Shown: in pieces, positions 1-64,000 of the stretch
Numbering within the stretch: position 1 is the first letter of the stretch
Layout of the letters: each line of letters opens with the position of its first letter
From: Pseudomonas sp. Irchel s3h14
Lineage (GTDB): Bacteria; Pseudomonadota; Gammaproteobacteria; Pseudomonadales; Pseudomonadaceae
Direction: 5' to 3'
NCBI RefSeq assembly: GCF_900187425.1
Contig: NZ_FYDJ01000003.1
Span: forward strand, 336,987 to 400,986
Length of the DNA stretch: 64,000 bases
The notes under the pieces: model-generated
Seen by the model: the letters and a program-made list of their open reading frames with translations, nothing else
The model's database searches: none
Told to the model about the DNA's origin: nothing
Translations under genes and position numbers: made by a program

Positions 1-170
1 ACGACACCCGGCACGACCAGCGCCAGCAGGCTGGCCCAGAGCAGCGGGATGTACGCATAGTCGTCGGCGCGGGCCGCGAGTACGGTCACCAGTTCGGCGT
101 CGGTGTCGCGCTCGACCCGGGCAATCGCCTCAGCGACTTTGCGTTGTTCGTGTTCGGTCAGTAATGCCAT
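1..170 (-). CDS. TPM-domain protein, 5' part only
   Basis: This is the beginning of a minus-strand gene that runs off the left edge of the window. The visible 56 residues start MALLTEHEQRKVAEAIARVE, contain DTDAELVTVLAARADDYAY and then enter a hydrophobic stretch (IPLLWASLLALVVPGV). That arrangement matches the N-terminal part of the TPM (YgcG/'TPM phosphatase') family, here without a signal peptide. It follows the larger TPM gene by 33 bp and is probably the third gene of a lemA-TPM-TPM operon. The function of these paired TPM proteins is not established. The C-terminal part, probably carrying membrane segments, is not in the window. Confidence 0.75.
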   Translation of the reverse strand, partial: MALLTEHEQRKVAEAIARVERDTDAELVTVLAARADDYAYIPLLWASLLALVVPGV

Positions 171-203
171 GTCTAAGAATGCCCACTCGCTATTGTTGTT
201 TGA

Positions 204-968
204 TCACCAGCCGCCCGATGAACCGCCGCCCCCGAAACTGCCACCGCCGCCGCTGAAGCCCCCGCCTCCACCGCCGCCAAAACCTCCACCACCGAACCCG
301 CCGCTCGAACCACCTCGGCCTCCGCCGCCGCTGGGCAGGATCCCGAGCATCTGGCAGACAAACATCGTCAGGATGAACAGCATCACCAGAAACACGAAGA
401 TCCCCGGATGCCGTGAGACGAAGTCGCTTTCCTGATTGTCGCCGGAGTCATACACCGTGGACGGTTCATCCAGTGGATTGCCGCCCAATACCACGAGCAT
501 TGCCGCGACCCCGTCGCTGATGCCCTTGCTGAAGTTGCCGGTCTTGAACGCCGGGGTGATCACCTGATTGATGATCACCGAGCTCTGCGCATCGGTCAGC
601 CGATCTTCCAGGCCATAACCGACTTCAATCCGCAGCTTGCGATCGTCACGCGCAACGATCAGCAGTGCGCCAGTGTTCTTGTCCTTCTGGCCGATGCCCC
701 AGTAGCGCCCCAGTTGATAACCGAAGTCCGCAATGTCGGTGCCCTGTAAATCCGGCAACGTGACCACCACCAACTGCTCGCCGGTGGATTTTTCATGGGC
801 CTGAAGCTGTTGCGTCAGTTGCTCACGCACCGCAGGTTCGATCATCTGGGCGTTATCGACCACCCGCCCGGTCAGTTCCGGAAACTTCAACGCAGCCTGG
901 GCCGTCAGGGCAAACACCCAGAGCAACAGCACCAGGCCAACTTTCAACACACGCATTGGCAACCTCAT
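204..968 (-). CDS. TPM-domain secreted/membrane protein with glycine-rich tail
   Basis: A 254-residue protein of the YgcG/TPM family. It has an N-terminal signal peptide (about residues 1-25, ending AQAA), then a TPM domain (about 27-150) with the family motifs GRVVDNAQMI, GEQLVVVTLPDLQG and KNTGALLIVARDDRKLRIEVGYGLE. A transmembrane segment follows near 188-212 (FVFLVMLFILTMFVCQMLGI). The tail of about 40 residues is almost only Gly, Ser and Phe and ends SSGGW, as in other YgcG proteins. The protein is probably anchored in the inner membrane with the TPM domain in the periplasm. It lies between lemA and a second TPM gene on the same strand. Plant TPM proteins act in photosystem II repair, but the bacterial role is unclear. 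Confidence 0.85.
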   Translation of the reverse strand: MRLPMRVLKVGLVLLLWVFALTAQAALKFPELTGRVVDNAQMIEPAVREQLTQQLQAHEKSTGEQLVVVTLPDLQGTDIADFGYQLGRYWGIGQKDKNTGALLIVARDDRKLRIEVGYGLEDRLTDAQSSVIINQVITPAFKTGNFSKGISDGVAAMLVVLGGNPLDEPSTVYDSGDNQESDFVSRHPGIFVFLVMLFILTMFVCQMLGILPSGGGGRGGSSGGFGGGGFGGGGGGGFSGGGGSFGGGGSSGGW

Positions 969-999
969 CCTTGGTGATGCTTCAAGCCCCTTGCGGCGC

Positions 1000-1611
1000 T
1001 TACTGGAACTTCACTTGAGGCGCTTTTTCCGCATCGGGGCTGGTGGCCTCGAAGGTTTCGCGGATCGGCAAATCGCTGTACATCACGGTGTGCCACAGGC
1101 GACCGGGGAAGGTACGCAGTTCCGTGTTGTATTTCTGCACGGCGAGGATGAAGTCCCGACGCGCCACGGCAATGCGGTTCTCGGTGCCTTCAAGTTGCGA
1201 TTGCAACGCCAGGAAGTTCTGGTTGGCCTTGAGGTCCGGGTAACGCTCGGACACCACCATCAAACGGCTCAAGGCGCCGGTCAGTTGATCCTGGGCTTGC
1301 TGGAATTGCTTGAGCTTTTCTGGATTGTCCAGCGTGCTGGCGTCCACCTGAATCGACGTGGCCTTGGCCCGGGCTTCGATCACCGCGGTCAGGGTTTCCT
1401 GCTCATGCTGGGCGTAGCCCTTGACGGTTTCCACCAGGTTGGGAATCAGGTCGGCACGTCGCTGGTACTGGTTCTGCACCTGGCCCCAGGCGGCCTTGGC
1501 CTGTTCGTCGAGGGTCGGGATCGTGTTGATGCCGCAGCCGGCCAGCAGTGTGGTCAGCAACATCAAGGCTGCAACCTGCAGGCTCGACCGATAGTGGTGT
1601 CGTACATTCAT
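1000..1611 (-). CDS. lemA: LemA family lipoprotein
   Basis: A 203-residue LemA-family protein. The ATG at 1611 is chosen because it starts directly before a lipoprotein signal peptide with lipobox LLAGC and follows a GGGAG ribosome site; the frame stays open about 32 codons further upstream without recognisable protein. The rest is the helical LemA domain, with typical NQYQRRADLIPNLVETVKGY and YNTELRTFPGRLW. LemA proteins are membrane-attached, mostly alpha-helical and often encoded next to TPM proteins, as here (31 bp before the TPM gene). Their biochemical function is unknown. Confidence 0.88.
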   Translation of the reverse strand: MNVRHHYRSSLQVAALMLLTTLLAGCGINTIPTLDEQAKAAWGQVQNQYQRRADLIPNLVETVKGYAQHEQETLTAVIEARAKATSIQVDASTLDNPEKLKQFQQAQDQLTGALSRLMVVSERYPDLKANQNFLALQSQLEGTENRIAVARRDFILAVQKYNTELRTFPGRLWHTVMYSDLPIRETFEATSPDAEKAPQVKFQ

Positions 1612-1848
1612 CTGGTTGATGCTCCCTTGCACATTCAGTTGAAAAACAACCTTCGAACTTTGAGCCCGGCTCTTGGGGCATAATCTGCCGCCGCCACTGG
1701 ATTGCATCGAGCCAATGGGCTAAAAGATGCCCCAGCGCAAAAACACTGCCGAAGTGTGCTGCATTTACCTGAACAACAATAGTCGCTCCCTAATTTTTGG
1801 CTGACCGGCGCGTATTCACTGCCGTTTAGGCTTTTGAGAAAACTATTC

Positions 1849-4140
1849 ATGAAGAAGCTGTGTTTGCTGGGCCTGTTCGTCAGCCTGGCCAGTCATAACG
1901 TATTGGCCGCCACGACCCCCGCACCTCTGGAAAACAAGGACGCTTTCATCAGCAACCTGATGAAGCAAATGACCCTCGATGAAAAGATCGGCCAGTTGCG
2001 CCTGATCAGCATCGGCCCGGAAATGCCACGGGAGATGATCCGCAAGGAAATCGCTGCCGGCAACATCGGTGGCACGTTCAACTCGATCACCCGCCCGGAA
2101 AACCGTCCGATGCAGGACGCGGCCATGCGTAGCCGGCTGAAGATCCCGATGTTCTTCGCCTATGACGTGATCCACGGCCACCGCACCATTTTCCCGATCC
2201 CGATTGCCCTGGCCTCAAGCTGGGACATGGACGCCATCGGCCTTTCCGGGCGCATCGCCGCCAAGGAAGCCGCGGCTGACAGCCTCGACATCACCTTCGC
2301 GCCGATGGTCGACATCTCTCGCGATCCGCGCTGGGGCCGGACTTCCGAAGGCTTCGGTGAAGACACGTACCTGGTGTCGCGCATCGCCGGAGTGATGGTC
2401 AAAGCCTTCCAGGGCACGGGCGCGAACGCGGCCGACAGCATCATGGCCAGCGTCAAGCACTTTGCCCTGTACGGCGCGGTCGAGGGCGGTCGCGACTACA
2501 ACGTCGTCGACATGAGCCCGGTCAAGATGTTCCAGGACTACCTGCCACCGTACCGTGCGGCTATCGACGCCGGTGCTGGTGGGGTAATGGTCGCGCTGAA
2601 CTCGATCAACGGCGTGCCGGCCACCGCCAACACCTGGCTGATGAACGACCTGTTGCGCAAGCAATGGGGCTTCAAGGGCCTGGCCGTCAGCGACCACGGG
2701 GCGATTTTCGAGCTGATCAAACACGGCGTCGCCCGTGACGGTCGCGAAGCCGCGAAGCTGGCGATCAAGGCCGGCATCGACATGAGCATGAACGACACCC
2801 TTTATGGCAAAGAGCTGCCGGGGCTGTTGAAGGCGGGAGAGATCCAGCAAAGCGACATCGACAACGCCGTGCGTGAAGTGCTTGCCGCCAAGTACGACAT
2901 GGGCCTGTTCAAGGATCCGTACCTGCGCATCGGCAAGGCTGAAGATGATCCGGCCGACACTTATGCCGAAAGCCGCCTGCACCGCGCCGAGGCCCGTGAC
3001 GTCGCGCGCCGCAGCATGGTGTTGCTGAAGAACCAGGGCGAAACCCTGCCGTTGAAGAAAACCGCGAAAATCGCCCTGGTCGGCCCGCTGGCCAAGGCAC
3101 CGATCGACATGATGGGCAGCTGGGCCGCCGCCGGTAAACCCGCGCAATCGGTGACCCTGTTCGACGGCATGACCACTGCACTGGGCGCACAATCGACGCT
3201 GATCTACGCTCGCGGCGCCAACATCACCAGCGACCCCAAAATCCTCGGTTACCTGAACTTCCTCAACTTCGATGCCCCGGAAGTTGTGGATGATCCGCGT
3301 TCGGCCCAAGTGCTGATCGACGAAGCGGTGAAAGCCGCCAAGGATGCCGATGTGGTGGTGGCAGCAGTGGGCGAGTCCCGTGGCATGTCCCACGAGTCGT
3401 CGAGCCGCACCGACCTGAACATCCCGGCCAACCAGCGCGATTTGATCAAGGCGCTGAAAGCCACCGGCAAACCGCTGGTGCTGGTGTTGATGAACGGCCG
3501 TCCGCTGTCGATTCTCGAAGAGAAGGAACAGGCTGACGCGATCCTGGAAACCTGGTTCAGCGGCACCGAAGGCGGCAACGCCATCGCCGACGTACTGTTC
3601 GGCGACTACAACCCGTCGGGCAAATTGCCGATCACCTTCCCGCGCTCGGTAGGCCAGATTCCGACCTACTACAACCACCTGAGCATTGGCCGGCCGTTCA
3701 CACCGGGCAAACCGGGTAACTACACCTCGCAGTATTTTGATGACACCACAGGTCCCCTGTTCCCGTTCGGCTTCGGCCTGAGCTACACCGATTTCAGCCT
3801 GAGCAACATGGCGCTGTCGTCGACCACGCTGAACAAAACCGGCAAGCTCGACGCCAGCGTCATGGTGAAAAACACCGGCAAGCGTGACGGCGAAACCGTG
3901 GTGCAGTTGTACATCCAGGACGTGACCGGCTCGATGATCCGCCCTATCAAGGAACTGAAGAACTTCCAGAAAGTCATGCTCAAGGCCGGCGAACAGAAAG
4001 TCGTGCACTTCACCATCACCGAGGATGACCTGAAGTTCTTCAATACCCATCTCAAGTTCGCTGCCGAGCCGGGCAAGTTCAACGTGGAGATCGGCCTGGA
4101 TTCACAGGACGTGACGCAGCAGAGCTTTGAATTGCTGTAA
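1849..4140 (+). CDS. bglX: Periplasmic beta-glucosidase, glycoside hydrolase family 3
   Basis: A 763-residue GH3 enzyme predicted to release glucose from beta-glucosides in the periplasm. It starts MKKLCLLGLFVSLASHNVLA, a signal peptide, so I use the ATG at 1849 rather than the in-frame TTG at 1834. The N-terminal TIM-barrel contains DPRWGRTSEGFGED, VKHFALYG and the nucleophile motif SDHG (Asp near residue 282). The second domain contains the GESRGMSHESSSRTDL loop expected to carry the acid/base Glu, and the C-terminal FnIII-like domain (about 650-763) includes GFGLSYTDF. Length and order match E. coli BglX. The gene stands alone on the plus strand, divergent from lemA and followed by a palindromic repeat. 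Confidence 0.93.
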   Translation: MKKLCLLGLFVSLASHNVLAATTPAPLENKDAFISNLMKQMTLDEKIGQLRLISIGPEMPREMIRKEIAAGNIGGTFNSITRPENRPMQDAAMRSRLKIPMFFAYDVIHGHRTIFPIPIALASSWDMDAIGLSGRIAAKEAAADSLDITFAPMVDISRDPRWGRTSEGFGEDTYLVSRIAGVMVKAFQGTGANAADSIMASVKHFALYGAVEGGRDYNVVDMSPVKMFQDYLPPYRAAIDAGAGGVMVALNSINGVPATANTWLMNDLLRKQWGFKGLAVSDHGAIFELIKHGVARDGREAAKLAIKAGIDMSMNDTLYGKELPGLLKAGEIQQSDIDNAVREVLAAKYDMGLFKDPYLRIGKAEDDPADTYAESRLHRAEARDVARRSMVLLKNQGETLPLKKTAKIALVGPLAKAPIDMMGSWAAAGKPAQSVTLFDGMTTALGAQSTLIYARGANITSDPKILGYLNFLNFDAPEVVDDPRSAQVLIDEAVKAAKDADVVVAAVGESRGMSHESSSRTDLNIPANQRDLIKALKATGKPLVLVLMNGRPLSILEEKEQADAILETWFSGTEGGNAIADVLFGDYNPSGKLPITFPRSVGQIPTYYNHLSIGRPFTPGKPGNYTSQYFDDTTGPLFPFGFGLSYTDFSLSNMALSSTTLNKTGKLDASVMVKNTGKRDGETVVQLYIQDVTGSMIRPIKELKNFQKVMLKAGEQKVVHFTITEDDLKFFNTHLKFAAEPGKFNVEIGLDSQDVTQQSFELL

Positions 4141-4154
4141 TCCCTGCGCGGACT

Positions 4155-4239
4155 GATCGTTCCCACGCTCCGCGTGGGAATGCAGCCCGTGACGCTCCGC
4201 GTCCCTAGAGGCATTCCCACGCAGAGCGTGGGAACGATC
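4155..4239. repeat. Palindromic intergenic repeat, family A copy 1
   Basis: Ends are GATCGTTCCCACGC and its complement GCGTGGGAACGATC, enclosing a second inner arm pair (GACGCTCCGCGTCC). Seven other copies occur in this window. It lies between the convergent bglX and clsB 3' ends and could act as a bidirectional terminator or mRNA-stabilising hairpin. Confidence 0.9.
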
Positions 4240-4249
4240 TGGACGACGA

Positions 4250-5407
4250 CTATCCCCGTCGGTCCAGCAGATTCACCACCAGCCGATCCACCCATCCCCA
4301 AATCCTTTGCTTCACCCGCCGCCACAGCGGCCGGCGTTGCCATGCCTCCAGGCTGACTTCCTGGCTCTGCGCAAAGTCCCTCTCGAAACTCGCCGCCACC
4401 GCTCGCGTCAGCCCAGGGTCCAGCGCCTCAAGGTTGGCTTCCAGGTTGAAGCGCAAATTCCAGTGATCGAAATTGCACGAGCCGATGCTCACCCAGTCAT
4501 CGACCAGGACCATTTTCAGGTGCAGGAAACACGGCTGGTATTCGAAGATCGTCACCCCGGCCTTGAGCAATCGCGGGTAGTAGCGATGCCCGGCGTAGCG
4601 CACCGACGGGTGATCGGTGCGTGGCCCGGTCAGCAGCAGGCGCACATCGACACCGCGGGCGGCAGCCCGGCGCAGTGAGCGGCGGACTTTCCAGGTCGGC
4701 AGGAAATACGGCGTCGCCAGCCAGATCCGCTGCTGGCCGCTGTTCAACGCGCGAGTCAACGATTGCAAGATGTCCCGGTGCTGGCGGGCGTCGGCATAGG
4801 CGACCCGGCCCATGCCCTCGCCCATGGACGGCACGCGTGGCAGACGCGGCAAGCCAAAATGCGAAGCGGGTTTCCAGGCGCGCCGATGGCGGTTGGCGAT
4901 CCATTGGCGGTCGAACAGCAACTGCCAGTCGATAACCAGGGGACCGGTGATTTCCACCATCACTTCGTGCCATTCGCTGGTGTCTTCGCCCGGCGTCCAG
5001 AATTCGTCGGTCACCCCGGTGCCACCCACCACGGCCATGCTCTGATCGACCAGCAACAGCTTGCGGTGATCGCGGTAGAAGTTGCCCAACCAGCGCCGCC
5101 AGCTCAGGCGATTGTAGAAACGCAGCTCCACGCCCGCCGCCATCAAACGCTGACGCAAGTTCAGGGTGAACGCGAGGCTGCCGTAATCATCGAACAGGCA
5201 GCGCACGCGCACGCCGCGTTCGGCAGCCTGGACCAACGCCTGAACCATCGCCTCGGCACAGGCACCCGCCTCCACCAGGTACAGCTCCAGCTCGACCTGC
5301 TCTTCGGCGCGGGCAATCGCCACCAACATTCGTGGAAAAAACTGCGGACCGTCGATCAACAGTTCAAAACGGTTGCCTTCACGCCAAGGGAAAATCGCGC
5401 CGGCCAT
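4250..5407 (-). CDS. clsB: Cardiolipin synthase B-type phospholipase D family protein
   Basis: A 385-residue phospholipase D superfamily protein. It has two HKD motifs, HRKLLLVD (His114, Lys116, Asp121) and HLKMVLVD (His296, Lys298, Asp303), and lacks the N-terminal transmembrane pair of ClsA, which fits ClsB. Such enzymes form cardiolipin by transferring phosphatidyl groups at the inner membrane. The start follows the yceI stop with a single base between (TGA-C-ATG), so the two genes are probably translated from one mRNA. The assignment to the ClsB branch rather than another PLD-like synthase rests on length and the lack of membrane helices. Confidence 0.85.
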   Translation of the reverse strand: MAGAIFPWREGNRFELLIDGPQFFPRMLVAIARAEEQVELELYLVEAGACAEAMVQALVQAAERGVRVRCLFDDYGSLAFTLNLRQRLMAAGVELRFYNRLSWRRWLGNFYRDHRKLLLVDQSMAVVGGTGVTDEFWTPGEDTSEWHEVMVEITGPLVIDWQLLFDRQWIANRHRRAWKPASHFGLPRLPRVPSMGEGMGRVAYADARQHRDILQSLTRALNSGQQRIWLATPYFLPTWKVRRSLRRAAARGVDVRLLLTGPRTDHPSVRYAGHRYYPRLLKAGVTIFEYQPCFLHLKMVLVDDWVSIGSCNFDHWNLRFNLEANLEALDPGLTRAVAASFERDFAQSQEVSLEAWQRRPLWRRVKQRIWGWVDRLVVNLLDRRG

Positions 5408-5408
5408 G

Positions 5409-5999
5409 TCAGCGCGCCGTGAAAATCAGTACCGCACTCACCGGCACTGACAAACTGATGGCCGACAAACCGGCGACCTTGCGCAAACTTTCCAGGCCGG
5501 GGACCAGGTCGAAATCCGCGGCATTGATTATCAGCGGTTCGAGGGTCACCACCTGGAAGCGCCGGTCATCAAGACGGGTTGCCAGCAGTTCGGCGTTGTA
5601 TTCGTGTTGTTTACCGTGGAGGTTGACGGTCAGCGACAGGCGCAATTCAAGTTGTGCGCCGGGTGCGAGGTCGTTGATCGGCCGCAGATCGATCTGCGCG
5701 GTGATCAGCGCTTCGGGGAAGGTCTGGATTTCAAACAGGTCCTTGCGCATGCGTTCATCGCGCAACGGAATGCCGCTGTTGACCGAGTCCAGTTCGACTT
5801 CGACCTGCGCCAGCCCCTTGGGATCGACCTTGCCGTGCAGCACCAGAAAGCGCTGCACTTCGGAAATGTTGGTGTTTTTGGTGCTGATGAACGACAGCCG
5901 CGAGGACTCGCCATCCAGATACCAATCGGCGTGAGCCGACAGCGTGGCGCTGGCCAACAGCAGGAAGGCGAGGGTTTTGCAGAGGAAGCGGTTGAACAT
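5409..5999 (-). CDS. YceI family periplasmic protein
   Basis: A 196-residue protein with signal peptide (MFNRFLCKTLAFLLLASATL, cleavage after AHA) and a YceI lipocalin-like barrel: DWYLDGESSRLSFISTKN at the N-terminus, VDPKGLAQVEVELDSVNSGI and RDERMRKDLFEIQTFPEALI. YceI proteins bind isoprenoid or amphiphilic molecules in the periplasm; the ligand is unknown here. I use the ATG at 5999 because the signal peptide begins there. The frame is open upstream into a palindromic repeat, which is not credible coding. It is first in a two-gene unit with clsB. Confidence 0.88.
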   Translation of the reverse strand: MFNRFLCKTLAFLLLASATLSAHADWYLDGESSRLSFISTKNTNISEVQRFLVLHGKVDPKGLAQVEVELDSVNSGIPLRDERMRKDLFEIQTFPEALITAQIDLRPINDLAPGAQLELRLSLTVNLHGKQHEYNAELLATRLDDRRFQVVTLEPLIINAADFDLVPGLESLRKVAGLSAISLSVPVSAVLIFTAR

Positions 6000-6062
6000 A
6001 GAGACTCGTGGGGCAGATAAACCTGCACGAACCTTAACCGCCCCTGAGCCAATTGCAAACGT

Positions 6063-6193
6063 GTAGCAGCTGGCGAAGCCTGCGTTCGGCTGCGAAGCAG
6101 TCGCCAATCCTGCCACCTCGTTTTTACTGAAACACCGCGGTGCCCGGTTTTACGACTGCTTCGCAGTCGAACGCAGGCTTCGCCAGCTGCTAC
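6063..6193. repeat. Long inverted repeat pair, family C
   Basis: GTAGCAGCTGGCGAAGCCTG followed by GCGTTCGGCTGCGAAGCAGTCG is repeated in inverted order at the right end (CGACTGCTTCGCAGTCGAACGC, then CAGGCTTCGCCAGCTGCTAC), with about 40 bp between. It resembles the paired REP (BIME-like) elements of Pseudomonas. It lies between the yceI 5' end and the 3' end of the small membrane protein gene. Confidence 0.8.
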
Positions 6194-6207
6194 AAGGGCA
6201 GTGGTGT

Positions 6208-6537
6208 TCAGGGATTCAGGCGGCAGCCTTGGCGTTCGCCGACCCAGTTGGCGTTATTGCTGCGGCCCATGCCGCTGACGGTGACGCGCTTGCTGGCGGC
6301 GTCATCGGTAAAGCCACGGGGCGGCAGCCACTGTTTCACATAGTCGTGGCAGTACTCGGCCGGGTTGTTCATCACGTAACGGCACGAACAATATTCCTTG
6401 GCGGTGTAGGCACTGATGATGTCCGGGAATGCCCACAGCGCCACGCGCTCCTGCCAGATCCAGCCAAGCAAGGCGATCAGCAGGATCAACAACAACGTGC
6501 TGAACGGTCGACGACGAACAAGGCTGCGACGCTTCAT
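6208..6537 (-). CDS. Small membrane-anchored hypothetical protein
   Basis: A 109-residue protein I do not recognise. A basic N-terminus (MKRRSLVRRR) is followed by one transmembrane segment (about 12-27, FSTLLLILLIALLGWI). The remaining domain has four cysteines (CSC, EYCHDY, RQGC) and the motif VSGMGRSNNANWVGERQGC. With the N-terminus inside, the cysteine-rich part would lie in the periplasm, where disulfides could form. Its start codon overlaps the stop of the upstream serine hydrolase by 4 bp, indicating translational coupling. Confidence 0.7.
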   Translation of the reverse strand: MKRRSLVRRRPFSTLLLILLIALLGWIWQERVALWAFPDIISAYTAKEYCSCRYVMNNPAEYCHDYVKQWLPPRGFTDDAASKRVTVSGMGRSNNANWVGERQGCRLNP

Positions 6538-7628
6538 GGCTGCACCTTCGCGGCAAATGCCTTGAGCGCGAGTTTGAGCAAATCGTTGTGCCGGTAGCTG
6601 CCGTCGCGGTCATCGCCGTAGCGCACAATCACCAGGTTTTCGCTGGGAATCACGTACATCGCCTGGCCCCAATGACCCAGCGCGGCGAAGCTGTCGGCGG
6701 GTGCATCGGGCCATGGTTTTGCGGCGCCTTCCACCGCGCGGTTAAGCCACCAATGGCCGCCGGGCACGGCGTCGTCTTGATTGGCTTGATAGCGGGCGAA
6801 CGGTTCGCGGTTGAAAGTGACCCAGTCCTTGGGCAGCAATTGGTGCTCGCCCCAACGACCGTCGCGGGCCATCAGCAGACCAACTCGGGCCAGATCCCTG
6901 GCGGTGAGGTAGGCATAGGACGAAGCGACGAAGGTTCCCGTGGCATCGCTTTCCCAAACGGCGTGGCGAATCCCCAAGGGCTCGAACAGAGCAGTCCATG
7001 GATAGTCCGAACAACGGCTCGGGCCGACGATGGTTTTCAGCGCGGCGGACAACAGATTGCTGTCGCCACTGGAATAACGGAATGCCTGACCGGGTTTGGC
7101 GTATTCACCGTGATCGGCGGTGAACGCGGCCATGTCCGGGTGACCGCGGGTGTAGAGCATCGCGACCACCGAGGACTTCAACGGCGCGTATTCATAGTCT
7201 TCCTGCCAGTCCAGGCCCGAGGCCCAGTGCAGCAGATCGGCCATGGTCATCGTCGGGTGTTTTTCCAGCGGTGGATAAAATTTCTGCGCTGGATCCTGAA
7301 GCTTGAACAGGCCTTCGCCATAGGCCACGCCGAGGACCGCGGCCATCAGGCTTTTGCTGATGGACCAGGTCAGGTGCGGGGTGTCAGCCGTGGTCGGGCC
7401 GGCGTAGCGTTCGTAGATCAACTGGCCGTCGCGGATCACCAGCAAGGTGTCGGTGCGGATGCCTTTTCGGGTGGCCTCATCACGGGGTGGAAAGGCGTAA
7501 GTCTCCAGCGCTTGAAGCGCCGGCCCGGTGACTGTCGGGCCGGTCGGCCATTGCTCGGCAGGCCAGTATTCGGCGTGGGCCGTGAGGCTGAGCAACAGCC
7601 CGAAAATAAGAGACAAGCCTTTGAACAT
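6534..7628 (-). CDS. Serine hydrolase, class C beta-lactamase-like fold
   Basis: A 364-residue secreted protein: signal peptide (MFKGLSLIFGLLLSLTAHA), then a beta-lactamase/transpeptidase-like domain with the SxxK motif SISK (Ser89, Lys92) and a YSSG motif (RYSSGDSN) in the place of the YxN motif. The C-terminal GHWGQAMYVIPSENLVIVRYGDD is typical of the 6-aminohexanoate-dimer hydrolase/esterase branch. The substrate cannot be read from sequence; esters, amides or peptides are possible, and it is unlikely to be a true resistance beta-lactamase. It is co-transcribed with the overlapping 109-residue membrane protein. Confidence 0.85.
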   Translation of the reverse strand: MFKGLSLIFGLLLSLTAHAEYWPAEQWPTGPTVTGPALQALETYAFPPRDEATRKGIRTDTLLVIRDGQLIYERYAGPTTADTPHLTWSISKSLMAAVLGVAYGEGLFKLQDPAQKFYPPLEKHPTMTMADLLHWASGLDWQEDYEYAPLKSSVVAMLYTRGHPDMAAFTADHGEYAKPGQAFRYSSGDSNLLSAALKTIVGPSRCSDYPWTALFEPLGIRHAVWESDATGTFVASSYAYLTARDLARVGLLMARDGRWGEHQLLPKDWVTFNREPFARYQANQDDAVPGGHWWLNRAVEGAAKPWPDAPADSFAALGHWGQAMYVIPSENLVIVRYGDDRDGSYRHNDLLKLALKAFAAKVQP

Positions 7629-7710
7629 GGTGGGGGCTCGGAAGGATGAACCTGCTGAGCCTAGTTCAGGTTGATGACAGTTCCGGGATTTGTGTCATCA
7701 ATGCGGCCGC

Positions 7711-7778
7711 CTTCGCGAGCAAGCCCGCTCCCACATTTGAAATGCATTCCCCCTGTGGGAGCGGGCTTGCTCGCGAAG
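7711..7778. repeat. REP element pair, family B copy 1
   Basis: CTTCGCGAGCAAGCCCGCTC and its complement GAGCGGGCTTGCTCGCGAAG flank a short spacer. This is the common Pseudomonas REP palindrome, located between two minus-strand genes. Confidence 0.92.
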
Positions 7779-7785
7779 AGGCCAG

Positions 7786-8673
7786 TCAGCCCACTGAAGA
7801 TCCCGCGAGTGCCTTGGCCAACCGCTTCCCCCGCGCACCCGCCGCCAAATCCAACACGCCCTGATCGCGTTGCCACATCGCCGCCCAATGCTGCGGACCA
7901 TCGGCCAGTGCCTGTGCCACCTCGGCCTTGAGCCCATCGAACTGCGCAAACAAGCCACCGAGCAACACATGCCCGGACGGATTATTCGGCGCCTGCCGGC
8001 TGACTTCCGCACACCCGGCCAGTAGCGCCAGTAAACGCAGTTGCAAGGCTTGCGGCCAGTCGCTGTCCTGACCGACGCCGTACAACCAGGCGGTCATGGC
8101 GCTCAGCACATAGATGTCTTCAAGGGTGCGGAACGGTTTGATGTAAGCATCCCAGCCATCCCCCGCCAACAGTTCGCACTGAGCGTTATCGAGAAACAGC
8201 CGGCCATGGCTGATGTCTGGCATCAACGGGATCGCCGGCAGTTTTTCCAGACGCACGCCCGGTTCATCGGGATAGACCACCGCCAAGCTCAGGCGCGGCT
8301 TTTCGTCAGGCGCTTCGCTGCGAGCAGCGATCAGCAGCCAATCGGCGGCATCGCCTGCGGTGACAAAATCCTTGCGCCCGCTCAGACGCAAATCGTGCAG
8401 ACGGGTCTGCATGTCCGTCACCCGCAGGCTGCGCTGTTCGGTCGCGCACAAGGCGCCGAGGCTCAGCGGTGCGTTCGGCCAAAGCATGCGCAACGCCGCC
8501 TGATAGCCCACCAGAAACGCCAGTCCCGGCGTCGACATCAAACGCCCGCCGGCCACCGCCAGTTCGAACGGCGTGACGTTGCCCAACTGGTGCAACAAGG
8601 TCGCGAAACCCTCGCCCAGGTCCGGGTTGGTGGGTAAGCGATCGCGGCGGCGCAGCAGGTTTTGCCAGGGCAT
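7786..8673 (-). CDS. Acyl-CoA dehydrogenase-like protein, short
   Basis: A 295-residue protein resembling the acyl-CoA dehydrogenase family. FELAVAGGRLMSTPGLAFLVGYQAALR is like the N-terminal helical part, and GRKDFVTAGDAADWLLIAAR is like the flavin-contacting beta domain. Typical members have about 380 residues, and I do not see the usual C-terminal signatures, so activity is doubtful. The ATG at 8673 is preferred over the one at 8697 because GAGGAG lies 8 bases before it. It is divergent from olsBA, which suggests a link to lipid metabolism without proving it. Confidence 0.65.
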   Translation of the reverse strand: MPWQNLLRRRDRLPTNPDLGEGFATLLHQLGNVTPFELAVAGGRLMSTPGLAFLVGYQAALRMLWPNAPLSLGALCATEQRSLRVTDMQTRLHDLRLSGRKDFVTAGDAADWLLIAARSEAPDEKPRLSLAVVYPDEPGVRLEKLPAIPLMPDISHGRLFLDNAQCELLAGDGWDAYIKPFRTLEDIYVLSAMTAWLYGVGQDSDWPQALQLRLLALLAGCAEVSRQAPNNPSGHVLLGGLFAQFDGLKAEVAQALADGPQHWAAMWQRDQGVLDLAAGARGKRLAKALAGSSVG

Positions 8674-8827
8674 AAGAGGCTCCTCGTGGGCTGTCATATA
8701 AGCATCACCAAAGCTTCATGGCGATGACACCGGGGCTACATAGCCTGACTTTGCACAACACGGCTGCATAAAGAAAGTCGATCGGCTGCAACCCAAGACG
8801 GGTGACCGGCCCGTATGGAGATTCGCA

Positions 8828-9583
8828 ATGACTCAGATCGCCCGCATCAGCGACACCGGCAATGAACGCCGCCTGCAAGCCGAACGCCTGGTGGGCGCCG
8901 AGGCCTTGCAGGAAGCCCAGGCCTTGCGCTTCAACGTGTTCAGCGGCGAATTCAACGCCAAGCTGAAAGGCGCGGAGCTGGGTCTGGACATGGATGACTA
9001 TGATGTTCACTGCGCCCACATCGGCGTGCGTGACTTGAACACCGGGCGTCTGGTGGCGACTACCCGTTTGCTCGACCACACAGCCGCCAGCAGCCTGGGC
9101 AAGTTCTACAGCGAAGAAGAATTCAGCTTGCATGGCCTGGTCCATCTCAAAGGCCCGATCCTGGAAATCGGCCGCACTTGCGTCGACCCGGCCTACCGCA
9201 ACGGCGGCACCATCGCCGTACTCTGGGGCGAACTCGCCGAAGTGCTGAACCAGGGCGGCTACAGCTACTTGATGGGTTGTGCGAGCATCCCGATGCAGGA
9301 CGGCGGCATTCAGGCCCACGCGATCATGCAGCGCCTGCGCGAACGCTACCTGTGCACTGAACACCTGCGGGCGGAACCGAAAAAACCGCTGCCGAGCCTC
9401 GACATCCCGTCCAACGTCATCGCCGAAATGCCACCGCTGCTCAAGGCCTACATGCGTCTTGGCGCGAAGATCTGCGGCGAGCCGTGCTGGGATGAAGACT
9501 TCCAGGTCGCCGACGTGTTCATTCTGCTCAAGCGCGACGAACTCTGCCCGCGTTATGCCAAGCACTTCAAGGCGGCCGTGTGA
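8828..9583 (+). CDS. olsB: L-ornithine N(alpha)-acyltransferase
   Basis: A 251-residue GNAT-fold acyltransferase (hemolysin/OlsB family). OlsB transfers a 3-hydroxyacyl chain from acyl-ACP to ornithine, the first step of ornithine lipid synthesis, a phosphorus-free membrane lipid. Motifs include [40 protein letters not shown] and [13 protein letters not shown]. The stop overlaps the olsA start (TGATG). Ornithine lipids usually increase under phosphate limitation, but I did not identify a convincing Pho box upstream. Confidence 0.92.
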
Positions 9584-10377
9584 TGAGTCGGTTACGGGTG
9601 TACGCGCGGATTGCGCGAGTGTTGGTGGTGGTGGCGCTGGGTTTGAGTATGGCCAGTGTGTTTGGGCTATTCGAGCGTTTGGGGATTGCTCATTCGATGG
9701 TCCGTCGCCAGCGCTGGTCGCGATTTTTCATGGCGCGCCTGAGCAATGCCCTGCCCTTTCGCGTGACCCTGCACGGTGAATTGCCGAAGGCGCCGATGCT
9801 CTGGGTCAGCAATCATGTTTCATGGACCGACATTCCGCTGCTGGGCATGCTCACGCCGCTGTCGTTCCTGTCCAAGGCCGAAGTCCGCACCTGGCCGGTG
9901 GCGGGCTGGCTGGCGGCCAAGGCCGGCAGTTTGTTCATTCGTCGCGGGTCGGGTGACAGCCAGTTGATTCGCAAACAGATGACCCGTCATCTGGAGCAGG
10001 AACATCCACTGCTGATGTTCCCGGAAGGCACCACCACCGATGGCCGTTCGTTGCGCACTTTCCACGGTCGATTGCTGTCTGCGGCGATCGACTCCGACGT
10101 GAAGTTGCAGCCGGTGGCGATTCGTTATCTGCGCGACGGAAAGCTCGATTCACTGGCGCCGTTCATTGGCGATGATGATTTGCTCTCACACTTGATGCGC
10201 TTGTTTGCACATGATCGGGGTGAGGTGGAGATTCATTTGCTCAAGCCGATCGCGTGTGAAGGTCGCGAGCGTGCGGCACTGGCATTTGAGGCACAGCAAG
10301 CGGTGCAGAAGGCGTTGTTTGGGGAAGTGGCCAAACCGGCGGAACCACAACATGCCGGCGAACTCATCGCCGCGTAA
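9583..10377 (+). CDS. olsA: Lyso-ornithine lipid O-acyltransferase
   Basis: A 264-residue PlsC-like acyltransferase. The first 30 residues are hydrophobic and basic and likely anchor it to the inner membrane. The catalytic H-x4-D motif is NHVSWTD (His78, Asp83), and the glycerolipid acyltransferase motif FPEGTTTDG follows. OlsA acylates the hydroxyl of lyso-ornithine lipid made by OlsB. The ATG at 9583 overlaps the olsB stop codon; a GTG three bases earlier is an alternative. Confidence 0.9.
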   Translation: MSRLRVYARIARVLVVVALGLSMASVFGLFERLGIAHSMVRRQRWSRFFMARLSNALPFRVTLHGELPKAPMLWVSNHVSWTDIPLLGMLTPLSFLSKAEVRTWPVAGWLAAKAGSLFIRRGSGDSQLIRKQMTRHLEQEHPLLMFPEGTTTDGRSLRTFHGRLLSAAIDSDVKLQPVAIRYLRDGKLDSLAPFIGDDDLLSHLMRLFAHDRGEVEIHLLKPIACEGRERAALAFEAQQAVQKALFGEVAKPAEPQHAGELIAA

Positions 10378-10386
10378 CCCCGCTTC

Positions 10387-10475
10387 TGTAGGAGCCGAGC
10401 TTGCTCGCGATGAACGATAACGCGGTCATCAGGTAAATCGCGGTGACCCTATCGCGAGCAAGCTTTGCTCCTACA
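10387..10475. repeat. REP element pair, family B copy 4 (variant)
   Basis: TGTAGGAGCCGAGCTTGCTC and the complementary GAGCAAGCTTTGCTCCTACA bracket about 45 bp. It is a variant of the common REP palindrome and lies between convergent olsA and acpH. Confidence 0.85.
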
Positions 10476-10485
10476 GGGATGGGTG

Positions 10486-11055
10486 TCAGCGGTTTTTGGC
10501 GAAGTCCTGAAGCTGCGGATAGAACAAACGGAAGTCATCGCTCAACGGTTCATACAACACCCGCAATTCCTGCATCGCTGCAGCCAGCTCCTCCGGTCGC
10601 GTCAGTCTCCGTGAAATCCCTCGCAGCACCTGCTCAAGCACCGCAAACTCCCGATAAGAACCCAACCAGTCATTGGCCACCATGTACGGCGCAATCTGCG
10701 CCAGCCGTTCCGGCAATTGCGCCTCGGCGGACAACACCCGATACACCCCCGAAGTGAATTGCTCCAGTGGCTGATCCGAGTAAAGCGTCCAGTCCCGGGC
10801 CAGGCAATGGTCGAAAAATACGTCGAGCACGATCCCGGCGTAACGCCTGCGGGTCATGGAAAACCGTGACAACGAAACGTCCACCAACGGATGGCGGTCG
10901 GTAAAGACATCGATGCTGCGATGCAGCTGGATGGCCGCTTCGATCTCCGGATCAAACTGCCCTTGCAGCCGCCCTTTGACGAAATCGCCATACAGACTGC
11001 CGAGCAATTGACCGGGGCGCTGGCCACCGAGGTGCAGATGTGCGAGATAGTTCAT
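10486..11055 (-). CDS. acpH: Acyl carrier protein phosphodiesterase
   Basis: A 189-residue protein of the AcpH (DUF479) family. AcpH hydrolyses the 4'-phosphopantetheine arm from holo-ACP in the cytoplasm. The N-terminus MNYLAHLHLGG, followed by GSLYGDFVKG, IQLHRSIDVFTDRHP and VLDVFFDHCLARDW, gives the His and Asp residues of the HD-like metal site. The length equals the family norm. It is transcribed away from pyeR and converges on olsA. Confidence 0.88.
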   Translation of the reverse strand: MNYLAHLHLGGQRPGQLLGSLYGDFVKGRLQGQFDPEIEAAIQLHRSIDVFTDRHPLVDVSLSRFSMTRRRYAGIVLDVFFDHCLARDWTLYSDQPLEQFTSGVYRVLSAEAQLPERLAQIAPYMVANDWLGSYREFAVLEQVLRGISRRLTRPEELAAAMQELRVLYEPLSDDFRLFYPQLQDFAKNR

Positions 11056-11097
11056 GCGCGCAGCTTAGCACTGCGGCTTTGTATCGTTACACCCAGC

Positions 11098-11197
11098 ATA
11101 TCGTTATAACTCGATATACCGAATTACTCGGTCATCAGACCAAAATCATATTGGTATATCGCGAAGTATCGATTTAAAGTTCGCCTCATCGCGATAT
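11098..11197. promoter_or_regulatory. Clustered ATATCG/CGATAT palindromes, probable PyeR operators
   Basis: The acpH-pyeR gap contains ATATCG-N8-CGATAT at 11098-11117 and a wide pair ATATCGCG (11156-11163) / CGCGATAT (11190-11197), with further TATCG half-sites between. ArsR-family repressors bind short AT-rich palindromes near their own promoter, so these are likely operator sites for the divergent region. This is inference from position and symmetry. Confidence 0.55.
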
Positions 11198-11225
11198 AGC
11201 GTTTTACTCATCACGAGCCCAAACC

Positions 11226-11546
11226 ATGACCATCGACCTCGACGAAATAATAAAAGCCCTGGCACACCCAGTACGCCGAGACATCCTCATCTGGCTGAAA
11301 GACCCCAAGGTCCAATTCCCGGAACAGATCCACAACCACGAGTACGGCATTTGCGCCGGACAGATCGATCAACGCTGCGGCCTGTCGCAGTCGACCGTGT
11401 CCGCCCATTTGGCGAACTTGCAACGTGCGGGACTGATCAGCAGCCAGAAAGCCGGTCAATGGCACTTCTTCAAACGCAACGAGGACGTGATTCAGGCGTT
11501 CCTCGACGCCATCGTCAAGGAGCTCAGCGCTCCGGCAAGGAATTAA
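11226..11546 (+). CDS. pyeR: ArsR-family repressor PyeR
   Basis: A 106-residue winged-helix protein. The recognition region is QIDQRCGLSQSTVSAHLANLQRAGLI. It lacks the metal-binding ELCVC motif of arsenic sensors but has two cysteines (GICAGQ and QRCG) next to the DNA-binding helices, which could sense electrophiles or oxidation; that is inference. The order repressor, MFS transporter, old-yellow-enzyme is the pyeR-pyeM-xenB operon known from P. aeruginosa. It ends 2 bases before pyeM and is probably autoregulated through the palindromes upstream. Confidence 0.88.
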   Translation: MTIDLDEIIKALAHPVRRDILIWLKDPKVQFPEQIHNHEYGICAGQIDQRCGLSQSTVSAHLANLQRAGLISSQKAGQWHFFKRNEDVIQAFLDAIVKELSAPARN

Positions 11547-11548
11547 CA

Positions 11549-12715
11549 ATGCCCCTCTCGCTACTCATTCTGGCCTTGAGCGCCTTCGCCATCGGCACCA
11601 CCGAGTTCGTCATCATGGGTTTGCTGCCCGATGTGGCGGCCGATCTCGGCGTGTCGATTCCCGGCGCCGGCTGGCTGGTGACCGGTTACGCCCTGGGCGT
11701 GGCCATCGGTGCGCCGTTCATGGCACTGGCCACCTCTCGATTGCCGCGCAAGGCCGCGCTGGTAGCGTTGATGGGGATTTTCATCATCGGCAACCTGCTC
11801 TGTGCAATGGCTACCGACTACAACGTGCTGATGTTTGCCCGTGTGGTCACCGCTCTCTGCCACGGTGCGTTCTTCGGTATCGGCTCGGTGGTGGCGGCGG
11901 GTCTGGTGCCGGCGAACAAGCGCGCTTCGGCCGTGGCTCTGATGTTCACCGGCCTGACTCTGGCTAACGTGCTCGGCGTTCCGCTGGGCACCGCGCTCGG
12001 TCAGGAAGCCGGCTGGCGTTCGACCTTCTGGGCGGTGACCGTGATTGGTGTGATCGCATTGATCGGCCTGATCCGCTTCCTGCCGGCCAAGCGCGATGAA
12101 GAGAAACTCGACATGCGCGCCGAACTGCGTGCTCTCAAAGGTGCCGGGATCTGGCTGTCCCTGAGCATGACCGCGTTGTTCGCTGCTTCGGTATTCACCC
12201 TGTTCACCTACGTCGCCCCGCTGCTCGGCGATGTCACTGGCGTCTCGCCCAAAGGCGTGACCTGGACCCTGATGCTCATCGGCCTGGGCCTGACGGTCGG
12301 CAACATCATCGGCGGCAAGCTGGCTGACAAAAGCATGGCCGCAACGTTGATCGGCGTCTTCATCTCGATGGCCGTGATCTCCACCGTACTGACCTGGACC
12401 AGCGTTGCGCTGATTCCGACCGAAATCACCCTGTTCCTCTGGGCCACCGCGTGCTTTGCCGCCGTGCCCGCCCTGCAAGTGAACGTCGTGACCTACGGCA
12501 AGGCCGCACCGAACCTGGTGTCGACCCTGAACATCGGCGCTTTCAATATCGGCAACGCACTGGGTGCCTGGGTCGGTGGCAGCGTCATCGCCCACGGTTT
12601 CGGCTTGACCAGCGTTCCTCTCGCGGCAGCCGCACTGGCGGTACTCGCCCTGCTGGTGACCCTGATTACTTTCCGTCAGAGCGGTAATCCCGAACTGGCT
12701 CCTGCGACTAACTGA
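11549..12715 (+). CDS. pyeM: MFS transporter PyeM
   Basis: A 388-residue major facilitator of the DHA1 drug:H+ antiporter type (AraJ/YdhP-like), with 12 predicted membrane segments. It begins MPLSLLILALSAFAIGTTEF and has the motif GTTEFVIMGLLPDVA and a typical loop LATSRLPRKAAL. The start at 11549 is taken because it begins the first membrane helix directly after the pyeR stop; the frame is open further upstream inside pyeR. The substrate is unknown. Co-transcription with the enoate reductase xenB suggests export of reactive or xenobiotic compounds. Confidence 0.88.
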   Translation: MPLSLLILALSAFAIGTTEFVIMGLLPDVAADLGVSIPGAGWLVTGYALGVAIGAPFMALATSRLPRKAALVALMGIFIIGNLLCAMATDYNVLMFARVVTALCHGAFFGIGSVVAAGLVPANKRASAVALMFTGLTLANVLGVPLGTALGQEAGWRSTFWAVTVIGVIALIGLIRFLPAKRDEEKLDMRAELRALKGAGIWLSLSMTALFAASVFTLFTYVAPLLGDVTGVSPKGVTWTLMLIGLGLTVGNIIGGKLADKSMAATLIGVFISMAVISTVLTWTSVALIPTEITLFLWATACFAAVPALQVNVVTYGKAAPNLVSTLNIGAFNIGNALGAWVGGSVIAHGFGLTSVPLAAAALAVLALLVTLITFRQSGNPELAPATN

Positions 12716-12738
12716 TACCTCACGAGGGTTGTACTGAA

Positions 12739-13788
12739 ATGACGACTATTTTCGATCCGATCAAACTGGGCGACCTCGAGTTGGCCAACCGCATCATCAT
12801 GGCGCCGCTGACCCGCTGCCGCGCCGACGAAGGCCGCGTGCCAAACGCGCTGATGGCCGAGTACTACGTACAACGCGCCTCGGCCGGCCTGATCCTCAGC
12901 GAGGCCACGTCGGTCACGCCGATGGGCGTCGGCTACCCGGACACCCCGGGTATCTGGTCCAACGATCAGGTGCGTGGCTGGGCTAACGTCACCAAGGCGA
13001 TCCACGGCGCGGGCGGCAAGATTTTCCTGCAACTGTGGCACGTCGGTCGTATTTCCCACGGGTCGTACCTGGGCGGTGAAGCGCCGGTCGCACCGAGCGC
13101 CATTCAGCCAAAAGGCCATGTCAGCCTGGTTCGCCCACTGGCCGACTTCCCAACCCCACGCGCCCTGGAAACCGCTGAAATCGCCGACATCGTCGACGCC
13201 TACCGCGTCGGTGCCGAGAACGCCAAGGCCGCCGGTTTTGACGGTGTGGAAATCCACGGCGCCAACGGTTACCTGCTCGACCAGTTCCTGCAAAGCAGCA
13301 CCAACCAGCGCACCGACAACTACGGCGGTTCCGTGGAAAATCGGGCGCGCCTGTTGCTGGAAGTGACCGATGCCGCGATCGAAGTCTGGGGCGCGGGCCG
13401 CGTGGGTGTGCACCTGTCACCCCGTGCCGATCTCCATGACATGGGCGACGACAACCTGTCCGAAACCTTCACTTACGTCGCTCGCGAACTGGGCAAACGT
13501 GGCATCGCCTTCATCTGCTCCCGCGAGAAAGAAGATGGCGATAGCCTGGGTCCACAATTGAAAGAAGCATTCGGCGGCCCGTACATCGCCAACGAGCGTT
13601 TCACCAAGGACAGCGCCAACGCGTGGCTAGCCAGCGGCAAGGCTGATGCAGTCGCTTTCGGCGTGCCGTTCATTGCCAACCCGGACCTGCCGGCACGTTT
13701 GAAGGCCGATGCGCCGCTGAACGAGCCACGTCCTGAGCTGTTTTATTCCAAGGGCGCGGTCGGCTACATCGACTACCCGGTGTTGTAA
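12739..13788 (+). CDS. xenB: Old yellow enzyme family alkene/xenobiotic reductase
   Basis: A 349-residue FMN-dependent reductase with the length and sequence character of Pseudomonas XenB/NemA. It reduces activated C=C bonds and nitro compounds using NAD(P)H in the cytoplasm. Visible motifs are FDPIKLGDLELANRIIMAPL, the substrate-anion pair in EIHGANGYLLDQFL and the family signature NQRTDNYGGSVENRARL. It is the last gene of the pyeR operon, 23 bp after pyeM, and is closed by a strong terminator at 13808. Confidence 0.92.
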   Translation: MTTIFDPIKLGDLELANRIIMAPLTRCRADEGRVPNALMAEYYVQRASAGLILSEATSVTPMGVGYPDTPGIWSNDQVRGWANVTKAIHGAGGKIFLQLWHVGRISHGSYLGGEAPVAPSAIQPKGHVSLVRPLADFPTPRALETAEIADIVDAYRVGAENAKAAGFDGVEIHGANGYLLDQFLQSSTNQRTDNYGGSVENRARLLLEVTDAAIEVWGAGRVGVHLSPRADLHDMGDDNLSETFTYVARELGKRGIAFICSREKEDGDSLGPQLKEAFGGPYIANERFTKDSANAWLASGKADAVAFGVPFIANPDLPARLKADAPLNEPRPELFYSKGAVGYIDYPVL

Positions 13789-13807
13789 GCATCCATCCTT
13801 GAAACGC

Positions 13808-13841
13808 AAAAGCCCCGACTCGAAAGAGCCGGGGCTTTTTT
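13808..13841. terminator. Bidirectional rho-independent terminator after xenB
   Basis: AAAAGCCCCGACTC, loop GAAA, GAGCCGGGGCTTTTTT. The A-run on one side and T-run on the other allow use on both strands; one stem mismatch. Confidence 0.88.
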
Positions 13842-13996
13842 GCAAGCGGGTTACTCACAAAATCCCTACAAATCAGGTAGCTCACTACCTATCAACCTGG
13901 CGAGCGTACGTATATAAAAGCAACCCATTGCGGTGTCGAGATGATCTTCGCCCGACTCAAGTGTTGACACTACCGGATCCAATTACGCATTTTGTT

Positions 13997-14629
13997 TCAT
14001 TTGCACAGGCTGGGGCTCAAGCGCAGCATGTCCAACCCTGTATCGACCCAACGCTCGGCGTCGATGTGCAGTTCAAAGCTGTCGGGCGCCAACAGCCACT
14101 GATACAGGATGCCGTCGATGTACGCATGCAGGCTGATGGCTGCGCGGGCCGTATCGAGGCTTTCCGGTAACTGCCCCCGATTGACCGCATTACTCAGCGC
14201 CAGAGCGATTCGCACATTGCAATCAAGGCTGACCGCTCGACGCTGCTGGCGCAGGTCGCACATTTCATCGGTGAATTCGCACTTATGAAACAGAATCTCA
14301 TTGATGCGTCGGGTTTTCGGATCCAGGGCAACTTGATGAAACAAATGAATCAGCAGCTTGCGCATGCAGCCGAGGGGGTCGAGTTCATCCTCGCTTTCGC
14401 TGGCCTTGGCCATTTCTTCCAGCGGCTCATGCAAGGTATCCAGCATGGCCTGCACCAGATCCGCCTTGTTGCTGAAATGCCAGTAGATAGCGCCGCGCGT
14501 GACCCCGGCCAGGGTAGCGATATCCGCCAGTGTCGTGCGCGCCACGCCCCTTTCGTAAAAGGCTTTTTCTGCCGCTTCCAGTATCTGGCTGCGGGTTTCT
14601 TGAGCTTCCTCTTTGGTACGACGGACCAT
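13997..14629 (-). CDS. emhR: TetR-family repressor of the RND pump (EmhR/TtgR)
   Basis: A 210-residue TetR-family protein, the same length as TtgR of P. putida. The N-terminal helix-turn-helix reads [21 protein letters not shown] (shown in part: [11 protein letters not shown]), and the effector domain keeps [27 protein letters not shown] and [15 protein letters not shown]. TtgR binds antibiotics and flavonoids and then leaves its operator, allowing pump expression. The gene is divergent from emhABC, with a recognisable operator in the shared 265-bp gap. Confidence 0.92.
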
Positions 14630-14773
14630 GGCAGTACAACCTCAATCAGGATGCTTCAGCGATGCCTGAACATCCGCTGAATAAAAGTGGGGCGAGCGTT
14701 CTTGGGCGTCGTCCCCGGCCTACAATTCGAACCCTTGAACGGCTTTTGTAATGGTGTGGATACACGGCCAAGG

Positions 14774-14803
14774 TATTTACAAACAACCATGAACGTAAGT
14801 ATA
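14774..14803. promoter_or_regulatory. EmhR/TtgR operator
   Basis: TATTTACAAACAACCATGAA, followed by CGTAAGTATA, is nearly identical to the TtgR operator of P. putida as I remember it (same TATTTACAAACAACCATGAA core). It sits in the divergent emhR/emhA region about 90 bp before emhA, where TtgR overlaps both promoters. Confidence 0.85.
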
Positions 14804-14894
14804 TTCCTTAGCAAGCTACTTATCCACTCAGCGCACATTTTTTACCTTTCCACATTTCTAGTGCGCAATTTGCGCGCCTGACCCGAGGTTTTTC

Positions 14895-16052
14895 ATGCAA
14901 TTCAAGCCAGCTGTTACCGCTCTGGTCACCGCCCTCGCCTTGGCATCGCTGCTCAGCGGATGCAAAAAGGAAGAGGCGGCACCTGCCGCACCACCCCCTC
15001 AGGTCGGCGTCGTTACTCTGCAACCTCAAGCCTTCACCCTGACCTCCGAGCTTCCGGGCCGTACCAGCGCGTACCGCATCGCCGAAGTTCGCCCTCAGGT
15101 TAACGGCATCATTCTCAAGCGCCTGTTCAAGGAAGGCGGCGACGTCAAGGCCGGCCAGCAGCTGTATCAGATCGATCCGGCCGTTTATGAAGCCACCCTG
15201 AAAAGCGCCGAAGCCAACCTGCAGCAGACCAAGTCGATTTCGGATCGCTACAAGCAACTGGTCAACGAACAGGCCGTGAGCCGTCAGGAATACGACACAG
15301 CCCTGGCCAACCGGTTGCAATCGGAAGCCGCCCTGCAAAGCGCCCAGATCAATGTGCGTTACACCAAGGTTTACGCGCCACTCTCCGGCCGTATCGGCCG
15401 CTCGACCGTGACTGAAGGCGCGCTGGTCACCAGCGGTCAGGTCGACGCGATGGCAGTGATTCAGCAACTCGACCCGATCTACGTCGACGTCACCCAGTCT
15501 TCGGTAGAGCTGCTGGAACTGCGCCGCGAACTGGAAAGCGGTCGTCTGCAAAAATCCGGCGACAACGCGGCCAAGGTCAAGCTGACCCTCGAAGACGGCA
15601 GCCAGTACAAACAGGAAGGCAAACTCGAGTTCTCGGAAGTCTCGGTAGACAAGACCACCGGTTCCGTGACCTTGCGTGCGGTATTCCCGAACCCTGATCA
15701 CACCCTGCTGCCAGGCATGTTTGTACACGCCCAATTGCAGGCCGGTGTGAACAACGCGGCGATCCTCGCCCCGCAACAAGGCGTGACCCGTGATCTCAAA
15801 GGCACCCCGACCGCGCTGGTCGTCGGTCCGGACAACAAGGTCGAACTGCGTCAGCTCAAGGCCAGCCGCACTGTCGGCAACCAATGGCTGATCGAAGACG
15901 GCCTGAAGGCCGGCGATCGTCTGATTACCGAAGGGCTGCAATACGTCAAACCTGGCGTTGAAGTAAAAGCCAGTGAAGCGACTAACGTTGGCGCAAAGAA
16001 CCCGGCCCCCGCACAGGTAGCTAACAAGGCTTCCAGCGGCAAAGGGGAGTAA
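14895..16052 (+). CDS. emhA: RND efflux periplasmic adaptor lipoprotein
   Basis: A 385-residue membrane fusion protein of the MexA/TtgA/EmhA type. It has a lipoprotein signal peptide with lipobox LLSGC (Cys23). The barrel-sandwich part includes GRTSAYRIAEVRPQVNGII, the hairpin SDRYKQLVNEQAVSRQEYD, and the beta domain LLPGMFVHAQL. It links the EmhB pump to the EmhC outer-membrane channel and is anchored in the inner membrane by lipid. It is first in the operon, 3 bp before emhB, under EmhR control. Confidence 0.93.
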   Translation: MQFKPAVTALVTALALASLLSGCKKEEAAPAAPPPQVGVVTLQPQAFTLTSELPGRTSAYRIAEVRPQVNGIILKRLFKEGGDVKAGQQLYQIDPAVYEATLKSAEANLQQTKSISDRYKQLVNEQAVSRQEYDTALANRLQSEAALQSAQINVRYTKVYAPLSGRIGRSTVTEGALVTSGQVDAMAVIQQLDPIYVDVTQSSVELLELRRELESGRLQKSGDNAAKVKLTLEDGSQYKQEGKLEFSEVSVDKTTGSVTLRAVFPNPDHTLLPGMFVHAQLQAGVNNAAILAPQQGVTRDLKGTPTALVVGPDNKVELRQLKASRTVGNQWLIEDGLKAGDRLITEGLQYVKPGVEVKASEATNVGAKNPAPAQVANKASSGKGE

Positions 16053-16055
16053 ACC

Positions 16056-19000
16056 ATGTCCAGATTTTTTATCGACCGTCCGATTTTTGCCTGGGTAATT
16101 GCCCTGGTCATCATGCTGGTCGGGGCACTATCGATCCTCAAACTGCCGATCAACCAATACCCAAGCATTGCGCCTCCGGCCATTGCCATCTCGGTGACCT
16201 ACCCGGGCGCGTCTGCACAAACCGTGCAGGACACCGTGGTGCAAGTGATCGAGCAACAGCTCAACGGTATCGATAACCTGCGTTATGTCTCGTCGGAAAG
16301 TAACTCTGACGGCAACATGACCATTACCGCGACCTTCGAGCAGGGCACCAACTCCGATACCGCGCAGGTTCAGGTCCAGAACAAGCTGAACCTGGCCACC
16401 CCGCTGCTGCCGCAAGAAGTGCAGCAACAGGGTATCCGCGTGACCAAGGCAGTGAAAAACTTCCTGATGGTGATCGGCGTGGTGTCGCGCGACGGCAGCA
16501 TGACCAAGGACGACCTGTCCAACTACATCGTGTCGAACATGCAGGACCCGATTTCGCGCACCGCCGGTGTCGGTGACTTCCAGGTCTTCGGTGCGCAGTA
16601 CGCGATGCGGATCTGGCTCGACCCGGCCAAGTTGAACAACTTCAACCTGACCCCGGTGGACGTGAAAACCGCCATCGCGGCTCAGAACGTCCAGGTGTCG
16701 TCCGGCCAACTCGGTGGTTTGCCTGCCGTCGCCGGCCAACAGCTGAACGCGACGATCATCGGCAAGACCCGCCTGCAGACCGCCGAGCAGTTCAAGGCCA
16801 TCCTGCTCAAGGTCAACAAGGACGGCTCGCAAGTGCGTGTCGGCGACGTGGCGGAAGTCGGTCTGGGCGGCGAAAACTACTCGATCAGCGCCCAGTTCAA
16901 CGGCGCCCCGGCCTCCGGTCTGGCGGTGAAACTGGCCAACGGCGCCAACGCCCTCGACACTGCAAAAGCCCTGCGCAAGACCATCGAAACCCTGAAGCCG
17001 TTCTTCCCGGAAGGGATGGAAGTGGTGTTCCCGTACGACACCACGCCGGTGGTGACCGAGTCGATCAAGGGTGTGGTTGAAACCCTGGTCGAAGCGATCG
17101 TGCTGGTGTTCCTGGTGATGTTCCTGTTCCTGCAAAACTTCCGCGCCACCGTCATCACCACGATGACTGTGCCAGTCGTATTGCTGGGTACCTTCGGGAT
17201 CCTCGCGGCGTTCGGCTTCAGCATCAACACCCTGACCATGTTCGGTATGGTGCTGGCCATCGGTTTGCTGGTGGACGACGCCATCGTCGTGGTGGAAAAC
17301 GTCGAACGGGTCATGAGCGAAGAAGGCCTGTCACCCAAGGAGGCCACCAAGAAATCCATGGGGCAGATCCAGGGTGCACTGGTCGGTATCGCCCTGGTGC
17401 TCTCGGCGGTACTGCTGCCGATGGCGTTCTTCAGCGGTTCCACCGGTGTGATCTACAAGCAGTTCTCGATCACCATCGTCTCGGCCATGGCCCTGTCGGT
17501 ACTGGTCGCGCTGATCTTCACCCCGGCGCTCTGCGCAACCATGCTCAAGGCGATTCCGAAAGGCGAGCACGGCACGCCGAAACGCGGCTTCTTCGGCTGG
17601 TTCAACCGCAATTTCGACCGTGGCGTCAAAAGCTACGAGCGTGGCGTGGGCAACATGCTCGCGAACAAGGCCCCGTACTTGCTGGCCTACCTCGTCATCC
17701 TGGTCGGCATGATCTGGCTGTTCACCCGCATTCCAACCGCGTTCCTGCCGGAAGAAGACCAGGGCGTATTGTTTGCCCAGGTGCAAACCCCGGCCGGTTC
17801 CAGTGCCCAGCGCACGCAAGTGGTCGTGGATGAAATGCGCGAATTCCTGCTGCGTCCGGGCAAGGACGGTGGTGAAGGCGACGCGGTGGCCTCGGTGTTT
17901 ACCGTGACCGGCTTCAACTTCGCCGGCCGTGGTCAGAGTTCGGGTATGGCGTTCATCATGCTCAAACCGTGGGACGAACGTAACGCCGAAAACAGCGTGT
18001 TCAAAGTCGCGGCCCGTGCCCAACAGCATTTCTTCACCTTCCGTGACGCCATGGTGTTTGCGTTCGCACCGCCGGCGGTGCTGGAGCTGGGTAACGCCAC
18101 CGGTTTCGACGTGTTCTTGCAAGACCGTGCCGGTATCGGTCACGACGCACTAATGGCTGCACGCAACCAGTTCCTTGGCATGGCGGCGCAGAGCAAGGTG
18201 CTGTCGCAAGTCCGCCCGAACGGTCTGAACGACGAACCGCAATACCAGCTGGAAATCGATGACGAGAAGGCCAGTGCCCTGGGCATCACCCTCACCGACA
18301 TCAACAACACCCTGTCGATTGCCTTGGGCAGTAGCTACGTCAACGACTTCATCGACCGCGGTCGGGTGAAGAAGGTGTACGTGCAAGGCCAGCCGGGCGC
18401 GCGCATGAGTCCTGAAGACGTGAAGAAATGGTATGTGCGCAACAGCGCCGGCACCATGGTTCCGTTCTCGGCGTTCGCCAAGGGTGAGTGGATCTACGGT
18501 GCACCGAAGCTGTCGCGTTACAACGGCGTCGAAGCAATGGAAATCCTCGGTGCCCCGGCACCCGGTTATTCCACCGGTGAAGCCATGCTCGAAGTCGAAG
18601 CCCTGGCCAAGAAACTGCCGGCCGGTGTCGGTATTTCCTGGACCGGCCTGTCATACGAGGAACGGTTGTCCGGTTCGCAAGCGCCAGCGCTGTACGCCCT
18701 GTCGCTACTGATGGTGTTCCTGTGTCTGGCGGCGCTGTACGAAAGCTGGTCGATCCCGATCGCGGTGATGTTGGTGGTGCCGCTGGGGATCATCGGTGCG
18801 CTGATGGCGACCAGCCTGCGCGGCCTGTCCAACGATGTGTATTTCCAGGTGGGCCTGTTGACGACCATTGGTCTGGCGGCAAAAAACGCCATTTTGATTG
18901 TCGAATTTGCCAAGGAACTGCATGAACAAGGGCGTAGCCTGCGCGATGCCGCGGTCGAAGCCTGCCGGATGCGCTTGCGACCGATCATCATGACGTCGCT

Positions 19001-19217
19001 CGCTTTCGTCCTCGGTGTGGTACCACTGGCAATTTCCACGGGTGCAGGTTCGGGTAGCCAGCATGCGATCGGTACCGGGGTGATTGGCGGTATGCTCACG
19101 GCCACGATCCTGGCGATCTTCTGGGTCCCACTGTTTTTCGTCACTGTGTCGGCCATGGGGCAGCGCAAAACCGCTGACCAGGACGACGCTATTGAACCTT
19201 CTAAAGAGGCTGGCTAA
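16056..19217 (+). CDS. emhB: RND multidrug efflux pump, inner membrane subunit
   Basis: A 1053-residue HAE1-type RND transporter of MexB/TtgB/EmhB type. It begins [20 protein letters not shown] and has 12 predicted membrane helices with two large periplasmic loops. TM4 carries the proton-relay pair in [17 protein letters not shown] (two adjacent Asp), and the TM10 region [16 protein letters not shown] has the conserved Lys. It exports hydrophobic compounds, antibiotics and aromatic hydrocarbons, driven by protons. Its stop codon overlaps the emhC start (TAATG). Confidence 0.94.
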
Positions 19218-20677
19218 TGAGCAAGTCGCTACTCTCCCTGGCTGTTGCCGCTTTCGTGCTCGGCGGCTGCTCGCTGATTCCCGATTATCAGCAGCCTGAA
19301 GCACCGGTGGCGGGCCAGTACCCGCAAGGTCCGGCGTATTCGCCGGCCCAGGCGCCTGCCCAGGCTGCCGCCGAACAGGGCTGGAAGCAGTTTTTCCATG
19401 ACCCGGCGCTGCAACAGCTGATCCAGGTCGCCCTGGAAAACAACCGTGACCTGCGTGTCGCGGCGCTGAACATCGACGCCTTTGCGGCTCAATACCGCAT
19501 CCAGCGTGCCGATCTGTTCCCGGCCGTGTCGGCCAACGGCACCGGCAGCCGCCAGCGGGTCCCGGCTCGGGCCTCGCAGACAGGCCAAGCGGACATCACC
19601 AGTTCCTACTCGGCCACGGTTGGCATCAGCGCCTATGAACTCGACCTGTTCGGTCGGGTTCGCAGCCTGAGCGAAGAAGCGCTGCAGAAATACTTCGCCA
19701 CTGAAGAAGCGCGCCGCAGTACCCAGATCAGCCTGGTGGCCAGTGTGGCCAACGCCTATCTGACCTGGCAGGCCGACAAGGAACTGCTGAAACTGACCCA
19801 GGACACCCTGGCTGCGTTCGAGGAGAGCTACAAGCTCACCGCCCGCAGCAACGAAGTGGGTGTGGCCTCGGCCCTGGACCTGGCCCAGTCTCGTACCTCG
19901 GTGGAAAACGCCCGCGCACAAATGGCCAAGTACACCCGTCAAGTCGCCCAGGATGAAAACATCCTGGTGTTGCTGCTCGGCACTGGCGTCCCGGCCAATC
20001 TGCAAGCGGCCAAGCCATTGGCTGATGACCTGCTGAGCGACGTGCCGGCCGGTCTGCCATCGGACTTGCTGCAACGTCGTCCGGACATCCTTCAGGCCGA
20101 ATACAACCTGAAAGCCGCCAACGCCAACATCGGCGCGGCGCGGGCGGCGTTCTTCCCGAGCATCAGCCTGACGGCCAATGCCGGGACCCTGAGCCCGGAC
20201 CTGTCCGGTCTGTTCAAGGGCGGTTCGGGCACCTGGCTGTTCCAGCCGCAGATCAACCTGCCGATCTTCAACGCCGGCAGCCTGCGCGCCAGCCTGGATT
20301 ATTCAAAAATCCAGAAAGACATCGGCGTGGCCAACTACGAGAAGTCCATTCAAACGGCCTTCCAGGAAGTCGCCGACGGCCTGGCTGCCCGCCAGACCTA
20401 CACCGATCAGTTGAAGGCCCAGCGTGATTTCGTCACCGCAAACCAGGACTACTACCGTCTGGCCGAGCGTCGTTACCGCATTGGTGTCGACAGCAACCTG
20501 ACCTTCCTCGATGCCCAGCGCCAGCTGTTCAGTGCCCAACAGGTACTGATCACCGACCGTCTGGCGCAACTGGTCAGTGCCGTCAATCTGTACAAGGCAC
20601 TGGGCGGTGGCTGGAACGAGCAGACGGCGAAGAACGAGCCGTTGAAAGAAGAAGCGCCGAAGATGAAGTTGTTCTGA
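19217..20677 (+). CDS. emhC: RND efflux outer membrane lipoprotein channel
   Basis: A 486-residue TolC-like outer membrane factor of the OprM/TtgC/EmhC type. A lipoprotein signal peptide with lipobox VLGGC is followed by two repeats of the outer membrane efflux domain. Conserved parts are [50 protein letters not shown] and [21 protein letters not shown]. It forms the exit duct for EmhAB. It is last in the operon and followed by a terminator. Confidence 0.93.
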
Positions 20678-20694
20678 TAGCGCTGTAGAACAAG

Positions 20695-20722
20695 AAGCCC
20701 ACCTTTTGGTGGGCTTTTTGTT
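20695..20722 (+). terminator. Rho-independent terminator after emhC
   Basis: AAGCCCACC-TTTT-GGTGGGCTT followed by a T-rich run, 18 bp after the emhC stop. Confidence 0.9.
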
Positions 20723-20744
20723 GTCTGCGGGAAAAGGGGAGGTG

Positions 20745-20855
20745 TCTGGTCTGGCCCCTTCGCGAGCAAGCCCGCTCCCACACTCGACCGCATTCTTTCT
20801 GGAAGAACCCGGTTAAATGTGGGAGCGGGCTTGCTCGCGAAGGGGCCAGACCAGA
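20745..20855. repeat. REP element pair, family B copy 2, extended arms
   Basis: The REP palindrome GCGAGCAAGCCCGCTCCCAC and its complement are extended outward by TCTGGTCTGGCCCCTTC and its complement, giving arms of about 38 bp around a 35-bp centre. It occupies much of the 431-bp gap between emhC and the porin. I see no gene in the rest of the gap (20856-21108). Confidence 0.9.
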
Positions 20856-21108
20856 CAACACAAACTCTTGCCAATCTTATGTTCGATAATCGCCCAAAAC
20901 CCGCTTTCGCCGATTGAACCATCCCGCCCATCCCCCGCACCATTCGTCGCACAAGACCAATAACAACAGGTTCGACACCATGCCCCCGCGCCCTGCCCTG
21001 TCCGGCTGATCCCGTTCGTTTTTATCCCGAACTCAAATTTTTGTCTGCAACCCCCCAAGTTGCGGCAGCGCCCCGTTTCACGCCTAAAAACTAGAGAGAC
21101 CCGAGCAC

Positions 21109-22368
21109 ATGACACCTTCCAATACTCAATACTGGTTCCCCAGCCTCATCGCCGTTGCACTGGCCAGTACGGCTCTGCCCGCCATGGCCGAGGAGTCAGG
21201 CTTTGTCGAAGGTGCCAAGGTCAACCTGAACCTGCGCAATTTCTACATCAATCGCAATTTCACCAACCCGACCAAAACCCAGGGCAAGGCAGAAGAATGG
21301 ACACAAAGCTTCATCCTCGACGCCAAGTCCGGGTTCACTCAGGGCACCGTCGGGTTCGGCATGGATGTGCTGGGGCTGTACTCGGTGAAGCTCGATGGCG
21401 GTAAAGGCACGGGCGGTACGCAGTTGCTGCCGCTGGATCACGACGGTCGCCCGGCGGACAACTTCGGTCGCACCAACGTGGCGTTCAAAGCCAAGCTGTC
21501 GCAGACCGAAGTGAAGGTGGGCGAATGGATGCCGGTGCTGCCGATCCTGCGTTCGGACGACGGTCGTTCCCTGCCGCAAACCTTCCGTGGTGGTCAGATC
21601 ACCTCGAAGGAAATCAACGGCCTGACGCTCTACGGCGGCCAGTTCCGCGCCAACAGCCCGCGTGACGACAGCAGCATGAACGACATGTCGATGACCGGAA
21701 AACCAGCGTTCACTTCCGACCGTTTCAACTTCCAGGGCGGCGAATACGCCTTCAACGAGAAGCGCACCCAGATCGGTGTGTGGAACGCCGAACTCAAGGA
21801 CATCTACAGCCAACAGTACGTGAATCTGATCCACAGCCAGCCCATCGGCGACTGGACCCTGGGCGCCAATCTCGGTTTCTTCTACGGCAAGGATGACGGC
21901 AGCGCCCGGGCCGGCGAGCTGGACAACAAGACCTGGTCGGGCCTGTTCTCGGCCAAATACGGCGGCAACACCTTCTATGTCGGCCTGCAAAAGCTCACCG
22001 GCGACAACGCCTGGATGCGGGTCAACGGCACCAGCGGCGGCACCCTGGCCAACGACAGTTACAACGCCAGTTATGACAATGCGAAAGAAAAATCCTGGCA
22101 GGTACGTCATGACTACAACTTCGTCGCCCTCGGCATTCCCGGCCTGACCCTGATGAACCGCTACATCAGCGGCGACAACGTCCACACCGGCACCATCACC
22201 GACGGCAAGGAATGGGGCCGCGAAAGCGAACTGGGCTACACCGTGCAGAGCGGCGCGCTAAAAGACCTCAACGTCAAATGGCGCAACTCGACCATTCGTC
22301 GCGACTTCAGCAACAACGAGTTTGATGAGAACCGGTTGATCGTCAGCTATCCGATCAGCTTGCTATAG
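21109..22368 (+). CDS. OprD-family outer membrane porin
   Basis: A 419-residue porin of the OprD/OprE superfamily. It has a signal peptide ending LPAMA, then FVEGAKVNLNLRNFYINRNF, GFGMDVLGLYSVKLDGGKG and the loop motif ILRSDDGRSLPQTFRGGQI, ending with beta strands (RRDFSNNEFDENRLIVSYPI). Such porins form 18-stranded channels for amino acids, aromatic acids or sugars; the substrate cannot be assigned here. There is no obvious cognate operon. It may serve the catabolic genes further right, but that is speculation. Confidence 0.88.
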   Translation: MTPSNTQYWFPSLIAVALASTALPAMAEESGFVEGAKVNLNLRNFYINRNFTNPTKTQGKAEEWTQSFILDAKSGFTQGTVGFGMDVLGLYSVKLDGGKGTGGTQLLPLDHDGRPADNFGRTNVAFKAKLSQTEVKVGEWMPVLPILRSDDGRSLPQTFRGGQITSKEINGLTLYGGQFRANSPRDDSSMNDMSMTGKPAFTSDRFNFQGGEYAFNEKRTQIGVWNAELKDIYSQQYVNLIHSQPIGDWTLGANLGFFYGKDDGSARAGELDNKTWSGLFSAKYGGNTFYVGLQKLTGDNAWMRVNGTSGGTLANDSYNASYDNAKEKSWQVRHDYNFVALGIPGLTLMNRYISGDNVHTGTITDGKEWGRESELGYTVQSGALKDLNVKWRNSTIRRDFSNNEFDENRLIVSYPISLL

Positions 22369-22576
22369 CGCTTGCTATAGCGGAGCTCAGGCAGCGACCG
22401 CAGGATGAAAACGGTCGCCTGCCTCTCACCGCTGGTCGGTACAAACTAGCGCTTTGTGTGTTCACAGATACAGTCAGGAAGCGTGTTTAACTCTCCATTC
22501 CGATGTAGGAGCCCCTTTTTTCTTCCGTTATCTCCGGATGCTGTACGCGAAGCTGCCATGACCACGGAGGTCAGGT

Positions 22577-23767
22577 ATGAGCAAGCGAATAGTTATCGTC
22601 GGTGGCGGCGTAGGTGGAACCATGTTGGCCAATCAACTGGCCAGCAAGCTGTATCCAGAAATCCTGCGCGGCGAAGTCTCGATTGCACTACTGTCCAATT
22701 CCCCCGATCACTACTACAAACCTGCGTTCATGTATGTGGCGTTCAATCAGTTCTTTGAAGAAGAACTCAAGCGCCCGGAACGTTCACTGTTGCGCCCGGA
22801 AATCAGCTTTTACGTCGAAGAGGTCACGCGTTTCGATTTCCCCGGACAATGCCTGAAAACCCGTAGCGGCAAGCGTTATGGCTATGACTTTCTGGTCATT
22901 GCCACCGGTTGCGTGCCCGCGCCGGAGCGCATCGAAGGCTTGAAAGAAGCCGGCGACCACTTCTACCAATATCAGCCCGCCCGGCAGTTGGCAGAACGGC
23001 TGAGCACGATCAAAAAAGGCCGGATTTTCATCACGGTGTCTTTCCCGCAGACACCCAACGTGCCGCACCAATGCGGCATTGCGCCGGTAGAAACGACGTT
23101 GATGCTCGACGACTTCCTGCATCGTCGGGGTGTGCGGGACCAGGTGGAAATCGTCTACACCTACCCGACCACGGCTCAGTTGCTGCGTAACTGCCTGTTT
23201 CTGCAACGCCCCACCGGGGAAATCCTGCCCGGCATTTTCGAGCAGAAGAACATCCGCTTCCAACGCGGCTTCACCCTCAGCCGTGTCGATCCCGAGCGAA
23301 AAATCGCCTACTCCGAAGAAGGCGAAGAGCAACCCTTCGACATCCTGATGGCGACTCCGCCGATCCGCGCTGTCGATGCGGTGCTGGAGTCCGGAGCGTC
23401 GCAAGCGCCCAACAACGAAGGTTGGCTGCCGCCCCACCACGAGACCTTGCAGGTCTACGGCCTGGAACACGTCTACGTGATTGGCGACACCGTCGATCTG
23501 CCGGTGAGCAAGGCCGGTGGTGCCTGCCATAACCAGGCGCCGGTCATCGCCAACAACATTGCCGCCGAGATTCGCCTCGGCGCGCCCAACAGCGTCTACG
23601 ACGGACGGGTTCAGGCCGTGGCGCAGATGGGTCTCAACGCCGGTATGCCGCTGTGGTACGACTACGCCCATGACGTCCTGCCGACACCGCCGACCAAGCT
23701 CGGCGGTCTGCTGAGAAATGGTTTCAATCGTGGCCTGTACTGGGCGGTTGCTCGTGGAATGCTTTGA
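22577..23767 (+). CDS. SQR-like NAD(P)/FAD-dependent oxidoreductase
   Basis: A 396-residue flavoprotein of the sulfide:quinone reductase/flavocytochrome c family. The N-terminal FAD fold is IVIVGGGVGGTMLANQL (GxGxxG at 9-14), with ATGCVPAPE near 110 and the second nucleotide loop VYVIGDTVDLPVSKAGGACH. Candidate redox cysteines are Cys112, Cys166 (PHQCGIAPVE) and Cys317; the first two fit known SQR positions, while the third is shifted relative to classical SQRs. It probably oxidises sulfide or another thiol/persulfide and passes electrons to quinone at the membrane. It is first of three genes (22-bp and 20-bp gaps). Confidence 0.78.
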   Translation: MSKRIVIVGGGVGGTMLANQLASKLYPEILRGEVSIALLSNSPDHYYKPAFMYVAFNQFFEEELKRPERSLLRPEISFYVEEVTRFDFPGQCLKTRSGKRYGYDFLVIATGCVPAPERIEGLKEAGDHFYQYQPARQLAERLSTIKKGRIFITVSFPQTPNVPHQCGIAPVETTLMLDDFLHRRGVRDQVEIVYTYPTTAQLLRNCLFLQRPTGEILPGIFEQKNIRFQRGFTLSRVDPERKIAYSEEGEEQPFDILMATPPIRAVDAVLESGASQAPNNEGWLPPHHETLQVYGLEHVYVIGDTVDLPVSKAGGACHNQAPVIANNIAAEIRLGAPNSVYDGRVQAVAQMGLNAGMPLWYDYAHDVLPTPPTKLGGLLRNGFNRGLYWAVARGML

Positions 23768-23789
23768 TCTGCCCAGGGAGGCGTAAACC

Positions 23790-24173
23790 GTGACGAACCT
23801 ATCAGATGAAACACTGGCGACCAGCGCTGCCGGCATGCCAGTGACGCCGGGACTCACCGCCTTGATGGCGAAAATTCAGCCGCTGATCGACGGCGGTCGA
23901 CTGGACAACATTGTCGATGTGCTATCGCTGGTCTCGGACATGACCGACCTGCTGGACGCAGCAATGGTGGAAAAACTGGCGCGGCTGTTCGAAAACGCTA
24001 CGGCGGCCACCTGGACAGTCAGTAACGCCGTGCGCCTGGCCAAGGCCGAGGTCGCCGCCGCCCCCGAGCCGCCGGGAGCCTATGCGTTGATCAAACTGCT
24101 GAACGAGCCGGACACGCGCAAAGGCGTGGCCGTTGTCCTGAAAACACTGAACGTCATCGGAAGACAACTGTAG
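23790..24173 (+). CDS. DUF1641 domain protein
   Basis: A 127-residue protein matching the DUF1641 pattern (GGRLDNIVDVLSLVSDMTDLLDAAMVEKL and the C-terminal GAYALIKLLNEPDTRKGVAVVLKTLNVIG). The function of the family is unknown, but it repeatedly sits next to SQR-like or formate dehydrogenase genes and may be an accessory or membrane-docking partner. It starts with GTG at 23790 after AGGGAGG. It lies between the flavoprotein and the methyltransferase in one operon. Confidence 0.75.
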   Translation: MTNLSDETLATSAAGMPVTPGLTALMAKIQPLIDGGRLDNIVDVLSLVSDMTDLLDAAMVEKLARLFENATAATWTVSNAVRLAKAEVAAAPEPPGAYALIKLLNEPDTRKGVAVVLKTLNVIGRQL

Positions 24174-24193
24174 CCGCCAGAGAGGACCACCTC

Positions 24194-25015
24194 ATGAGCG
24201 TCAAACTTGAATCGGCAAGGAAAGCCTGCACCGACTGGGACGCCAAGGCGTACCAGCAGTTTTCCCGTCTCAGGCAACGACCGGTCAATGAATTGCTCGA
24301 CCGTGTCGAACTCAAACAGCCCAAGCGCATCTACGACCTGGGATGCGGCACCGGCATCGCCACGCAACTGTTGGCCAAGCGTTGGCCTCGAGCGCAGTTG
24401 CAAGGCATCGACAGTTCCGGGCAAATGCTGGACGAGGCCCGTTGTCTGCCGATCAAGGCGTTGTGGAAACAGTGCGATCTACTCGACTGGCACCCCGAAC
24501 AACCGGCGGACCTGCTGTTCGCCGCCGCCGTACTGCACTTCGTCAGTGGTCACGAACAGTTGTTGCCGCGACTGCTCGGCCAGCTCAATCCGGGTGGATG
24601 CCTGGCGGCGCACATGCCCGACTGGCGGGATGCGCTGTGGTATCAACTGATGCTCGACACCCTTGAAGAGGCAGGCCCCGGCGGCAAACCACTCGGCACC
24701 CCGCAGCTGCGCGAAGCCATGGCTGCACGGCCGCTGTTGTCTTTGGAAAGTTATTATCGGTTGCTCTCACCGATCACCCGGACACTGGATATCTGGGAGA
24801 CTGAGCAGCTACAGGTTGTCGACGGCAAGTCGCCGATCTATGACTGGGTCAAAGTCTCGGCGCTAAGGCCGGTGATGCAGGGACTGATGGATGATGAGCA
24901 GGCGCGGTTCATCTACCACTACCTGATGCGCGTACATGCGCATTACCCGCCGGAGAGCGACGGGCACACGTTGTTTCCGTTCAAGCGGGTTTTTATAGTC
25001 GCCACCGTTGATTAA
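24194..25015 (+). CDS. SAM-dependent methyltransferase, trans-aconitate methyltransferase-like
   Basis: A 273-residue class I methyltransferase. Motif I is YDLGCGTGIATQLLAKRWP, then GIDSSGQMLDEAR and ADLLFAAAVLHFV, with the Tam-like C-terminal part (HMPDWRDALWYQLM, YDWVKVSALRPVM, FPFKRVFIVA). Tam methylates trans-aconitate. Being third gene behind an SQR-like flavoprotein makes another substrate possible, for example a thiol or a small acid, but the sequence favours the Tam subfamily. Confidence 0.72.
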   Translation: MSVKLESARKACTDWDAKAYQQFSRLRQRPVNELLDRVELKQPKRIYDLGCGTGIATQLLAKRWPRAQLQGIDSSGQMLDEARCLPIKALWKQCDLLDWHPEQPADLLFAAAVLHFVSGHEQLLPRLLGQLNPGGCLAAHMPDWRDALWYQLMLDTLEEAGPGGKPLGTPQLREAMAARPLLSLESYYRLLSPITRTLDIWETEQLQVVDGKSPIYDWVKVSALRPVMQGLMDDEQARFIYHYLMRVHAHYPPESDGHTLFPFKRVFIVATVD

Positions 25016-25034
25016 GTATCAAGGCGACTACCGT

Positions 25035-25119
25035 CTTCGCGAGCAAGCCCGCTCCCACATTCGACCGCATTCTCCCAGGAGGAACTCGGATAAATGTGGG
25101 AGCGGGCTTGCTCGCGAAG
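25035..25119. repeat. REP element pair, family B copy 3
   Basis: CTTCGCGAGCAAGCCCGCTC ... GAGCGGGCTTGCTCGCGAAG bracketing TTCGACCGCATTCTCCCAGG-like spacer; lies between convergent 3' ends of the methyltransferase gene and pcaC. Confidence 0.92.
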
Positions 25120-25150
25120 GCGTCAGCTCAGACACCTGAAACCGCCAGGA

Positions 25151-25543
25151 TCACTCCCGCGATTCAACCCCCAACTCATCCCACACCGACTCCGCGAGAT
25201 GGAACGTCGCATTCGCTGCCGGAATGCCGCAGTAGATCGCGCTCTGCATGATCACTTCCTTGATCTCGCCGCGGGTCACGCCGTTGTTGGCGGCGGCGCG
25301 CAGGTGCAGTTTGAGTTCTTCGTTGCGGTTCATGCCGATCAGCATCGCCATGGTGATCAAGCTGCGGGTATGACGCGGCAGCCCCGGACGGGTCCAGATG
25401 TCGCCCCAGGCGTGACGGGTGATCATTTCCTGAAACTCCGAGTTGAACTCGGTCAGCGCGTTCAAGCTGCGGTCGACGTGAGCGTCACCGAGCACGGCAC
25501 GGCGGACTTTCAGGCCTTCGTCGTAACGTTGTTTCTCGTCCAC
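25151..25543 (-). CDS. pcaC: 4-carboxymuconolactone decarboxylase
   Basis: A 130-residue AhpD-like enzyme that decarboxylates gamma-carboxymuconolactone to beta-ketoadipate enol-lactone. The start is the GTG at 25543, giving (V/M)DEKQRYDEGLKVRRAVLGD, which matches the usual PcaC N-terminus and has GAGGG 8 bases upstream. Further motifs: FQEMITRHAWGDIWTRPGL, MLIGMNRNEELKLHL, AIYCGIPAANATFHLA. It is the last pca gene, following pcaD by 10 bp. Confidence 0.95.
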   Translation of the reverse strand: MDEKQRYDEGLKVRRAVLGDAHVDRSLNALTEFNSEFQEMITRHAWGDIWTRPGLPRHTRSLITMAMLIGMNRNEELKLHLRAAANNGVTRGEIKEVIMQSAIYCGIPAANATFHLAESVWDELGVESRE

Positions 25544-25553
25544 AAAAAAACCC

Positions 25554-26360
25554 TCAATGACCTGACAAAAACGCCAACACGCGCTCGCTGAACGCAGCGC
25601 CAGCCTGGACGTTGGACAGGTGCGCCGCATAGAACTCGGCGTACTCGGCGCCCTGCACGTGTTCCTGAATGAAGTGCCCGCCGGACGGCGGCGTCACCGC
25701 GTCCTCGGTGCCGGCGATGACCAGCAGCGGCACCTTGATCGAGGACAACTGATCTCGGAAATCGGCATCGCGCACGGCGGCACAGTTCGCGGCATACCCT
25801 TCAGGCGAGGTGGCCGCGAGCATGTCAGTAATCTTCTTCGCAGCAGCAGGATTGGCTTCAGCAAAATCCGCAGTGAACCAGCGCGCAATCGACGCATCAC
25901 GCAAGGCGACCATGGCAGCCGGGCCGTCACGCAGCACGGTTTCAATGCGTGGGTCCCACACCGACGGATCACCGATTTTCGCCGCGGTGTTGCATACCAC
26001 CAGTTTGTTCAGGCGATCACCAGCGTTGATCCCCAGCCACTGGCCGATCAAGCCGCCCATGGACAGGCCGCAGAAGTGTGCGCGCTCGATGTGCAACGCA
26101 TCCAGCAGCGCCAGCACGTCATGGCCCAGTTGCTCGATGCTGTACGGCCCCGGCGTGACCAGCGATTGGCCATGACCCCGGGTGTCGAAACGCAACACGC
26201 GGAAATGCTCGGTGAACGCCGCAATCTGCGCGTCCCACATATGCAGGTCGGTGCCCAGCGAGTTGGACAACACCAGCACCGGCGCATCCGCCGGGCCATC
26301 GAGTTGCGGCCCTTGAATTTGGTAGTGCAGTTCGCCCTCGGCGAGTTGTACGAAAGCCAC
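25554..26360 (-). CDS. pcaD: beta-ketoadipate enol-lactone hydrolase
   Basis: A 268-residue alpha/beta hydrolase that opens the enol-lactone to beta-ketoadipate. The nucleophile elbow is GLSMGG (Ser100); LLVIAGTEDAVTPP supplies the acid region and AAHLSNVQAG the catalytic His. Oxyanion region LSNSLGTDLHMWD. It is separate from PcaC here, unlike species with fused PcaL. It lies between pcaB and pcaC with 10-11 bp gaps. Confidence 0.94.
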   Translation of the reverse strand: MAFVQLAEGELHYQIQGPQLDGPADAPVLVLSNSLGTDLHMWDAQIAAFTEHFRVLRFDTRGHGQSLVTPGPYSIEQLGHDVLALLDALHIERAHFCGLSMGGLIGQWLGINAGDRLNKLVVCNTAAKIGDPSVWDPRIETVLRDGPAAMVALRDASIARWFTADFAEANPAAAKKITDMLAATSPEGYAANCAAVRDADFRDQLSSIKVPLLVIAGTEDAVTPPSGGHFIQEHVQGAEYAEFYAAHLSNVQAGAAFSERVLAFLSGH

Positions 26361-26371
26361 AGCAATCTCCT

Positions 26372-27736
26372 TCAGGCAGTCAACGCAGAATGTTCAGCCA
26401 CCGCTCGCTCGACCCAGGTATGGGCCTGGCCGAGGTAATGGGCAGGGTTCAGTAGATGATCGAGTTCAGCATCCGACAGTTCGGCGGTCACTTGCGGCTC
26501 GTCGCCGAGTACCGCTCGCAGATGACGTTGTTCGGCCACGGCACGCTTGCAGCATTGCTCCAGCAAATGGTGCGCAGTGTCGCGCCCCACTCGCTGGGCG
26601 AGGACGATGCTCACTGCTTCGGCGAGCACCAGGCCTTGGGTCAGATCGAGGTTGCGGGCCATGCGCTCGGCATCCACTTCCAGTCCGTCCGCCACCAGCC
26701 GCGCCTGTTTCAGGCTGCCGGACACCAGGCAGCAAATCTCCGGCAGGGTTTCCCACTCGGCATGCCACAGGCCCAGGCTGCGCTCGTGTTCTTGAGGCAT
26801 CGCGCTGAACAGGGTCGAGAGCAAACCGGGTACGCGAGTCGCCGCACTGATCAGCACCGCCGCGCCTACCGGATTGCGTTTGTGCGGCATGGTCGAAGAA
26901 CCGCCCTTGCCCGGCGCAGAAGGCTCGAACACCTCCCCCGCCTCGGTCTGCATCAACAGGCTGATGTCGCGGCCGAGTTTACCTAGGCTGCCGGCGATCA
27001 ATCCCAGTACCGAGCCGAACTCCACCAAGCGATCTCGCTGGGTGTGCCAAGGTTGATCCGGCAGTGTCAGTTTCAATTCTTCAGCCAGCGCCTGGGCAAT
27101 CGGCATCGCCTGCTCGCCGAGGGCCGCGAGGGTTCCAGAGGCGCCGCCGAATTGCAGCACCAACAATCGTGGTTTGAGTTCCAGCAGACGTTGGCGGCTG
27201 CGGGTCACAGCACCCAGCCAACCGGCGATCTTCATGCCGAGGGTGACGGGTGTCGCGTGCTGCAACCAGGTGCGCCCGGCCAGCGGTGTGGCGACGTAGC
27301 GCAACGCCTGGGTCGCCAGCGTTTCACCCAGTTGCGCCAGATCGCTTTCAATCAGTTCCAAAGCACGGCGCAGTTGCAACACCAGTCCGGTGTCCATCAC
27401 GTCCTGGCTGGTCGCGCCCAGATGCACGTAACGCTCGGCTTCGGCATGCTTGGCCGCGATCTGTTTACCCAACGCCTTGACCAACGGAATCGCCGAATTG
27501 CCCGCCGTGGCAATCGCCTCGCCGAGGGCGACAAAGTCGTAATGCCCGGCCTGACAGGCCGCTTCAATCGGCGCGACAGCCGTCTGCGGGATCAGCCCGA
27601 CTCGCGCCTCGGCCCGCGCCAGTGCTGCTTCGAAATCAAGCATCGCTTGAACCCGACCCTGATCGCAGAACACTTCACGCATGTCGCGGGCAGTGAAATA
27701 GGCATCGAACAATTGATTGCCCGGTCGCTCGTTCAT
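26372..27736 (-). CDS. pcaB: 3-carboxy-cis,cis-muconate cycloisomerase
   Basis: A 454-residue member of the fumarase/aspartase superfamily that cyclises 3-carboxy-cis,cis-muconate to gamma-carboxymuconolactone. The superfamily signature GKGGSSTMPHKRNPVG is present, as are GATSQDVMDTGLVLQLR and AGRTWLQHATPVTLG. I use the ATG at 27736 (MNERPGNQLFDAYF), 12 codons after an upstream in-frame start, because homologues begin near this point. It follows pcaT by 45 bp. Confidence 0.94.
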   Translation of the reverse strand: MNERPGNQLFDAYFTARDMREVFCDQGRVQAMLDFEAALARAEARVGLIPQTAVAPIEAACQAGHYDFVALGEAIATAGNSAIPLVKALGKQIAAKHAEAERYVHLGATSQDVMDTGLVLQLRRALELIESDLAQLGETLATQALRYVATPLAGRTWLQHATPVTLGMKIAGWLGAVTRSRQRLLELKPRLLVLQFGGASGTLAALGEQAMPIAQALAEELKLTLPDQPWHTQRDRLVEFGSVLGLIAGSLGKLGRDISLLMQTEAGEVFEPSAPGKGGSSTMPHKRNPVGAAVLISAATRVPGLLSTLFSAMPQEHERSLGLWHAEWETLPEICCLVSGSLKQARLVADGLEVDAERMARNLDLTQGLVLAEAVSIVLAQRVGRDTAHHLLEQCCKRAVAEQRHLRAVLGDEPQVTAELSDAELDHLLNPAHYLGQAHTWVERAVAEHSALTA

Positions 27737-27781
27737 AAACAGTCCCTGGAGGCGTGGGCCGGTCAGGCCCACGGGTAAAGA

Positions 27782-29086
27782 TCAAAGGTCGTTTTGCAAG
27801 TACTTCGCCTGTTTCGGCAGGCGCAGGCTGAACAGGAACGCCACCGCCATCATCACCGTCACGTACCAATAGAAGGAGTTTTCCATGCCCACGGCCTTGA
27901 GGCTCAGAGCCACATATTCCGCCGAACCACCGAAGATTGCATTCGCTACCGCGTAAGCCAGGCCGACACCCAATGCGCGCACTTCCGGCGGGAACATTTC
28001 GGCTTTTACCAGGCCGCTGATGGAGGTGTAAAAACTGACGATCGCCAGCGCCACGGTAATCAGCACGAACGCCAGGAACGGACTGCTGACACTTTTCAGG
28101 CTCAGCAGGATCGGCACGGTGAACAACGTCCCCAGAGCGCCGAACCACAGCATCGAGTTACGTCGGCCGAACTTGTCCGCGAGCATGCCGAACAGTGGCT
28201 GCATGCACATATAAAGGAACAGTGCGCCGGTCATGATGTAACTGGCGGTCTTGGCGTGCATGCCGGCGGTGTTCACCAGGTACTTCTGCATGTACGTGGT
28301 GAAGGTGTAGAAAATCAGCGAGCCACCGGCGGTGTAACCGAGCACGGTAATGAACGCAGCCTTGTGGTCGCGGAACAGCGCACGGATGCTGCCGGCGTCC
28401 TTGTTTTCGCGCATTTCCTTGCTGGTGGTTTCCTTGAGCGAACGGCGCAGGAACAGCGAAATCAACGCCGCCGCCGCACCGACGACAAACGGGATCCTCC
28501 AGCCGTAGGCACGCAATTCATCCTCAGTGAGAACCTGTTGCAGGACCACCACCAGCGACACCGCCAGCAGTTGCCCACCGATCAGCGTCACGTACTGGAA
28601 CGAGGCAAAGAAACCGCGCTGGCCCTTGAGGGCCACTTCACTCATGTAGGTCGCAGTGGTGCCGTATTCACCGCCCACCGACAGCCCCTGCAGCAAGCGG
28701 GCGAACAGCAGCATGATCGGCGCCCAGACGCCGATGTCCTTGTAGGTCGGCAGGCAAGCGATGAGTAACGAACCGAAGCACATCATCAGAATCGAGATCA
28801 ACATCGAATTCTTGCGCCCGTGCTTGTCCGCCAGCCGGCCGAAGATCCAGCCGCCGATGGGCCGCATCAGGAACCCGGCGGCGAATACGCCAGCCGTATT
28901 CACAAGCTGCACAGTCGGATTATCGGACGGAAAAAAGGCAGGGGCGAAATAGATCGCGCAGAAGGCGTAGACGTAGAAGTCGAACCATTCGACGAGGTTG
29001 CCGGACGAGGCACCAACGATCGCAAAGATCCTTTTGCTGCGCTCTTCACCGGTGTAGAGCGCTGTAGTAGCGGTGCTAGTTGTCAT
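27782..29086 (-). CDS. pcaT: MFS dicarboxylate/beta-ketoadipate transporter
   Basis: A 434-residue metabolite:H+ symporter (MHS family) with 12 membrane helices: [20 protein letters not shown] at the start, [18 protein letters not shown] in the first loop and [17 protein letters not shown]. In P. putida PcaT imports beta-ketoadipate/beta-ketoglutarate-like dicarboxylates. The position directly before pcaBDC supports this name over a general alpha-ketoglutarate permease. A family A repeat separates it from pcaG, so a separate promoter or processing site is likely. Confidence 0.87.
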
Positions 29087-29165
29087 TGTTTTTCACTCAA
29101 TGGGGACTGTGAGAGTCTAGACACACTTTGCAACAATCCCGTTCCACAGATGCAGTCTTCACACC

Positions 29166-29268
29166 GATCGTTCCCACGGTCCCGTGGGAATGCATCCCGT
29201 GACGCTCCGCGTCACAGTGGACGCGGAGCGTCCATGGCGGCATTCCCACGCAGAGCGTGGGAACGATC
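29166..29268. repeat. Palindromic intergenic repeat, family A copy 2
   Basis: GATCGTTCCCACGG ... GCGTGGGAACGATC with the inner arms GACGCTCCGCGTC / GACGCGGAGCGTC. It lies between pcaG and pcaT inside the catabolic block, so it may separate or stabilise mRNA segments. Confidence 0.9.
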
Positions 29269-29277
29269 AGGTTGAAG

Positions 29278-29844
29278 TCAATAATCGAAGAACACTGTCT
29301 CGGCATCGGTGCCCTGCAGGATCACATTCCACTGGTACACACCGGACGCATCCTTCTTCGCCAGCAAGGTGCCGCGGCGTTCAGCCGGCACACATTCCAG
29401 CAGCGGATCCGCCACATTGGCCGGTTCGCCATCAAAGTAAATCCGCGTCAGCAAGTGCTTCACCAACCCGCGAGCAAACACCAGCACCACCAGATGCGGC
29501 GCCTGAGTCGTGCCTTTCAAGCCTTCCACCGTGCCCGGCTTGATCGTGGTGAAGCGGAAGCGCCCTTCTGCATCCACCGGCACCCGGCCAAACCCTTCGA
29601 AGTTCGGGTCCAGGGGTTTGTCCTGATCGTCTTCGGGGTGGTCATACTTGCCGGCGGCGTTGGCTTGCCAGACTTCCAGCATCGCGTCGTTGACGACGTC
29701 GCCGTTGCCATCGATGACTTGCCCGGTGATCGCCACGCGCTCGCCCAGGGTTTGTTCGACGGTCAGGTCTTCGCGGTTCAGCCAGGTCAAACCGATGTGG
29801 TAATACGGCCCGACGGTGTGGGACGTGGTCGCGTTCAGCGTCAT
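29278..29844 (-). CDS. pcaG: Protocatechuate 3,4-dioxygenase alpha subunit
   Basis: A 188-residue intradiol dioxygenase subunit lacking the iron ligands of PcaH. It begins MTLNATTSHTVGPYYHIGLT, the usual PcaG start, one base after the pcaH stop. VLEVWQANAAGKYDHPEDD is seen as MLEVWQANAAGKYDH, and APHLVVLVFARGLVKHLLTR follows. Together with PcaH it forms the (alpha-beta-Fe) oligomer that cleaves protocatechuate to 3-carboxy-cis,cis-muconate. Confidence 0.94.
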   Translation of the reverse strand: MTLNATTSHTVGPYYHIGLTWLNREDLTVEQTLGERVAITGQVIDGNGDVVNDAMLEVWQANAAGKYDHPEDDQDKPLDPNFEGFGRVPVDAEGRFRFTTIKPGTVEGLKGTTQAPHLVVLVFARGLVKHLLTRIYFDGEPANVADPLLECVPAERRGTLLAKKDASGVYQWNVILQGTDAETVFFDY

Positions 29845-29845
29845 C

Positions 29846-30550
29846 TTATTTCTCCATCGGCGTGGCTTCGCGGCCGCGCAAGACGATGTCCCAGCGATAA
29901 CCGAGGGCATAGGAAGGGATGGTTTTTTCCAGGTCGAAACTGGCGATCAAGCGTTCTTTGGCGCTGGTATCGGGTACGCAGTTGTAGATCGGGTCGTAGG
30001 CCAGCAACGGGTCGCCCGGGAAATACATCTGCGTGACCAGGCGCGTCAGAATGCTCGGCCCGAACAGTGAGAAATGGATGTGCGCCGGGCGCCACGCGTT
30101 GTGGTGGTTGCCCCACGGATAGGCGCCGGGCTTGATGGTCTGGAACTGGTACCAGCCATCGGCGTCGGTCACGGTGCGGCCGGTGCCAGTGAAATTCGGG
30201 TCCAGCGGTGCATCGTGCAGGTCGCGGTCATGGTTGTAGCGACCGGCGGCATTGGCCTGCCAGATCTCCACCAGAATCCCCGGCACCGGCAAGCCATCTT
30301 CATCCAGCACGCGGCCGTGAATGATGATGCGCTCGCCCAGTGGCTCACCCTTGTGCTGGGCGGTCAGGTCGTTGTCCTTCTCCTGCACACGCTCGGCGCC
30401 GATGGTCGGACCGGTAATTTCCGACAGCGAATGGGGCAAAAACACCAACGGCTTGGACGGCGAGCGACGGTTGGTGGATTGATAGGCCGGGTGCAGGTAT
30501 TCCGGCTGGGTGCCCTCTTGCGGGCGGCGGTAACCAGGCTTGTCAGTCAT
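29846..30550 (-). CDS. pcaH: Protocatechuate 3,4-dioxygenase beta subunit
   Basis: A 234-residue catalytic subunit with Fe(III) ligands visible: Tyr105 (AAGRYNHDRD), Tyr144 (GAYPWGNHHN), His157 and His159 (PAHIHF). These correspond, with a shift of three, to Tyr108, Tyr147, His160 and His162 of the P. putida enzyme. It opens the aromatic ring of protocatechuate with O2. It lies 37 bp behind pcaF and directly before pcaG; in P. putida and P. aeruginosa pcaHG is at another locus. Confidence 0.95.
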   Translation of the reverse strand: MTDKPGYRRPQEGTQPEYLHPAYQSTNRRSPSKPLVFLPHSLSEITGPTIGAERVQEKDNDLTAQHKGEPLGERIIIHGRVLDEDGLPVPGILVEIWQANAAGRYNHDRDLHDAPLDPNFTGTGRTVTDADGWYQFQTIKPGAYPWGNHHNAWRPAHIHFSLFGPSILTRLVTQMYFPGDPLLAYDPIYNCVPDTSAKERLIASFDLEKTIPSYALGYRWDIVLRGREATPMEK

Positions 30551-30587
30551 GAAGCATTCCTCCGTTCTTGTTCATCAACGCTGCGCG

Positions 30588-31790
30588 TCAGACCCGTTCG
30601 ATCGCCAAGGCCAGACCCTGGCCGACGCCGACGCACATGGTCGCCAGGCCTTTCTTGCCGCCAGTCTTTTCCAGCTGATGCAGCGCGGTCAGTACCAGGC
30701 GGGCGCCACTCATGCCCAACGGATGGCCCAAGGCAATGGCGCCACCGTTCGGGTTGACCTGGGCGGCGTCATCCGCCAGCCCCAGTTCACGCAGCACCGC
30801 CAAGCCTTGGCTGGCGAACGCTTCGTTGAGTTCGATCACATCGAAATCGCTGACGGCCAGACCGAGACGCTCAGTCAATTTGCGCACCGCCGGCACCGGG
30901 CCGATGCCCATGACCCGTGGTGCAACACCGGCACTGGACATGCCCAGTACTTTGGCGCGAGCCGTCAGGCCGTGCTTTTTCACGGCGTCGCCGGAGGCCA
31001 GAATCAACGCCGCCGCACCGTCGTTCACCCCGGAAGCATTGCCGGCGGTGACGGTTTTGTCGGGACCGTTGACCGGTTTGAGTTTGGCCAGGGTTTCCAG
31101 CGTAGTGTCGGCGCGAGGATGCTCATCCTGGCTGACGACACTTTCACCCTTCTTGTGGGCAATGCGCACTTCAACGATTTCTTCAGCGAAGAATCCTGCG
31201 GCCTGCGCGGCGGCTGTCCGCTGCTGACTGCGCAGTGCGAAAGCGTCCTGATCCTCGCGGGAAACTTCGTAATCGTCAGCCACGTTGTCGGCCGTCTGCG
31301 GCATCGCATCCACGCCGTATTGGGCTTTCATCAACGGATTGATAAAACGCCAGCCGATGGTGGTGTCTTCCAGCTTCATGTTGCGCGAGAACGCCGCATC
31401 AGCCTTGCCCATCACGAACGGTGCACGGGACATCGACTCGACGCCGCCAGCAATCGCCAGCTCCATCTCGCCACTGGCGATGGCGCGGAAGGCAGTGCCG
31501 ATGGCGTCCATACCCGAGGCGCAGAGGCGATTGAGGGTCACGCCCGGAATGGTTTCCGGCAGGCCCGCCAGCAACAACGCCATGCGCGCCACGTTGCGGT
31601 TGTCTTCGCCGGCCTGGTTGGCGCAACCGAGGAACACCTCGTCCACTGCGCTCCAGTCCACCGACGGGTTGCGCGCCATCAGCGCCTTGATTGGCACGGC
31701 GGCCAGGTCGTCGGCGCGAACAGCCGACAGGCCACCGCCGAAACGGCCGATGGGGGTGCGAATCGCATCGCAGATATAAACGTCACGCAT
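30588..31790 (-). CDS. pcaF: beta-ketoadipyl-CoA thiolase
   Basis: A 400-residue thiolase that splits beta-ketoadipyl-CoA into succinyl-CoA and acetyl-CoA. The acyl-accepting Cys90 is in NRLCASGMDA, the His region is NPNGGAIALGHPLGMSGARL and the C-terminal Cys386 is in ATMCVGVGQG. The start begins MRDVYICDAIRTPIGRFGG as in known PcaF. Its ATG overlaps the pcaJ stop (TGATG). Confidence 0.95.
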   Translation of the reverse strand: MRDVYICDAIRTPIGRFGGGLSAVRADDLAAVPIKALMARNPSVDWSAVDEVFLGCANQAGEDNRNVARMALLLAGLPETIPGVTLNRLCASGMDAIGTAFRAIASGEMELAIAGGVESMSRAPFVMGKADAAFSRNMKLEDTTIGWRFINPLMKAQYGVDAMPQTADNVADDYEVSREDQDAFALRSQQRTAAAQAAGFFAEEIVEVRIAHKKGESVVSQDEHPRADTTLETLAKLKPVNGPDKTVTAGNASGVNDGAAALILASGDAVKKHGLTARAKVLGMSSAGVAPRVMGIGPVPAVRKLTERLGLAVSDFDVIELNEAFASQGLAVLRELGLADDAAQVNPNGGAIALGHPLGMSGARLVLTALHQLEKTGGKKGLATMCVGVGQGLALAIERV

Positions 31791-32569
31791 CAGGCTTCTC
31801 CGGGTGCTTGGCCGTGGGCGGCTGCGGTGCGGGCTTCCAGATCCCTGAGTGCCTTCAGTTCGACATCCGTTGGCTCGGCTGTGTTTTCAACATTTTCTGC
31901 AAAACGAACAGCCCAACCGGTAGCCGCGGTCACTTGTTCACGGGTCACGCCTGGGTGCAGCGCGGTGACCACGAACTCATGGGTATCCGTTTCCGGCTCC
32001 ATGATGCACAGGTCGGTGATGATGCCGACCGGACCGGCACCCGGCAGGCCGAGACGCTTGCGCGAATCACCGCCCTCGCCATGGCCGACCGAGGTAATGA
32101 AGTCGAGTTTGTCGACAAAGGAACGCGCCGACTGCTTGAGGATGATCAACACGCTTTTGGCCGAGCCAGCGATCTCCGGCGCACCACCGGCACCCGGCAG
32201 GCGAACTTTCGGCGCGTGGTAATCGCCAACGACCGTGGTGTTGATATTGCCGAAGCGGTCGACTTGCGCGGCACCGAGAAAACCGACGTCGATGCGCCCG
32301 CCCTGCAACCAGTAGCGAAAAATCTCACCGGTCGGGACGACGGTGTCGGCGGTTTCCGCCAGTTCACCGTCACCGATCGACAGCGGCAGTACGCTCGGCT
32401 TGGCACCGATCGGACCCGATTCGTAGATCAGGACGACATCCGGCGAGGAAGTCAGACGCGCCAGGTTGGCGGCTTTCGACGGCAGGCCGATGCCGACGAA
32501 GCACACCGAACCGTTTTTCAAACGGCGGGCAGCGGCGACGGTCATCATTTCATTGGTGGTGTAAGTCAT
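31790..32569 (-). CDS. pcaJ: 3-oxoadipate CoA-transferase subunit B
   Basis: A 259-residue CoA-transferase beta subunit. The catalytic Glu50 lies in the motif ESGPIGA, preceded by GIGLPSKAANLARL. With PcaI it moves CoA from succinyl-CoA to beta-ketoadipate. The gene overlaps both neighbours by one base, so translation is coupled with pcaI and pcaF. Confidence 0.94.
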   Translation of the reverse strand: MTYTTNEMMTVAAARRLKNGSVCFVGIGLPSKAANLARLTSSPDVVLIYESGPIGAKPSVLPLSIGDGELAETADTVVPTGEIFRYWLQGGRIDVGFLGAAQVDRFGNINTTVVGDYHAPKVRLPGAGGAPEIAGSAKSVLIILKQSARSFVDKLDFITSVGHGEGGDSRKRLGLPGAGPVGIITDLCIMEPETDTHEFVVTALHPGVTREQVTAATGWAVRFAENVENTAEPTDVELKALRDLEARTAAAHGQAPGEA

Positions 32570-33426
32570 TACTTGGCCTCCGAAGCAGCGGCCAGTTTGG
32601 CCTGGAACTCGCTGAAGTCAGCGCAGCCGTGGATGTACTCGTTGATCCACGCGGTGAAGGTTTCACGGTCGCGGGCAATTGGGTCCCAAGCCTGGTAGAA
32701 ACGGTTATCACGCTCGTTGTAGCCGTGAGCGTAGGACGGATGCGCACCGCCGGGGACGTGGCAGACCGCGCTCAAGGCCCAGGTCGGCAGAACGCAGGAG
32801 TTCATCGGTGCATTGAGGTCGTCGACGATTTCCTCGACGGTGACGATGCAGCGCTTGGCGGCCAGTGCCGCTTCTTTTTGTACGCCGAGAATGCCCCACA
32901 GCAGCACGTTGCCTTTGCGGTCGGCTTTCTGCGCGTGAATCACGGTGATGTCCGGGCGCACCGAAGGTACGGCCGCCAACACTTCACCGGTGAACGGGCA
33001 GGTGACGGTTTTGATCAGCGGGTTGACCTTCGGCAGGTCGGAGCCGGCGTAGGCGCGCAGCACCGCGAACGGTAGGCCGGAGGCGCCAGCGACGTAGGCA
33101 TTGGCCAGGTCGGCGTGGCTGTGCTCTTCGATTTCCAGCGCGTGCGGCCACTGCTTCTCGACGGCGTCACGCAGGCGATGCAGCGAACCGACGCCCGGGT
33201 TACCGCCCCAGGAGAAAATCAGTTTGCGAGCACAACCGGCGCCGATCAACTGGTCGTAGATCAGGTCAGGCGTCATCCGCACCAGGGTCAGGTCTTTCTT
33301 GCCCTGGCGAATGATTTCGTGACCCGCCGCCGTAGGGATCAGGTGAGTGAAGCCTTCGAGCGCGACGGTATCGCCGTCGTTAACGAATTGCTTCACCGCG
33401 TCGTGCAGCGAAAGGATTTCAGCCAT
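32569..33426 (-). CDS. pcaI: 3-oxoadipate CoA-transferase subunit A
   Basis: A 285-residue CoA-transferase alpha subunit, MAEILSLHDAVKQFVNDGDT at the start, with TLVRMTPDLIYDQLIGAGCA and FSWGGNPGVGSLHRLRDA. The ATG at 33426 is chosen because homologues begin there; upstream codons run through the promoter. It is the first gene of pcaIJFHG, with PcaR-type sites 100-135 bp upstream. Confidence 0.94.
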   Translation of the reverse strand: MAEILSLHDAVKQFVNDGDTVALEGFTHLIPTAAGHEIIRQGKKDLTLVRMTPDLIYDQLIGAGCARKLIFSWGGNPGVGSLHRLRDAVEKQWPHALEIEEHSHADLANAYVAGASGLPFAVLRAYAGSDLPKVNPLIKTVTCPFTGEVLAAVPSVRPDITVIHAQKADRKGNVLLWGILGVQKEAALAAKRCIVTVEEIVDDLNAPMNSCVLPTWALSAVCHVPGGAHPSYAHGYNERDNRFYQAWDPIARDRETFTAWINEYIHGCADFSEFQAKLAAASEAK

Positions 33427-33529
33427 GGGGCAGGCTCCCGTTTTGTTATGAACCGACAGTGGAAGAAAAAGGCGCGATGCGCAGCGCCGGAATGACTGAA
33501 GAGTAAGCCCCTGAAAATCGTCAAACAAT

Positions 33530-33561
33530 CCGATAATCGACTGAGTGTTCGTTTATCGAAC
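33530..33561. promoter_or_regulatory. PcaR binding sites before pcaI
   Basis: CCGATAATCG at 33530 and GTTCGTTTATCGAAC at 33547-33561. On the minus strand the second reads GTTCGATAAACGAAC, two mismatches from the PcaR site GTTCGATAATCGCAC known from the P. putida pcaIJ promoter (recalled, not looked up). PcaR with beta-ketoadipate should activate pcaIJFHG from here. Confidence 0.78.
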
Positions 33562-33592
33562 ACATTGTTGCCTGCCTACCGATCTCCACACT

Positions 33593-33623
33593 GATCGTTC
33601 CCACGCTCCGCGTGGGAACGATC
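33593..33623. repeat. Palindromic repeat, family A copy 3 (outer arms only)
   Basis: GATCGTTCCCACGC-TCC-GCGTGGGAACGATC: only the outer arms of the family, closed as a simple hairpin. It lies just after the pcaK stop. Confidence 0.9.
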
Positions 33624-33634
33624 ATCACCAGCCC

Positions 33635-34981
33635 TCAAGTCGCATCCGCATGACTGACCATGCCCTTGATCACCACCGCCGTGGTCGCCAATGCCGCTGG
33701 AATCACCAGCGCCGTGAGCACCTGCTCGAAGTTCCAGCCCAGGCCCAGCAGCGTTGCGCCCATCCACGCACCGAGAATCGCGCCAAAGCGACCAATCCCG
33801 AGCATCCACGACACCCCGGTCGCCCGCCCCTGCGTCGGATAAAACCGCGCCGCCAGTGAAGGCATCGCCGATTGCGCGCCGTTGACGCACATCCCGGCCA
33901 CCAGCACCAACGTCGCCAATAGCGTGATGTTGCCCAGGCTCTGCCCTACCGCGTAGGCAAACACCCCGGCGAATAGATAGAAAATGCCGATAACCTTGTG
34001 CGGATTGAACCGGTCCATCGCCCAGCCCACGCCCACCGCGCTCAATACCCCGCCAAACTGGAACAACGCACCGATGAATGCCGACTGCTCCATGCTCGCG
34101 CCACTGTCACGCATCAGCGTCGGCAGCCAACTGGTCAGCAGATAAACGATCACCAGCCCCATGAAGTAGGTCAGCCATAGCAACAAGGTGCCGGTGCTGT
34201 AGGTGCCGGAGAAGATCACCGCGAACACGTTGCGGGCCTTCACGGTTTTCTGTTCTGGCACGCTGAAGCTGGAAGCCTGAGCGACGACGATTGGATCGAT
34301 GGGCGCCAGAGTCTTGCGCACTTTGTCAGTGCCGCGATTGCGGACGACGAGGTAGCGCGCCGATTCCGGCAGCCAGAACAGCAATACGACGGCGAGGATC
34401 AGCGGCAAAATCCCGCCGATCATCAGCAGACTGTGCCAGCCAAACGCCGGAATCAGTTTGGCGGAAATGAAACCGCCGCCCGCCATGCCGAGGTTGAAAC
34501 CGCAGAACATGCTGGTCACCAGCAGGGATTTCTTGCGCTCCGGGGTGTATTCGGACAGCAGCGTCGTGGCGTTCGGCATGCCGGCGCCAAGGCCCAGGCC
34601 AGTGAGGAAACGCAGCACCAGCAGTTGATCGACGTTGGTGCTGTAAGCCGAAGCCAGGCTGAACGCGCCAAACAACAACACCGCGCCCACCAGTACGATT
34701 TTTCGCCCGAAGCGGTCAGCCAACGGGCCAGAACCCAGTGCGCCGAAGACCATGCCGATCAACGCCGCGCTCATCACCGGGCCGAGACTGGCGCGGTCGA
34801 TGCCCCAATCCTGAGACAGGGCGGGCGCGATGAAACCCATGGCCGCCGTGTCGAGGCCATCGAGGAAAACAATCAGGAAACACAGGATCACCACTCGCCA
34901 TTGGTAGCGCGAAATGGGTTGAGCATTGATGAAGGACTGCACGTCGAGGCAGTTTCCTACAGCAGACTGGGGCTGGTTCAT
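33635..34981 (-). CDS. pcaK: Aromatic acid:H+ symporter (4-hydroxybenzoate/protocatechuate)
   Basis: A 448-residue MFS transporter of the AAHS family, the length of PcaK. The helix-1 motif FLDGLDTAAMGFIAPALSQ carries the conserved DGxD acidic residues, the loop GPLADRFGRK is present, and 12 helices are predicted. PcaK imports 4-hydroxybenzoate and protocatechuate and acts in chemotaxis to them. The ATG at 34981 starts MNQPQSAVGN. It is between pcaR and pcaI, with its own upstream palindrome. Confidence 0.92.
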   Translation of the reverse strand: MNQPQSAVGNCLDVQSFINAQPISRYQWRVVILCFLIVFLDGLDTAAMGFIAPALSQDWGIDRASLGPVMSAALIGMVFGALGSGPLADRFGRKIVLVGAVLLFGAFSLASAYSTNVDQLLVLRFLTGLGLGAGMPNATTLLSEYTPERKKSLLVTSMFCGFNLGMAGGGFISAKLIPAFGWHSLLMIGGILPLILAVVLLFWLPESARYLVVRNRGTDKVRKTLAPIDPIVVAQASSFSVPEQKTVKARNVFAVIFSGTYSTGTLLLWLTYFMGLVIVYLLTSWLPTLMRDSGASMEQSAFIGALFQFGGVLSAVGVGWAMDRFNPHKVIGIFYLFAGVFAYAVGQSLGNITLLATLVLVAGMCVNGAQSAMPSLAARFYPTQGRATGVSWMLGIGRFGAILGAWMGATLLGLGWNFEQVLTALVIPAALATTAVVIKGMVSHADAT

Positions 34982-35234
34982 TATTTTTATTCCACGCAAA
35001 GAACGCAGTCGAACAGGTGCCAGCCGAGGCTGACGCTGTCACAAGAAAGAGGTGTCGGGATCAGGCGATGCGGTTCCGGCAAGGAAACCGTTGGGAACAG
35101 CGACAGTCGGGAAACGTACGCATGGGAGGTGCCTCTTCTCATTATTATTGGGGTCATCGCCCGGCAATGGAGCGAGAACAGCAGCGCCGGATGACGCTGC
35201 CGCGACATTAATGATCCAAGGGAAAGAGCGTCAA

Positions 35235-35266
35235 TTCGATAAACGCGACTCTGTGCGTTTATCGAA
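35235..35266. promoter_or_regulatory. PcaR-type inverted repeat between pcaR and pcaK
   Basis: TTCGATAAACGC-GACTCTGT-GCGTTTATCGAA, perfect 12-bp arms around 8 bp. It carries the PcaR half-site TTCGATAA in both orientations and begins 5 bp after the pcaR stop, about 255 bp before the pcaK start. It is likely the PcaR operator for pcaK; a role as pcaR terminator is less likely because no T-run follows. I see no gene in 34982-35270. Confidence 0.7.
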
Positions 35267-35270
35267 CAGC

Positions 35271-36113
35271 TTAGGCGAAGAGTTGCGCGCTGAGGTCGCG
35301 ACTCGCGCTTAGAAGGCCAGGCAGGAAACGTTGTTCCAGCTCGTTGCGGCTGACTCGGCCGGCGTGGGTACTGACGTTTAACGCCGCGACCACTTGGCCG
35401 GAAGCGTCGTACACCGGAACGGCAATCGAGCGCAGCCCCTGCTCCAGTTCCTGATCGACGATGCACCAGCCTTGCTGCCGCACCTCTTGCAGGCATTCGA
35501 GCAACGCCTCGGGGGTGTGCAAGGTTCGGCTGGTCTTGGCTTGCAACTCTGCATGGTCGAGGTACTCGCGCAGCGACGTATCGTCCAGCGCCGCGAGAAG
35601 AATCCGACCCATCGAGGTGCAATAGGCTGGCAGACGTCCACCCACCGACAGGTCGACCGAAATCAGTCGCTGGGTGGTGGCCGAACGAGCGATGTACAAG
35701 ATGTCATCGCCTTCCAGAGTGGCCATGTTGCAGGCTTCATGAAGTTGCTCGCTCATGCGGTCCAGGTAGGGCTGAGCGGAAACCGCCAGCGGCGTCGAGG
35801 ACACATAGGCATGGCCAAGCGTCAGTACTTTGGGCAGCAGCGAATACGTGCGGCCGTCGGTGGTGGCGTAACCAAGTTTGATCAGCGTGTGCAGGCAACG
35901 TCGCACAGCGGCGCGGGGAATTTCCGTGCGGTGACTGATCTGAGCGATGGTGAGGTGACGTTTGCGCTCCTGGAACGCTTGCACCACAGCCAGGCCACGG
36001 GCCAGGGAGGTCATGAAATCCGGGTCGCCGGTCAGTGCCTGGATCCGTTTGGCGGGCGAGGCCACGATCGGCGGCGCCACTGAAGCGAAGGAATTGCGCA
36101 TTTGATCGTTCAT
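35271..36113 (-). CDS. pcaR: IclR-family regulator of the beta-ketoadipate pathway
   Basis: A 280-residue IclR-family protein. The HTH region is LTIAQISHRTEIPRAAVRRC (about 59-80) and the effector domain includes LDRMSEQLHEACNMATLEGD and GGRLPAYCTSMGRILLAALD. PcaR binds beta-ketoadipate and activates pcaIJ, pcaF-TBDC and pcaK while repressing itself. The ATG at 36113 follows AAGGA by 8 bases. Its place at the head of the cluster and the matching operator sequences support the name. Confidence 0.93.
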   Translation of the reverse strand: MNDQMRNSFASVAPPIVASPAKRIQALTGDPDFMTSLARGLAVVQAFQERKRHLTIAQISHRTEIPRAAVRRCLHTLIKLGYATTDGRTYSLLPKVLTLGHAYVSSTPLAVSAQPYLDRMSEQLHEACNMATLEGDDILYIARSATTQRLISVDLSVGGRLPAYCTSMGRILLAALDDTSLREYLDHAELQAKTSRTLHTPEALLECLQEVRQQGWCIVDQELEQGLRSIAVPVYDASGQVVAALNVSTHAGRVSRNELEQRFLPGLLSASRDLSAQLFA

Positions 36114-36193
36114 ATAAGGTCCTTTTCCCACACGGTTCAGTGGCTATTACAAGCGGCAGCCGGCCCCTCACACAACCCCGGGCAGCCAAGACT

Positions 36194-36249
36194 GTTCGAT
36201 TATCGAACCGTCGACCGATAATCGCAATCGGATCAGCCGATTATTGAAC
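36194..36249. promoter_or_regulatory. PcaR binding sites before pcaR
   Basis: A perfect palindrome GTTCGATTATCGAAC at 36194-36208, then CCGATAATCG (36215-36224) and CCGATTATTGAAC (36237-36249). These repeat the PcaR recognition unit about 80 bp before the pcaR ATG and fit autoregulation. Confidence 0.78.
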
Positions 36250-36464
36250 GTGCTTGTACCTGTTTTTACACTGGCTCTGACGCAGACTAGAAGGGCCGAT
36301 GTAATTGTCCTAACTTGTTCGACTGAATGGCGTCAGAAAGACATCACTGTAACGTCGTGCCGCCGAACGACCTAGTTAGCCGTATAAAGTTGCGAGTAAC
36401 AAAACAATCACACATCAAGACCCACTTTTAACTCTTTGGCGATAGTGTTCTTCGAATCGACCGC

Positions 36465-36470
36465 TATAAT
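36465..36470 (+). promoter_or_regulatory. Consensus -10 box in the pcaR-upstream gap
   Basis: TATAAT on the plus strand about 310 bp before the next plus-strand gene; no good -35 at 16-18 bp is seen. The region 36250-36782 otherwise holds no convincing gene besides the doubtful small frame at 36562-36750. It could be the promoter of a leader or small RNA. Confidence 0.3.
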
Positions 36471-36561
36471 GAAATTCAGTGGTGACCGGTTTTTAATTGC
36501 CGACTCCGCCACCCGGTAACGCGATGTTCCATCGCCGTTGCCCGCAGCAAGCGCCTGACAC

Positions 36562-36750
36562 TCATTTCATATGCTTGGCCAAGGTGTTCGCTGAAACAGG
36601 AAACTGATGCTGCGTCAGCTGTTTATCTCTGGTGTCGTGGCCGCCTGCAACATGGAAGTAATTGATCGCAATGCCGTAAAAAATGATGCCTTTGCAGGCC
36701 TTGTCCATTCGGCGAGCGTGGTCAAATACATTTGATGCAGCGCGTTTCAC
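36562..36750 (-). CDS. Doubtful small ORF
   Basis: A 62-residue frame with GTG start (M/VKRAASNVFDHARRMDKACK...NTLAKHMK). I do not recognise it. There is no strong ribosome site, and codon use is less GC-rich than in neighbours. It may be a real small protein, a remnant of a transferred gene or chance. Confidence 0.25.
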   Translation of the reverse strand: MKRAASNVFDHARRMDKACKGIIFYGIAINYFHVAGGHDTRDKQLTQHQFPVSANTLAKHMK

Positions 36751-36782
36751 CAGAATTCATCTCAACTCAATCAGGTAGCACT

Positions 36783-36983
36783 GTGACGAAAGACGAACTG
36801 CGCGCGGAACTTGAGCGCCAGGAACAACGTTACAAGGAAGTTTACGGCGGGGAAGTCACCACCTACGCCGCTCAGCCCGAACCGGAACGCAAACCCTGGC
36901 GTAAACGCGCCACCGTTCAGGATCAGGCTTTCACTCAAGAATTGCAGAAAATGGAAAAGGAACTCAAAGCCGAAGAGCCATAA
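36783..36983 (+). CDS. Small charged hypothetical protein
   Basis: A 66-residue protein, (M)[30 protein letters not shown]..., rich in Glu, Lys and Arg, with predicted helices at both ends and a central [12 protein letters not shown] take the GTG at 36783 after AGGT as start; the frame is open upstream. No membrane segment or known domain is visible. It may be a conserved Pseudomonas protein of unknown role. After it, 36984-37300 holds no gene that I can support. Confidence 0.6.
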
Positions 36984-37298
36984 GCCCTCGGCCTGAATCC
37001 TTTCAAGGGTCTGCGTCTGCACCCGTTAAAAACGGGATGTATCGATGATGCCTTTCGCGCCCGCTACCAGCGGGCAGCGGCCACCTCACCCACCGGATGA
37101 GGCAAATGGCTCATGTCTGGCCCTCTTTTCAGATATTTCACACAAGCGTTCAAACCTCTTGCTCCTACGAGAGGACGCCTTGTGGCTGCGGCCTTTTCAA
37201 AGAAATTCAATGACTTGCAAAACCCAGTAAAAACCTGGGGTTTTGGCTGCTGCCACAAATTAATTCGTTGAAGAATGTTACCGATGAGCAGCAAGTGC

Positions 37299-37326
37299 AT
37301 TGATTAGCAGTCTTTTCTGGCATAAT
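37299..37326 (+). promoter_or_regulatory. Sigma-70-like promoter for pit
   Basis: TTGATT, 16-bp spacer, CATAAT, located 34 bp before the pit start codon. Confidence 0.55.
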
Positions 37327-37359
37327 CGCGCCCCCTTACGACCGGGTCAGAAAACCTTC

Positions 37360-38835
37360 ATGATCGATTTATTCAGCGGACTAGATGCTTGGGTGCTTGT
37401 GAGCCTCTTGCTCGCCCTGGCCTTTGTCCTCGCCTTCGAGTTCATCAACGGCTTTCATGACACCGCTAACGCGGTGGCCACTGTTATCTACACCAAAGCC
37501 ATGCCGCCCCATCTGGCGGTGTTCTTTTCCGGTGTGTTCAACTTTCTCGGCGTGCTGCTGGGCGGTGTTGGCGTGGCGTATGCCATCGTCCACCTGCTGC
37601 CGGTAGAACTGCTGATCAATGTGAACACCGGTCACGGGCTGGCCATGGTGTTCTCGCTGCTCGCCGCCGCCATCACCTGGAACCTGGGCACCTGGTACTT
37701 CGGTATCCCGGCCTCCAGCTCCCACACGTTGATCGGGTCGATCCTCGGTGTCGGCCTTGCCAACGCCTTGATCAACGATATTCCGTTGGCTGATGGTGTG
37801 AACTGGCAGAAAGCGATCGATATCGGTGCGTCCCTGGTGTTCTCGCCAATGGCGGGCTTCCTGGTCGCCGCTCTGATATTGATCGGCCTTAAATGGTGGC
37901 GTCCACTGTCGAAGATGCACAAGACACCGGAACAGCGCCGCAAGATCGATGACAAGAAACACCCGCCGTTCTGGAACCGCCTGGTGCTGGTCATTTCGGC
38001 CATGGCCGTGAGCTTCGTGCACGGCTCCAACGATGGCCAGAAAGGTATCGGCCTGATCATGCTGGTGCTGATCGGTATCGTGCCGGCGCAGTTCGTACTC
38101 GACCTGGGCAGCACAACCTACCAGATCGAACGGACTCGCGACGCGACCCTGCACCTGAGCCAGTTCTACAAGCGCAATGCCGATACGCTGGGTGAATTCC
38201 TGGCCCTGGGCAAAAGCATGGAAGGTGATCTGCCGGAGAAATTCCGTTGCAACCCGCAACAGACCGAACCGACCATTACCGCCCTGCTCGGCACCCTTAA
38301 AGGTGTAGCCGACTACCACTCGCTGCCGTCGGAAAGCCGCATCGAAGTGCGTCGCTACCTGCTCTGCCTGGACGACACGGCGAAGAAAGTCAGCAAGCTT
38401 CCTGGTCTCGCTGCCCGTGAAAAGGCTGACCTGAACAAGCTGCGCAAAGACCTGACCACTACCACCGAATACGCCCCGTTCTGGGTGATTCTGGCGGTCG
38501 CCCTGGCCCTCGGCCTGGGTACCATGGTGGGCTGGAAGCGCGTGGTTCTGACCATCGGCGAGAAGATCGGCAAGCAGGGCATGACTTACTCCCAAGGCAT
38601 GTCGGCTCAGATCACTACCGCAAGCCTGATCGGCATGGCCAACATCTTCAGCCTGCCGGTGTCCACCACCCACGTCCTGTCCTCGGGCGTGGCCGGCACC
38701 ATGGTCGCCAACAAAAGCGGCCTGCAAGGCGGTACTGTCAGAACCATCCTGCTGGCCTGGGTCCTGACCCTGCCAGCCACAGTGGCCCTGTCGGCCGGCC
38801 TGTTCTGGCTGGCGTCGAAGGCACTGGGCAGCTGA
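37360..38835 (+). CDS. pit: Low-affinity inorganic phosphate transporter, Pit family
   Basis: A 491-residue PiT-family (PHO4) permease that imports metal phosphate with protons. Two homologous signatures are visible: FEFINGFHDTANAVATVIYT near the N-terminus and FVHGSNDGQKGIG after the central loop. About ten membrane helices flank a hydrophilic loop (about 245-375). The ATG at 37360 gives the family N-terminus MIDLFSGLDAWVLVSLLLAL; an upstream in-frame start adds unrelated residues. It is a single gene ending in a terminator. Confidence 0.92.
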   Translation: MIDLFSGLDAWVLVSLLLALAFVLAFEFINGFHDTANAVATVIYTKAMPPHLAVFFSGVFNFLGVLLGGVGVAYAIVHLLPVELLINVNTGHGLAMVFSLLAAAITWNLGTWYFGIPASSSHTLIGSILGVGLANALINDIPLADGVNWQKAIDIGASLVFSPMAGFLVAALILIGLKWWRPLSKMHKTPEQRRKIDDKKHPPFWNRLVLVISAMAVSFVHGSNDGQKGIGLIMLVLIGIVPAQFVLDLGSTTYQIERTRDATLHLSQFYKRNADTLGEFLALGKSMEGDLPEKFRCNPQQTEPTITALLGTLKGVADYHSLPSESRIEVRRYLLCLDDTAKKVSKLPGLAAREKADLNKLRKDLTTTTEYAPFWVILAVALALGLGTMVGWKRVVLTIGEKIGKQGMTYSQGMSAQITTASLIGMANIFSLPVSTTHVLSSGVAGTMVANKSGLQGGTVRTILLAWVLTLPATVALSAGLFWLASKALGS

Positions 38836-38848
38836 TACATAGCCGCAC

Positions 38849-38887
38849 AAAAAAGGCGTGTTCCGTAAGGTTCGCGCCTTTTTTATT
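38849..38887 (+). terminator. Rho-independent terminator after pit
   Basis: AAAAAAGGCG ... CGCCTTTTTTAT with a loop of about 15 bases, beginning 13 bp after the pit stop. Confidence 0.85.
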
Positions 38888-38901
38888 ACTGCTGGAAAGT
38901 A

Positions 38902-39014
38902 GATCGTTCCCACGCTCTGCGTGGGAATGCAGCCCGGGACGCTCCGCGTCCCTTTCGAGAGCTGGAACGCGGAGCGTCCCTTGAGGCATTCCCACGCAGA
39001 GCATGGGAACGATC
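38902..39014. repeat. Palindromic intergenic repeat, family A copy 4
   Basis: GATCGTTCCCACGC ... GCATGGGAACGATC with inner arms GGGACGCTCCGCGTCCC; nearly the same as the copy at 43097, including the centre TTTCGAGAGCTGGAACG. Confidence 0.92.
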
Positions 39015-39043
39015 AGGCGCGTATTCCGATAGATTTTCAGACA

Positions 39044-39070
39044 CAAAAAAAAGGGCAACCGAAGTTGCCC
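39044..39070 (-). terminator. Terminator after the 37-residue membrane protein
   Basis: On the minus strand: GGGCAAC-TTCG-GTTGCCC followed by TTTTTTTT. It ends 36 bp after the stop codon of the small gene at 39106-39219. Confidence 0.9.
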
Positions 39071-39105
39071 AAAATGCCTTGCGTGCTCATTGCTTCCAGA
39101 AAGAC

Positions 39106-39219
39106 CTACGGTTTGCGCTTATGCGAATCCTTCCAGATGAAATATCCAAACCCTGCAAAAAACAGAACCATGAGGCCGACTGTCAGCACTCCGGCGATCA
39201 CCACGTTGTCGAAAAACAT
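39106..39219 (-). CDS. 37-residue single-span membrane protein
   Basis: A short gene read directly from the minus strand: MFFDNVVIAGVLTVGLMVLF continuing FAGFGYFIWKDSHKRKP and a TAG stop. It has one hydrophobic segment (about 6-29) and a basic C-terminus (DSHKRKP), so the C-terminus likely lies in the cytoplasm. An optimal AGGAGG ribosome site stands 6-7 bases before the ATG, and a strong terminator follows the stop. These signals support a real gene. It resembles small accessory membrane proteins (for example of respiratory or transport complexes), but I cannot name a partner. Confidence 0.78.
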   Translation of the reverse strand: MFFDNVVIAGVLTVGLMVLFFAGFGYFIWKDSHKRKP

Positions 39220-39362
39220 GACTGGCCTCCTGCACTTGCCTTGTTGCGATAGGGCTAAGTTAACCAATCAGGCAGGAGAAAAAATTGACCGGGATCAATG
39301 TCGCCCGAGACTGGGCGTAAAGGAGGGGAATAACTGACCTGCATCAACCAATGCAGGGTGTT

Positions 39363-39524
39363 TCAACGCTTTTTCGGTTTGTTCTTCGGCTTCTTCTTCG
39401 CTTTACCCAACGGCATGGCGTGTTCGAACGCCTGGCGCACTTCGTTCAGGCGCTTTTCATTAAGGTCATGAACCCGCTTGGCGCGTTCGGCGTTGAGATC
39501 AATCAGCTTGTCATCTTGGCTCAT
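39363..39524 (-). CDS. Small basic hypothetical protein
   Basis: A 53-residue protein MSQDDKLIDLNAERAKRVHD... with a helical, charged body and a lysine-rich tail (KAKKKPKNKPKKR). The tail could bind nucleic acid or membranes, but no function is known. I use the ATG at 39524 because the sequence becomes protein-like there. No domain is recognised. Confidence 0.6.
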   Translation of the reverse strand: MSQDDKLIDLNAERAKRVHDLNEKRLNEVRQAFEHAMPLGKAKKKPKNKPKKR

Positions 39525-39624
39525 GGTGCTCAGTGCATCGCTTGAAAGGAAATTCAGTTGCCGCATTTGCAGGCAAGGATGTGCCAATAATGCGGTCTGA
39601 TGGCCGCGCTGACCAGCCGTGAGC

Positions 39625-39966
39625 TCAAATCTGAATATCGACCCACAAACCCTGTCGTGGCTGATCTTCCATCAATGGCGCCACCGGCACGGTATTGTCG
39701 GCATTGAGTTCGTCACCGGGAATCGCCAGGTGTTCTTCAGGATCTTCATCGGCTTCACGGCGGCGTCTTTGCTGTTCCTGCTTGCGGCGCTGTTCCTCGC
39801 GCAGCTGAAACGCCGCCTCTTCCGGATCGCGCTGCTGCAGGTCGATGGTGCTTTCGTTGGAGCTTTCCTGCACCGGCACCACGGGGGGAATATCCGGCCG
39901 CTGGCGAATCGGATCCTGCTGTGAGGTGATTGGCACGGCACTCAAGGGGAGCATCGGTGGCAGCAT
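39625..39966 (-). CDS. Hypothetical protein with Arg/Glu/Gln-rich helix
   Basis: A 113-residue protein starting MLPPMLPLSAVPITSQQDPI. After a proline-rich N-terminal half comes a long charged helix (AAFQLREEQRRKQEQQRRRR, about 57-76), then an acidic part and the end RQGLWVDIQI. The ATG at 39966 follows GGAG. Similar Pseudomonas proteins have sometimes been labelled 'aspartate-semialdehyde dehydrogenase', which nothing in this sequence supports. It is divergent from rapA. Confidence 0.65.
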   Translation of the reverse strand: MLPPMLPLSAVPITSQQDPIRQRPDIPPVVPVQESSNESTIDLQQRDPEEAAFQLREEQRRKQEQQRRRREADEDPEEHLAIPGDELNADNTVPVAPLMEDQPRQGLWVDIQI

Positions 39967-40122
39967 AATTATTAGTCTCCTGTCAGCAGGCTGTCGGCTG
40001 CGGGGATGCCGACTTGAGCCATCGGTCGCAAACTGTGACCCGTTTGGCACGAATAGGTGCCCCGACCTGCAAGCGCTGCATCGCTGTACTAACGTAAGAC
40101 TTCGGGTTTTTATGAGAGTCCT

Positions 40123-40152
40123 TTGGCCCTGAAGCCCTCATTCCGTTAAGAT
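40123..40152 (+). promoter_or_regulatory. Possible sigma-70 promoter of rapA
   Basis: TTGGCC, 18 bp, TAAGAT, 33 bp before the rapA start. The match is moderate. Confidence 0.4.
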
Positions 40153-40184
40153 AGCCCGCTTTTTCAAGGTGGGAGTCAGGCAGC

Positions 40185-43031
40185 ATGGCGCAGCAGTATC
40201 AACCGGGGCAACGCTGGATCAGTGACAGCGAAGCCGAGCTGGGTTTAGGCACCGTTCTGGCACAGGACGGCCGCTTGTTGACCGTGCTCTACCCGGCCAC
40301 TGGCGAGACTCGCCAGTACGCGCTACGGAATGCGCCCCTTACCCGCGTGCGGTTTTCGCCGGGTGACTCGATCACTCACTTCGAAGGCTGGAAACTGACC
40401 GTACAAGAAGTCGACGACGTCGACGGCTTGCTGGTTTACCACGGCCTCAACGGGCATAACGAAGTGGTTACCCTGCCGGAAACCCAACTGTCGAACTTCA
40501 TTCAGTTCCGTCTGGCCAGCGATCGTTTGTTCGCCGGGCAGATCGACCCGCTGGCCTGGTTCTCCCTGCGATACAACACCCTGGAACACACCAGCCGCCA
40601 GTTGCAGTCCGCGCTTTGGGGCCTGGGTGGCGTGCGTGCGCAACCGATCGCGCACCAGCTGCACATCGCCCGTGAAGTCGCCGACCGCATTGCACCGCGG
40701 GTTTTGCTGGCAGACGAAGTGGGCCTGGGCAAAACCATCGAAGCCGGTCTGGTGATCCATCGCCAACTGCTCTCGGGCCGCGCCAACCGCGTGCTGATCC
40801 TGGTTCCAGAGAACCTGCAGCACCAGTGGCTGGTGGAGATGCGCCGCCGCTTCAACCTGCAAGTTGCGCTGTTCGACGAAGAACGCTTCATCGAAAGCGA
40901 TGCCGCCAACCCGTTCGAAGACACCCAGCTCGCGCTGGTTGCACTCGAGTGGCTGGTGGAAGACGAGAAGGCCCAGGACGCACTGTTCGCCGCCGGTTGG
41001 GACCTGATGGTCGTCGACGAAGCCCACCACCTGGTGTGGCACGAAGACAAGGCCAGCCCGGAATACTCGCTGGTTGAACAACTGGCCGAAGTCATTCCCG
41101 GCGTCCTGCTACTGACCGCGACCCCGGAACAACTGGGTCAGGACAGCCACTTTGCGCGTCTGCGCCTGCTTGACCCGAACCGTTTCCACGACCTGCACGC
41201 CTTCCGTGCCGAAAGCGAAAACTATCGCCCGGTGGCCGAAGCCGTTCAGGAGTTGCTGGACAAGGGGCGCCTGTCGCCTGAAGCGCACAAGACCATTCAC
41301 GGTTTCCTCGGCAACGAAGGCGAAGCCTTGCTGACTGCGGTCAACGATGGCGACACCGAAGCCAGTGCCCGCCTGGTGCGCGAACTGCTCGACCGCCACG
41401 GCACCGGCCGCGTGCTGTTCCGCAACACCCGCGCCGCCGTGCAGGGTTTCCCGGAGCGCAAGCTGCATCCGTACCCGCTGCCATGCCCCGACGAATACCT
41501 CGAACTGCCATTGGGTGATCACGCCGAGCTGTACCCGGAAGTCAGCTTCCAGGCCCAGCCGGACGCCAACGAAGAAGAACGCTGGTGGAAATTCGACCCG
41601 CGCGTCGAGTGGCTGATCGATCAGCTGAAGATGCTCAAGCGCACCAAAGTGCTGGTGATCTGCGCCCATGCCGAAACCGCCATGGACCTGGAAGACGCCC
41701 TGCGCGTGCGTTCCGGCATTCCGGCCACGGTCTTCCACGAAGGCATGAACATCCTCGAGCGTGACCGCGCCGCGGCCTACTTCGCCGACGAAGAATTTGG
41801 CGCGCAAGTGCTGATCTGCTCGGAAATCGGCAGTGAAGGTCGTAACTTCCAGTTCTCGCACCACCTGGTGCTGTTCGATCTGCCATCGCACCCGGACCTG
41901 CTGGAGCAGCGTATCGGTCGTCTGGACCGGATCGGCCAGAAGCACATCATCGAACTGCACGTGCCGTACCTGGAAACCAGCCCGCAAGAGCGCCTGTTCC
42001 AGTGGTACCACGAAGCGCTGAACGCGTTCCTCAACACCTGCCCGACCGGCAACGCCTTGCAGCATCAGTTCGGCCCGCGCCTGCTGCCGCTGCTGGAAAA
42101 TGCCGACGACGGCGAGTGGCAAGCGCTGATCGACGAAGCCCGCGCCGAGCGAGAGCGCATGGAAGCCGAGCTGCACACCGGCCGCGACCGTTTGCTGGAG
42201 CTCAACTCCGGCGGCGCTGGCGAAGGTGATGCACTGGTCGAGGACATCCTTGAGCAAGACGATCAGTTCGCCCTGCCGATCTACATGGAAACCCTGTTCG
42301 ACGCCTTCGGCATCGACAGCGAAGACCATTCGGAAAACGCGCTGATCCTCAAACCGAGCGAAAAAATGCTCGACGCCAGCTTCCCGCTGGGCGACGACGA
42401 AGGCGTGACCATCACGTACGACCGCAACCAGGCGCTGTCTCGCGAAGACATGCAGTTCATTACCTGGGAACACCCGATGGTTCAGGGCGGCATGGACCTG
42501 GTCTTGTCCGGTTCCATGGGCAACACCGCCGTGGCGCTGATCAAGAACAAGGCGCTGAAACCTGGCACCGTGTTGCTGGAACTGCTTTACGTCAGCGAAG
42601 TGGTTGCTCCGCGCTCGCTGCAACTGGGCCGCTACCTGCCGCCGGCCGCCCTGCGCTGCCTGCTCGATGCCAACGGTAATGACCTGTCGACCCGGGTGTC
42701 GTTCGAAACCCTTAACGATCAGCTGGAAAGCGTGCCGCGCGCCAGCGCCAACAAGTTCATCCAGGCCCAGCGCGATCAGCTGACGCCACGGATCAACGCC
42801 GGCGAAGAGAAGATCTTCCCGCGTCACGCCGAGCGCGTGGCTGAGGCGCAGCGTCGCCTCGCGGCTGATACCGAGGAAGAACTGGCGCGCCTGACCGCGT
42901 TGCAAGCTGTCAACCCGACAGTGCGTGACAGCGAACTGGTTGCCTTGCGCAAGCAACGCGAGCAAGGCCTGGCCATGCTCGACAAGGCTGCGCTGCGACT
43001 GGAAGCGATTCGGGTGTTGGTGGCGGGTTAA
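40185..43031 (+). CDS. rapA: RNA polymerase-associated ATPase RapA
   Basis: A 948-residue Swi2/Snf2-family ATPase that binds RNA polymerase and helps recycle it from stalled or post-termination complexes. N-terminal Tudor-like domains begin [20 protein letters not shown]. Walker A is [12 protein letters not shown] (near residue 176), the DEAH box is [11 protein letters not shown], and the second ATPase lobe holds [20 protein letters not shown] and [12 protein letters not shown]. The C-terminal domain ends [15 protein letters not shown]. Length is close to E. coli RapA (968). It is a single gene closed by a terminator. Confidence 0.95.
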
Positions 43032-43060
43032 CTCCCCTGCTCTGCCCCGCTAAAACAAAG

Positions 43061-43089
43061 AAGGCCCGCAGCGATGCGGGCCTTTTTTT
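43061..43089 (+). terminator. Rho-independent terminator after rapA
   Basis: AAGGCCCGCA-GCGA-TGCGGGCCTT followed by TTTTT, 30 bp after the stop codon. Confidence 0.92.
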
Positions 43090-43096
43090 GTCTGCC

Positions 43097-43209
43097 GATC
43101 GTTCCCACGCTCTGCGTGGGAATGCAGCCCGGGACGCTCTGCGTCCCTTTCGAGAGCTGGAACGCGGAGCGTCCCTTGAGGCATTCCCACGCAGAGCGTG
43201 GGAACGATC
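43097..43209. repeat. Palindromic intergenic repeat, family A copy 5
   Basis: GATCGTTCCCACGC ... GCGTGGGAACGATC with the same centre as the copy at 38902. It separates the convergent rapA and MFS genes. Confidence 0.92.
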
Positions 43210-43221
43210 ATTTGGCGATCA

Positions 43222-44571
43222 TTACGCAGTGACCGCCGGAATCTGCGGCTCGACCACCGCCACCAACCCTTCCTTCATCCGCTTGGCATCGCGCACAAAA
43301 CACCGTGAAGCCAGGAACAGAAACACCATGGTGAAAAACAGCGCCACCGGGATCAAATACATCGCGTCATGCAAACCGACAGCCTTGAACGCCTCGGTCA
43401 TCTGTTCAGCACCGGCCGAGAGCATCGCGGTATGCGCAAAGTGGTCGGACAATGCGCCCACCACCACCGGCCCCAAACCACCACCCAGCAAATACAACCC
43501 GGCAAAGAACAGCGCCATGGCCGTAGCCCGCAAGCGCGGCTCGACTACGTCCTGAATGGCGGTGTAAACGCAGGTGTAGAAGTTGTAGGCAAACAACCAG
43601 CCCACACTGAACACCGCCACAAACACGCCGATCTCGATCCGCCCGGAATGCAGCGCCCAAGCCGTGCACACCGTCGAGATGATCAAGCTGAACGCGGCAA
43701 ACAGCAGTCGCCCATTGGCCACCCGCTGGTGAATCTTGTCAGCCACCCAACCGCCCAGTGTCAGGCCGAACAACCCGGTGACGCCGACGATCACCCCGGT
43801 CGCCACCGCCGCTTCCTGCAACGGCATCAGGAAATAACGCTGCAGCATCGGCACCAGAAACGAGTTGCAGGCGTACGTGGCGAAGTTGAAACACAGCCCC
43901 GCCATCACCAGCCACAGGAAAGTCGGCACCGCCAACACCCGACGGATCGGCCGGTCTACGCGTTCCTGAGAAACCTGCACACTCTCTGCGGCGCCGCGTT
44001 TCGGTTCCTTGATAAAGAACATGAAGACCGCCAGGATCAGCCCCGGCACTGCTGCGATAAAGAACGGCGCGCGCCAGCTGTCGAAGGCCTTGACCATGGC
44101 GCCGATGGTGAAGAACGCCAGCAGCAGCCCCAACGGTAGCCCCAGCATGAAGATACCCATCGCCCGCGCCCGGCGGTGGGCCGGGAACAGGTCGCCGATC
44201 AGCGAGTTGGCGGCCGGTGCGTAACTGGCTTCACCGATGCCGATGCCCATGCGCACGATCAGGAAAGCCCAGAAACTCCCCACCAGTCCGTTGACTGCTG
44301 TCAGCCCGCTCCACGCCGCCAGGCCCCAGCCCATCAATTTGCTGCGTGAACCGGTATCGGCCATCCGCCCCAGAGGCAGGCCGGCAATGGCATAAACGAG
44401 GGTGAATGCGGTACCGATGATCCCCAGCTGAAAGTCGCTCAGGTGCCATTCCATGCGGATAGGTTCGATGATGATGGCTGGAATGGTGCGGTCGAAGAAG
44501 TTGAACAGGTTGGCCAGGAACAGCAGGAACAGAATGCGCCAGGCATTCGCCGCTTGGGTCGAGTTCTGCAT
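43222..44571 (-). CDS. MFS transporter, Spinster-like
   Basis: A 449-residue major facilitator with 12 predicted helices. The first helix FLLFLANLFNFFDRTIPAII and the loop GLPLGRMADTGSRSKLMG, then GIGEASYAPAANSLIGDLFP, recall the Spinster/hexuronate-like group. The substrate is unknown. It stands alone on the minus strand between rapA and the divergent nbdA-like gene. The start at 44571 begins the cytoplasmic N-terminus MQNSTQAANAWR. Confidence 0.82.
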   Translation of the reverse strand: MQNSTQAANAWRILFLLFLANLFNFFDRTIPAIIIEPIRMEWHLSDFQLGIIGTAFTLVYAIAGLPLGRMADTGSRSKLMGWGLAAWSGLTAVNGLVGSFWAFLIVRMGIGIGEASYAPAANSLIGDLFPAHRRARAMGIFMLGLPLGLLLAFFTIGAMVKAFDSWRAPFFIAAVPGLILAVFMFFIKEPKRGAAESVQVSQERVDRPIRRVLAVPTFLWLVMAGLCFNFATYACNSFLVPMLQRYFLMPLQEAAVATGVIVGVTGLFGLTLGGWVADKIHQRVANGRLLFAAFSLIISTVCTAWALHSGRIEIGVFVAVFSVGWLFAYNFYTCVYTAIQDVVEPRLRATAMALFFAGLYLLGGGLGPVVVGALSDHFAHTAMLSAGAEQMTEAFKAVGLHDAMYLIPVALFFTMVFLFLASRCFVRDAKRMKEGLVAVVEPQIPAVTA

Positions 44572-44847
44572 GGGTCCGTCTCTTTTATTGTTATTGGGGC
44601 TTCACTGCCAACGCATCCGAGCCCGGAACCTGCAATCTAGTCAGGCCCGCCAGAGCTGTCTGTCATTATTTGTAAAGCTGATATCCGCCCATGGAAGATG
44701 TCGCAGCTGATACAACATTTATTTCCAAACGCTCTAACGCCCATTCCAAAATGGTTAGGGCCGATGTGCCACTATCGTTTGCACTCTAAACATGCCTTCT
44801 ATACTCCAAAGCATTCGCCAGCGTTCATGGCGCCAGCCAGGATGACA

Positions 44848-47142
44848 ATGGGGCATGCTATGGAGTGGCTTGGTTTGCGTTCCATTACCGAGCTGACGGC
44901 GAACGGCCAGGTAATACTCAACTGCACACATGACCCTTTTCTGGTACTGCTGGCCTATTTGGTCGCCTGTGTCGGCAGCTTTGCCACATTGGACATGGCC
45001 GAACGGGTCGGTCACGTGGAAAAACCCGCCTCGCAGCGGCTCTGGCGCTGGGTCGGCGCCAGTTGCCTGGCGGGCGGAATCTGGGCCATGCACTTCATTG
45101 GCATGCTAGCGTTTCAGGCGCCGATCGACATTCAATATGATCTACCCATTACTCTCCTTTCTCTGTTGATCGCCCTGCTCGCCTCGTGGCTGGCCATGCA
45201 TACACTCAGTCATCCCCGCCTGAGTTTTTGGCAATATCTCCAGGCTTCGATCTGCATCGGCCTGGGCATCGCCACCATGCATTACGTGGGCATGACCGCC
45301 ATGCGTTCGAGTGCGGTGGCCTATTACCAACCCACGCTATTCGCCCTCTCCATTGTGATCGCCATCGGTGCCAGCCTTGCAGCCCTGCTGATATCAAGTC
45401 ATCTGCGCGACGGCACCGGCCTGTTCCATCAACTGCTCAAATACAGCGCCAGCCTGGTACTCGGGGCCGGTATCGTCAGCATGCACTTCACCGGCATGGC
45501 TGCCTTCAATCTGGTGCTGCCCGCCGACAGCCTCCTACCGCTGCCCGGCGTAAACAATCATCTGCAACTGGGCCTGACGGTGGCGATCATGACGCTGCTG
45601 ATCATCGGCAGCAGCATCAGCGCGGCGCTGGCGGACAAGAAGCTGCAAAACAAGGAGCGCGACCTGCAACGGGTCAACGCCCTGCTCAGTCAACTGGACC
45701 AGGCGAGGATGTCGTTGCAACAGGTGGCGCACTACGACCCCCTGACCAACCTGATCAACCGTCGTGGCTTCAACCAGATTTTTGCCGAGAAACTCATCGA
45801 GAAAACCAACGAAGGCGGCATGCTGGCGGTGCTGTTCCTGGACATCGACCATTTCAAGCGGATCAACGACAGCCTCGGCCATGATGCCGGCGACGAATTG
45901 CTCAAGGTCCTGGCCAACCACATAAAGGTTTCGGTGCGCAGCCACGAAGATGTGGTCGCGCGCTTCGGAGGCGACGAGTTTTGCATCCTCATCGGCCTGT
46001 ATGATCGTGAAGAAGCGCGGCATATGGCCCAGCGCATCATGGCGAAAATGAAGGAGCCCATCGAGCTGTCCGGGCGGCGCATGGTCATGACCACCAGTAT
46101 TGGCATCAGCTTGTTTCCGGACGATGGCAAGACCTGTGAAGAGTTGCTGAAAAACGCTGACCTGGCGCTGTATCAGTCCAAGGACAGCGGGCGCAATGGC
46201 CTGAACTTCTTCAGCGAAAACCTGAAAACCCGTGCGACGCTGGAACTGCAACTGGAAGAAGAACTGCGCCACGCCCTACGCGAAAACACCGGGCTGATGC
46301 TCTATTACCAACCGATCTACGATCTGAAAAACGCTCAGGTCAGCAAACTTGAAGCGCTGGTCCGCTGGCAACATCCGGTTCACGGACTGCTGGTACCGGA
46401 CCGGTTCATTGCCATCGCCGAAGCCAACGGCCTGATCGCCGAACTGGACAACTGGGTCCTGCGCAAAGCCTGTGAGGATCTGGGCGAGTTGTCGCGTCAG
46501 GGTTGCGAAGAACTCCACATCGCCGTGAACTGTTCGCCCCTGAACCTGGCACGCGAAGAATTGGCCGATGAAATCGAACACGCGCTGCGGGTCGCCGGAG
46601 TGGCGCCGCAGCGGCTGGAACTGGAAGTGACCGAAAATGCGCTGATGGGCAACATCGCCGATACGTTGGTGTTGCTGCGCCAGATTCGTGCCCTCGGCGT
46701 GTCGCTGTCGATTGATGACTTCGGCACCGGTTACTCATCACTGGCCTATCTCAAACGGCTGCCACTCAACACGCTGAAGATCGACCGCTCGTTCATCCAG
46801 GACATTCCCAAGGCCACCCAGGACATGGAAATCGTTCAAGCGATCATCGTCATGGCCCACACGCTGCATTTGCAGGTGGTGACCGAAGGCGTCGAAACCC
46901 TTGAGCAATACGAGTTTCTGGAGCGTAACGGCTGCGACTTCGTGCAGGGCTACCTGCTCAGTCGTCCGGTACCGCTGGCGCAATTGCGTCCCGTGCTGAA
47001 CGAAATCAACCAGCGCAGACACTCGTCCATCGTCAGTTCTCTGAGTCTGGTTCGCGGTACAACTGCACTAACGTCGACGGATCTTTTTCCAGAAAACCCT
47101 GGCCCCCATGCAGGCGCATCAGTTGTGCGGCCAGTCCACTGA
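44848..47142 (+). CDS. nbdA: MHYT-GGDEF-EAL cyclic-di-GMP signalling protein (NbdA-like)
   Basis: A membrane protein of about 764 residues. Seven-helix MHYT sensor domain with three motifs MHFIGM, MHYVGM and MHFTGM, proposed to bind copper and sense O2 or NO. The GGDEF domain keeps an intact GGDEF (ARFGGDEFCIL), so synthase or GTP-regulatory activity is possible. The EAL domain keeps EALVRWQHP, the DDFGTGYSS loop and KIDRSFI, so it should hydrolyse c-di-GMP. The order rapA, MHYT protein, beta-hydroxyacid dehydrogenase parallels PA3308-PA3311(nbdA)-PA3312. Start chosen at 44848 after AGGA; the frame is open to 44698 but the extra 50 codons do not look coding. The last 36 residues overlap the convergent gene. 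Confidence 0.85.
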   Translation: MGHAMEWLGLRSITELTANGQVILNCTHDPFLVLLAYLVACVGSFATLDMAERVGHVEKPASQRLWRWVGASCLAGGIWAMHFIGMLAFQAPIDIQYDLPITLLSLLIALLASWLAMHTLSHPRLSFWQYLQASICIGLGIATMHYVGMTAMRSSAVAYYQPTLFALSIVIAIGASLAALLISSHLRDGTGLFHQLLKYSASLVLGAGIVSMHFTGMAAFNLVLPADSLLPLPGVNNHLQLGLTVAIMTLLIIGSSISAALADKKLQNKERDLQRVNALLSQLDQARMSLQQVAHYDPLTNLINRRGFNQIFAEKLIEKTNEGGMLAVLFLDIDHFKRINDSLGHDAGDELLKVLANHIKVSVRSHEDVVARFGGDEFCILIGLYDREEARHMAQRIMAKMKEPIELSGRRMVMTTSIGISLFPDDGKTCEELLKNADLALYQSKDSGRNGLNFFSENLKTRATLELQLEEELRHALRENTGLMLYYQPIYDLKNAQVSKLEALVRWQHPVHGLLVPDRFIAIAEANGLIAELDNWVLRKACEDLGELSRQGCEELHIAVNCSPLNLAREELADEIEHALRVAGVAPQRLELEVTENALMGNIADTLVLLRQIRALGVSLSIDDFGTGYSSLAYLKRLPLNTLKIDRSFIQDIPKATQDMEIVQAIIVMAHTLHLQVVTEGVETLEQYEFLERNGCDFVQGYLLSRPVPLAQLRPVLNEINQRRHSSIVSSLSLVRGTTALTSTDLFPENPGPHAGASVVRPVH

Positions 47143-47929
47143 TCGGCGTGGCCGAGCCTTGCTCACGGGAAAACTTCACCGCGGTGTCGAGGTCCTTGAG
47201 CAGCGTGCGCACATGCCATTTCACCGGTTCGAAACGGCTTTCGGCCATTTGCGGGGCAAGGATCTGCAACGGCTTTGAATCGGCGAAACCACCGGCCAGA
47301 GCCTCGGCGATCAGACGGGCGTCGACGCCGGAACGCTCGGCCAACGCCACCACTTCGGCGATCACCAGCGCGTTGCAGGCGACGATCATCTGATTACAAG
47401 CCTTGGTCACCTGCCCCGCTCCGACGGCGCCCATGTGGGTCACGCGCTGGCCGAGGCTCAACAGCACTGGCCTGACGCGCTCAAGATCCGCCGTTTCACC
47501 GCCCACCATGATCGCCAGGCTGCCGGCCTCGGCGCCGACCACTCCGCCGGACACGGGTGCATCCAGCCAGCTCATGCCGGTTTGGCTGACCAGCGCGGTC
47601 GCCATTTCCCGCGTCGCGGTAGGTTCCAGGCTGGAAAAATCCACCAGCAATTGACCGCTTTTCGCACCTTGCGCAATCCCTGCCGCGCCAAACACCACCT
47701 CACGCACCACCGACGTGTCCGCCAGGCACAACATCACCACGTCGGCGTGCCGACACAGCTCAGCCGGCGTGGCGACCTGTCGTGCACCGGCCTCGACCAG
47801 CGGCGCGCACTTGGCTGGATTGCGGTTCCACACCGTCAGCGGATAACCCGCTGCCAGCAAGCGCCGGCACATTGGCAAGCCCATCAGGCCGACCCCGGCA
47901 AACCCGAGTGAAGGTAACGATGACATCAT
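47033..47929 (-). CDS. Beta-hydroxyacid dehydrogenase (3-hydroxyisobutyrate dehydrogenase family)
   Basis: A 298-residue NAD(P)-dependent dehydrogenase. The N-terminal Rossmann motif is GFAGVGLMGLPMCRRL, the substrate motif is DAPVSGG and the catalytic Lys lies in GAGQVTKACNQMIVA. Members oxidise 3-hydroxyisobutyrate or reduce tartronate semialdehyde or similar; which substrate applies cannot be told. The same gene follows nbdA in P. aeruginosa (PA3312). Its 3' 110 bp are antisense to the end of the nbdA-like gene. Confidence 0.85.
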   Translation of the reverse strand: MMSSLPSLGFAGVGLMGLPMCRRLLAAGYPLTVWNRNPAKCAPLVEAGARQVATPAELCRHADVVMLCLADTSVVREVVFGAAGIAQGAKSGQLLVDFSSLEPTATREMATALVSQTGMSWLDAPVSGGVVGAEAGSLAIMVGGETADLERVRPVLLSLGQRVTHMGAVGAGQVTKACNQMIVACNALVIAEVVALAERSGVDARLIAEALAGGFADSKPLQILAPQMAESRFEPVKWHVRTLLKDLDTAVKFSREQGSATPISGLAAQLMRLHGGQGFLEKDPSTLVQLYREPDSEN

Positions 47930-48126
47930 TTGGCCTCCTTTTGATTAAAGATCATCGAATATTGGCCGATTCATCATGACTTAGGAAAGGATTCCCCCGA
48001 GCGATGCTCAGGCCAAGGCCCTGACGCTTGGGCCACATACGCGCTGAAAAAAGACGCGAGATCCCATCCGTGATGGTTCGACGACATCGTGTCGCCCAAC
48101 CAACCAGCCCAGGTAAATGGCGCACA

Positions 48127-50322
48127 ATGACTTCTAAAAACAATCCGGCCACTGCGATATCCGATCTGACGTTGAGCCCCGCGGCAAACAGCCCCGCACC
48201 GTCGAAGCCATTGACGCCATCGCGCCCGCTGGCAACTCAGCAATACCTGTACTTCACCGAAACCAATACCGATCGCATCCTCGATAATCTCGACGGTCTG
48301 CGCGACATGGTGTTCCCGCGCCCACCGCATCTGGAAGGCGACAGTGAACATCACAGCGATCAGGAATTCCCGTCGGTGTGCCTGATCGGCCTGGGCCGCT
48401 GCGGTTCGAACATCGCGCTGGACGTCGCCGAGCTGGTGTACAACGCCCGCAAGTTCTACCTCAACGAATTCAATAACGAAGATCGCCTGTCGCCGGACAA
48501 GCGCTTCGCCGAAAAGGGCTACAGCCCGGCACAGTGGATTCGCAACAACCTGCGCCTGGGACCGAACAAGGCCAGCAAACCGGTATTCCTGGTCGAGCCG
48601 CTGGTGATGCTCGGCGACCTGGACAAAGACATCGCCGGCCGCATCCGTTTCTCGCGCAAGGGCGAAAAAAGCGGTTTCCTGCGCGACTACAGCAAAATGA
48701 AGATCATGGACTTGTCGGAAGTCCACGCCGGTGGCGCCGGTAACGCGCCGATCCTCGGCCAGTACCTGGCCAAGATCATCCTGAACAAGGACACCCAGCG
48801 TTTCTCCAGCCCTGACTGGAAGATGATTCACTCGTACCTGATCGACAGCTGCGGGATCAAGGCCAACCAGTCGCGCCTGTACTTCTCGATCTTCAGTGCC
48901 GGCGGCGGTACCGGTTCGGGCATGGCCTCGGAATTCGGCCTGGCCCAGCAGCACTCGTACATGAACAAGACGTTCGATACCAAGCCGATGGACGAGCACG
49001 ACAGCAAGAGCGGTCATTCCTTCGTCTTCGAACCGATATTCACCAGCGGCATTTGCGTGTTGCCGAACATTTCCGATCACCGCAGCGAAATGTCTGAGGC
49101 GTTGCACATCAACGCCGGTCGTCTGCTGTGTAAATACCTGTCGGAAGAGTGGGACTTCTCCTACAACTTCGCCAACGAAGACAGCAGCGAAGCCAGTGTC
49201 ATGGGCCGTATCCGCCCATGGAACGCCATGATGCTGATCTCCAACGACATCATGCGTTATGCCGAAGAAAGCGATGACGGCAACATTCAGAACATCGACG
49301 TCAACGCGATGGAAAAGCACGCTAACCAGTACATCTCACAGCAGATCTTCAACATTCTGACGGCTCAGGCGGTTACAACCGACTACGACCAGAACTATTT
49401 CCGTCGCGCCGGCATCGACATTGGCGAAACCATTCGCCTCGACGCCAACGACCTGTTCATGAGTCTGGCCGGCCCCGTAGCGATTGCCTACGCCGAGTCC
49501 GTGGTGCCGGAAACTCCGCCGCCGAGCAGCGACAAGTTCAAGGTGTTCGAGAAAGAACCGCAGCGCCTGAACATCGACGACCTGTTCTTCCGCTCCATCG
49601 ACTTGCCGCACTTCAACAAAGTGACCCAGGCGATTGAAGGCATCAGCCTGTTGCCAATCGAATCCAAGCGCTATCGCGCCTCGCTGGAGCAGTACAAGAA
49701 TTCGGGATACGACGCGGCCGCGTTGCACGACCTGCACTTCTTCAAGAACTGCTCGTCGGTGGTCTCGATTGTTTCGTTGCCGAAGGACTACAAGCTGTCC
49801 TACATGGACTTGAACCGGTTGAAGACCCACCTCAACAGCCTGTTCCCGAACACCACGCTCAAGCGTTATGCACTGGTCATCGGCGCCTCGGCCAACCTGT
49901 CGCTGACCACCCTGATCGCCAAGAGCCCGTGCCTGTCGGACGACTTCCTGACGCTGATCGTGGCCTTCATCAAGCGTTGCTTCGCGAAAAACCCGTACCG
50001 CTTTGACGAGACCCTGGATAACTCGATCCTGGACTTCATCATTAATGAAGAGTTCGACGAGGACCGGATCGACGAGTTGCTTAATGAGTTCGAGAACCCG
50101 GCGAAGATCCTCGATACCAACTGGTACGCGATCAAACCGATGTACGAGAAGAAGTACCGCGAGCTGATCAACGACAAAGACAAGTTCGTCTCGATCAATG
50201 ACATTCGTCTGTCCCGGGATTGCGTGAAGAAGGCGATCAAGTACTTGCGCGAGATTTACCGTCACCGGATTGGCAAGACCAAGGTTATTTCCCTCAATAA
50301 CCATACCGGCAAGACTGCTTAA
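48127..50322 (+). CDS. Tubulin/FtsZ-like GTPase superfamily protein, 731 residues
   Basis: I assign this to the tubulin/FtsZ superfamily from its motifs. A Pro/Ser-rich N-terminus (1-38) precedes the first loop VCLIGLGRCGSNIALDVAEL (about 84-103). VHAGGAGNAPILGQYLAK follows, and the tubulin signature FSAGGGTGSGMASEFGLAQ has GGGTGSG at residues 259-265. WNAMMLISNDIM (about 365-376) resembles the guanine-contacting helix, and RRAGIDIGETIRLDANDLFM (about 426-445) is a candidate T7 catalytic loop. About 280 further C-terminal residues are of unknown fold, so the protein is nearly twice FtsZ length. Start: ATG at 48127; the frame is open to 48028 and no good ribosome site decides. No transmembrane segment is evident. 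It is a single gene. Role unknown; a cytoskeletal filament or membrane-remodelling GTPase is inference. Confidence 0.75.
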   Translation: MTSKNNPATAISDLTLSPAANSPAPSKPLTPSRPLATQQYLYFTETNTDRILDNLDGLRDMVFPRPPHLEGDSEHHSDQEFPSVCLIGLGRCGSNIALDVAELVYNARKFYLNEFNNEDRLSPDKRFAEKGYSPAQWIRNNLRLGPNKASKPVFLVEPLVMLGDLDKDIAGRIRFSRKGEKSGFLRDYSKMKIMDLSEVHAGGAGNAPILGQYLAKIILNKDTQRFSSPDWKMIHSYLIDSCGIKANQSRLYFSIFSAGGGTGSGMASEFGLAQQHSYMNKTFDTKPMDEHDSKSGHSFVFEPIFTSGICVLPNISDHRSEMSEALHINAGRLLCKYLSEEWDFSYNFANEDSSEASVMGRIRPWNAMMLISNDIMRYAEESDDGNIQNIDVNAMEKHANQYISQQIFNILTAQAVTTDYDQNYFRRAGIDIGETIRLDANDLFMSLAGPVAIAYAESVVPETPPPSSDKFKVFEKEPQRLNIDDLFFRSIDLPHFNKVTQAIEGISLLPIESKRYRASLEQYKNSGYDAAALHDLHFFKNCSSVVSIVSLPKDYKLSYMDLNRLKTHLNSLFPNTTLKRYALVIGASANLSLTTLIAKSPCLSDDFLTLIVAFIKRCFAKNPYRFDETLDNSILDFIINEEFDEDRIDELLNEFENPAKILDTNWYAIKPMYEKKYRELINDKDKFVSINDIRLSRDCVKKAIKYLREIYRHRIGKTKVISLNNHTGKTA

Positions 50323-50335
50323 CTCACCGACTGTC

Positions 50336-50366
50336 GATCGTTCCCACGCAGAGCGTGGGAACGATC
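50336..50366. repeat. Palindromic repeat, family A copy 6 (outer arms only)
   Basis: GATCGTTCCCACGC-AGA-GCGTGGGAACGATC, a simple hairpin 13 bp after the stop of the tubulin-like gene; a plausible 3'-end structure. Confidence 0.9.
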
Positions 50367-50381
50367 ACATCCAGAAACAAT

Positions 50382-50403
50382 TAAGCAGCCATCAGGCTGC
50401 TTA
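50382..50403. repeat. Short perfect inverted repeat
   Basis: TAAGCAGCC-ATCA-GGCTGCTTA with 9-bp arms. It lacks a T-run on either side but may serve as a weak terminator between the convergent tubulin-like and DUF2288 genes. Confidence 0.5.
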
Positions 50404-50538
50404 GTAAACTGTTCCCGTTACGTTTACGTCACCGTGATGCTGGCCCGCCTGTGGCCTTTCTCTACGGCAACATGCCATCACGCTACTCGGCTACACACTT
50501 TTGCCCGACAAAGTCACGCACCAATAGAGTGCACATCT

Positions 50539-50844
50539 TCAGCTCGTCGCCCTTTCCTGGATCAGAATCCACGGCGAAACGACCACTGCCCACAGCTCCG
50601 GATCGCGTTCGAAAAGATCCAGCGCCCGCGTTTCAGACAGCTTGGCAACCTTGTCGGCGGCCAGCCAGGCAGCCACTTTCTCGCCTTCGTCGGTCGCGAC
50701 TGCCTCCGCTGCAGCAATCAAATCCAGACCGGGATCGACCCACAATAGGGCACCCCTGGCGAAGAACGGCTCAAGCTCCTTCCAGGTAATAGATGCGGTT
50801 TCACCAAGCAGCTTGGCATAGAGGGTGCTAGGTTCTTGAGTCAT
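50539..50844 (-). CDS. DUF2288 family protein
   Basis: A 101-residue protein of the DUF2288 type: LLGETASITWKELEPFFARG near the N-terminus, VDPGLDLIAAAEAVATDEGE, and the C-terminal LWAVVVSPWILIQE. No function is known. It is divergent from braC, with a 338-bp gap. Confidence 0.75.
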   Translation of the reverse strand: MTQEPSTLYAKLLGETASITWKELEPFFARGALLWVDPGLDLIAAAEAVATDEGEKVAAWLAADKVAKLSETRALDLFERDPELWAVVVSPWILIQERATS

Positions 50845-51067
50845 GGGTCCTGTCCGGAAAAGAAATCGACGTAATCATAACGTTGGTGGTCTGGCAGAAA
50901 AACCCGGATGCAACTGAGTTACCGATTGAAAACAGCAGGAAAGCCAAGGATTGCTGATATTTCAGCTATAACCCCCGCCGCCATTCTGTCTTTTTCTTTC
51001 AAAAAAGCGACACCCTCTGATTTTGCCCCCTGGCGCCAGCTTCCCAGGCTAACAATTGGCGCTCTAC

Positions 51068-51083
51068 ACTGTACCGGTACAGT
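51068..51083. promoter_or_regulatory. 16-bp perfect palindrome upstream of braC
   Basis: ACTGTACCGGTACAGT reads identically on both strands, 100 bp before the braC ATG, and a second symmetric element GATATC-GAA-GATATC follows at about 51106-51120. It looks like an operator for a dimeric regulator. The spacing CTGT-N6-ACAG excludes a LexA site (N8). The rest of 50845-51182 shows no gene. Confidence 0.55.
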
Positions 51084-51182
51084 TGCCGGGGGCATTTTCC
51101 GGAGGATATCGAAGATATCTGACCCGGTTCTGCTGCTACGGCGCCAGGACTATAAAAACTACAACAGTAAGAGTGGAGCACT

Positions 51183-52310
51183 ATGACTAAGGCTACTAAG
51201 CAGATTTCCAAACTGTTTGCCGCTATGGTTCTGGCCGGGGTTGCCAGCCATTCGTTCGCAGCTGACACCATCAAGATCGGCATCGCCGGCCCTAAAACCG
51301 GCCCTGTAGCCCAATACGGCGACATGCAGTTCAGTGGCGCCAAAATGGCCATCGAACAGATCAACGCCAAAGGCGGCGTAGACGGCAAGAAACTCGAAGC
51401 CGTTGAATACGATGACGCCTGTGATCCAAAACAAGCGGTAGCGGTCGCGAACAAAGTCGTCAACGACGGCGTCAAGTTCGTGGTCGGTCACCTGTGCTCC
51501 AGCTCCACCCAACCCGCTTCGGACATTTACGAAGACGAAGGCGTGATCATGATCACCCCGGCTGCTACCAGCCCGGACATCACCGCCCGTGGTTACAAAA
51601 TGATCTTCCGCACCATCGGTCTGGACAGCGCCCAGGGCCCTGCCGCCGGTAACTACATTGCCGACTTCGTAAAACCGAAAATCGTTGCCGTGCTGCACGA
51701 CAAACAGCAATACGGTGAAGGCATCGCCAGCGCCGTGAAGAAAACCCTGGAAGGCAAAGGCATCAAGGTTGCCGTGTTCGAAGGCATCAACGCCGGCGAC
51801 AAAGACTTCTCTTCGATGGTCGCCAAGCTCAAGCAAGCCAACGTCGACTTCGTCTACTACGGCGGCTACCACCCGGAGCTGGGTCTGATCCTGCGTCAAT
51901 CCCAGGAAAAAGGCCTGAAAGCCAAGTTCATGGGTCCGGAAGGCGTGGGTAACGACTCCATTTCGCAGATCGCCAAAGACGCTTCCGAAGGTCTGCTGGT
52001 AACCCTGCCGAAATCCTTCGACCAGGATCCGGCCAACATCGCCCTGGCTGATGCGTTCAAAGCCAAGAAAGAAGACCCGAGCGGTCCATTCGTGTTCCCG
52101 GCCTACTCGGCTGTGACCGTAATTGCCGACGGTATCAAGGCTGCCAAGAGCGAAGACTCTGCCAAAGTGGCTGAAGCCATCCACGCAGGCACCTTCAAGA
52201 CTCCGACTGGCGACCTGAGCTTCGACGCCAAAGGCGACCTGAAAGACTTCAAATTTGTGGTTTACGAGTGGCACTTCGGCAAACCAAAAACTGAAGCCAA
52301 GCCTCAGTAA
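51183..52310 (+). CDS. braC: Branched-chain amino acid ABC transporter substrate-binding protein
   Basis: A 375-residue periplasmic binding protein (type I fold, Leu/Ile/Val-binding). Signal peptide MTKATKQISKLFAAMVLAGV...SHSFA, then DTIKIGIAGPKTGPVAQYGD, VEYDDACDPKQAVAVANKVV and VGHLCSSSTQPASDIYEDEG; the two cysteines probably form the conserved disulfide. It binds Leu, Ile, Val and often Ala/Thr. The start follows GGAG by 7 bases. A hairpin in the 232-bp gap to braD should make the binding protein more abundant than the membrane parts. Confidence 0.94.
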   Translation: MTKATKQISKLFAAMVLAGVASHSFAADTIKIGIAGPKTGPVAQYGDMQFSGAKMAIEQINAKGGVDGKKLEAVEYDDACDPKQAVAVANKVVNDGVKFVVGHLCSSSTQPASDIYEDEGVIMITPAATSPDITARGYKMIFRTIGLDSAQGPAAGNYIADFVKPKIVAVLHDKQQYGEGIASAVKKTLEGKGIKVAVFEGINAGDKDFSSMVAKLKQANVDFVYYGGYHPELGLILRQSQEKGLKAKFMGPEGVGNDSISQIAKDASEGLLVTLPKSFDQDPANIALADAFKAKKEDPSGPFVFPAYSAVTVIADGIKAAKSEDSAKVAEAIHAGTFKTPTGDLSFDAKGDLKDFKFVVYEWHFGKPKTEAKPQ

Positions 52311-52334
52311 GGCGTTGCCTGACTGACTGCCAAT

Positions 52335-52365
52335 AAAGCCCACGGCGTGCCGTGGGCTTTGTTTT
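52335..52365 (+). terminator. Hairpin/terminator between braC and braD
   Basis: AAAGCCCACGG-CGTG-CCGTGGGCTTT followed by GTTTT. It probably reduces transcription into braDEFG or protects the 3' end of braC mRNA. Confidence 0.85.
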
Positions 52366-52542
52366 ACGAACGTATTGGGCCGCGCTGGCGTGATCCGCCA
52401 GTCTCCCCACCTGAAAATCTCAAAACCGTCATCAGCGGTTCGCTGGCAAATCTCGAATTCGAAGTGGGTGCAGATCCACGGGGCTCGAGCGGGAAAATGA
52501 CTCCACCAGTGAAATGCGTATCAGGTTTTTAGGAGCGCTGTA

Positions 52543-53466
52543 ATGCCTGACATCTATCACTTCTTCCAACAGCTGGTTAATGGTCTGACCATTGGCAGCA
52601 CATATGCCCTGATCGCCATCGGCTATACGATGGTTTACGGCATCATTGGAATGATCAACTTCGCCCACGGCGAGGTGTACATGATTGGCTCCTATGTGGC
52701 GTTCATTGCCATTGCGGGCCTGACCATGATGGGACTCGACAGTGTTCCACTGTTGATGACCGCTGCTTTTCTCGCGACCATCGTCGTGACCAGTGCCTAC
52801 GGCTACAGCATCGAACGGATCGCCTACCGCCCCCTGCGCGGCAGCAACCGTCTGATCCCGCTGATTTCCGCCATCGGCATGTCGATCTTCCTGCAGAACA
52901 CGGTTCTGCTGGCGCAAGACTCCAAGGACAAATCCATCCCCAACCTGATCCCCGGTAACATCTCCTTCGGGCCAGGTGGCGCACATGAAGTGCTGATTTC
53001 CTACATGCAAATCGTGGTGTTCGTGGTGACCTTTGTCGCCATGCTCGGCCTGACGTTGTTCATCTCCCGCTCTCGCCTGGGTCGCGCCTGCCGCGCCTGT
53101 GCCGAAGACATCAAGATGGCCAACCTCTTGGGTATCAACACCAACAACATCATCGCCCTGACCTTCGTCATCGGTGCCGCACTGGCAGCCATCGCGGCTG
53201 TGTTGCTGAGCATGCAATACGGCGTGATCAACCCGAACGCCGGTTTCCTGGTCGGTCTCAAGGCCTTCACCGCAGCGGTACTGGGCGGTATCGGCAGCAT
53301 CCCCGGAGCCATGCTCGGCGGGATCGTGCTTGGGGTGGCGGAAGCCTTTGGTGCCGATATTTTCGGCGACCAATACAAGGACGTCGTGGCGTTCGGCTTA
53401 TTGGTTCTGGTGTTGTTGTTCCGGCCAACCGGCCTGTTGGGCCGTCCGGAGGTTGAAAAAGTATGA
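52543..53466 (+). CDS. braD: Branched-chain amino acid ABC permease BraD
   Basis: A 307-residue LivH-type permease with about eight membrane helices: [20 protein letters not shown] at the N-terminus, [14 protein letters not shown] (family motif) and [19 protein letters not shown], the EAA-like cytoplasmic loop that contacts the ATPases. It forms the membrane channel with BraE. Its end overlaps the braE start by 4 bp (ATGA). Confidence 0.94.
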
Positions 53467-54719
53467 CTAGGAATCTTAAACAGGCGTTGTTCAGCGCCTT
53501 GCTGGTGTGGGCCGTTGCCTACCCGGTACTCGGTCTGAAACTGACCATTGTCGGCATCAACCTCGAAGTACATGGCACCAGCAACGCAACGCTGATCACC
53601 ATTGCCGTGTGCTCGGTGCTGATGTTCTTGCGGGTGTTGTTCGATCAGCAGATCAGCTCGGCCTGGAAATCCTCGCCGAACATGCCGGTGATGCCGGCCA
53701 AGGCCAGTACGTTCCTGACCCTGCCGACCACTCAGCGCTGGATCATCATCGCGTTGATCATCGGTGCGCTGGTCTGGCCGTTCTTCGGCTCCCGCGGCGC
53801 GGTGGATATCGCCACACTGGTGCTGATCTACGTGATGCTCGGCCTGGGCCTGAACATCGTGGTCGGTCTGGCCGGTCTGCTCGACCTCGGTTACGTCGGC
53901 TTCTATGCCGTCGGTGCCTACAGTTATGCGCTGCTGTCGCACTACTACGGTCTGAGCTTCTGGATCTGCCTGCCAATCGCCGGGATGATGGCGGCCACCT
54001 TCGGCTTCCTGCTCGGTTTCCCGGTCCTGCGTTTGCGTGGTGACTATCTGGCGATCGTGACCCTGGGCTTCGGTGAGATCATCCGTCTGTTCCTGCGTAA
54101 CCTGACCGAGCTCACCGGCGGCCCGAACGGCATCAGCAACATCGAGAAACCGACGTTCTTCGGCCTGACCTTCGAACGTAAAGCTGCTGAAGGCCTGCAG
54201 ACGTTCCACGAGTACTTCGGCCTGGCATACAACTCGATCAACAAGGTGATCTTCCTTTACCTGGTGGCGTTGTTCCTGGCGTTGTTCGCGTTGTTCGTCA
54301 TCAACCGCTTGCTGCGCATGCCCCTGGGCCGTGCCTGGGAAGCGTTGCGTGAAGACGAAATCGCCTGCCGTGCGTTGGGTCTCAATCCTACGGTCATCAA
54401 GCTGTCGGCCTTCACCCTCGGTGCTGCGTTCGCCGGTTTCGCCGGTAGCTTCTTCGCCGCGCGCCAAGGTCTGGTGACACCGGAGTCCTTCACCTTCATC
54501 GAATCGGCGACCATCCTCGCCATCGTGGTGCTGGGTGGCATGGGCTCGCAGCTGGGCGTCGTACTCGCCGCCACGGTGATGATCCTGTTGCCGGAAATGA
54601 TGCGTGAGTTCAGTGAATACCGCATGTTGATGTTCGGCGCCTTGATGGTGCTGATGATGATCTGGCGTCCTCAAGGACTGCTGCCCATGCAACGTCCTCA
54701 CATGGAGCTGCGCAAATGA
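53463..54719 (+). CDS. braE: Branched-chain amino acid ABC permease BraE
   Basis: A 418-residue LivM-type permease. An extra hydrophobic N-terminal region (about 1-110) precedes the core, which has [31 protein letters not shown] and the coupling loop near [20 protein letters not shown]. The length agrees with BraE/LivM of gamma-proteobacteria, longer than BraD. It overlaps braF by 4 bp. Confidence 0.94.
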
Positions 54720-55483
54720 GCCGCGAGATCCTTAAAGTCGAAAATCTGAGCATGCGCTTCGGCGGTTTGCTGGCGGTCAACGGCGTAGCCCTGAGCGTGA
54801 AGGAAAAACAGGTCGTGGCACTGATCGGCCCGAACGGCGCCGGCAAGACCACCGTGTTCAACTGCCTGACCGGTTTCTATAAACCGAGCGGCGGCAGCAT
54901 CCTGCTGGACGGCGAGCCGATCGAAGGCCTGCCCGGCCACAAGATTGCCCTCAAAGGCGTGGTGCGCACCTTCCAGAACGTGCGGCTGTTCAAGGACATG
55001 ACGGCGGTCGAGAACCTCTTGATCGCCCAGCACCGTCATCTGAACACCAACTTCCTGGCGGGCCTGTTCAAGACCCCGGGGTTCCGCAAGAGCGAACGCG
55101 AGGCCATGGAGTTCGCCGAGTTCTGGCTGGAAAAGGTCAACCTCAAGGCGTTCGCCAACCGGCCGGCCGGCACCCTGGCCTACGGTCAGCAACGTCGTCT
55201 GGAAATCGCTCGCTGCATGATGACCCGTCCGCGGATCCTCATGCTCGACGAACCGGCCGCCGGCCTGAACCCGAAGGAAACCGAAGACCTGAAGGCGCTG
55301 ATCAGCATGCTGCGTGAAGAGCACAACGTCACCGTGCTGCTGATCGAACACGACATGAAACTGGTCATGAGCATTTCCGACCACATCGTCGTGATCAACC
55401 AGGGCACGCCTCTGGCCGACGGCACGCCGGAACAGATCCGTGACAATCCCGAAGTGATCAAAGCCTACCTGGGGGAAGCGTAA
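54716..55483 (+). CDS. braF: Branched-chain amino acid ABC ATPase BraF
   Basis: A 255-residue LivG-type ATPase. Walker A GPNGAGKT (38-45), signature [13 protein letters not shown], Walker [16 protein letters not shown] and the switch His in [11 protein letters not shown]. It powers uptake together with BraG. The stop TAA is directly followed by the braG ATG. Confidence 0.95.
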
Positions 55484-56185
55484 ATGCTGCAATTCGAAAA
55501 CGTTTCCACCTTCTACGGCAAGATCCAGGCCCTGCACAGCGTCAACGTGGAAATCCGTCAGGGCGAAATCGTCACCCTGATCGGTGCCAACGGCGCGGGC
55601 AAATCCACCTTGCTGATGACGCTTTGCGGTTCGCCGCAAGCCCACAGCGGCAGCATCAAGTACATGGGTGAAGAGCTCGTGGGGCAGACCTCGGCGCAGA
55701 TCATGCGCAAGAGCATCGCCGTGGTTCCGGAAGGTCGTCGGGTGTTTGCCCGTCTGACCGTGGAAGAAAACCTCGCCATGGGCGGGTTCTTCACCGACAA
55801 GGGCGATTATCAGGAACAGATGGACAAGGTTCTCGGACTTTTCCCACGCCTGAAAGAACGCTTCGCCCAACGCGGCGGCACCATGTCCGGCGGCGAACAG
55901 CAAATGCTCGCCATCGGCCGTGCGCTGATGAGCAAACCCAAGCTGTTGCTGCTCGACGAACCTTCGTTGGGTCTGGCACCGATCATCATCCAGCAGATCT
56001 TCGACATCATCGAACAGCTGCGCAAGGACGGTGTGACGGTGTTCCTGGTGGAGCAGAACGCCAACCAGGCGCTGAAAATCGCTGACCGCGCGTACGTTCT
56101 GGAGAACGGCCGGGTGGTGATGACAGGCACTGGGGAAGCGTTGCTGACCGATCCGAAAGTACGTGAAGCGTACTTGGGTGGTTGA
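55484..56185 (+). CDS. braG: Branched-chain amino acid ABC ATPase BraG
   Basis: A 233-residue LivF-type ATPase. Walker A GANGAGKS (34-41), signature TMSGGEQQMLAIGRAL, Walker B LLLLDEPSLGLAP and VFLVEQNANQALK with Gln in place of the switch His, as usual for LivF. It is the last gene of the transporter operon, with a terminator 15 bp on. Confidence 0.95.
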   Translation: MLQFENVSTFYGKIQALHSVNVEIRQGEIVTLIGANGAGKSTLLMTLCGSPQAHSGSIKYMGEELVGQTSAQIMRKSIAVVPEGRRVFARLTVEENLAMGGFFTDKGDYQEQMDKVLGLFPRLKERFAQRGGTMSGGEQQMLAIGRALMSKPKLLLLDEPSLGLAPIIIQQIFDIIEQLRKDGVTVFLVEQNANQALKIADRAYVLENGRVVMTGTGEALLTDPKVREAYLGG

Positions 56186-56200
56186 GTCTTCGCGGTAAAC

Positions 56201-56232
56201 AAAAAACGGCCTTCGGGCCGTTTTTTGTTTTT
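56201..56232 (+). terminator. Rho-independent terminator after braG
   Basis: AAAAAACGGCC-TTCG-GGCCGTTTTTT with a stable UUCG-type loop; symmetric A and T runs allow use in both directions. Confidence 0.92.
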
Positions 56233-56251
56233 ACATTCAACGACGATGACC

Positions 56252-56356
56252 GATCGTTCCCACGCTCTGCGTGGGAATGCCTCACCGGACGCTCTGCGTC
56301 CATTTGGGACGCGGAGCGTCCCGGGCTGCATTACCACGCGGAGCGTGGGAACGATC
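56252..56356. repeat. Palindromic intergenic repeat, family A copy 7
   Basis: GATCGTTCCCACGC ... GCGTGGGAACGATC with inner arms GGACGCTCTGCGTCC / GGACGCGGAGCGTCC; between convergent braG and the LysR gene. Confidence 0.92.
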
Positions 56357-56361
56357 ATTTT

Positions 56362-57273
56362 CTAGCGCAGCCGATCCAGCGCTTCACCGCTGCGCTTGAA
56401 CCAGCCAATCAGATAATCCGCCAGCACTTGCGTACGTTTCGGCAAACCGCCCTGATACGGGTGAACCAGGTACATCGGCATGCGGCGGGTCTGATAGTCA
56501 CGCAGGAGCCATCGCAATCGCCCGTCAGCCAATTCCGCTTGCAGCAAGTAGGACGGCAACCGCGCAATGCCGGCGCCGGCCAGTGCCGCTTTCTTCAGCA
56601 GGCTGTAATGGTTGCTGGCGAACGGTCCCGACACGCGAACCCGCAACAACTCGTGTTGCTGGTGATAGAGCCACTCTTCGCGACCGCTGTAATGACTGTT
56701 GAGCAGACAGCGGTGTTCGGCGAGTGCTTGAGGCGTCAAGGGTTCGCCGTACTGCTCAAGGTAAGCCGGGCTGGCGCAGGTCATTTCGTGCCAGGCTAAA
56801 AGCGGTCGGGCCACCAGACGCTCGTCATTGCCCACCTCGGAGCGAACCGCGAGATCAAACCCGTCGCGGGACAAATCACGGTAGCTGTTGCTCAGGTCCA
56901 GCTCGATCTGCACCTCGGGATATTTGCCGGAAAACTCCAGCAACAAGCCATCGAAGAAGGTTTCCCCCAGCGATACCGGAACCGTCATACGCACCGGGCC
57001 GGCCATGTCGTCCTTCAGCCGCGCCAATGCCTGACGCGCCCTCTCGACCTGGACTACGAGCGCCTGGGCTTGCGGCAACAGCGCCGCACCTGCGGCCGTC
57101 AGGCTCAAACGGCGAGTGGTGCGTTGCAGCAGCACCACTGAAAACCGTGTTTCCAGCAGGCTGATGCGCTTGGACAATTGGCCCTTGCTACAGCCCAATT
57201 GTTGCGCCGCCAAGGTGAAACTCCCCGCCTCGATCAACACCGCAAACGCTGCCAGATCATCCATTTCGCTCAT
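56362..57273 (-). CDS. LysR-family transcriptional regulator
   Basis: A 303-residue LysR regulator. The winged HTH is SFTLAAQQLGCSKGQLSKRI (about 19-40), followed by the linker helix and a type II periplasmic-binding effector domain (PVRMTVPVSLGETFFDGLLL, DGFDLAVRSEVGNDERLVAR). It belongs to the CrgA/AaeR-like group. The ATG at 57273 (MSEMDDLAAFAVL) is the likely start. It is divergent from the SDR gene, 105 bp apart, and most likely controls it. Confidence 0.88.
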   Translation of the reverse strand: MSEMDDLAAFAVLIEAGSFTLAAQQLGCSKGQLSKRISLLETRFSVVLLQRTTRRLSLTAAGAALLPQAQALVVQVERARQALARLKDDMAGPVRMTVPVSLGETFFDGLLLEFSGKYPEVQIELDLSNSYRDLSRDGFDLAVRSEVGNDERLVARPLLAWHEMTCASPAYLEQYGEPLTPQALAEHRCLLNSHYSGREEWLYHQQHELLRVRVSGPFASNHYSLLKKAALAGAGIARLPSYLLQAELADGRLRWLLRDYQTRRMPMYLVHPYQGGLPKRTQVLADYLIGWFKRSGEALDRLR

Positions 57274-57378
57274 GGATTGTTTCCATTTGAAAACCAAAGG
57301 TTGCCTATTAGCACGCTTCTCGATGGAAAAAACCACTCTAGACTTCAACCTCGTTTAACCACTTCGAGGAACAGCACG

Positions 57379-57978
57379 ATGAAAATTCTTTTGATAGGCG
57401 CAGGCGGCACCATCGGTTCGGCGGTCGACAAGGAGCTGTCCGAGCGTCACGAGATCATCCGCATCGGCCGCAACAGCGGGGACTTCCATGTGGATATCAG
57501 CGACAGTGCGTCGATTCGCAAGCTGTTCGAGAAAACCGGCAAGTTCGATGCACTGGTCTGCGCCGCCGGCAACGTGACCTTCGCCCCCCTCGGTGAAATG
57601 ACCGAAGAAAGCTTCGCGCTGGGTCTGAAAGACAAGTTGATGGGTCAGGTCAATCTGCTGCTGATCGGCCGCGAGTTCGCCAATGATGGCGCCTCGTTCA
57701 CCTTCACCACCGGCGTGCTCAGCCACGACCCGATTCGCAGTGGCGCCTCGGCAGCGCTGGTCAACGGCGCCCTTGACAGCTTCGTCCGCGCCGCCGCCAT
57801 CGAACTGCCTCGCGGCCTGCGCGTCAATTCGGTGAGCCCGAACGTACTGGTCGAAGCCATGGACAAATACGCGCCGTACTTCCGCGGCTACAAACCGGTT
57901 CCGGCAGCGGATGTGGCATTGGCCTACGCCAAAAGCGTGGAAGGCCTGCAAACAGGTCAGACCTTTCACGTGGGCTAA
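57379..57978 (+). CDS. Atypical short-chain dehydrogenase
   Basis: A 199-residue Rossmann protein. The nucleotide motif is LLIGAGGTIGSAVDKEL, the NAG-like motif is VCAAGNVTFAPLGEM and the active region reads TTGVLSHDPIRSGASAALVN. The usual catalytic YxxxK is missing: the expected position reads GASAALVNGAL. Such short, Tyr/Lys-lacking SDRs exist as a subfamily of unknown function. Activity as a standard dehydrogenase is therefore doubtful, while NAD(P) binding is likely. Divergent from the LysR regulator. Confidence 0.82.
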   Translation: MKILLIGAGGTIGSAVDKELSERHEIIRIGRNSGDFHVDISDSASIRKLFEKTGKFDALVCAAGNVTFAPLGEMTEESFALGLKDKLMGQVNLLLIGREFANDGASFTFTTGVLSHDPIRSGASAALVNGALDSFVRAAAIELPRGLRVNSVSPNVLVEAMDKYAPYFRGYKPVPAADVALAYAKSVEGLQTGQTFHVG

Positions 57979-57990
57979 ACCGCCGCAACC

Positions 57991-58058
57991 TGTAGGAGCA
58001 CGGCTTGCCGGCGATGGCGTCCTTGAGATCGCCATCGCGAGCAAGCTTTGCTCCTACA
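57991..58058. repeat. REP element, family B copy 5 (variant)
   Basis: TGTAGGAGCACGGCTTGCCG ... GAGCAAGCTTTGCTCCTACA; a diverged pair located 13 bp after the SDR stop. Confidence 0.82.
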
Positions 58059-58149
58059 AAGTGATCGACAACAGGACGCTAAAAGTCGGTGGGGTTGTGA
58101 TGAACGGTCAGGCTGAGTAACGTGGCGGCACTTGTCTGGAGACTCAAAG

Positions 58150-58815
58150 ATGCGTGTTGCCCGTTCCTTAGTCCTTGTTGCCCTGCTTCCGTTGTTCGCC
58201 GCTTGCCAGTTGCTCGATGGCCCGCGTGAAAGTGCCTCCCACGTGGGCCAGACCCGCATGCAGGGCCAGTTGACGGCGGCCGACGGCAAGCTGTTGTTCC
58301 AGCCGTGCAATGAGCAGCGCAGTTATGTGGTCAACGACACCGGCGGCACCAGCGTCCTGCAAGAGGCCGCGACCTTGGCCGATGCCCAGGGCAAGCTGTT
58401 TGCCGACGTACGTGGCCGGATCGTTGCCAATGGTACCGACAGCCGCCTCGATCTTGCGCAGCTGTACCGCGTCGAGCGCTCGGGCACCGCGTGCAACGAT
58501 CCGAATTTCAAAGTGCTGATTCTGCGCGCCGCCGGCCATGGGCCTGAGTGGAACGTGAAAGTCAGTGGCAAAGGCATGGTCATCGAGCGCGCCGGTCAGC
58601 CGCCATTGGCCTTGCCCTACGTTGAAGAGCAATTGGGCGATGGCCGCTTCAACCTCAGCACCGAAGCCAATAACCAGCACATTGAACTGTGGGTCGCGCC
58701 GCAACGTTGCGTCGACAGCACCACCGGCAGTGTCCAGCACATGAGCGCCGAACTGCGCGTCGACGGCCAGGTTCAGCGTGGTTGCGGGTATTTCGGCGGA
58801 TCGCGTAACGACTGA
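58150..58815 (+). CDS. Lipoprotein of the COG3650 type
   Basis: A 221-residue putative lipoprotein with lipobox LFAAC, start at the ATG 58150 (MRVARSLVLVALLPLFAACQ). Two similar halves appear: one with LLFQPCNEQRSYVVND and one near the C-terminus with ELWVAPQRCVDSTTG, the latter matching the YajT/META-like COG3650 lipoprotein motif that ends GQVQRGCGYFGG. Cysteines may pair. The function is unknown; it is probably attached to the outer membrane. Confidence 0.75.
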   Translation: MRVARSLVLVALLPLFAACQLLDGPRESASHVGQTRMQGQLTAADGKLLFQPCNEQRSYVVNDTGGTSVLQEAATLADAQGKLFADVRGRIVANGTDSRLDLAQLYRVERSGTACNDPNFKVLILRAAGHGPEWNVKVSGKGMVIERAGQPPLALPYVEEQLGDGRFNLSTEANNQHIELWVAPQRCVDSTTGSVQHMSAELRVDGQVQRGCGYFGGSRND

Positions 58816-58910
58816 TCGTTTTAGCCTCACGGGAATCATTCGTTGAGGCTTATAATCGCGGGCTTCAAACGCCTTGGCGCAGTTGTGCGCCCCGCGAACC
58901 GGATCCTGTC

Positions 58911-60524
58911 ATGTTACGAATCACCGAACTCAAGCTGCCGATCGACCATCCCGAAGAAGACCTGCGCCCTGCCATCGTGCAGCGCCTGGGCATCAGCAGT
59001 GATGACCTGCTCGACTTCACCTTGTTCAAGCGCAGCTACGATGCGCGCAAAAAGTCCTCCGAACTGTGCTTCATCTACACCATCGACCTCAACGTTCGCG
59101 ATGAGGCGGCGGTGCTGCACAAATTCGCCGATGACCGTAACGTCAACGTGGCGCCGGATGTCAGCTACAAAGCGGTCGGCCAGGCGCCGGCTGATCTTGA
59201 GCAACGTCCTGTCGTCGTGGGTTTCGGCCCGTGCGGGATTTTCGCCGGGCTGCTGCTCGCGCAAATGGGCTTCAAGCCGATCATCCTCGAGCGCGGCACC
59301 GAAGTGCGTCAGCGCACCAAGGACACTTGGGGCCTGTGGCGTAAAAGCGTGCTTAACCCGGAATCCAACGTGCAGTTCGGTGAAGGTGGCGCGGGGACAT
59401 TCTCCGACGGCAAGCTCTACAGCCAGATCAAGGACCCGAAATTCATCGGTCGCAAAGTCCTGCACGAGTTCGTAAAAGCAGGCGCGCCGGAAGAAATTCT
59501 CTACGTCAGCAAACCGCACATCGGTACGTTCCGTCTGACCGGTGTTGTGGAAAACATGCGTGAGCAGATTCGCGCGTTGGGTGGCGAAGTGCGCTTTCAG
59601 CAGCGCGTTACCGACGTGTTGATTGAGGACGGCCAACTGGTCGGCGTCGAGCTCAATGGCGGCGAGCAGATCCATTCGAAACACGTGATTCTGGCCCTCG
59701 GTCATAGCGCCCGGGACACCTTCCGCATGCTCCACGGCCGTGGCGTGTTCATGGAAGCCAAACCGTTTTCGGTGGGTTTCCGCATCGAACACCCGCAATC
59801 GCTGATCGACCGCGCGCGTCTGGGCAAGTACGCCGGCCACCCGAAACTCGGGGCCGCCGACTACAAACTGGTGCACCACGCCAGCAACGGACGTTCGGTC
59901 TACAGCTTCTGCATGTGCCCGGGCGGCACCGTGGTAGCGGCGACGTCCGAGCCGGGCCGCGTGGTCACCAACGGCATGAGCCAGTACTCGCGTAACGAAC
60001 GCAACGCCAACTCCGGGATCGTTGTCGGGATCACCCCGGAAGTCGATTATCCGGGCGGCCCGCTAGCGGGTATCGAGTTGCAGGAACGCCTGGAATCCCA
60101 CGCCTTTGTGCTGGGCGGCAGCAACTACGAAGCACCGGCGCAACTGGTCGGCGACTTCATTGCCGGCAAGCCGTCCACCGAGTTGGGCAGCGTAGAACCC
60201 TCCTACAAACCGGGGGTTGCCTTGGGTGACTTGGCGCTGGCCTTGCCGGCGTTCGCCATCGAAGCCATTCGCGAAGCGTTGCCCGCGTTCGAGAAGCAGA
60301 TTCGCGGTTACTCGCTGCACGATGCGGTGTTGACCGGGATCGAGACCCGTACGTCGTCGCCGCTGCGGATCACCCGTGACGAGTCGATGCAGAGCCTGAA
60401 CGTGAAAGGCTTGTTCCCGGCAGGTGAAGGCGCGGGTTACGCGGGCGGGATTCTGTCGGCGGGTGTCGACGGGATTCGGATTGCAGAAGCTGTGGCCCGC
60501 GACATCCTCGGCCTCGAAGCCTGA
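58911..60524 (+). CDS. FAD-dependent dehydrogenase (COG2509 type)
   Basis: A 537-residue flavoprotein. An N-terminal domain of about 95 residues (LRITELKLPIDHPEEDLRPA) is followed by the FAD motif VVVGFGPCGIFAGLLLAQMG (GxGPxG at 104-109), then NVQFGEGGAGTFSDGKLYSQ, VILALGHSARDTF and the C-terminal LFPAGEGAGYAGGILSAGVDG. These are typical of the bacterial COG2509 family, which has no well-defined substrate. Single gene on the plus strand. Confidence 0.85.
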   Translation: MLRITELKLPIDHPEEDLRPAIVQRLGISSDDLLDFTLFKRSYDARKKSSELCFIYTIDLNVRDEAAVLHKFADDRNVNVAPDVSYKAVGQAPADLEQRPVVVGFGPCGIFAGLLLAQMGFKPIILERGTEVRQRTKDTWGLWRKSVLNPESNVQFGEGGAGTFSDGKLYSQIKDPKFIGRKVLHEFVKAGAPEEILYVSKPHIGTFRLTGVVENMREQIRALGGEVRFQQRVTDVLIEDGQLVGVELNGGEQIHSKHVILALGHSARDTFRMLHGRGVFMEAKPFSVGFRIEHPQSLIDRARLGKYAGHPKLGAADYKLVHHASNGRSVYSFCMCPGGTVVAATSEPGRVVTNGMSQYSRNERNANSGIVVGITPEVDYPGGPLAGIELQERLESHAFVLGGSNYEAPAQLVGDFIAGKPSTELGSVEPSYKPGVALGDLALALPAFAIEAIREALPAFEKQIRGYSLHDAVLTGIETRTSSPLRITRDESMQSLNVKGLFPAGEGAGYAGGILSAGVDGIRIAEAVARDILGLEA

Positions 60525-60528
60525 GATA

Positions 60529-60635
60529 GATCGTTCCCACGCTCTGCGTGGGAATGCAGCCAGGGACGCTCCGCGTCCCGAAAGCGGACGCAGAGCGTCC
60601 GGTGAGGCATTCCCACGCAGAGCGTGGGAACGATC
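60529..60635. repeat. Palindromic intergenic repeat, family A copy 8
   Basis: GATCGTTCCCACGC ... GCGTGGGAACGATC with inner GGGACGCTCCGCGTCCC arms; between the convergent flavoprotein and PLP enzyme genes. Confidence 0.92.
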
Positions 60636-60641
60636 GTCGGG

Positions 60642-61736
60642 TTAAATATTGGCGCGCAGAACGCTGGCCGGCAGCGGCTCGCCGCGCTCGACACAACCCG
60701 CCACGGCATCCATCAAACCACTCAACTCATACCCCTGGGCCTTGAGCCAAACCTGATCGTAATAGGTGGTCGCATAGCGCTCGCCGCCATCACACAAAAT
60801 CGCCACGATCGACCCCGACTCCCCCGCCGCCGCCATCTGCTGGGCCGCCATCAAGGCGCCGATCAGGTTGGTCCCGCTCGACCCGCCCACCCGACGTCCC
60901 AAACGCTGCGCCAGGTAATGCATGGCCGCCAGCGACAACGCGTCCGGAACCTTGACCATCGCATCGATCACTTTGGGCAGAAACGACGCTTCCACCCGAG
61001 GCCGGCCAATGCCTTCAATCCGCGAACCGCAATCCAGGCGCAGACTGGCGTCGCCGGTCTGGTAGTAATCGAAGAACACCGAGCGCTCGGCATCGGCGCA
61101 GAGCACGCGGGTGCAATGCTGGCGATAACGCACGTAACGGCCCAGCGTCGCGGTGGTGCCGCCGGTGCCGGGGCTGGAAATCAGCCAGCTCGGCTCGGGG
61201 TGCAGTTCGAAGCGCATTTGCTGGAAGATCGACTCGGCGATGTTGTTGTTCGCCCGCCAGTCGGTAGCGCGCTCGGCATAGGTGAACTGATCGATGAAAT
61301 GCCCATCGTGTTCGCGGGCCAGGCGCTCGGATTCGGCGTAGATCTGCGTCGGATCATCGACCAAATGACTCTTGCCGCCGTAGAAAGCGATCTGCGCGAT
61401 CTTCTCTTTGGAGGTGGTCGCCGGCATCACCGCAATGAACGGCAAGCCCAGCAAACTGGCGAAGTATGCCTCGGAAATCGCCGTCGAACCGCTGGACGCT
61501 TCAATCACCGGCGCACCGGGTTTGAGCCAGCCATTACACAGCGCATACAGAAACAGCGAGCGCGCCAAGCGGTGCTTCAGGCTGCCCGTGGGATGGCTGG
61601 ACTCATCCTTGAAATACAACTCGATGCCCGGAAAACCCGGCAGCGGCAAGGGAATCAGGTGGGTGTCGGCGCTGCGCTGGAAGTCGGCCTCGATGATCCG
61701 GATGGCTTCGCGGGCCCACTGTCGGTTGTCGCTCAT
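60642..61736 (-). CDS. PLP-dependent cysteine synthase-like enzyme
   Basis: A 364-residue fold type II PLP enzyme. The Schiff-base Lys is probably Lys54 in [13 protein letters not shown], the substrate loop is [12 protein letters not shown], the phosphate-binding loop is [14 protein letters not shown] and the C-terminal part has [16 protein letters not shown] and [14 protein letters not shown]. The last resembles cysteine synthase and cystathionine beta-synthase. The true reaction (cysteine synthesis, L-cysteine desulfhydration or another) cannot be decided. Start at 61736 ([10 protein letters not shown]). Confidence 0.82.
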
Positions 61737-61975
61737 GGTGGTTTTCTCGTTGAGTCGGCCTTGTTGCAAGGCTCAGCTAACAAGCTTAGGAAAAAACCTA
61801 CATCACGCACAGGTACAGCTGAGGTTCAATACGCCCGACAACTGCTAGGCTCAGGTCCCTGCTGGTCGTTCACGTTGTAACGGCATATAACAAAAAAGAA
61901 TATAACTTTTGTTTTAACAACTAACGGTACGGGTTAGGGTGTGCCACCTTTTGAATTCATCGATGGAGAGCGACC

Positions 61976-63163
61976 TTGCCTCTGCGTAGCACTTTCACGC
62001 GTTTCTTCCAGTTGGAAGCTGCCAGCGGTCTGTTATTGATCGCCGCTGCGGCCCTGGCTTTGATCATCAACAACTCCCCGCTGTCGTGGCTTTACAGCAG
62101 CTTTCTGGACACTCCGGTCGTGGCCCAGGTCGGCGCGTTGCAAATCGCCAAACCGGCGCTGCTGTGGATCAACGACGGCCTGATGGCCCTGTTTTTCCTG
62201 CTGATCGGGTTGGAAGTGAAGCGCGAAGTCCTTGACGGTCAACTGTCGAAACCGTCGCAAATCGTCCTGCCCGGCGCGGCGGCGATTGGCGGCATGGTGG
62301 TTCCGGCGTTGGTCTACTGGTTTCTGAACCGCGAAGACCCGGCAGCCCTGAGTGGCTGGGCCATCCCGATGGCCACCGACATCGCCTTCGCCCTCGGCGT
62401 ACTGGCCCTGCTGGGTAAGCGGGTACCGGTGTCGCTGAAGCTTTTCCTGATGACTTTGGCGATTATTGACGACCTAGGCGCAATCATCGTCATTGCGATC
62501 TTCTACTCGGGTACGCTCTCGACCCTTTCGCTGTCTCTGGCCGCGACGTGCATCGTGGCCCTGATCGCGATGAACCGGCTCGGGGTGGTCAAGCTCGGGC
62601 CGTACATGATCATCGGTTTGATCCTTTGGGTTTGTGTGCTCAAGAGCGGCGTCCACGCGACACTGGCCGGTGTGACCTTGGCCTTCTGCATTCCACTGCG
62701 CACGAAAAACGCCGAACCTTCGCCGCTGCTGACCCTCGAACACGCCCTGCATCCATGGGTGGCCTACGGCATCTTGCCGCTGTTCGCGTTCGCCAACGCT
62801 GGCCTGTCCCTGAGCGGCGTGACCGTCGAAAGTTTCACCCACCACGTGCCGATGGGCATCGCGGTCGGCCTTCTGCTGGGCAAAACCCTCGGCGTCTTCG
62901 GCCTGACCTGGCTGGCCGTGAAAATCGGCATCGCCGCCCTGCCCCAAGGCGCCAACTGGGGCCAGGTATTGGGCGTGGCAATCCTCTGCGGCATCGGCTT
63001 CACCATGAGTCTGTTTGTCGGCTCCCTGGCGTTTGTACCGGGTGTCAGTGAATACGCCGGGATGGACCGGATGGGGATTTTGACCGGGTCGATACTGGCG
63101 GCGCTGATTGGTTATGCGGTGACGGCGGCAGCGAGTCGCAAGAGCGCCGTTCTGCAATCCTGA
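61976..63163 (+). CDS. nhaA: Na+/H+ antiporter NhaA
   Basis: A 395-residue NhaA antiporter with 12 predicted helices. The key acidic residues are present: Asp135 in [15 protein letters not shown] and the pair Asp165/Asp166 in [16 protein letters not shown], equal to Asp133 and Asp163/Asp164 of E. coli. [16 protein letters not shown] is the conserved N-terminal loop. The start is a TTG after GGAGAG. It exports Na+ in exchange for H+ and supports salt and alkaline tolerance. The 239-bp region before it is AT-rich with promoter-like runs. Confidence 0.94.
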
Positions 63164-63236
63164 TAAACAGAGACAACTCTTAGAGTCATTGAAGACTCGT
63201 CCTACAGCCACGATCAGCCTCGTTCGTTAACGTCGC

Positions 63237-63259
63237 ACAGCCCCTTTTTTGGGGGCTGT
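63237..63259. repeat. Hairpin between nhaA and the pyocin-like gene
   Basis: ACAGCCCC-TTTTTTG-GGGGCTGT. It could be a terminator for nhaA, though no T-run follows the stem; the T's are in the loop. It ends 25 bp before the next start codon. Confidence 0.5.
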
Positions 63260-63284
63260 CGATGTTCGAACACAAGGAAGATCA

Positions 63285-64000
63285 GTGGCTGGCAATAAGG
63301 ACATTCCCCGGGTTCAGAACCCTCCGTCAGGCGACGGTCATCACGTCACTCACCGCTTTATGACGGCTACCGAACTGGCCGCGCGGGATGCCAGACAAAA
63401 CGCTTACGACGCCATGCTCGCGAGGCAAGACGCCTTCGAACGGAGTCGTGAGGTCGTCGCGAAAAAGCACGAGGCCGTTCGCGCAGGATGCGTATTCGCC
63501 AAGTCCTGCAAGCTTCCCGACGCCATCATCGATTACTCGAATCCTTCGGGGATGGTGCCTACCGACAGCCTCAAGGACTACGGAGAAGTCGCCTGGCTCG
63601 GTGCTCGTGAGGTAGACGATGCCGGGCTGCTGAATCTTGAAACGATCAGTGGCAGTACTGTCTCGCTCGGCATCGGCCGAATGGCTCTTCGCACACCGAC
63701 TCTCGCCGTTCCCACCGCAGCACTCAGTGCTGCTGGAACCGCCATATTGGCCGGCCTGGTCGCGTTTTTCTGGACGCCGAGCCTGGGCGACAGCGCGCTC
63801 TATACCGAAGATCAGTTGCGCGCGCTGAAACAGGCTCGAACTCGTGTTCGGCTAAGAGTCGAGCAACAGGCTGACGGCAGCCTCAAGGGATACGGTTTCT
63901 ACACCGGCAAGAACCGCGATTGGGAAATGGTCGATGTCGTGCAGTTCACATTGCGCGGCAGCCAGCAGGTGGCGGTCCTGGGGGATGGTGTTGAACTGAT
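63285..64000 (+). CDS. S-type pyocin domain protein, 5' part
   Basis: A bacteriocin-like gene cut by the window end; 238 residues are visible. The GTG start at 63285 follows AAGGA. The N-terminal part (1-65) is charged and helical (MTATELAARDARQNAYDAML), then CVFAKSCKLPDAIIDYSNPS and GEVAWLGAREVDDAG (69-114), a hydrophobic Ala/Gly-rich segment (about 139-164), and from about 167 the start of a pyocin S domain (LGDSALYTEDQLRALKQART, RGSQQVAVLGDGVEL). There is no room for the large TonB-receptor-binding domain of classical S pyocins. The toxic domain and any immunity gene are beyond the edge. Confidence 0.75.
   Translation, partial: MAGNKDIPRVQNPPSGDGHHVTHRFMTATELAARDARQNAYDAMLARQDAFERSREVVAKKHEAVRAGCVFAKSCKLPDAIIDYSNPSGMVPTDSLKDYGEVAWLGAREVDDAGLLNLETISGSTVSLGIGRMALRTPTLAVPTAALSAAGTAILAGLVAFFWTPSLGDSALYTEDQLRALKQARTRVRLRVEQQADGSLKGYGFYTGKNRDWEMVDVVQFTLRGSQQVAVLGDGVEL

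Follow-up and report, generated by a model that had tools for sequence, protein, structure and literature searches.

A short Pyocin_S toxin of Pseudomonas with a predicted rRNase domain, a PAAR-related S domain and a conserved structured leader

Toxins built from a Pyocin_S domain and a C-terminal nuclease have been described from two directions, as putative bacteriocins and as effectors of the type VI secretion system (T6SS). In the Pseudomonas fluorescens group, a set of putative bacteriocins termed N1, each combining PF06958 with PF09000 or a DNase, was reported from nine of the ten strains studied (Loper et al. 2012, PMC3390384). For pyocin G, the Pyocin_S domain is needed for passage through the inner membrane, together with FtsH and TonB1, and the same report notes that the domain occurs in T6SS effectors (PMC9040868). 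One of these is VPA1263, in which the MIX domain is needed for T6SS secretion and the PyS-HNH part alone was not secreted (PMC9602870). Here we describe a member of this class consisting of a short N-terminus, a Pyocin_S domain and a predicted rRNase, and compare it with its relatives across the genus.

The window analysed is a 64,000-nt stretch of Pseudomonas sp. Irchel s3h14 (source genome G000; G000:C28:336987-400986), and the contig runs on past its end. Positions beyond that end are given on the contig and in a 14 kb region spanning it (L002, in which a position equals the window position minus 62000). The toxin gene lies on the + strand at the very end of the window, with the first 238 of its 408 codons inside (63285..64000). 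It begins with a GTG codon at 63285, preceded by the Shine-Dalgarno (SD) sequence AAGGA at 63274-63278 (63274..63287, +, for both together), and the frame ends at L002:2511, or C28:401497 (would be 64511), giving a protein of 408 residues. The nearest in-frame stop codon 5' of the start is at 63228-63230, leaving room for an N-terminal extension of no more than 18 codons, in which a receptor-binding domain could not be concealed. Residues 1-65 (63285..63479, +) match no known domain in Pfam or NCBIfam; they contain the motif PRVxNPPSGDGHHVT..MTATELAERDARQ, followed by a helix predicted for residues 28-58 in a low-confidence model. After 68 residues comes the segment CVFAKSC (residues 69-75; 63489..63509, +), common to PAAR-Pyocin_S proteins and not found in long Pyocin_S proteins, and then a hydrophobic stretch before the S domain at about residues 123-166, with limits set by eye (63651..63782, +). 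Pfam places the Pyocin_S (inner-membrane translocation) domain at residues 175-305 (E 2.9e-28; in-window part 63807..64000, +). A preliminary description, made from the window sequence alone, had correctly recognized this domain and the CVFAKSC segment ahead of it, although it put the start of the domain slightly too early, at about residue 167.

Beyond the window, the Cytotoxic domain (colicin E3 rRNase, PF09000) occupies residues 321-404 (E 1.9e-29), and the remaining Pfam match up to E 1 is Cloacin, at 0.13 and under its cut-off. The NCBIfam model VPA1263_T6SS_effector partly matches residues 90-307 (2e-20), its 72.7 bits being far under the 900-bit cut-off. The best PDB match is colicin E3 (2e-28), with residues 307-407 of the toxin aligned to 451-550 of the colicin, and D366, H369, E373 and R401 coincide with the colicin E3 residues that we take to be catalytic. 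A DPY motif, a feature of nuclease bacteriocins (PMC5536347), is intact at 288-303 (D288-FP-Y303), also beyond the window. Across 42 aligned rows, D366, E373 and R401 and the DPY residues D288, F293, P294 and Y303 are invariant; H369 varies. An AlphaFold model of the toxin has a mean pLDDT of 48.6 and is good for the rRNase only, and partly for helix 28-58. Judging from its C-terminal domain, the toxin probably cuts the ribosomal RNA of rival bacteria. No receptor-binding domain of ~200 residues or more was found with Pfam, which returned no domain match at the N-terminus and only the Cytotoxic domain after the S domain, and no PAAR, VgrG, Hcp, MIX or Rhs domain was found in the toxin up to E 1 with Pfam and NCBIfam. 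The earlier view of a toxin without a receptor-binding domain therefore holds: no Pfam domain precedes the S domain, the in-frame stop ends at 63230, and neither an upstream in-frame extension nor a receptor-binding domain after the S domain was seen.

It had also been anticipated that the toxic domain and immunity genes would lie just past the window, and reading on along the same contig revealed both the colicin-E3-type rRNase at residues 321-404 and, directly downstream, an ImmE3-like immunity gene (C28:401505-401759 = L002:2519-2773, would be 64519-64773; Cloacin_immun, 1.2e-29, Pfam). This is followed by an orphan immunity gene of the pyocin S6 type (C28:401884-402135 = L002:2898-3149, would be 64898-65149; NF040643, 5.9e-29, NCBIfam). 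When toxins at the best 80 of 362 relatives' loci were typed by a simple pattern, which left 5 untyped, the next immunity gene was ImmE3-like for 31/31 E3-like toxins; the 44 S6-like toxins were followed by an S6-type gene in 25 cases, by no detected gene in 18 and by an ImmE3-like gene in 1. The pairing in all 31 cases identifies the first immunity gene as cognate and the second as the orphan, a relic that may still protect against a sister toxin of the S6 type. A partial copy of the leader hairpin described below (TTTCGTTAACGTC..AGCCC..GGGGGGCTGCGA) is present at L002:2810-2860 (would be 64810-64860), 5' of the orphan gene, and is probably the scar of a toxin that was replaced. On the other side of the toxin lies a gene at 61976-63163, presumably the Na+/H+ antiporter gene nhaA; the same nhaA-like gene is upstream in 51 of the 80 named loci. 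The source genome encodes a second short VFAKSC-Pyocin_S-Cytotoxic protein (C32:604167-604862, covered by L141 and L142), with a longest frame of 426 residues and an unrelated N-terminus. This second toxin (C32:604 kb) is S6-like, and the immunity gene directly after it, of the S6 type, shares 35% identity with the orphan. Two more Pyocin_S matches lie close together at G000:C38:215880-219163, in frames of ~900 and ~520 residues that lack the VFAKSC motif, and a pair resembling them recurs in five other genomes (G025, G029, G038, G049 and G058).

The toxin belongs to a family that is widespread in the genus. A match at E <= 1e-3 is present in 161/298 Pseudomonas genomes, many of them full-length, so the observation is not a matter of chance, and full-length copies at 63-87% identity occur in many species. 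A scan of GTDB genomes returned 362 relatives, the best 80 of which are all named Pseudomonas, and a class-wide search of 274 genomes gave a match in the source genome only. In an alignment of 26 chosen members, conservation runs from VFAKSC through the S domain, and the region ahead of it is short and falls into several unrelated types; in non-PAAR relatives no more than about 25-144 residues of the longest frame come before the motif. The C-terminal domains vary as well, comprising E3-like and S6-like rRNases (both PF09000), a colicin/pyocin DNase (L049) and another kind (L040). The description that Loper et al. 2012 give of their N1 putative bacteriocins fits this family. As far as literature searches go, what is new is the division by motif and tree that ties the short class to PAAR proteins, along with the leader; no description of the VFAKSC split or the leader was found in the literature searched, which covered few subscription journals.

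Four proteins of the same genus (L143, L145, L148 and L149) carry a PAAR_motif and a Pyocin_S domain together, all with VFAKSC ahead of the S domain, as does a P. aeruginosa plasmid protein with the order PAAR_motif, CVFAKSC, Pyocin_S. In Aeromonas, a PAAR frame ending shortly after CVFAKSC lies beside a Pyocin_S frame. How far the segment follows protein architecture was measured on the 100 Pyocin_S matches listed for 59 genomes, read from DNA, using the pattern [VIL]F[ATMI][KR][SPT]C at most 160 residues before the S domain and setting aside seven fragments (L261, L262, L318, L319, L327, L338 and L341). The motif is present in 45/50 of the short or PAAR class, with 110-264 residues before the S domain, and in 0/43 of the long class, with at least 275. 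In the other five of this class (L288, L291, L296, L299 and L336), inspection by eye shows variants at that position, CVFVKSC and CTFLKPC among them, and a small home-made profile finds a PAAR domain in 3 of the 45 motif-bearing proteins. A maximum-likelihood tree of 41 chosen Pyocin_S domains likewise separates 11 long proteins on one side (100/100) from 24 short and 6 PAAR proteins on the other (100/100), although the tool issued a long-branch warning, the root serves display purposes only, and the tree does not settle the order of PAAR and short forms. By sequence kinship, this places the S domain of the toxin with the PAAR lineage, and its position on that side of the tree argues against a pyocin that has lost its receptor domain. 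The split between short or PAAR proteins and long ones makes the delivery of spike-less Pyocin_S toxins directly testable.

The source genome carries T6SS genes, with 1 match for VipB, 9 for VgrG (PF05954) and 1 for Hcp. The preliminary description had proposed looking for VgrG, PAAR or Hcp genes close to the toxin, and none was found in the 14 kb of L002. The same was seen in a broader tblastn search of 105 family loci (1.69 Mb) with 30 VgrG, 23 Hcp and 5 PAAR queries, whose single match was the PAAR portion of L139, a fused protein; these loci comprise 100 relatives' loci from two overlapping sets, two regions of the source genome and three plasmid loci, and are not independent, with some genomes present twice. 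A control set of 24 T6SS loci gave hits in 19 with the VgrG queries and in 17 with the Hcp queries. Of the 298 genomes of the genus, 262 have VipB, the gene of the T6SS sheath, and toxin matches at E <= 1e-3 occur in 153/262 genomes with VipB vs 8/36 without (p 6e-5). Relatives at E <= 1e-50 are found in 124/262 and 3/36, respectively (Fisher p 3e-6). Genome size and kinship confound both associations, VipB-negative genomes often being small; for these counts, 16 unlisted VipB-negative genomes were identified by subtraction, and the E <= 1e-50 count was made by hand. The three VipB-negative genomes with such a match are G063, G087 and G151, the last holding a 259-codon fragment; among those listed with 6.0 Mb or more (n=8), 3 have E <= 1e-50 relatives, one of them this fragment. 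The five VipB-negative genomes with the clearest toxin matches have kept other T6SS genes, G063, G087, G106 and G151 both vgrG and hcp, and G128, with a weaker match, vgrG only, which fits a recent loss of the T6SS core. Of the two alternative routes suggested by the preliminary description, type VI is favoured by homology, on the strength of the PAAR-VFAKSC-Pyocin_S proteins in the genus, the tree split and the T6SS genes in the toxin's own genome, and contact-dependent secretion of the CdiA type gained no support. A CDI toxin was rejected as a reading, since Pyocin_S and Cytotoxic are the only domains in its 408 residues and it is not a large CdiA exoprotein.

The gene is preceded by a conserved structured mRNA leader of ~120 nt (63164..63287, +). 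It contains an anti-Shine-Dalgarno strand, CGTCCT, within the near-invariant GTCCTACAGCC (63198..63203, +), and a hairpin, GTTCGTTAACGTCG...CGATGTTCGAAC (63222..63271, +). The leader is conserved in the 30 loci of a first search, with a mean column identity of 79%, even though 11 of them have something other than the nhaA-like gene further 5'. As a single sequence, the leader folds at -50.8 kcal/mol (z -5.8 vs 200 shuffles), with CAC paired to the GTG and CCU to the SD. An alignment (A4) was built from this leader and those of 72 of the 80 named loci, omitting L092, in which the match starts later, and the diverged L103, L108, L112, L114, L124, L134 and L135. In its RIBOSUM consensus, the CGUCCU of the near-invariant GUCCUACAGCC pairs with AGGACG, that is the SD and the bases following it, closing over the hairpin; the plain RNAalifold consensus contains the hairpin only. 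Both the single-sequence fold and the RIBOSUM consensus pair the SD, and the former also pairs the start codon, whose pairing with CAC hardly varies and is hence uninformative. Among 72 distinct leader rows, 92.9% of cells are paired vs 26-51% when slid. Double-change cells number 41 vs 16.8 +- 3.9 in shuffles (0/500 as high), a test in which related sequences can exceed shuffles even without structure, and pairs with a double change number 7, little above shuffles (4.7; 47/500 as high). The SD helix hardly varies. With these pairing counts and a near-constant SD helix, the hairpin is well supported and the SD-masking helix plausible, and the leader appears to hide the start signal of the toxin. 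A small 5' hairpin, GAGTC..GACTC, is not a constant feature of the leaders.

Searching 119 genomes with a covariance model built on the leader gave 31 strong matches (E <= 6e-20) and, at E 6e-6 to 3e-3, 4 weaker matches. Thirty of the strong matches were read, and 29 precede the toxin's N-terminus, intact or broken, the other (L253) being a bare remnant; the leader occurs essentially only before its own toxin subfamily. At eight loci (L228, L238, L240, L244, L245, L246, L250 and L252) it is followed by broken toxin remnants, which points to rapid turnover of the leader-toxin module at its sites. Within the source genome, the model recovers the toxin site, the reverse complement of the hairpin there (E 0.05) and, at chance level (E 0.7), a place before an unrelated frame (L055). 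A leader common to T6SS genes was considered and rejected, as this genome shows no sign of one. In Rfam, L002:900-3400 gave one match up to E 1, located elsewhere and far under its gathering score, and none for the leader. The leaders of other N-terminal types are different, and by eye some of them allow a comparable GUCC...GGAC pairing; in those of L046, L049, L051 and L052, a GUCC or GCGUCC stretch could, again by eye, pair with the SD region. Post-transcriptional control would not be unprecedented: pyocin S3 is linked to the sRNA PesA, and the predicted PesA target includes the ribosome-binding site of the immunity gene (PMC5493400). As a compact, toxin-specific RNA with pairs kept through two-sided changes, the leader is a candidate translational switch.

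Read directly from the DNA are the domain order, the E3-like catalytic residues, the DPY motif, the paired immunity gene, the kinship of the S domain and the structured leader. We judge it rather probable that they describe a bacterium-against-bacterium toxin of a T6SS effector lineage that lacks a spike domain and travels like cargo, as opposed to a shortened pyocin. Through its short N-terminus the toxin would attach, without a covalent link, to a VgrG or Hcp whose gene lies elsewhere in the genome; the T6SS needle would then put it in the periplasm of a rival, from where the hydrophobic stretch and Pyocin_S domain could carry the rRNase over the inner membrane, as with pyocin G (PMC9040868). 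The rRNase would cut 16S rRNA and stop translation, with the ImmE3-like protein protecting the producer and the leader holding translation low until a signal opens it. Because secretion of VPA1263 needs its MIX domain, by analogy the secretion information of the present toxin should lie in its short N-terminus. A further proposal, which we make tentatively, is that the N-termini before VFAKSC are interchangeable, hitherto undescribed docking tags for a T6SS encoded elsewhere, joined to a translational lock borne by the toxin itself, a new cis-regulatory RNA in which the near-invariant anti-Shine-Dalgarno strand and hairpin would hide the start until a signal (e.g. an sRNA, an Rsm-type protein or temperature) arrives.

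The same class has been published as putative bacteriocins with variable receptor-binding domains (PMC3390384), and the toxin could be a diffusible bacteriocin released by lysis, with an N-terminus of ~65 residues that binds and crosses the outer membrane of close relatives. A gene standing alone at a fixed site, with the nhaA-like gene 5' in 51/80 loci, is reminiscent of pyocins beside toxA (PMC4905994), and 3/36 genomes without VipB hold matches at E <= 1e-50. We nevertheless regard this as unlikely, as the S domain falls on the PAAR side of the tree and not the long side, the unrelated N-termini of relatives (~25-144 residues before the motif) are short beside the 241-residue receptor-binding domain of pyocin S6 (PMC4905994), and no PrtN box was seen by eye in 63164-63287. 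That no T6SS gene was found near family loci, and that N-termini vary in front of a kept stretch from VFAKSC to the S-domain end, would also suit an N-terminus acting as address tag for tailocin lysis, vesicles or another secretion system; this is improbable given the PAAR fusions of this module within the genus, which name one machine. Decay of a pyocin that lost its receptor domain and with it delivery is hardly credible. Broken copies do exist (among 30 leader loci, 8 hold remnants only, L227 has a premature stop and L253 no toxin), but full-length copies 63-87% identical persist in many species with D366, E373, R401 and the DPY residues invariant, and the S domain is not nested among the long ones. 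If instead the T6SS reading is true, a toxin family that is very common in the P. fluorescens group moves from putative bacteriocins to contact-dependent weapons, and contact dependence would change how its targets, range and biocontrol use are studied.

Among known systems, colicin E3 has an rRNase domain like that of the toxin, with the catalytic residues kept, although neither the T nor the R domain of the colicin is matched in the toxin. Pyocin S6 shares with it a pyocin translocation domain and an E3-type rRNase, and the orphan immunity gene is of the S6 family; however, pyocin S6 has 571 residues, a 241-residue receptor-binding domain and a P-box (PMC4905994), in contrast to the 408 residues and ImmE3-like immunity protein found here. 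The N1 putative bacteriocins are similar in joining PF06958 to PF09000 or a DNase, but their description assumes receptor-binding domains and a bacteriocin role (PMC3390384), and the present toxin lacks such a domain. VPA1263, a MIX-LysM-Pyocin_S-HNH effector of the T6SS (PMC9602870), aligns with the toxin over the hydrophobic stretch and Pyocin_S domain; the toxin differs in having no MIX or LysM domain, an rRNase instead of an HNH DNase, and 408 vs at least 869 residues. The PAAR-Pyocin_S T6SS effector YPK_0952 (PMC11237486) resembles it in combining Pyocin_S with a C-terminal toxin and an immunity gene. Unlike effectors of the YPK_0952 or PAAR-Pyocin_S type, the toxin is without PAAR, unlinked to T6SS genes and armed with an rRNase instead of a DNase, yet the PAAR-Pyocin_S proteins of this analysis carry the same VFAKSC segment as the toxin.
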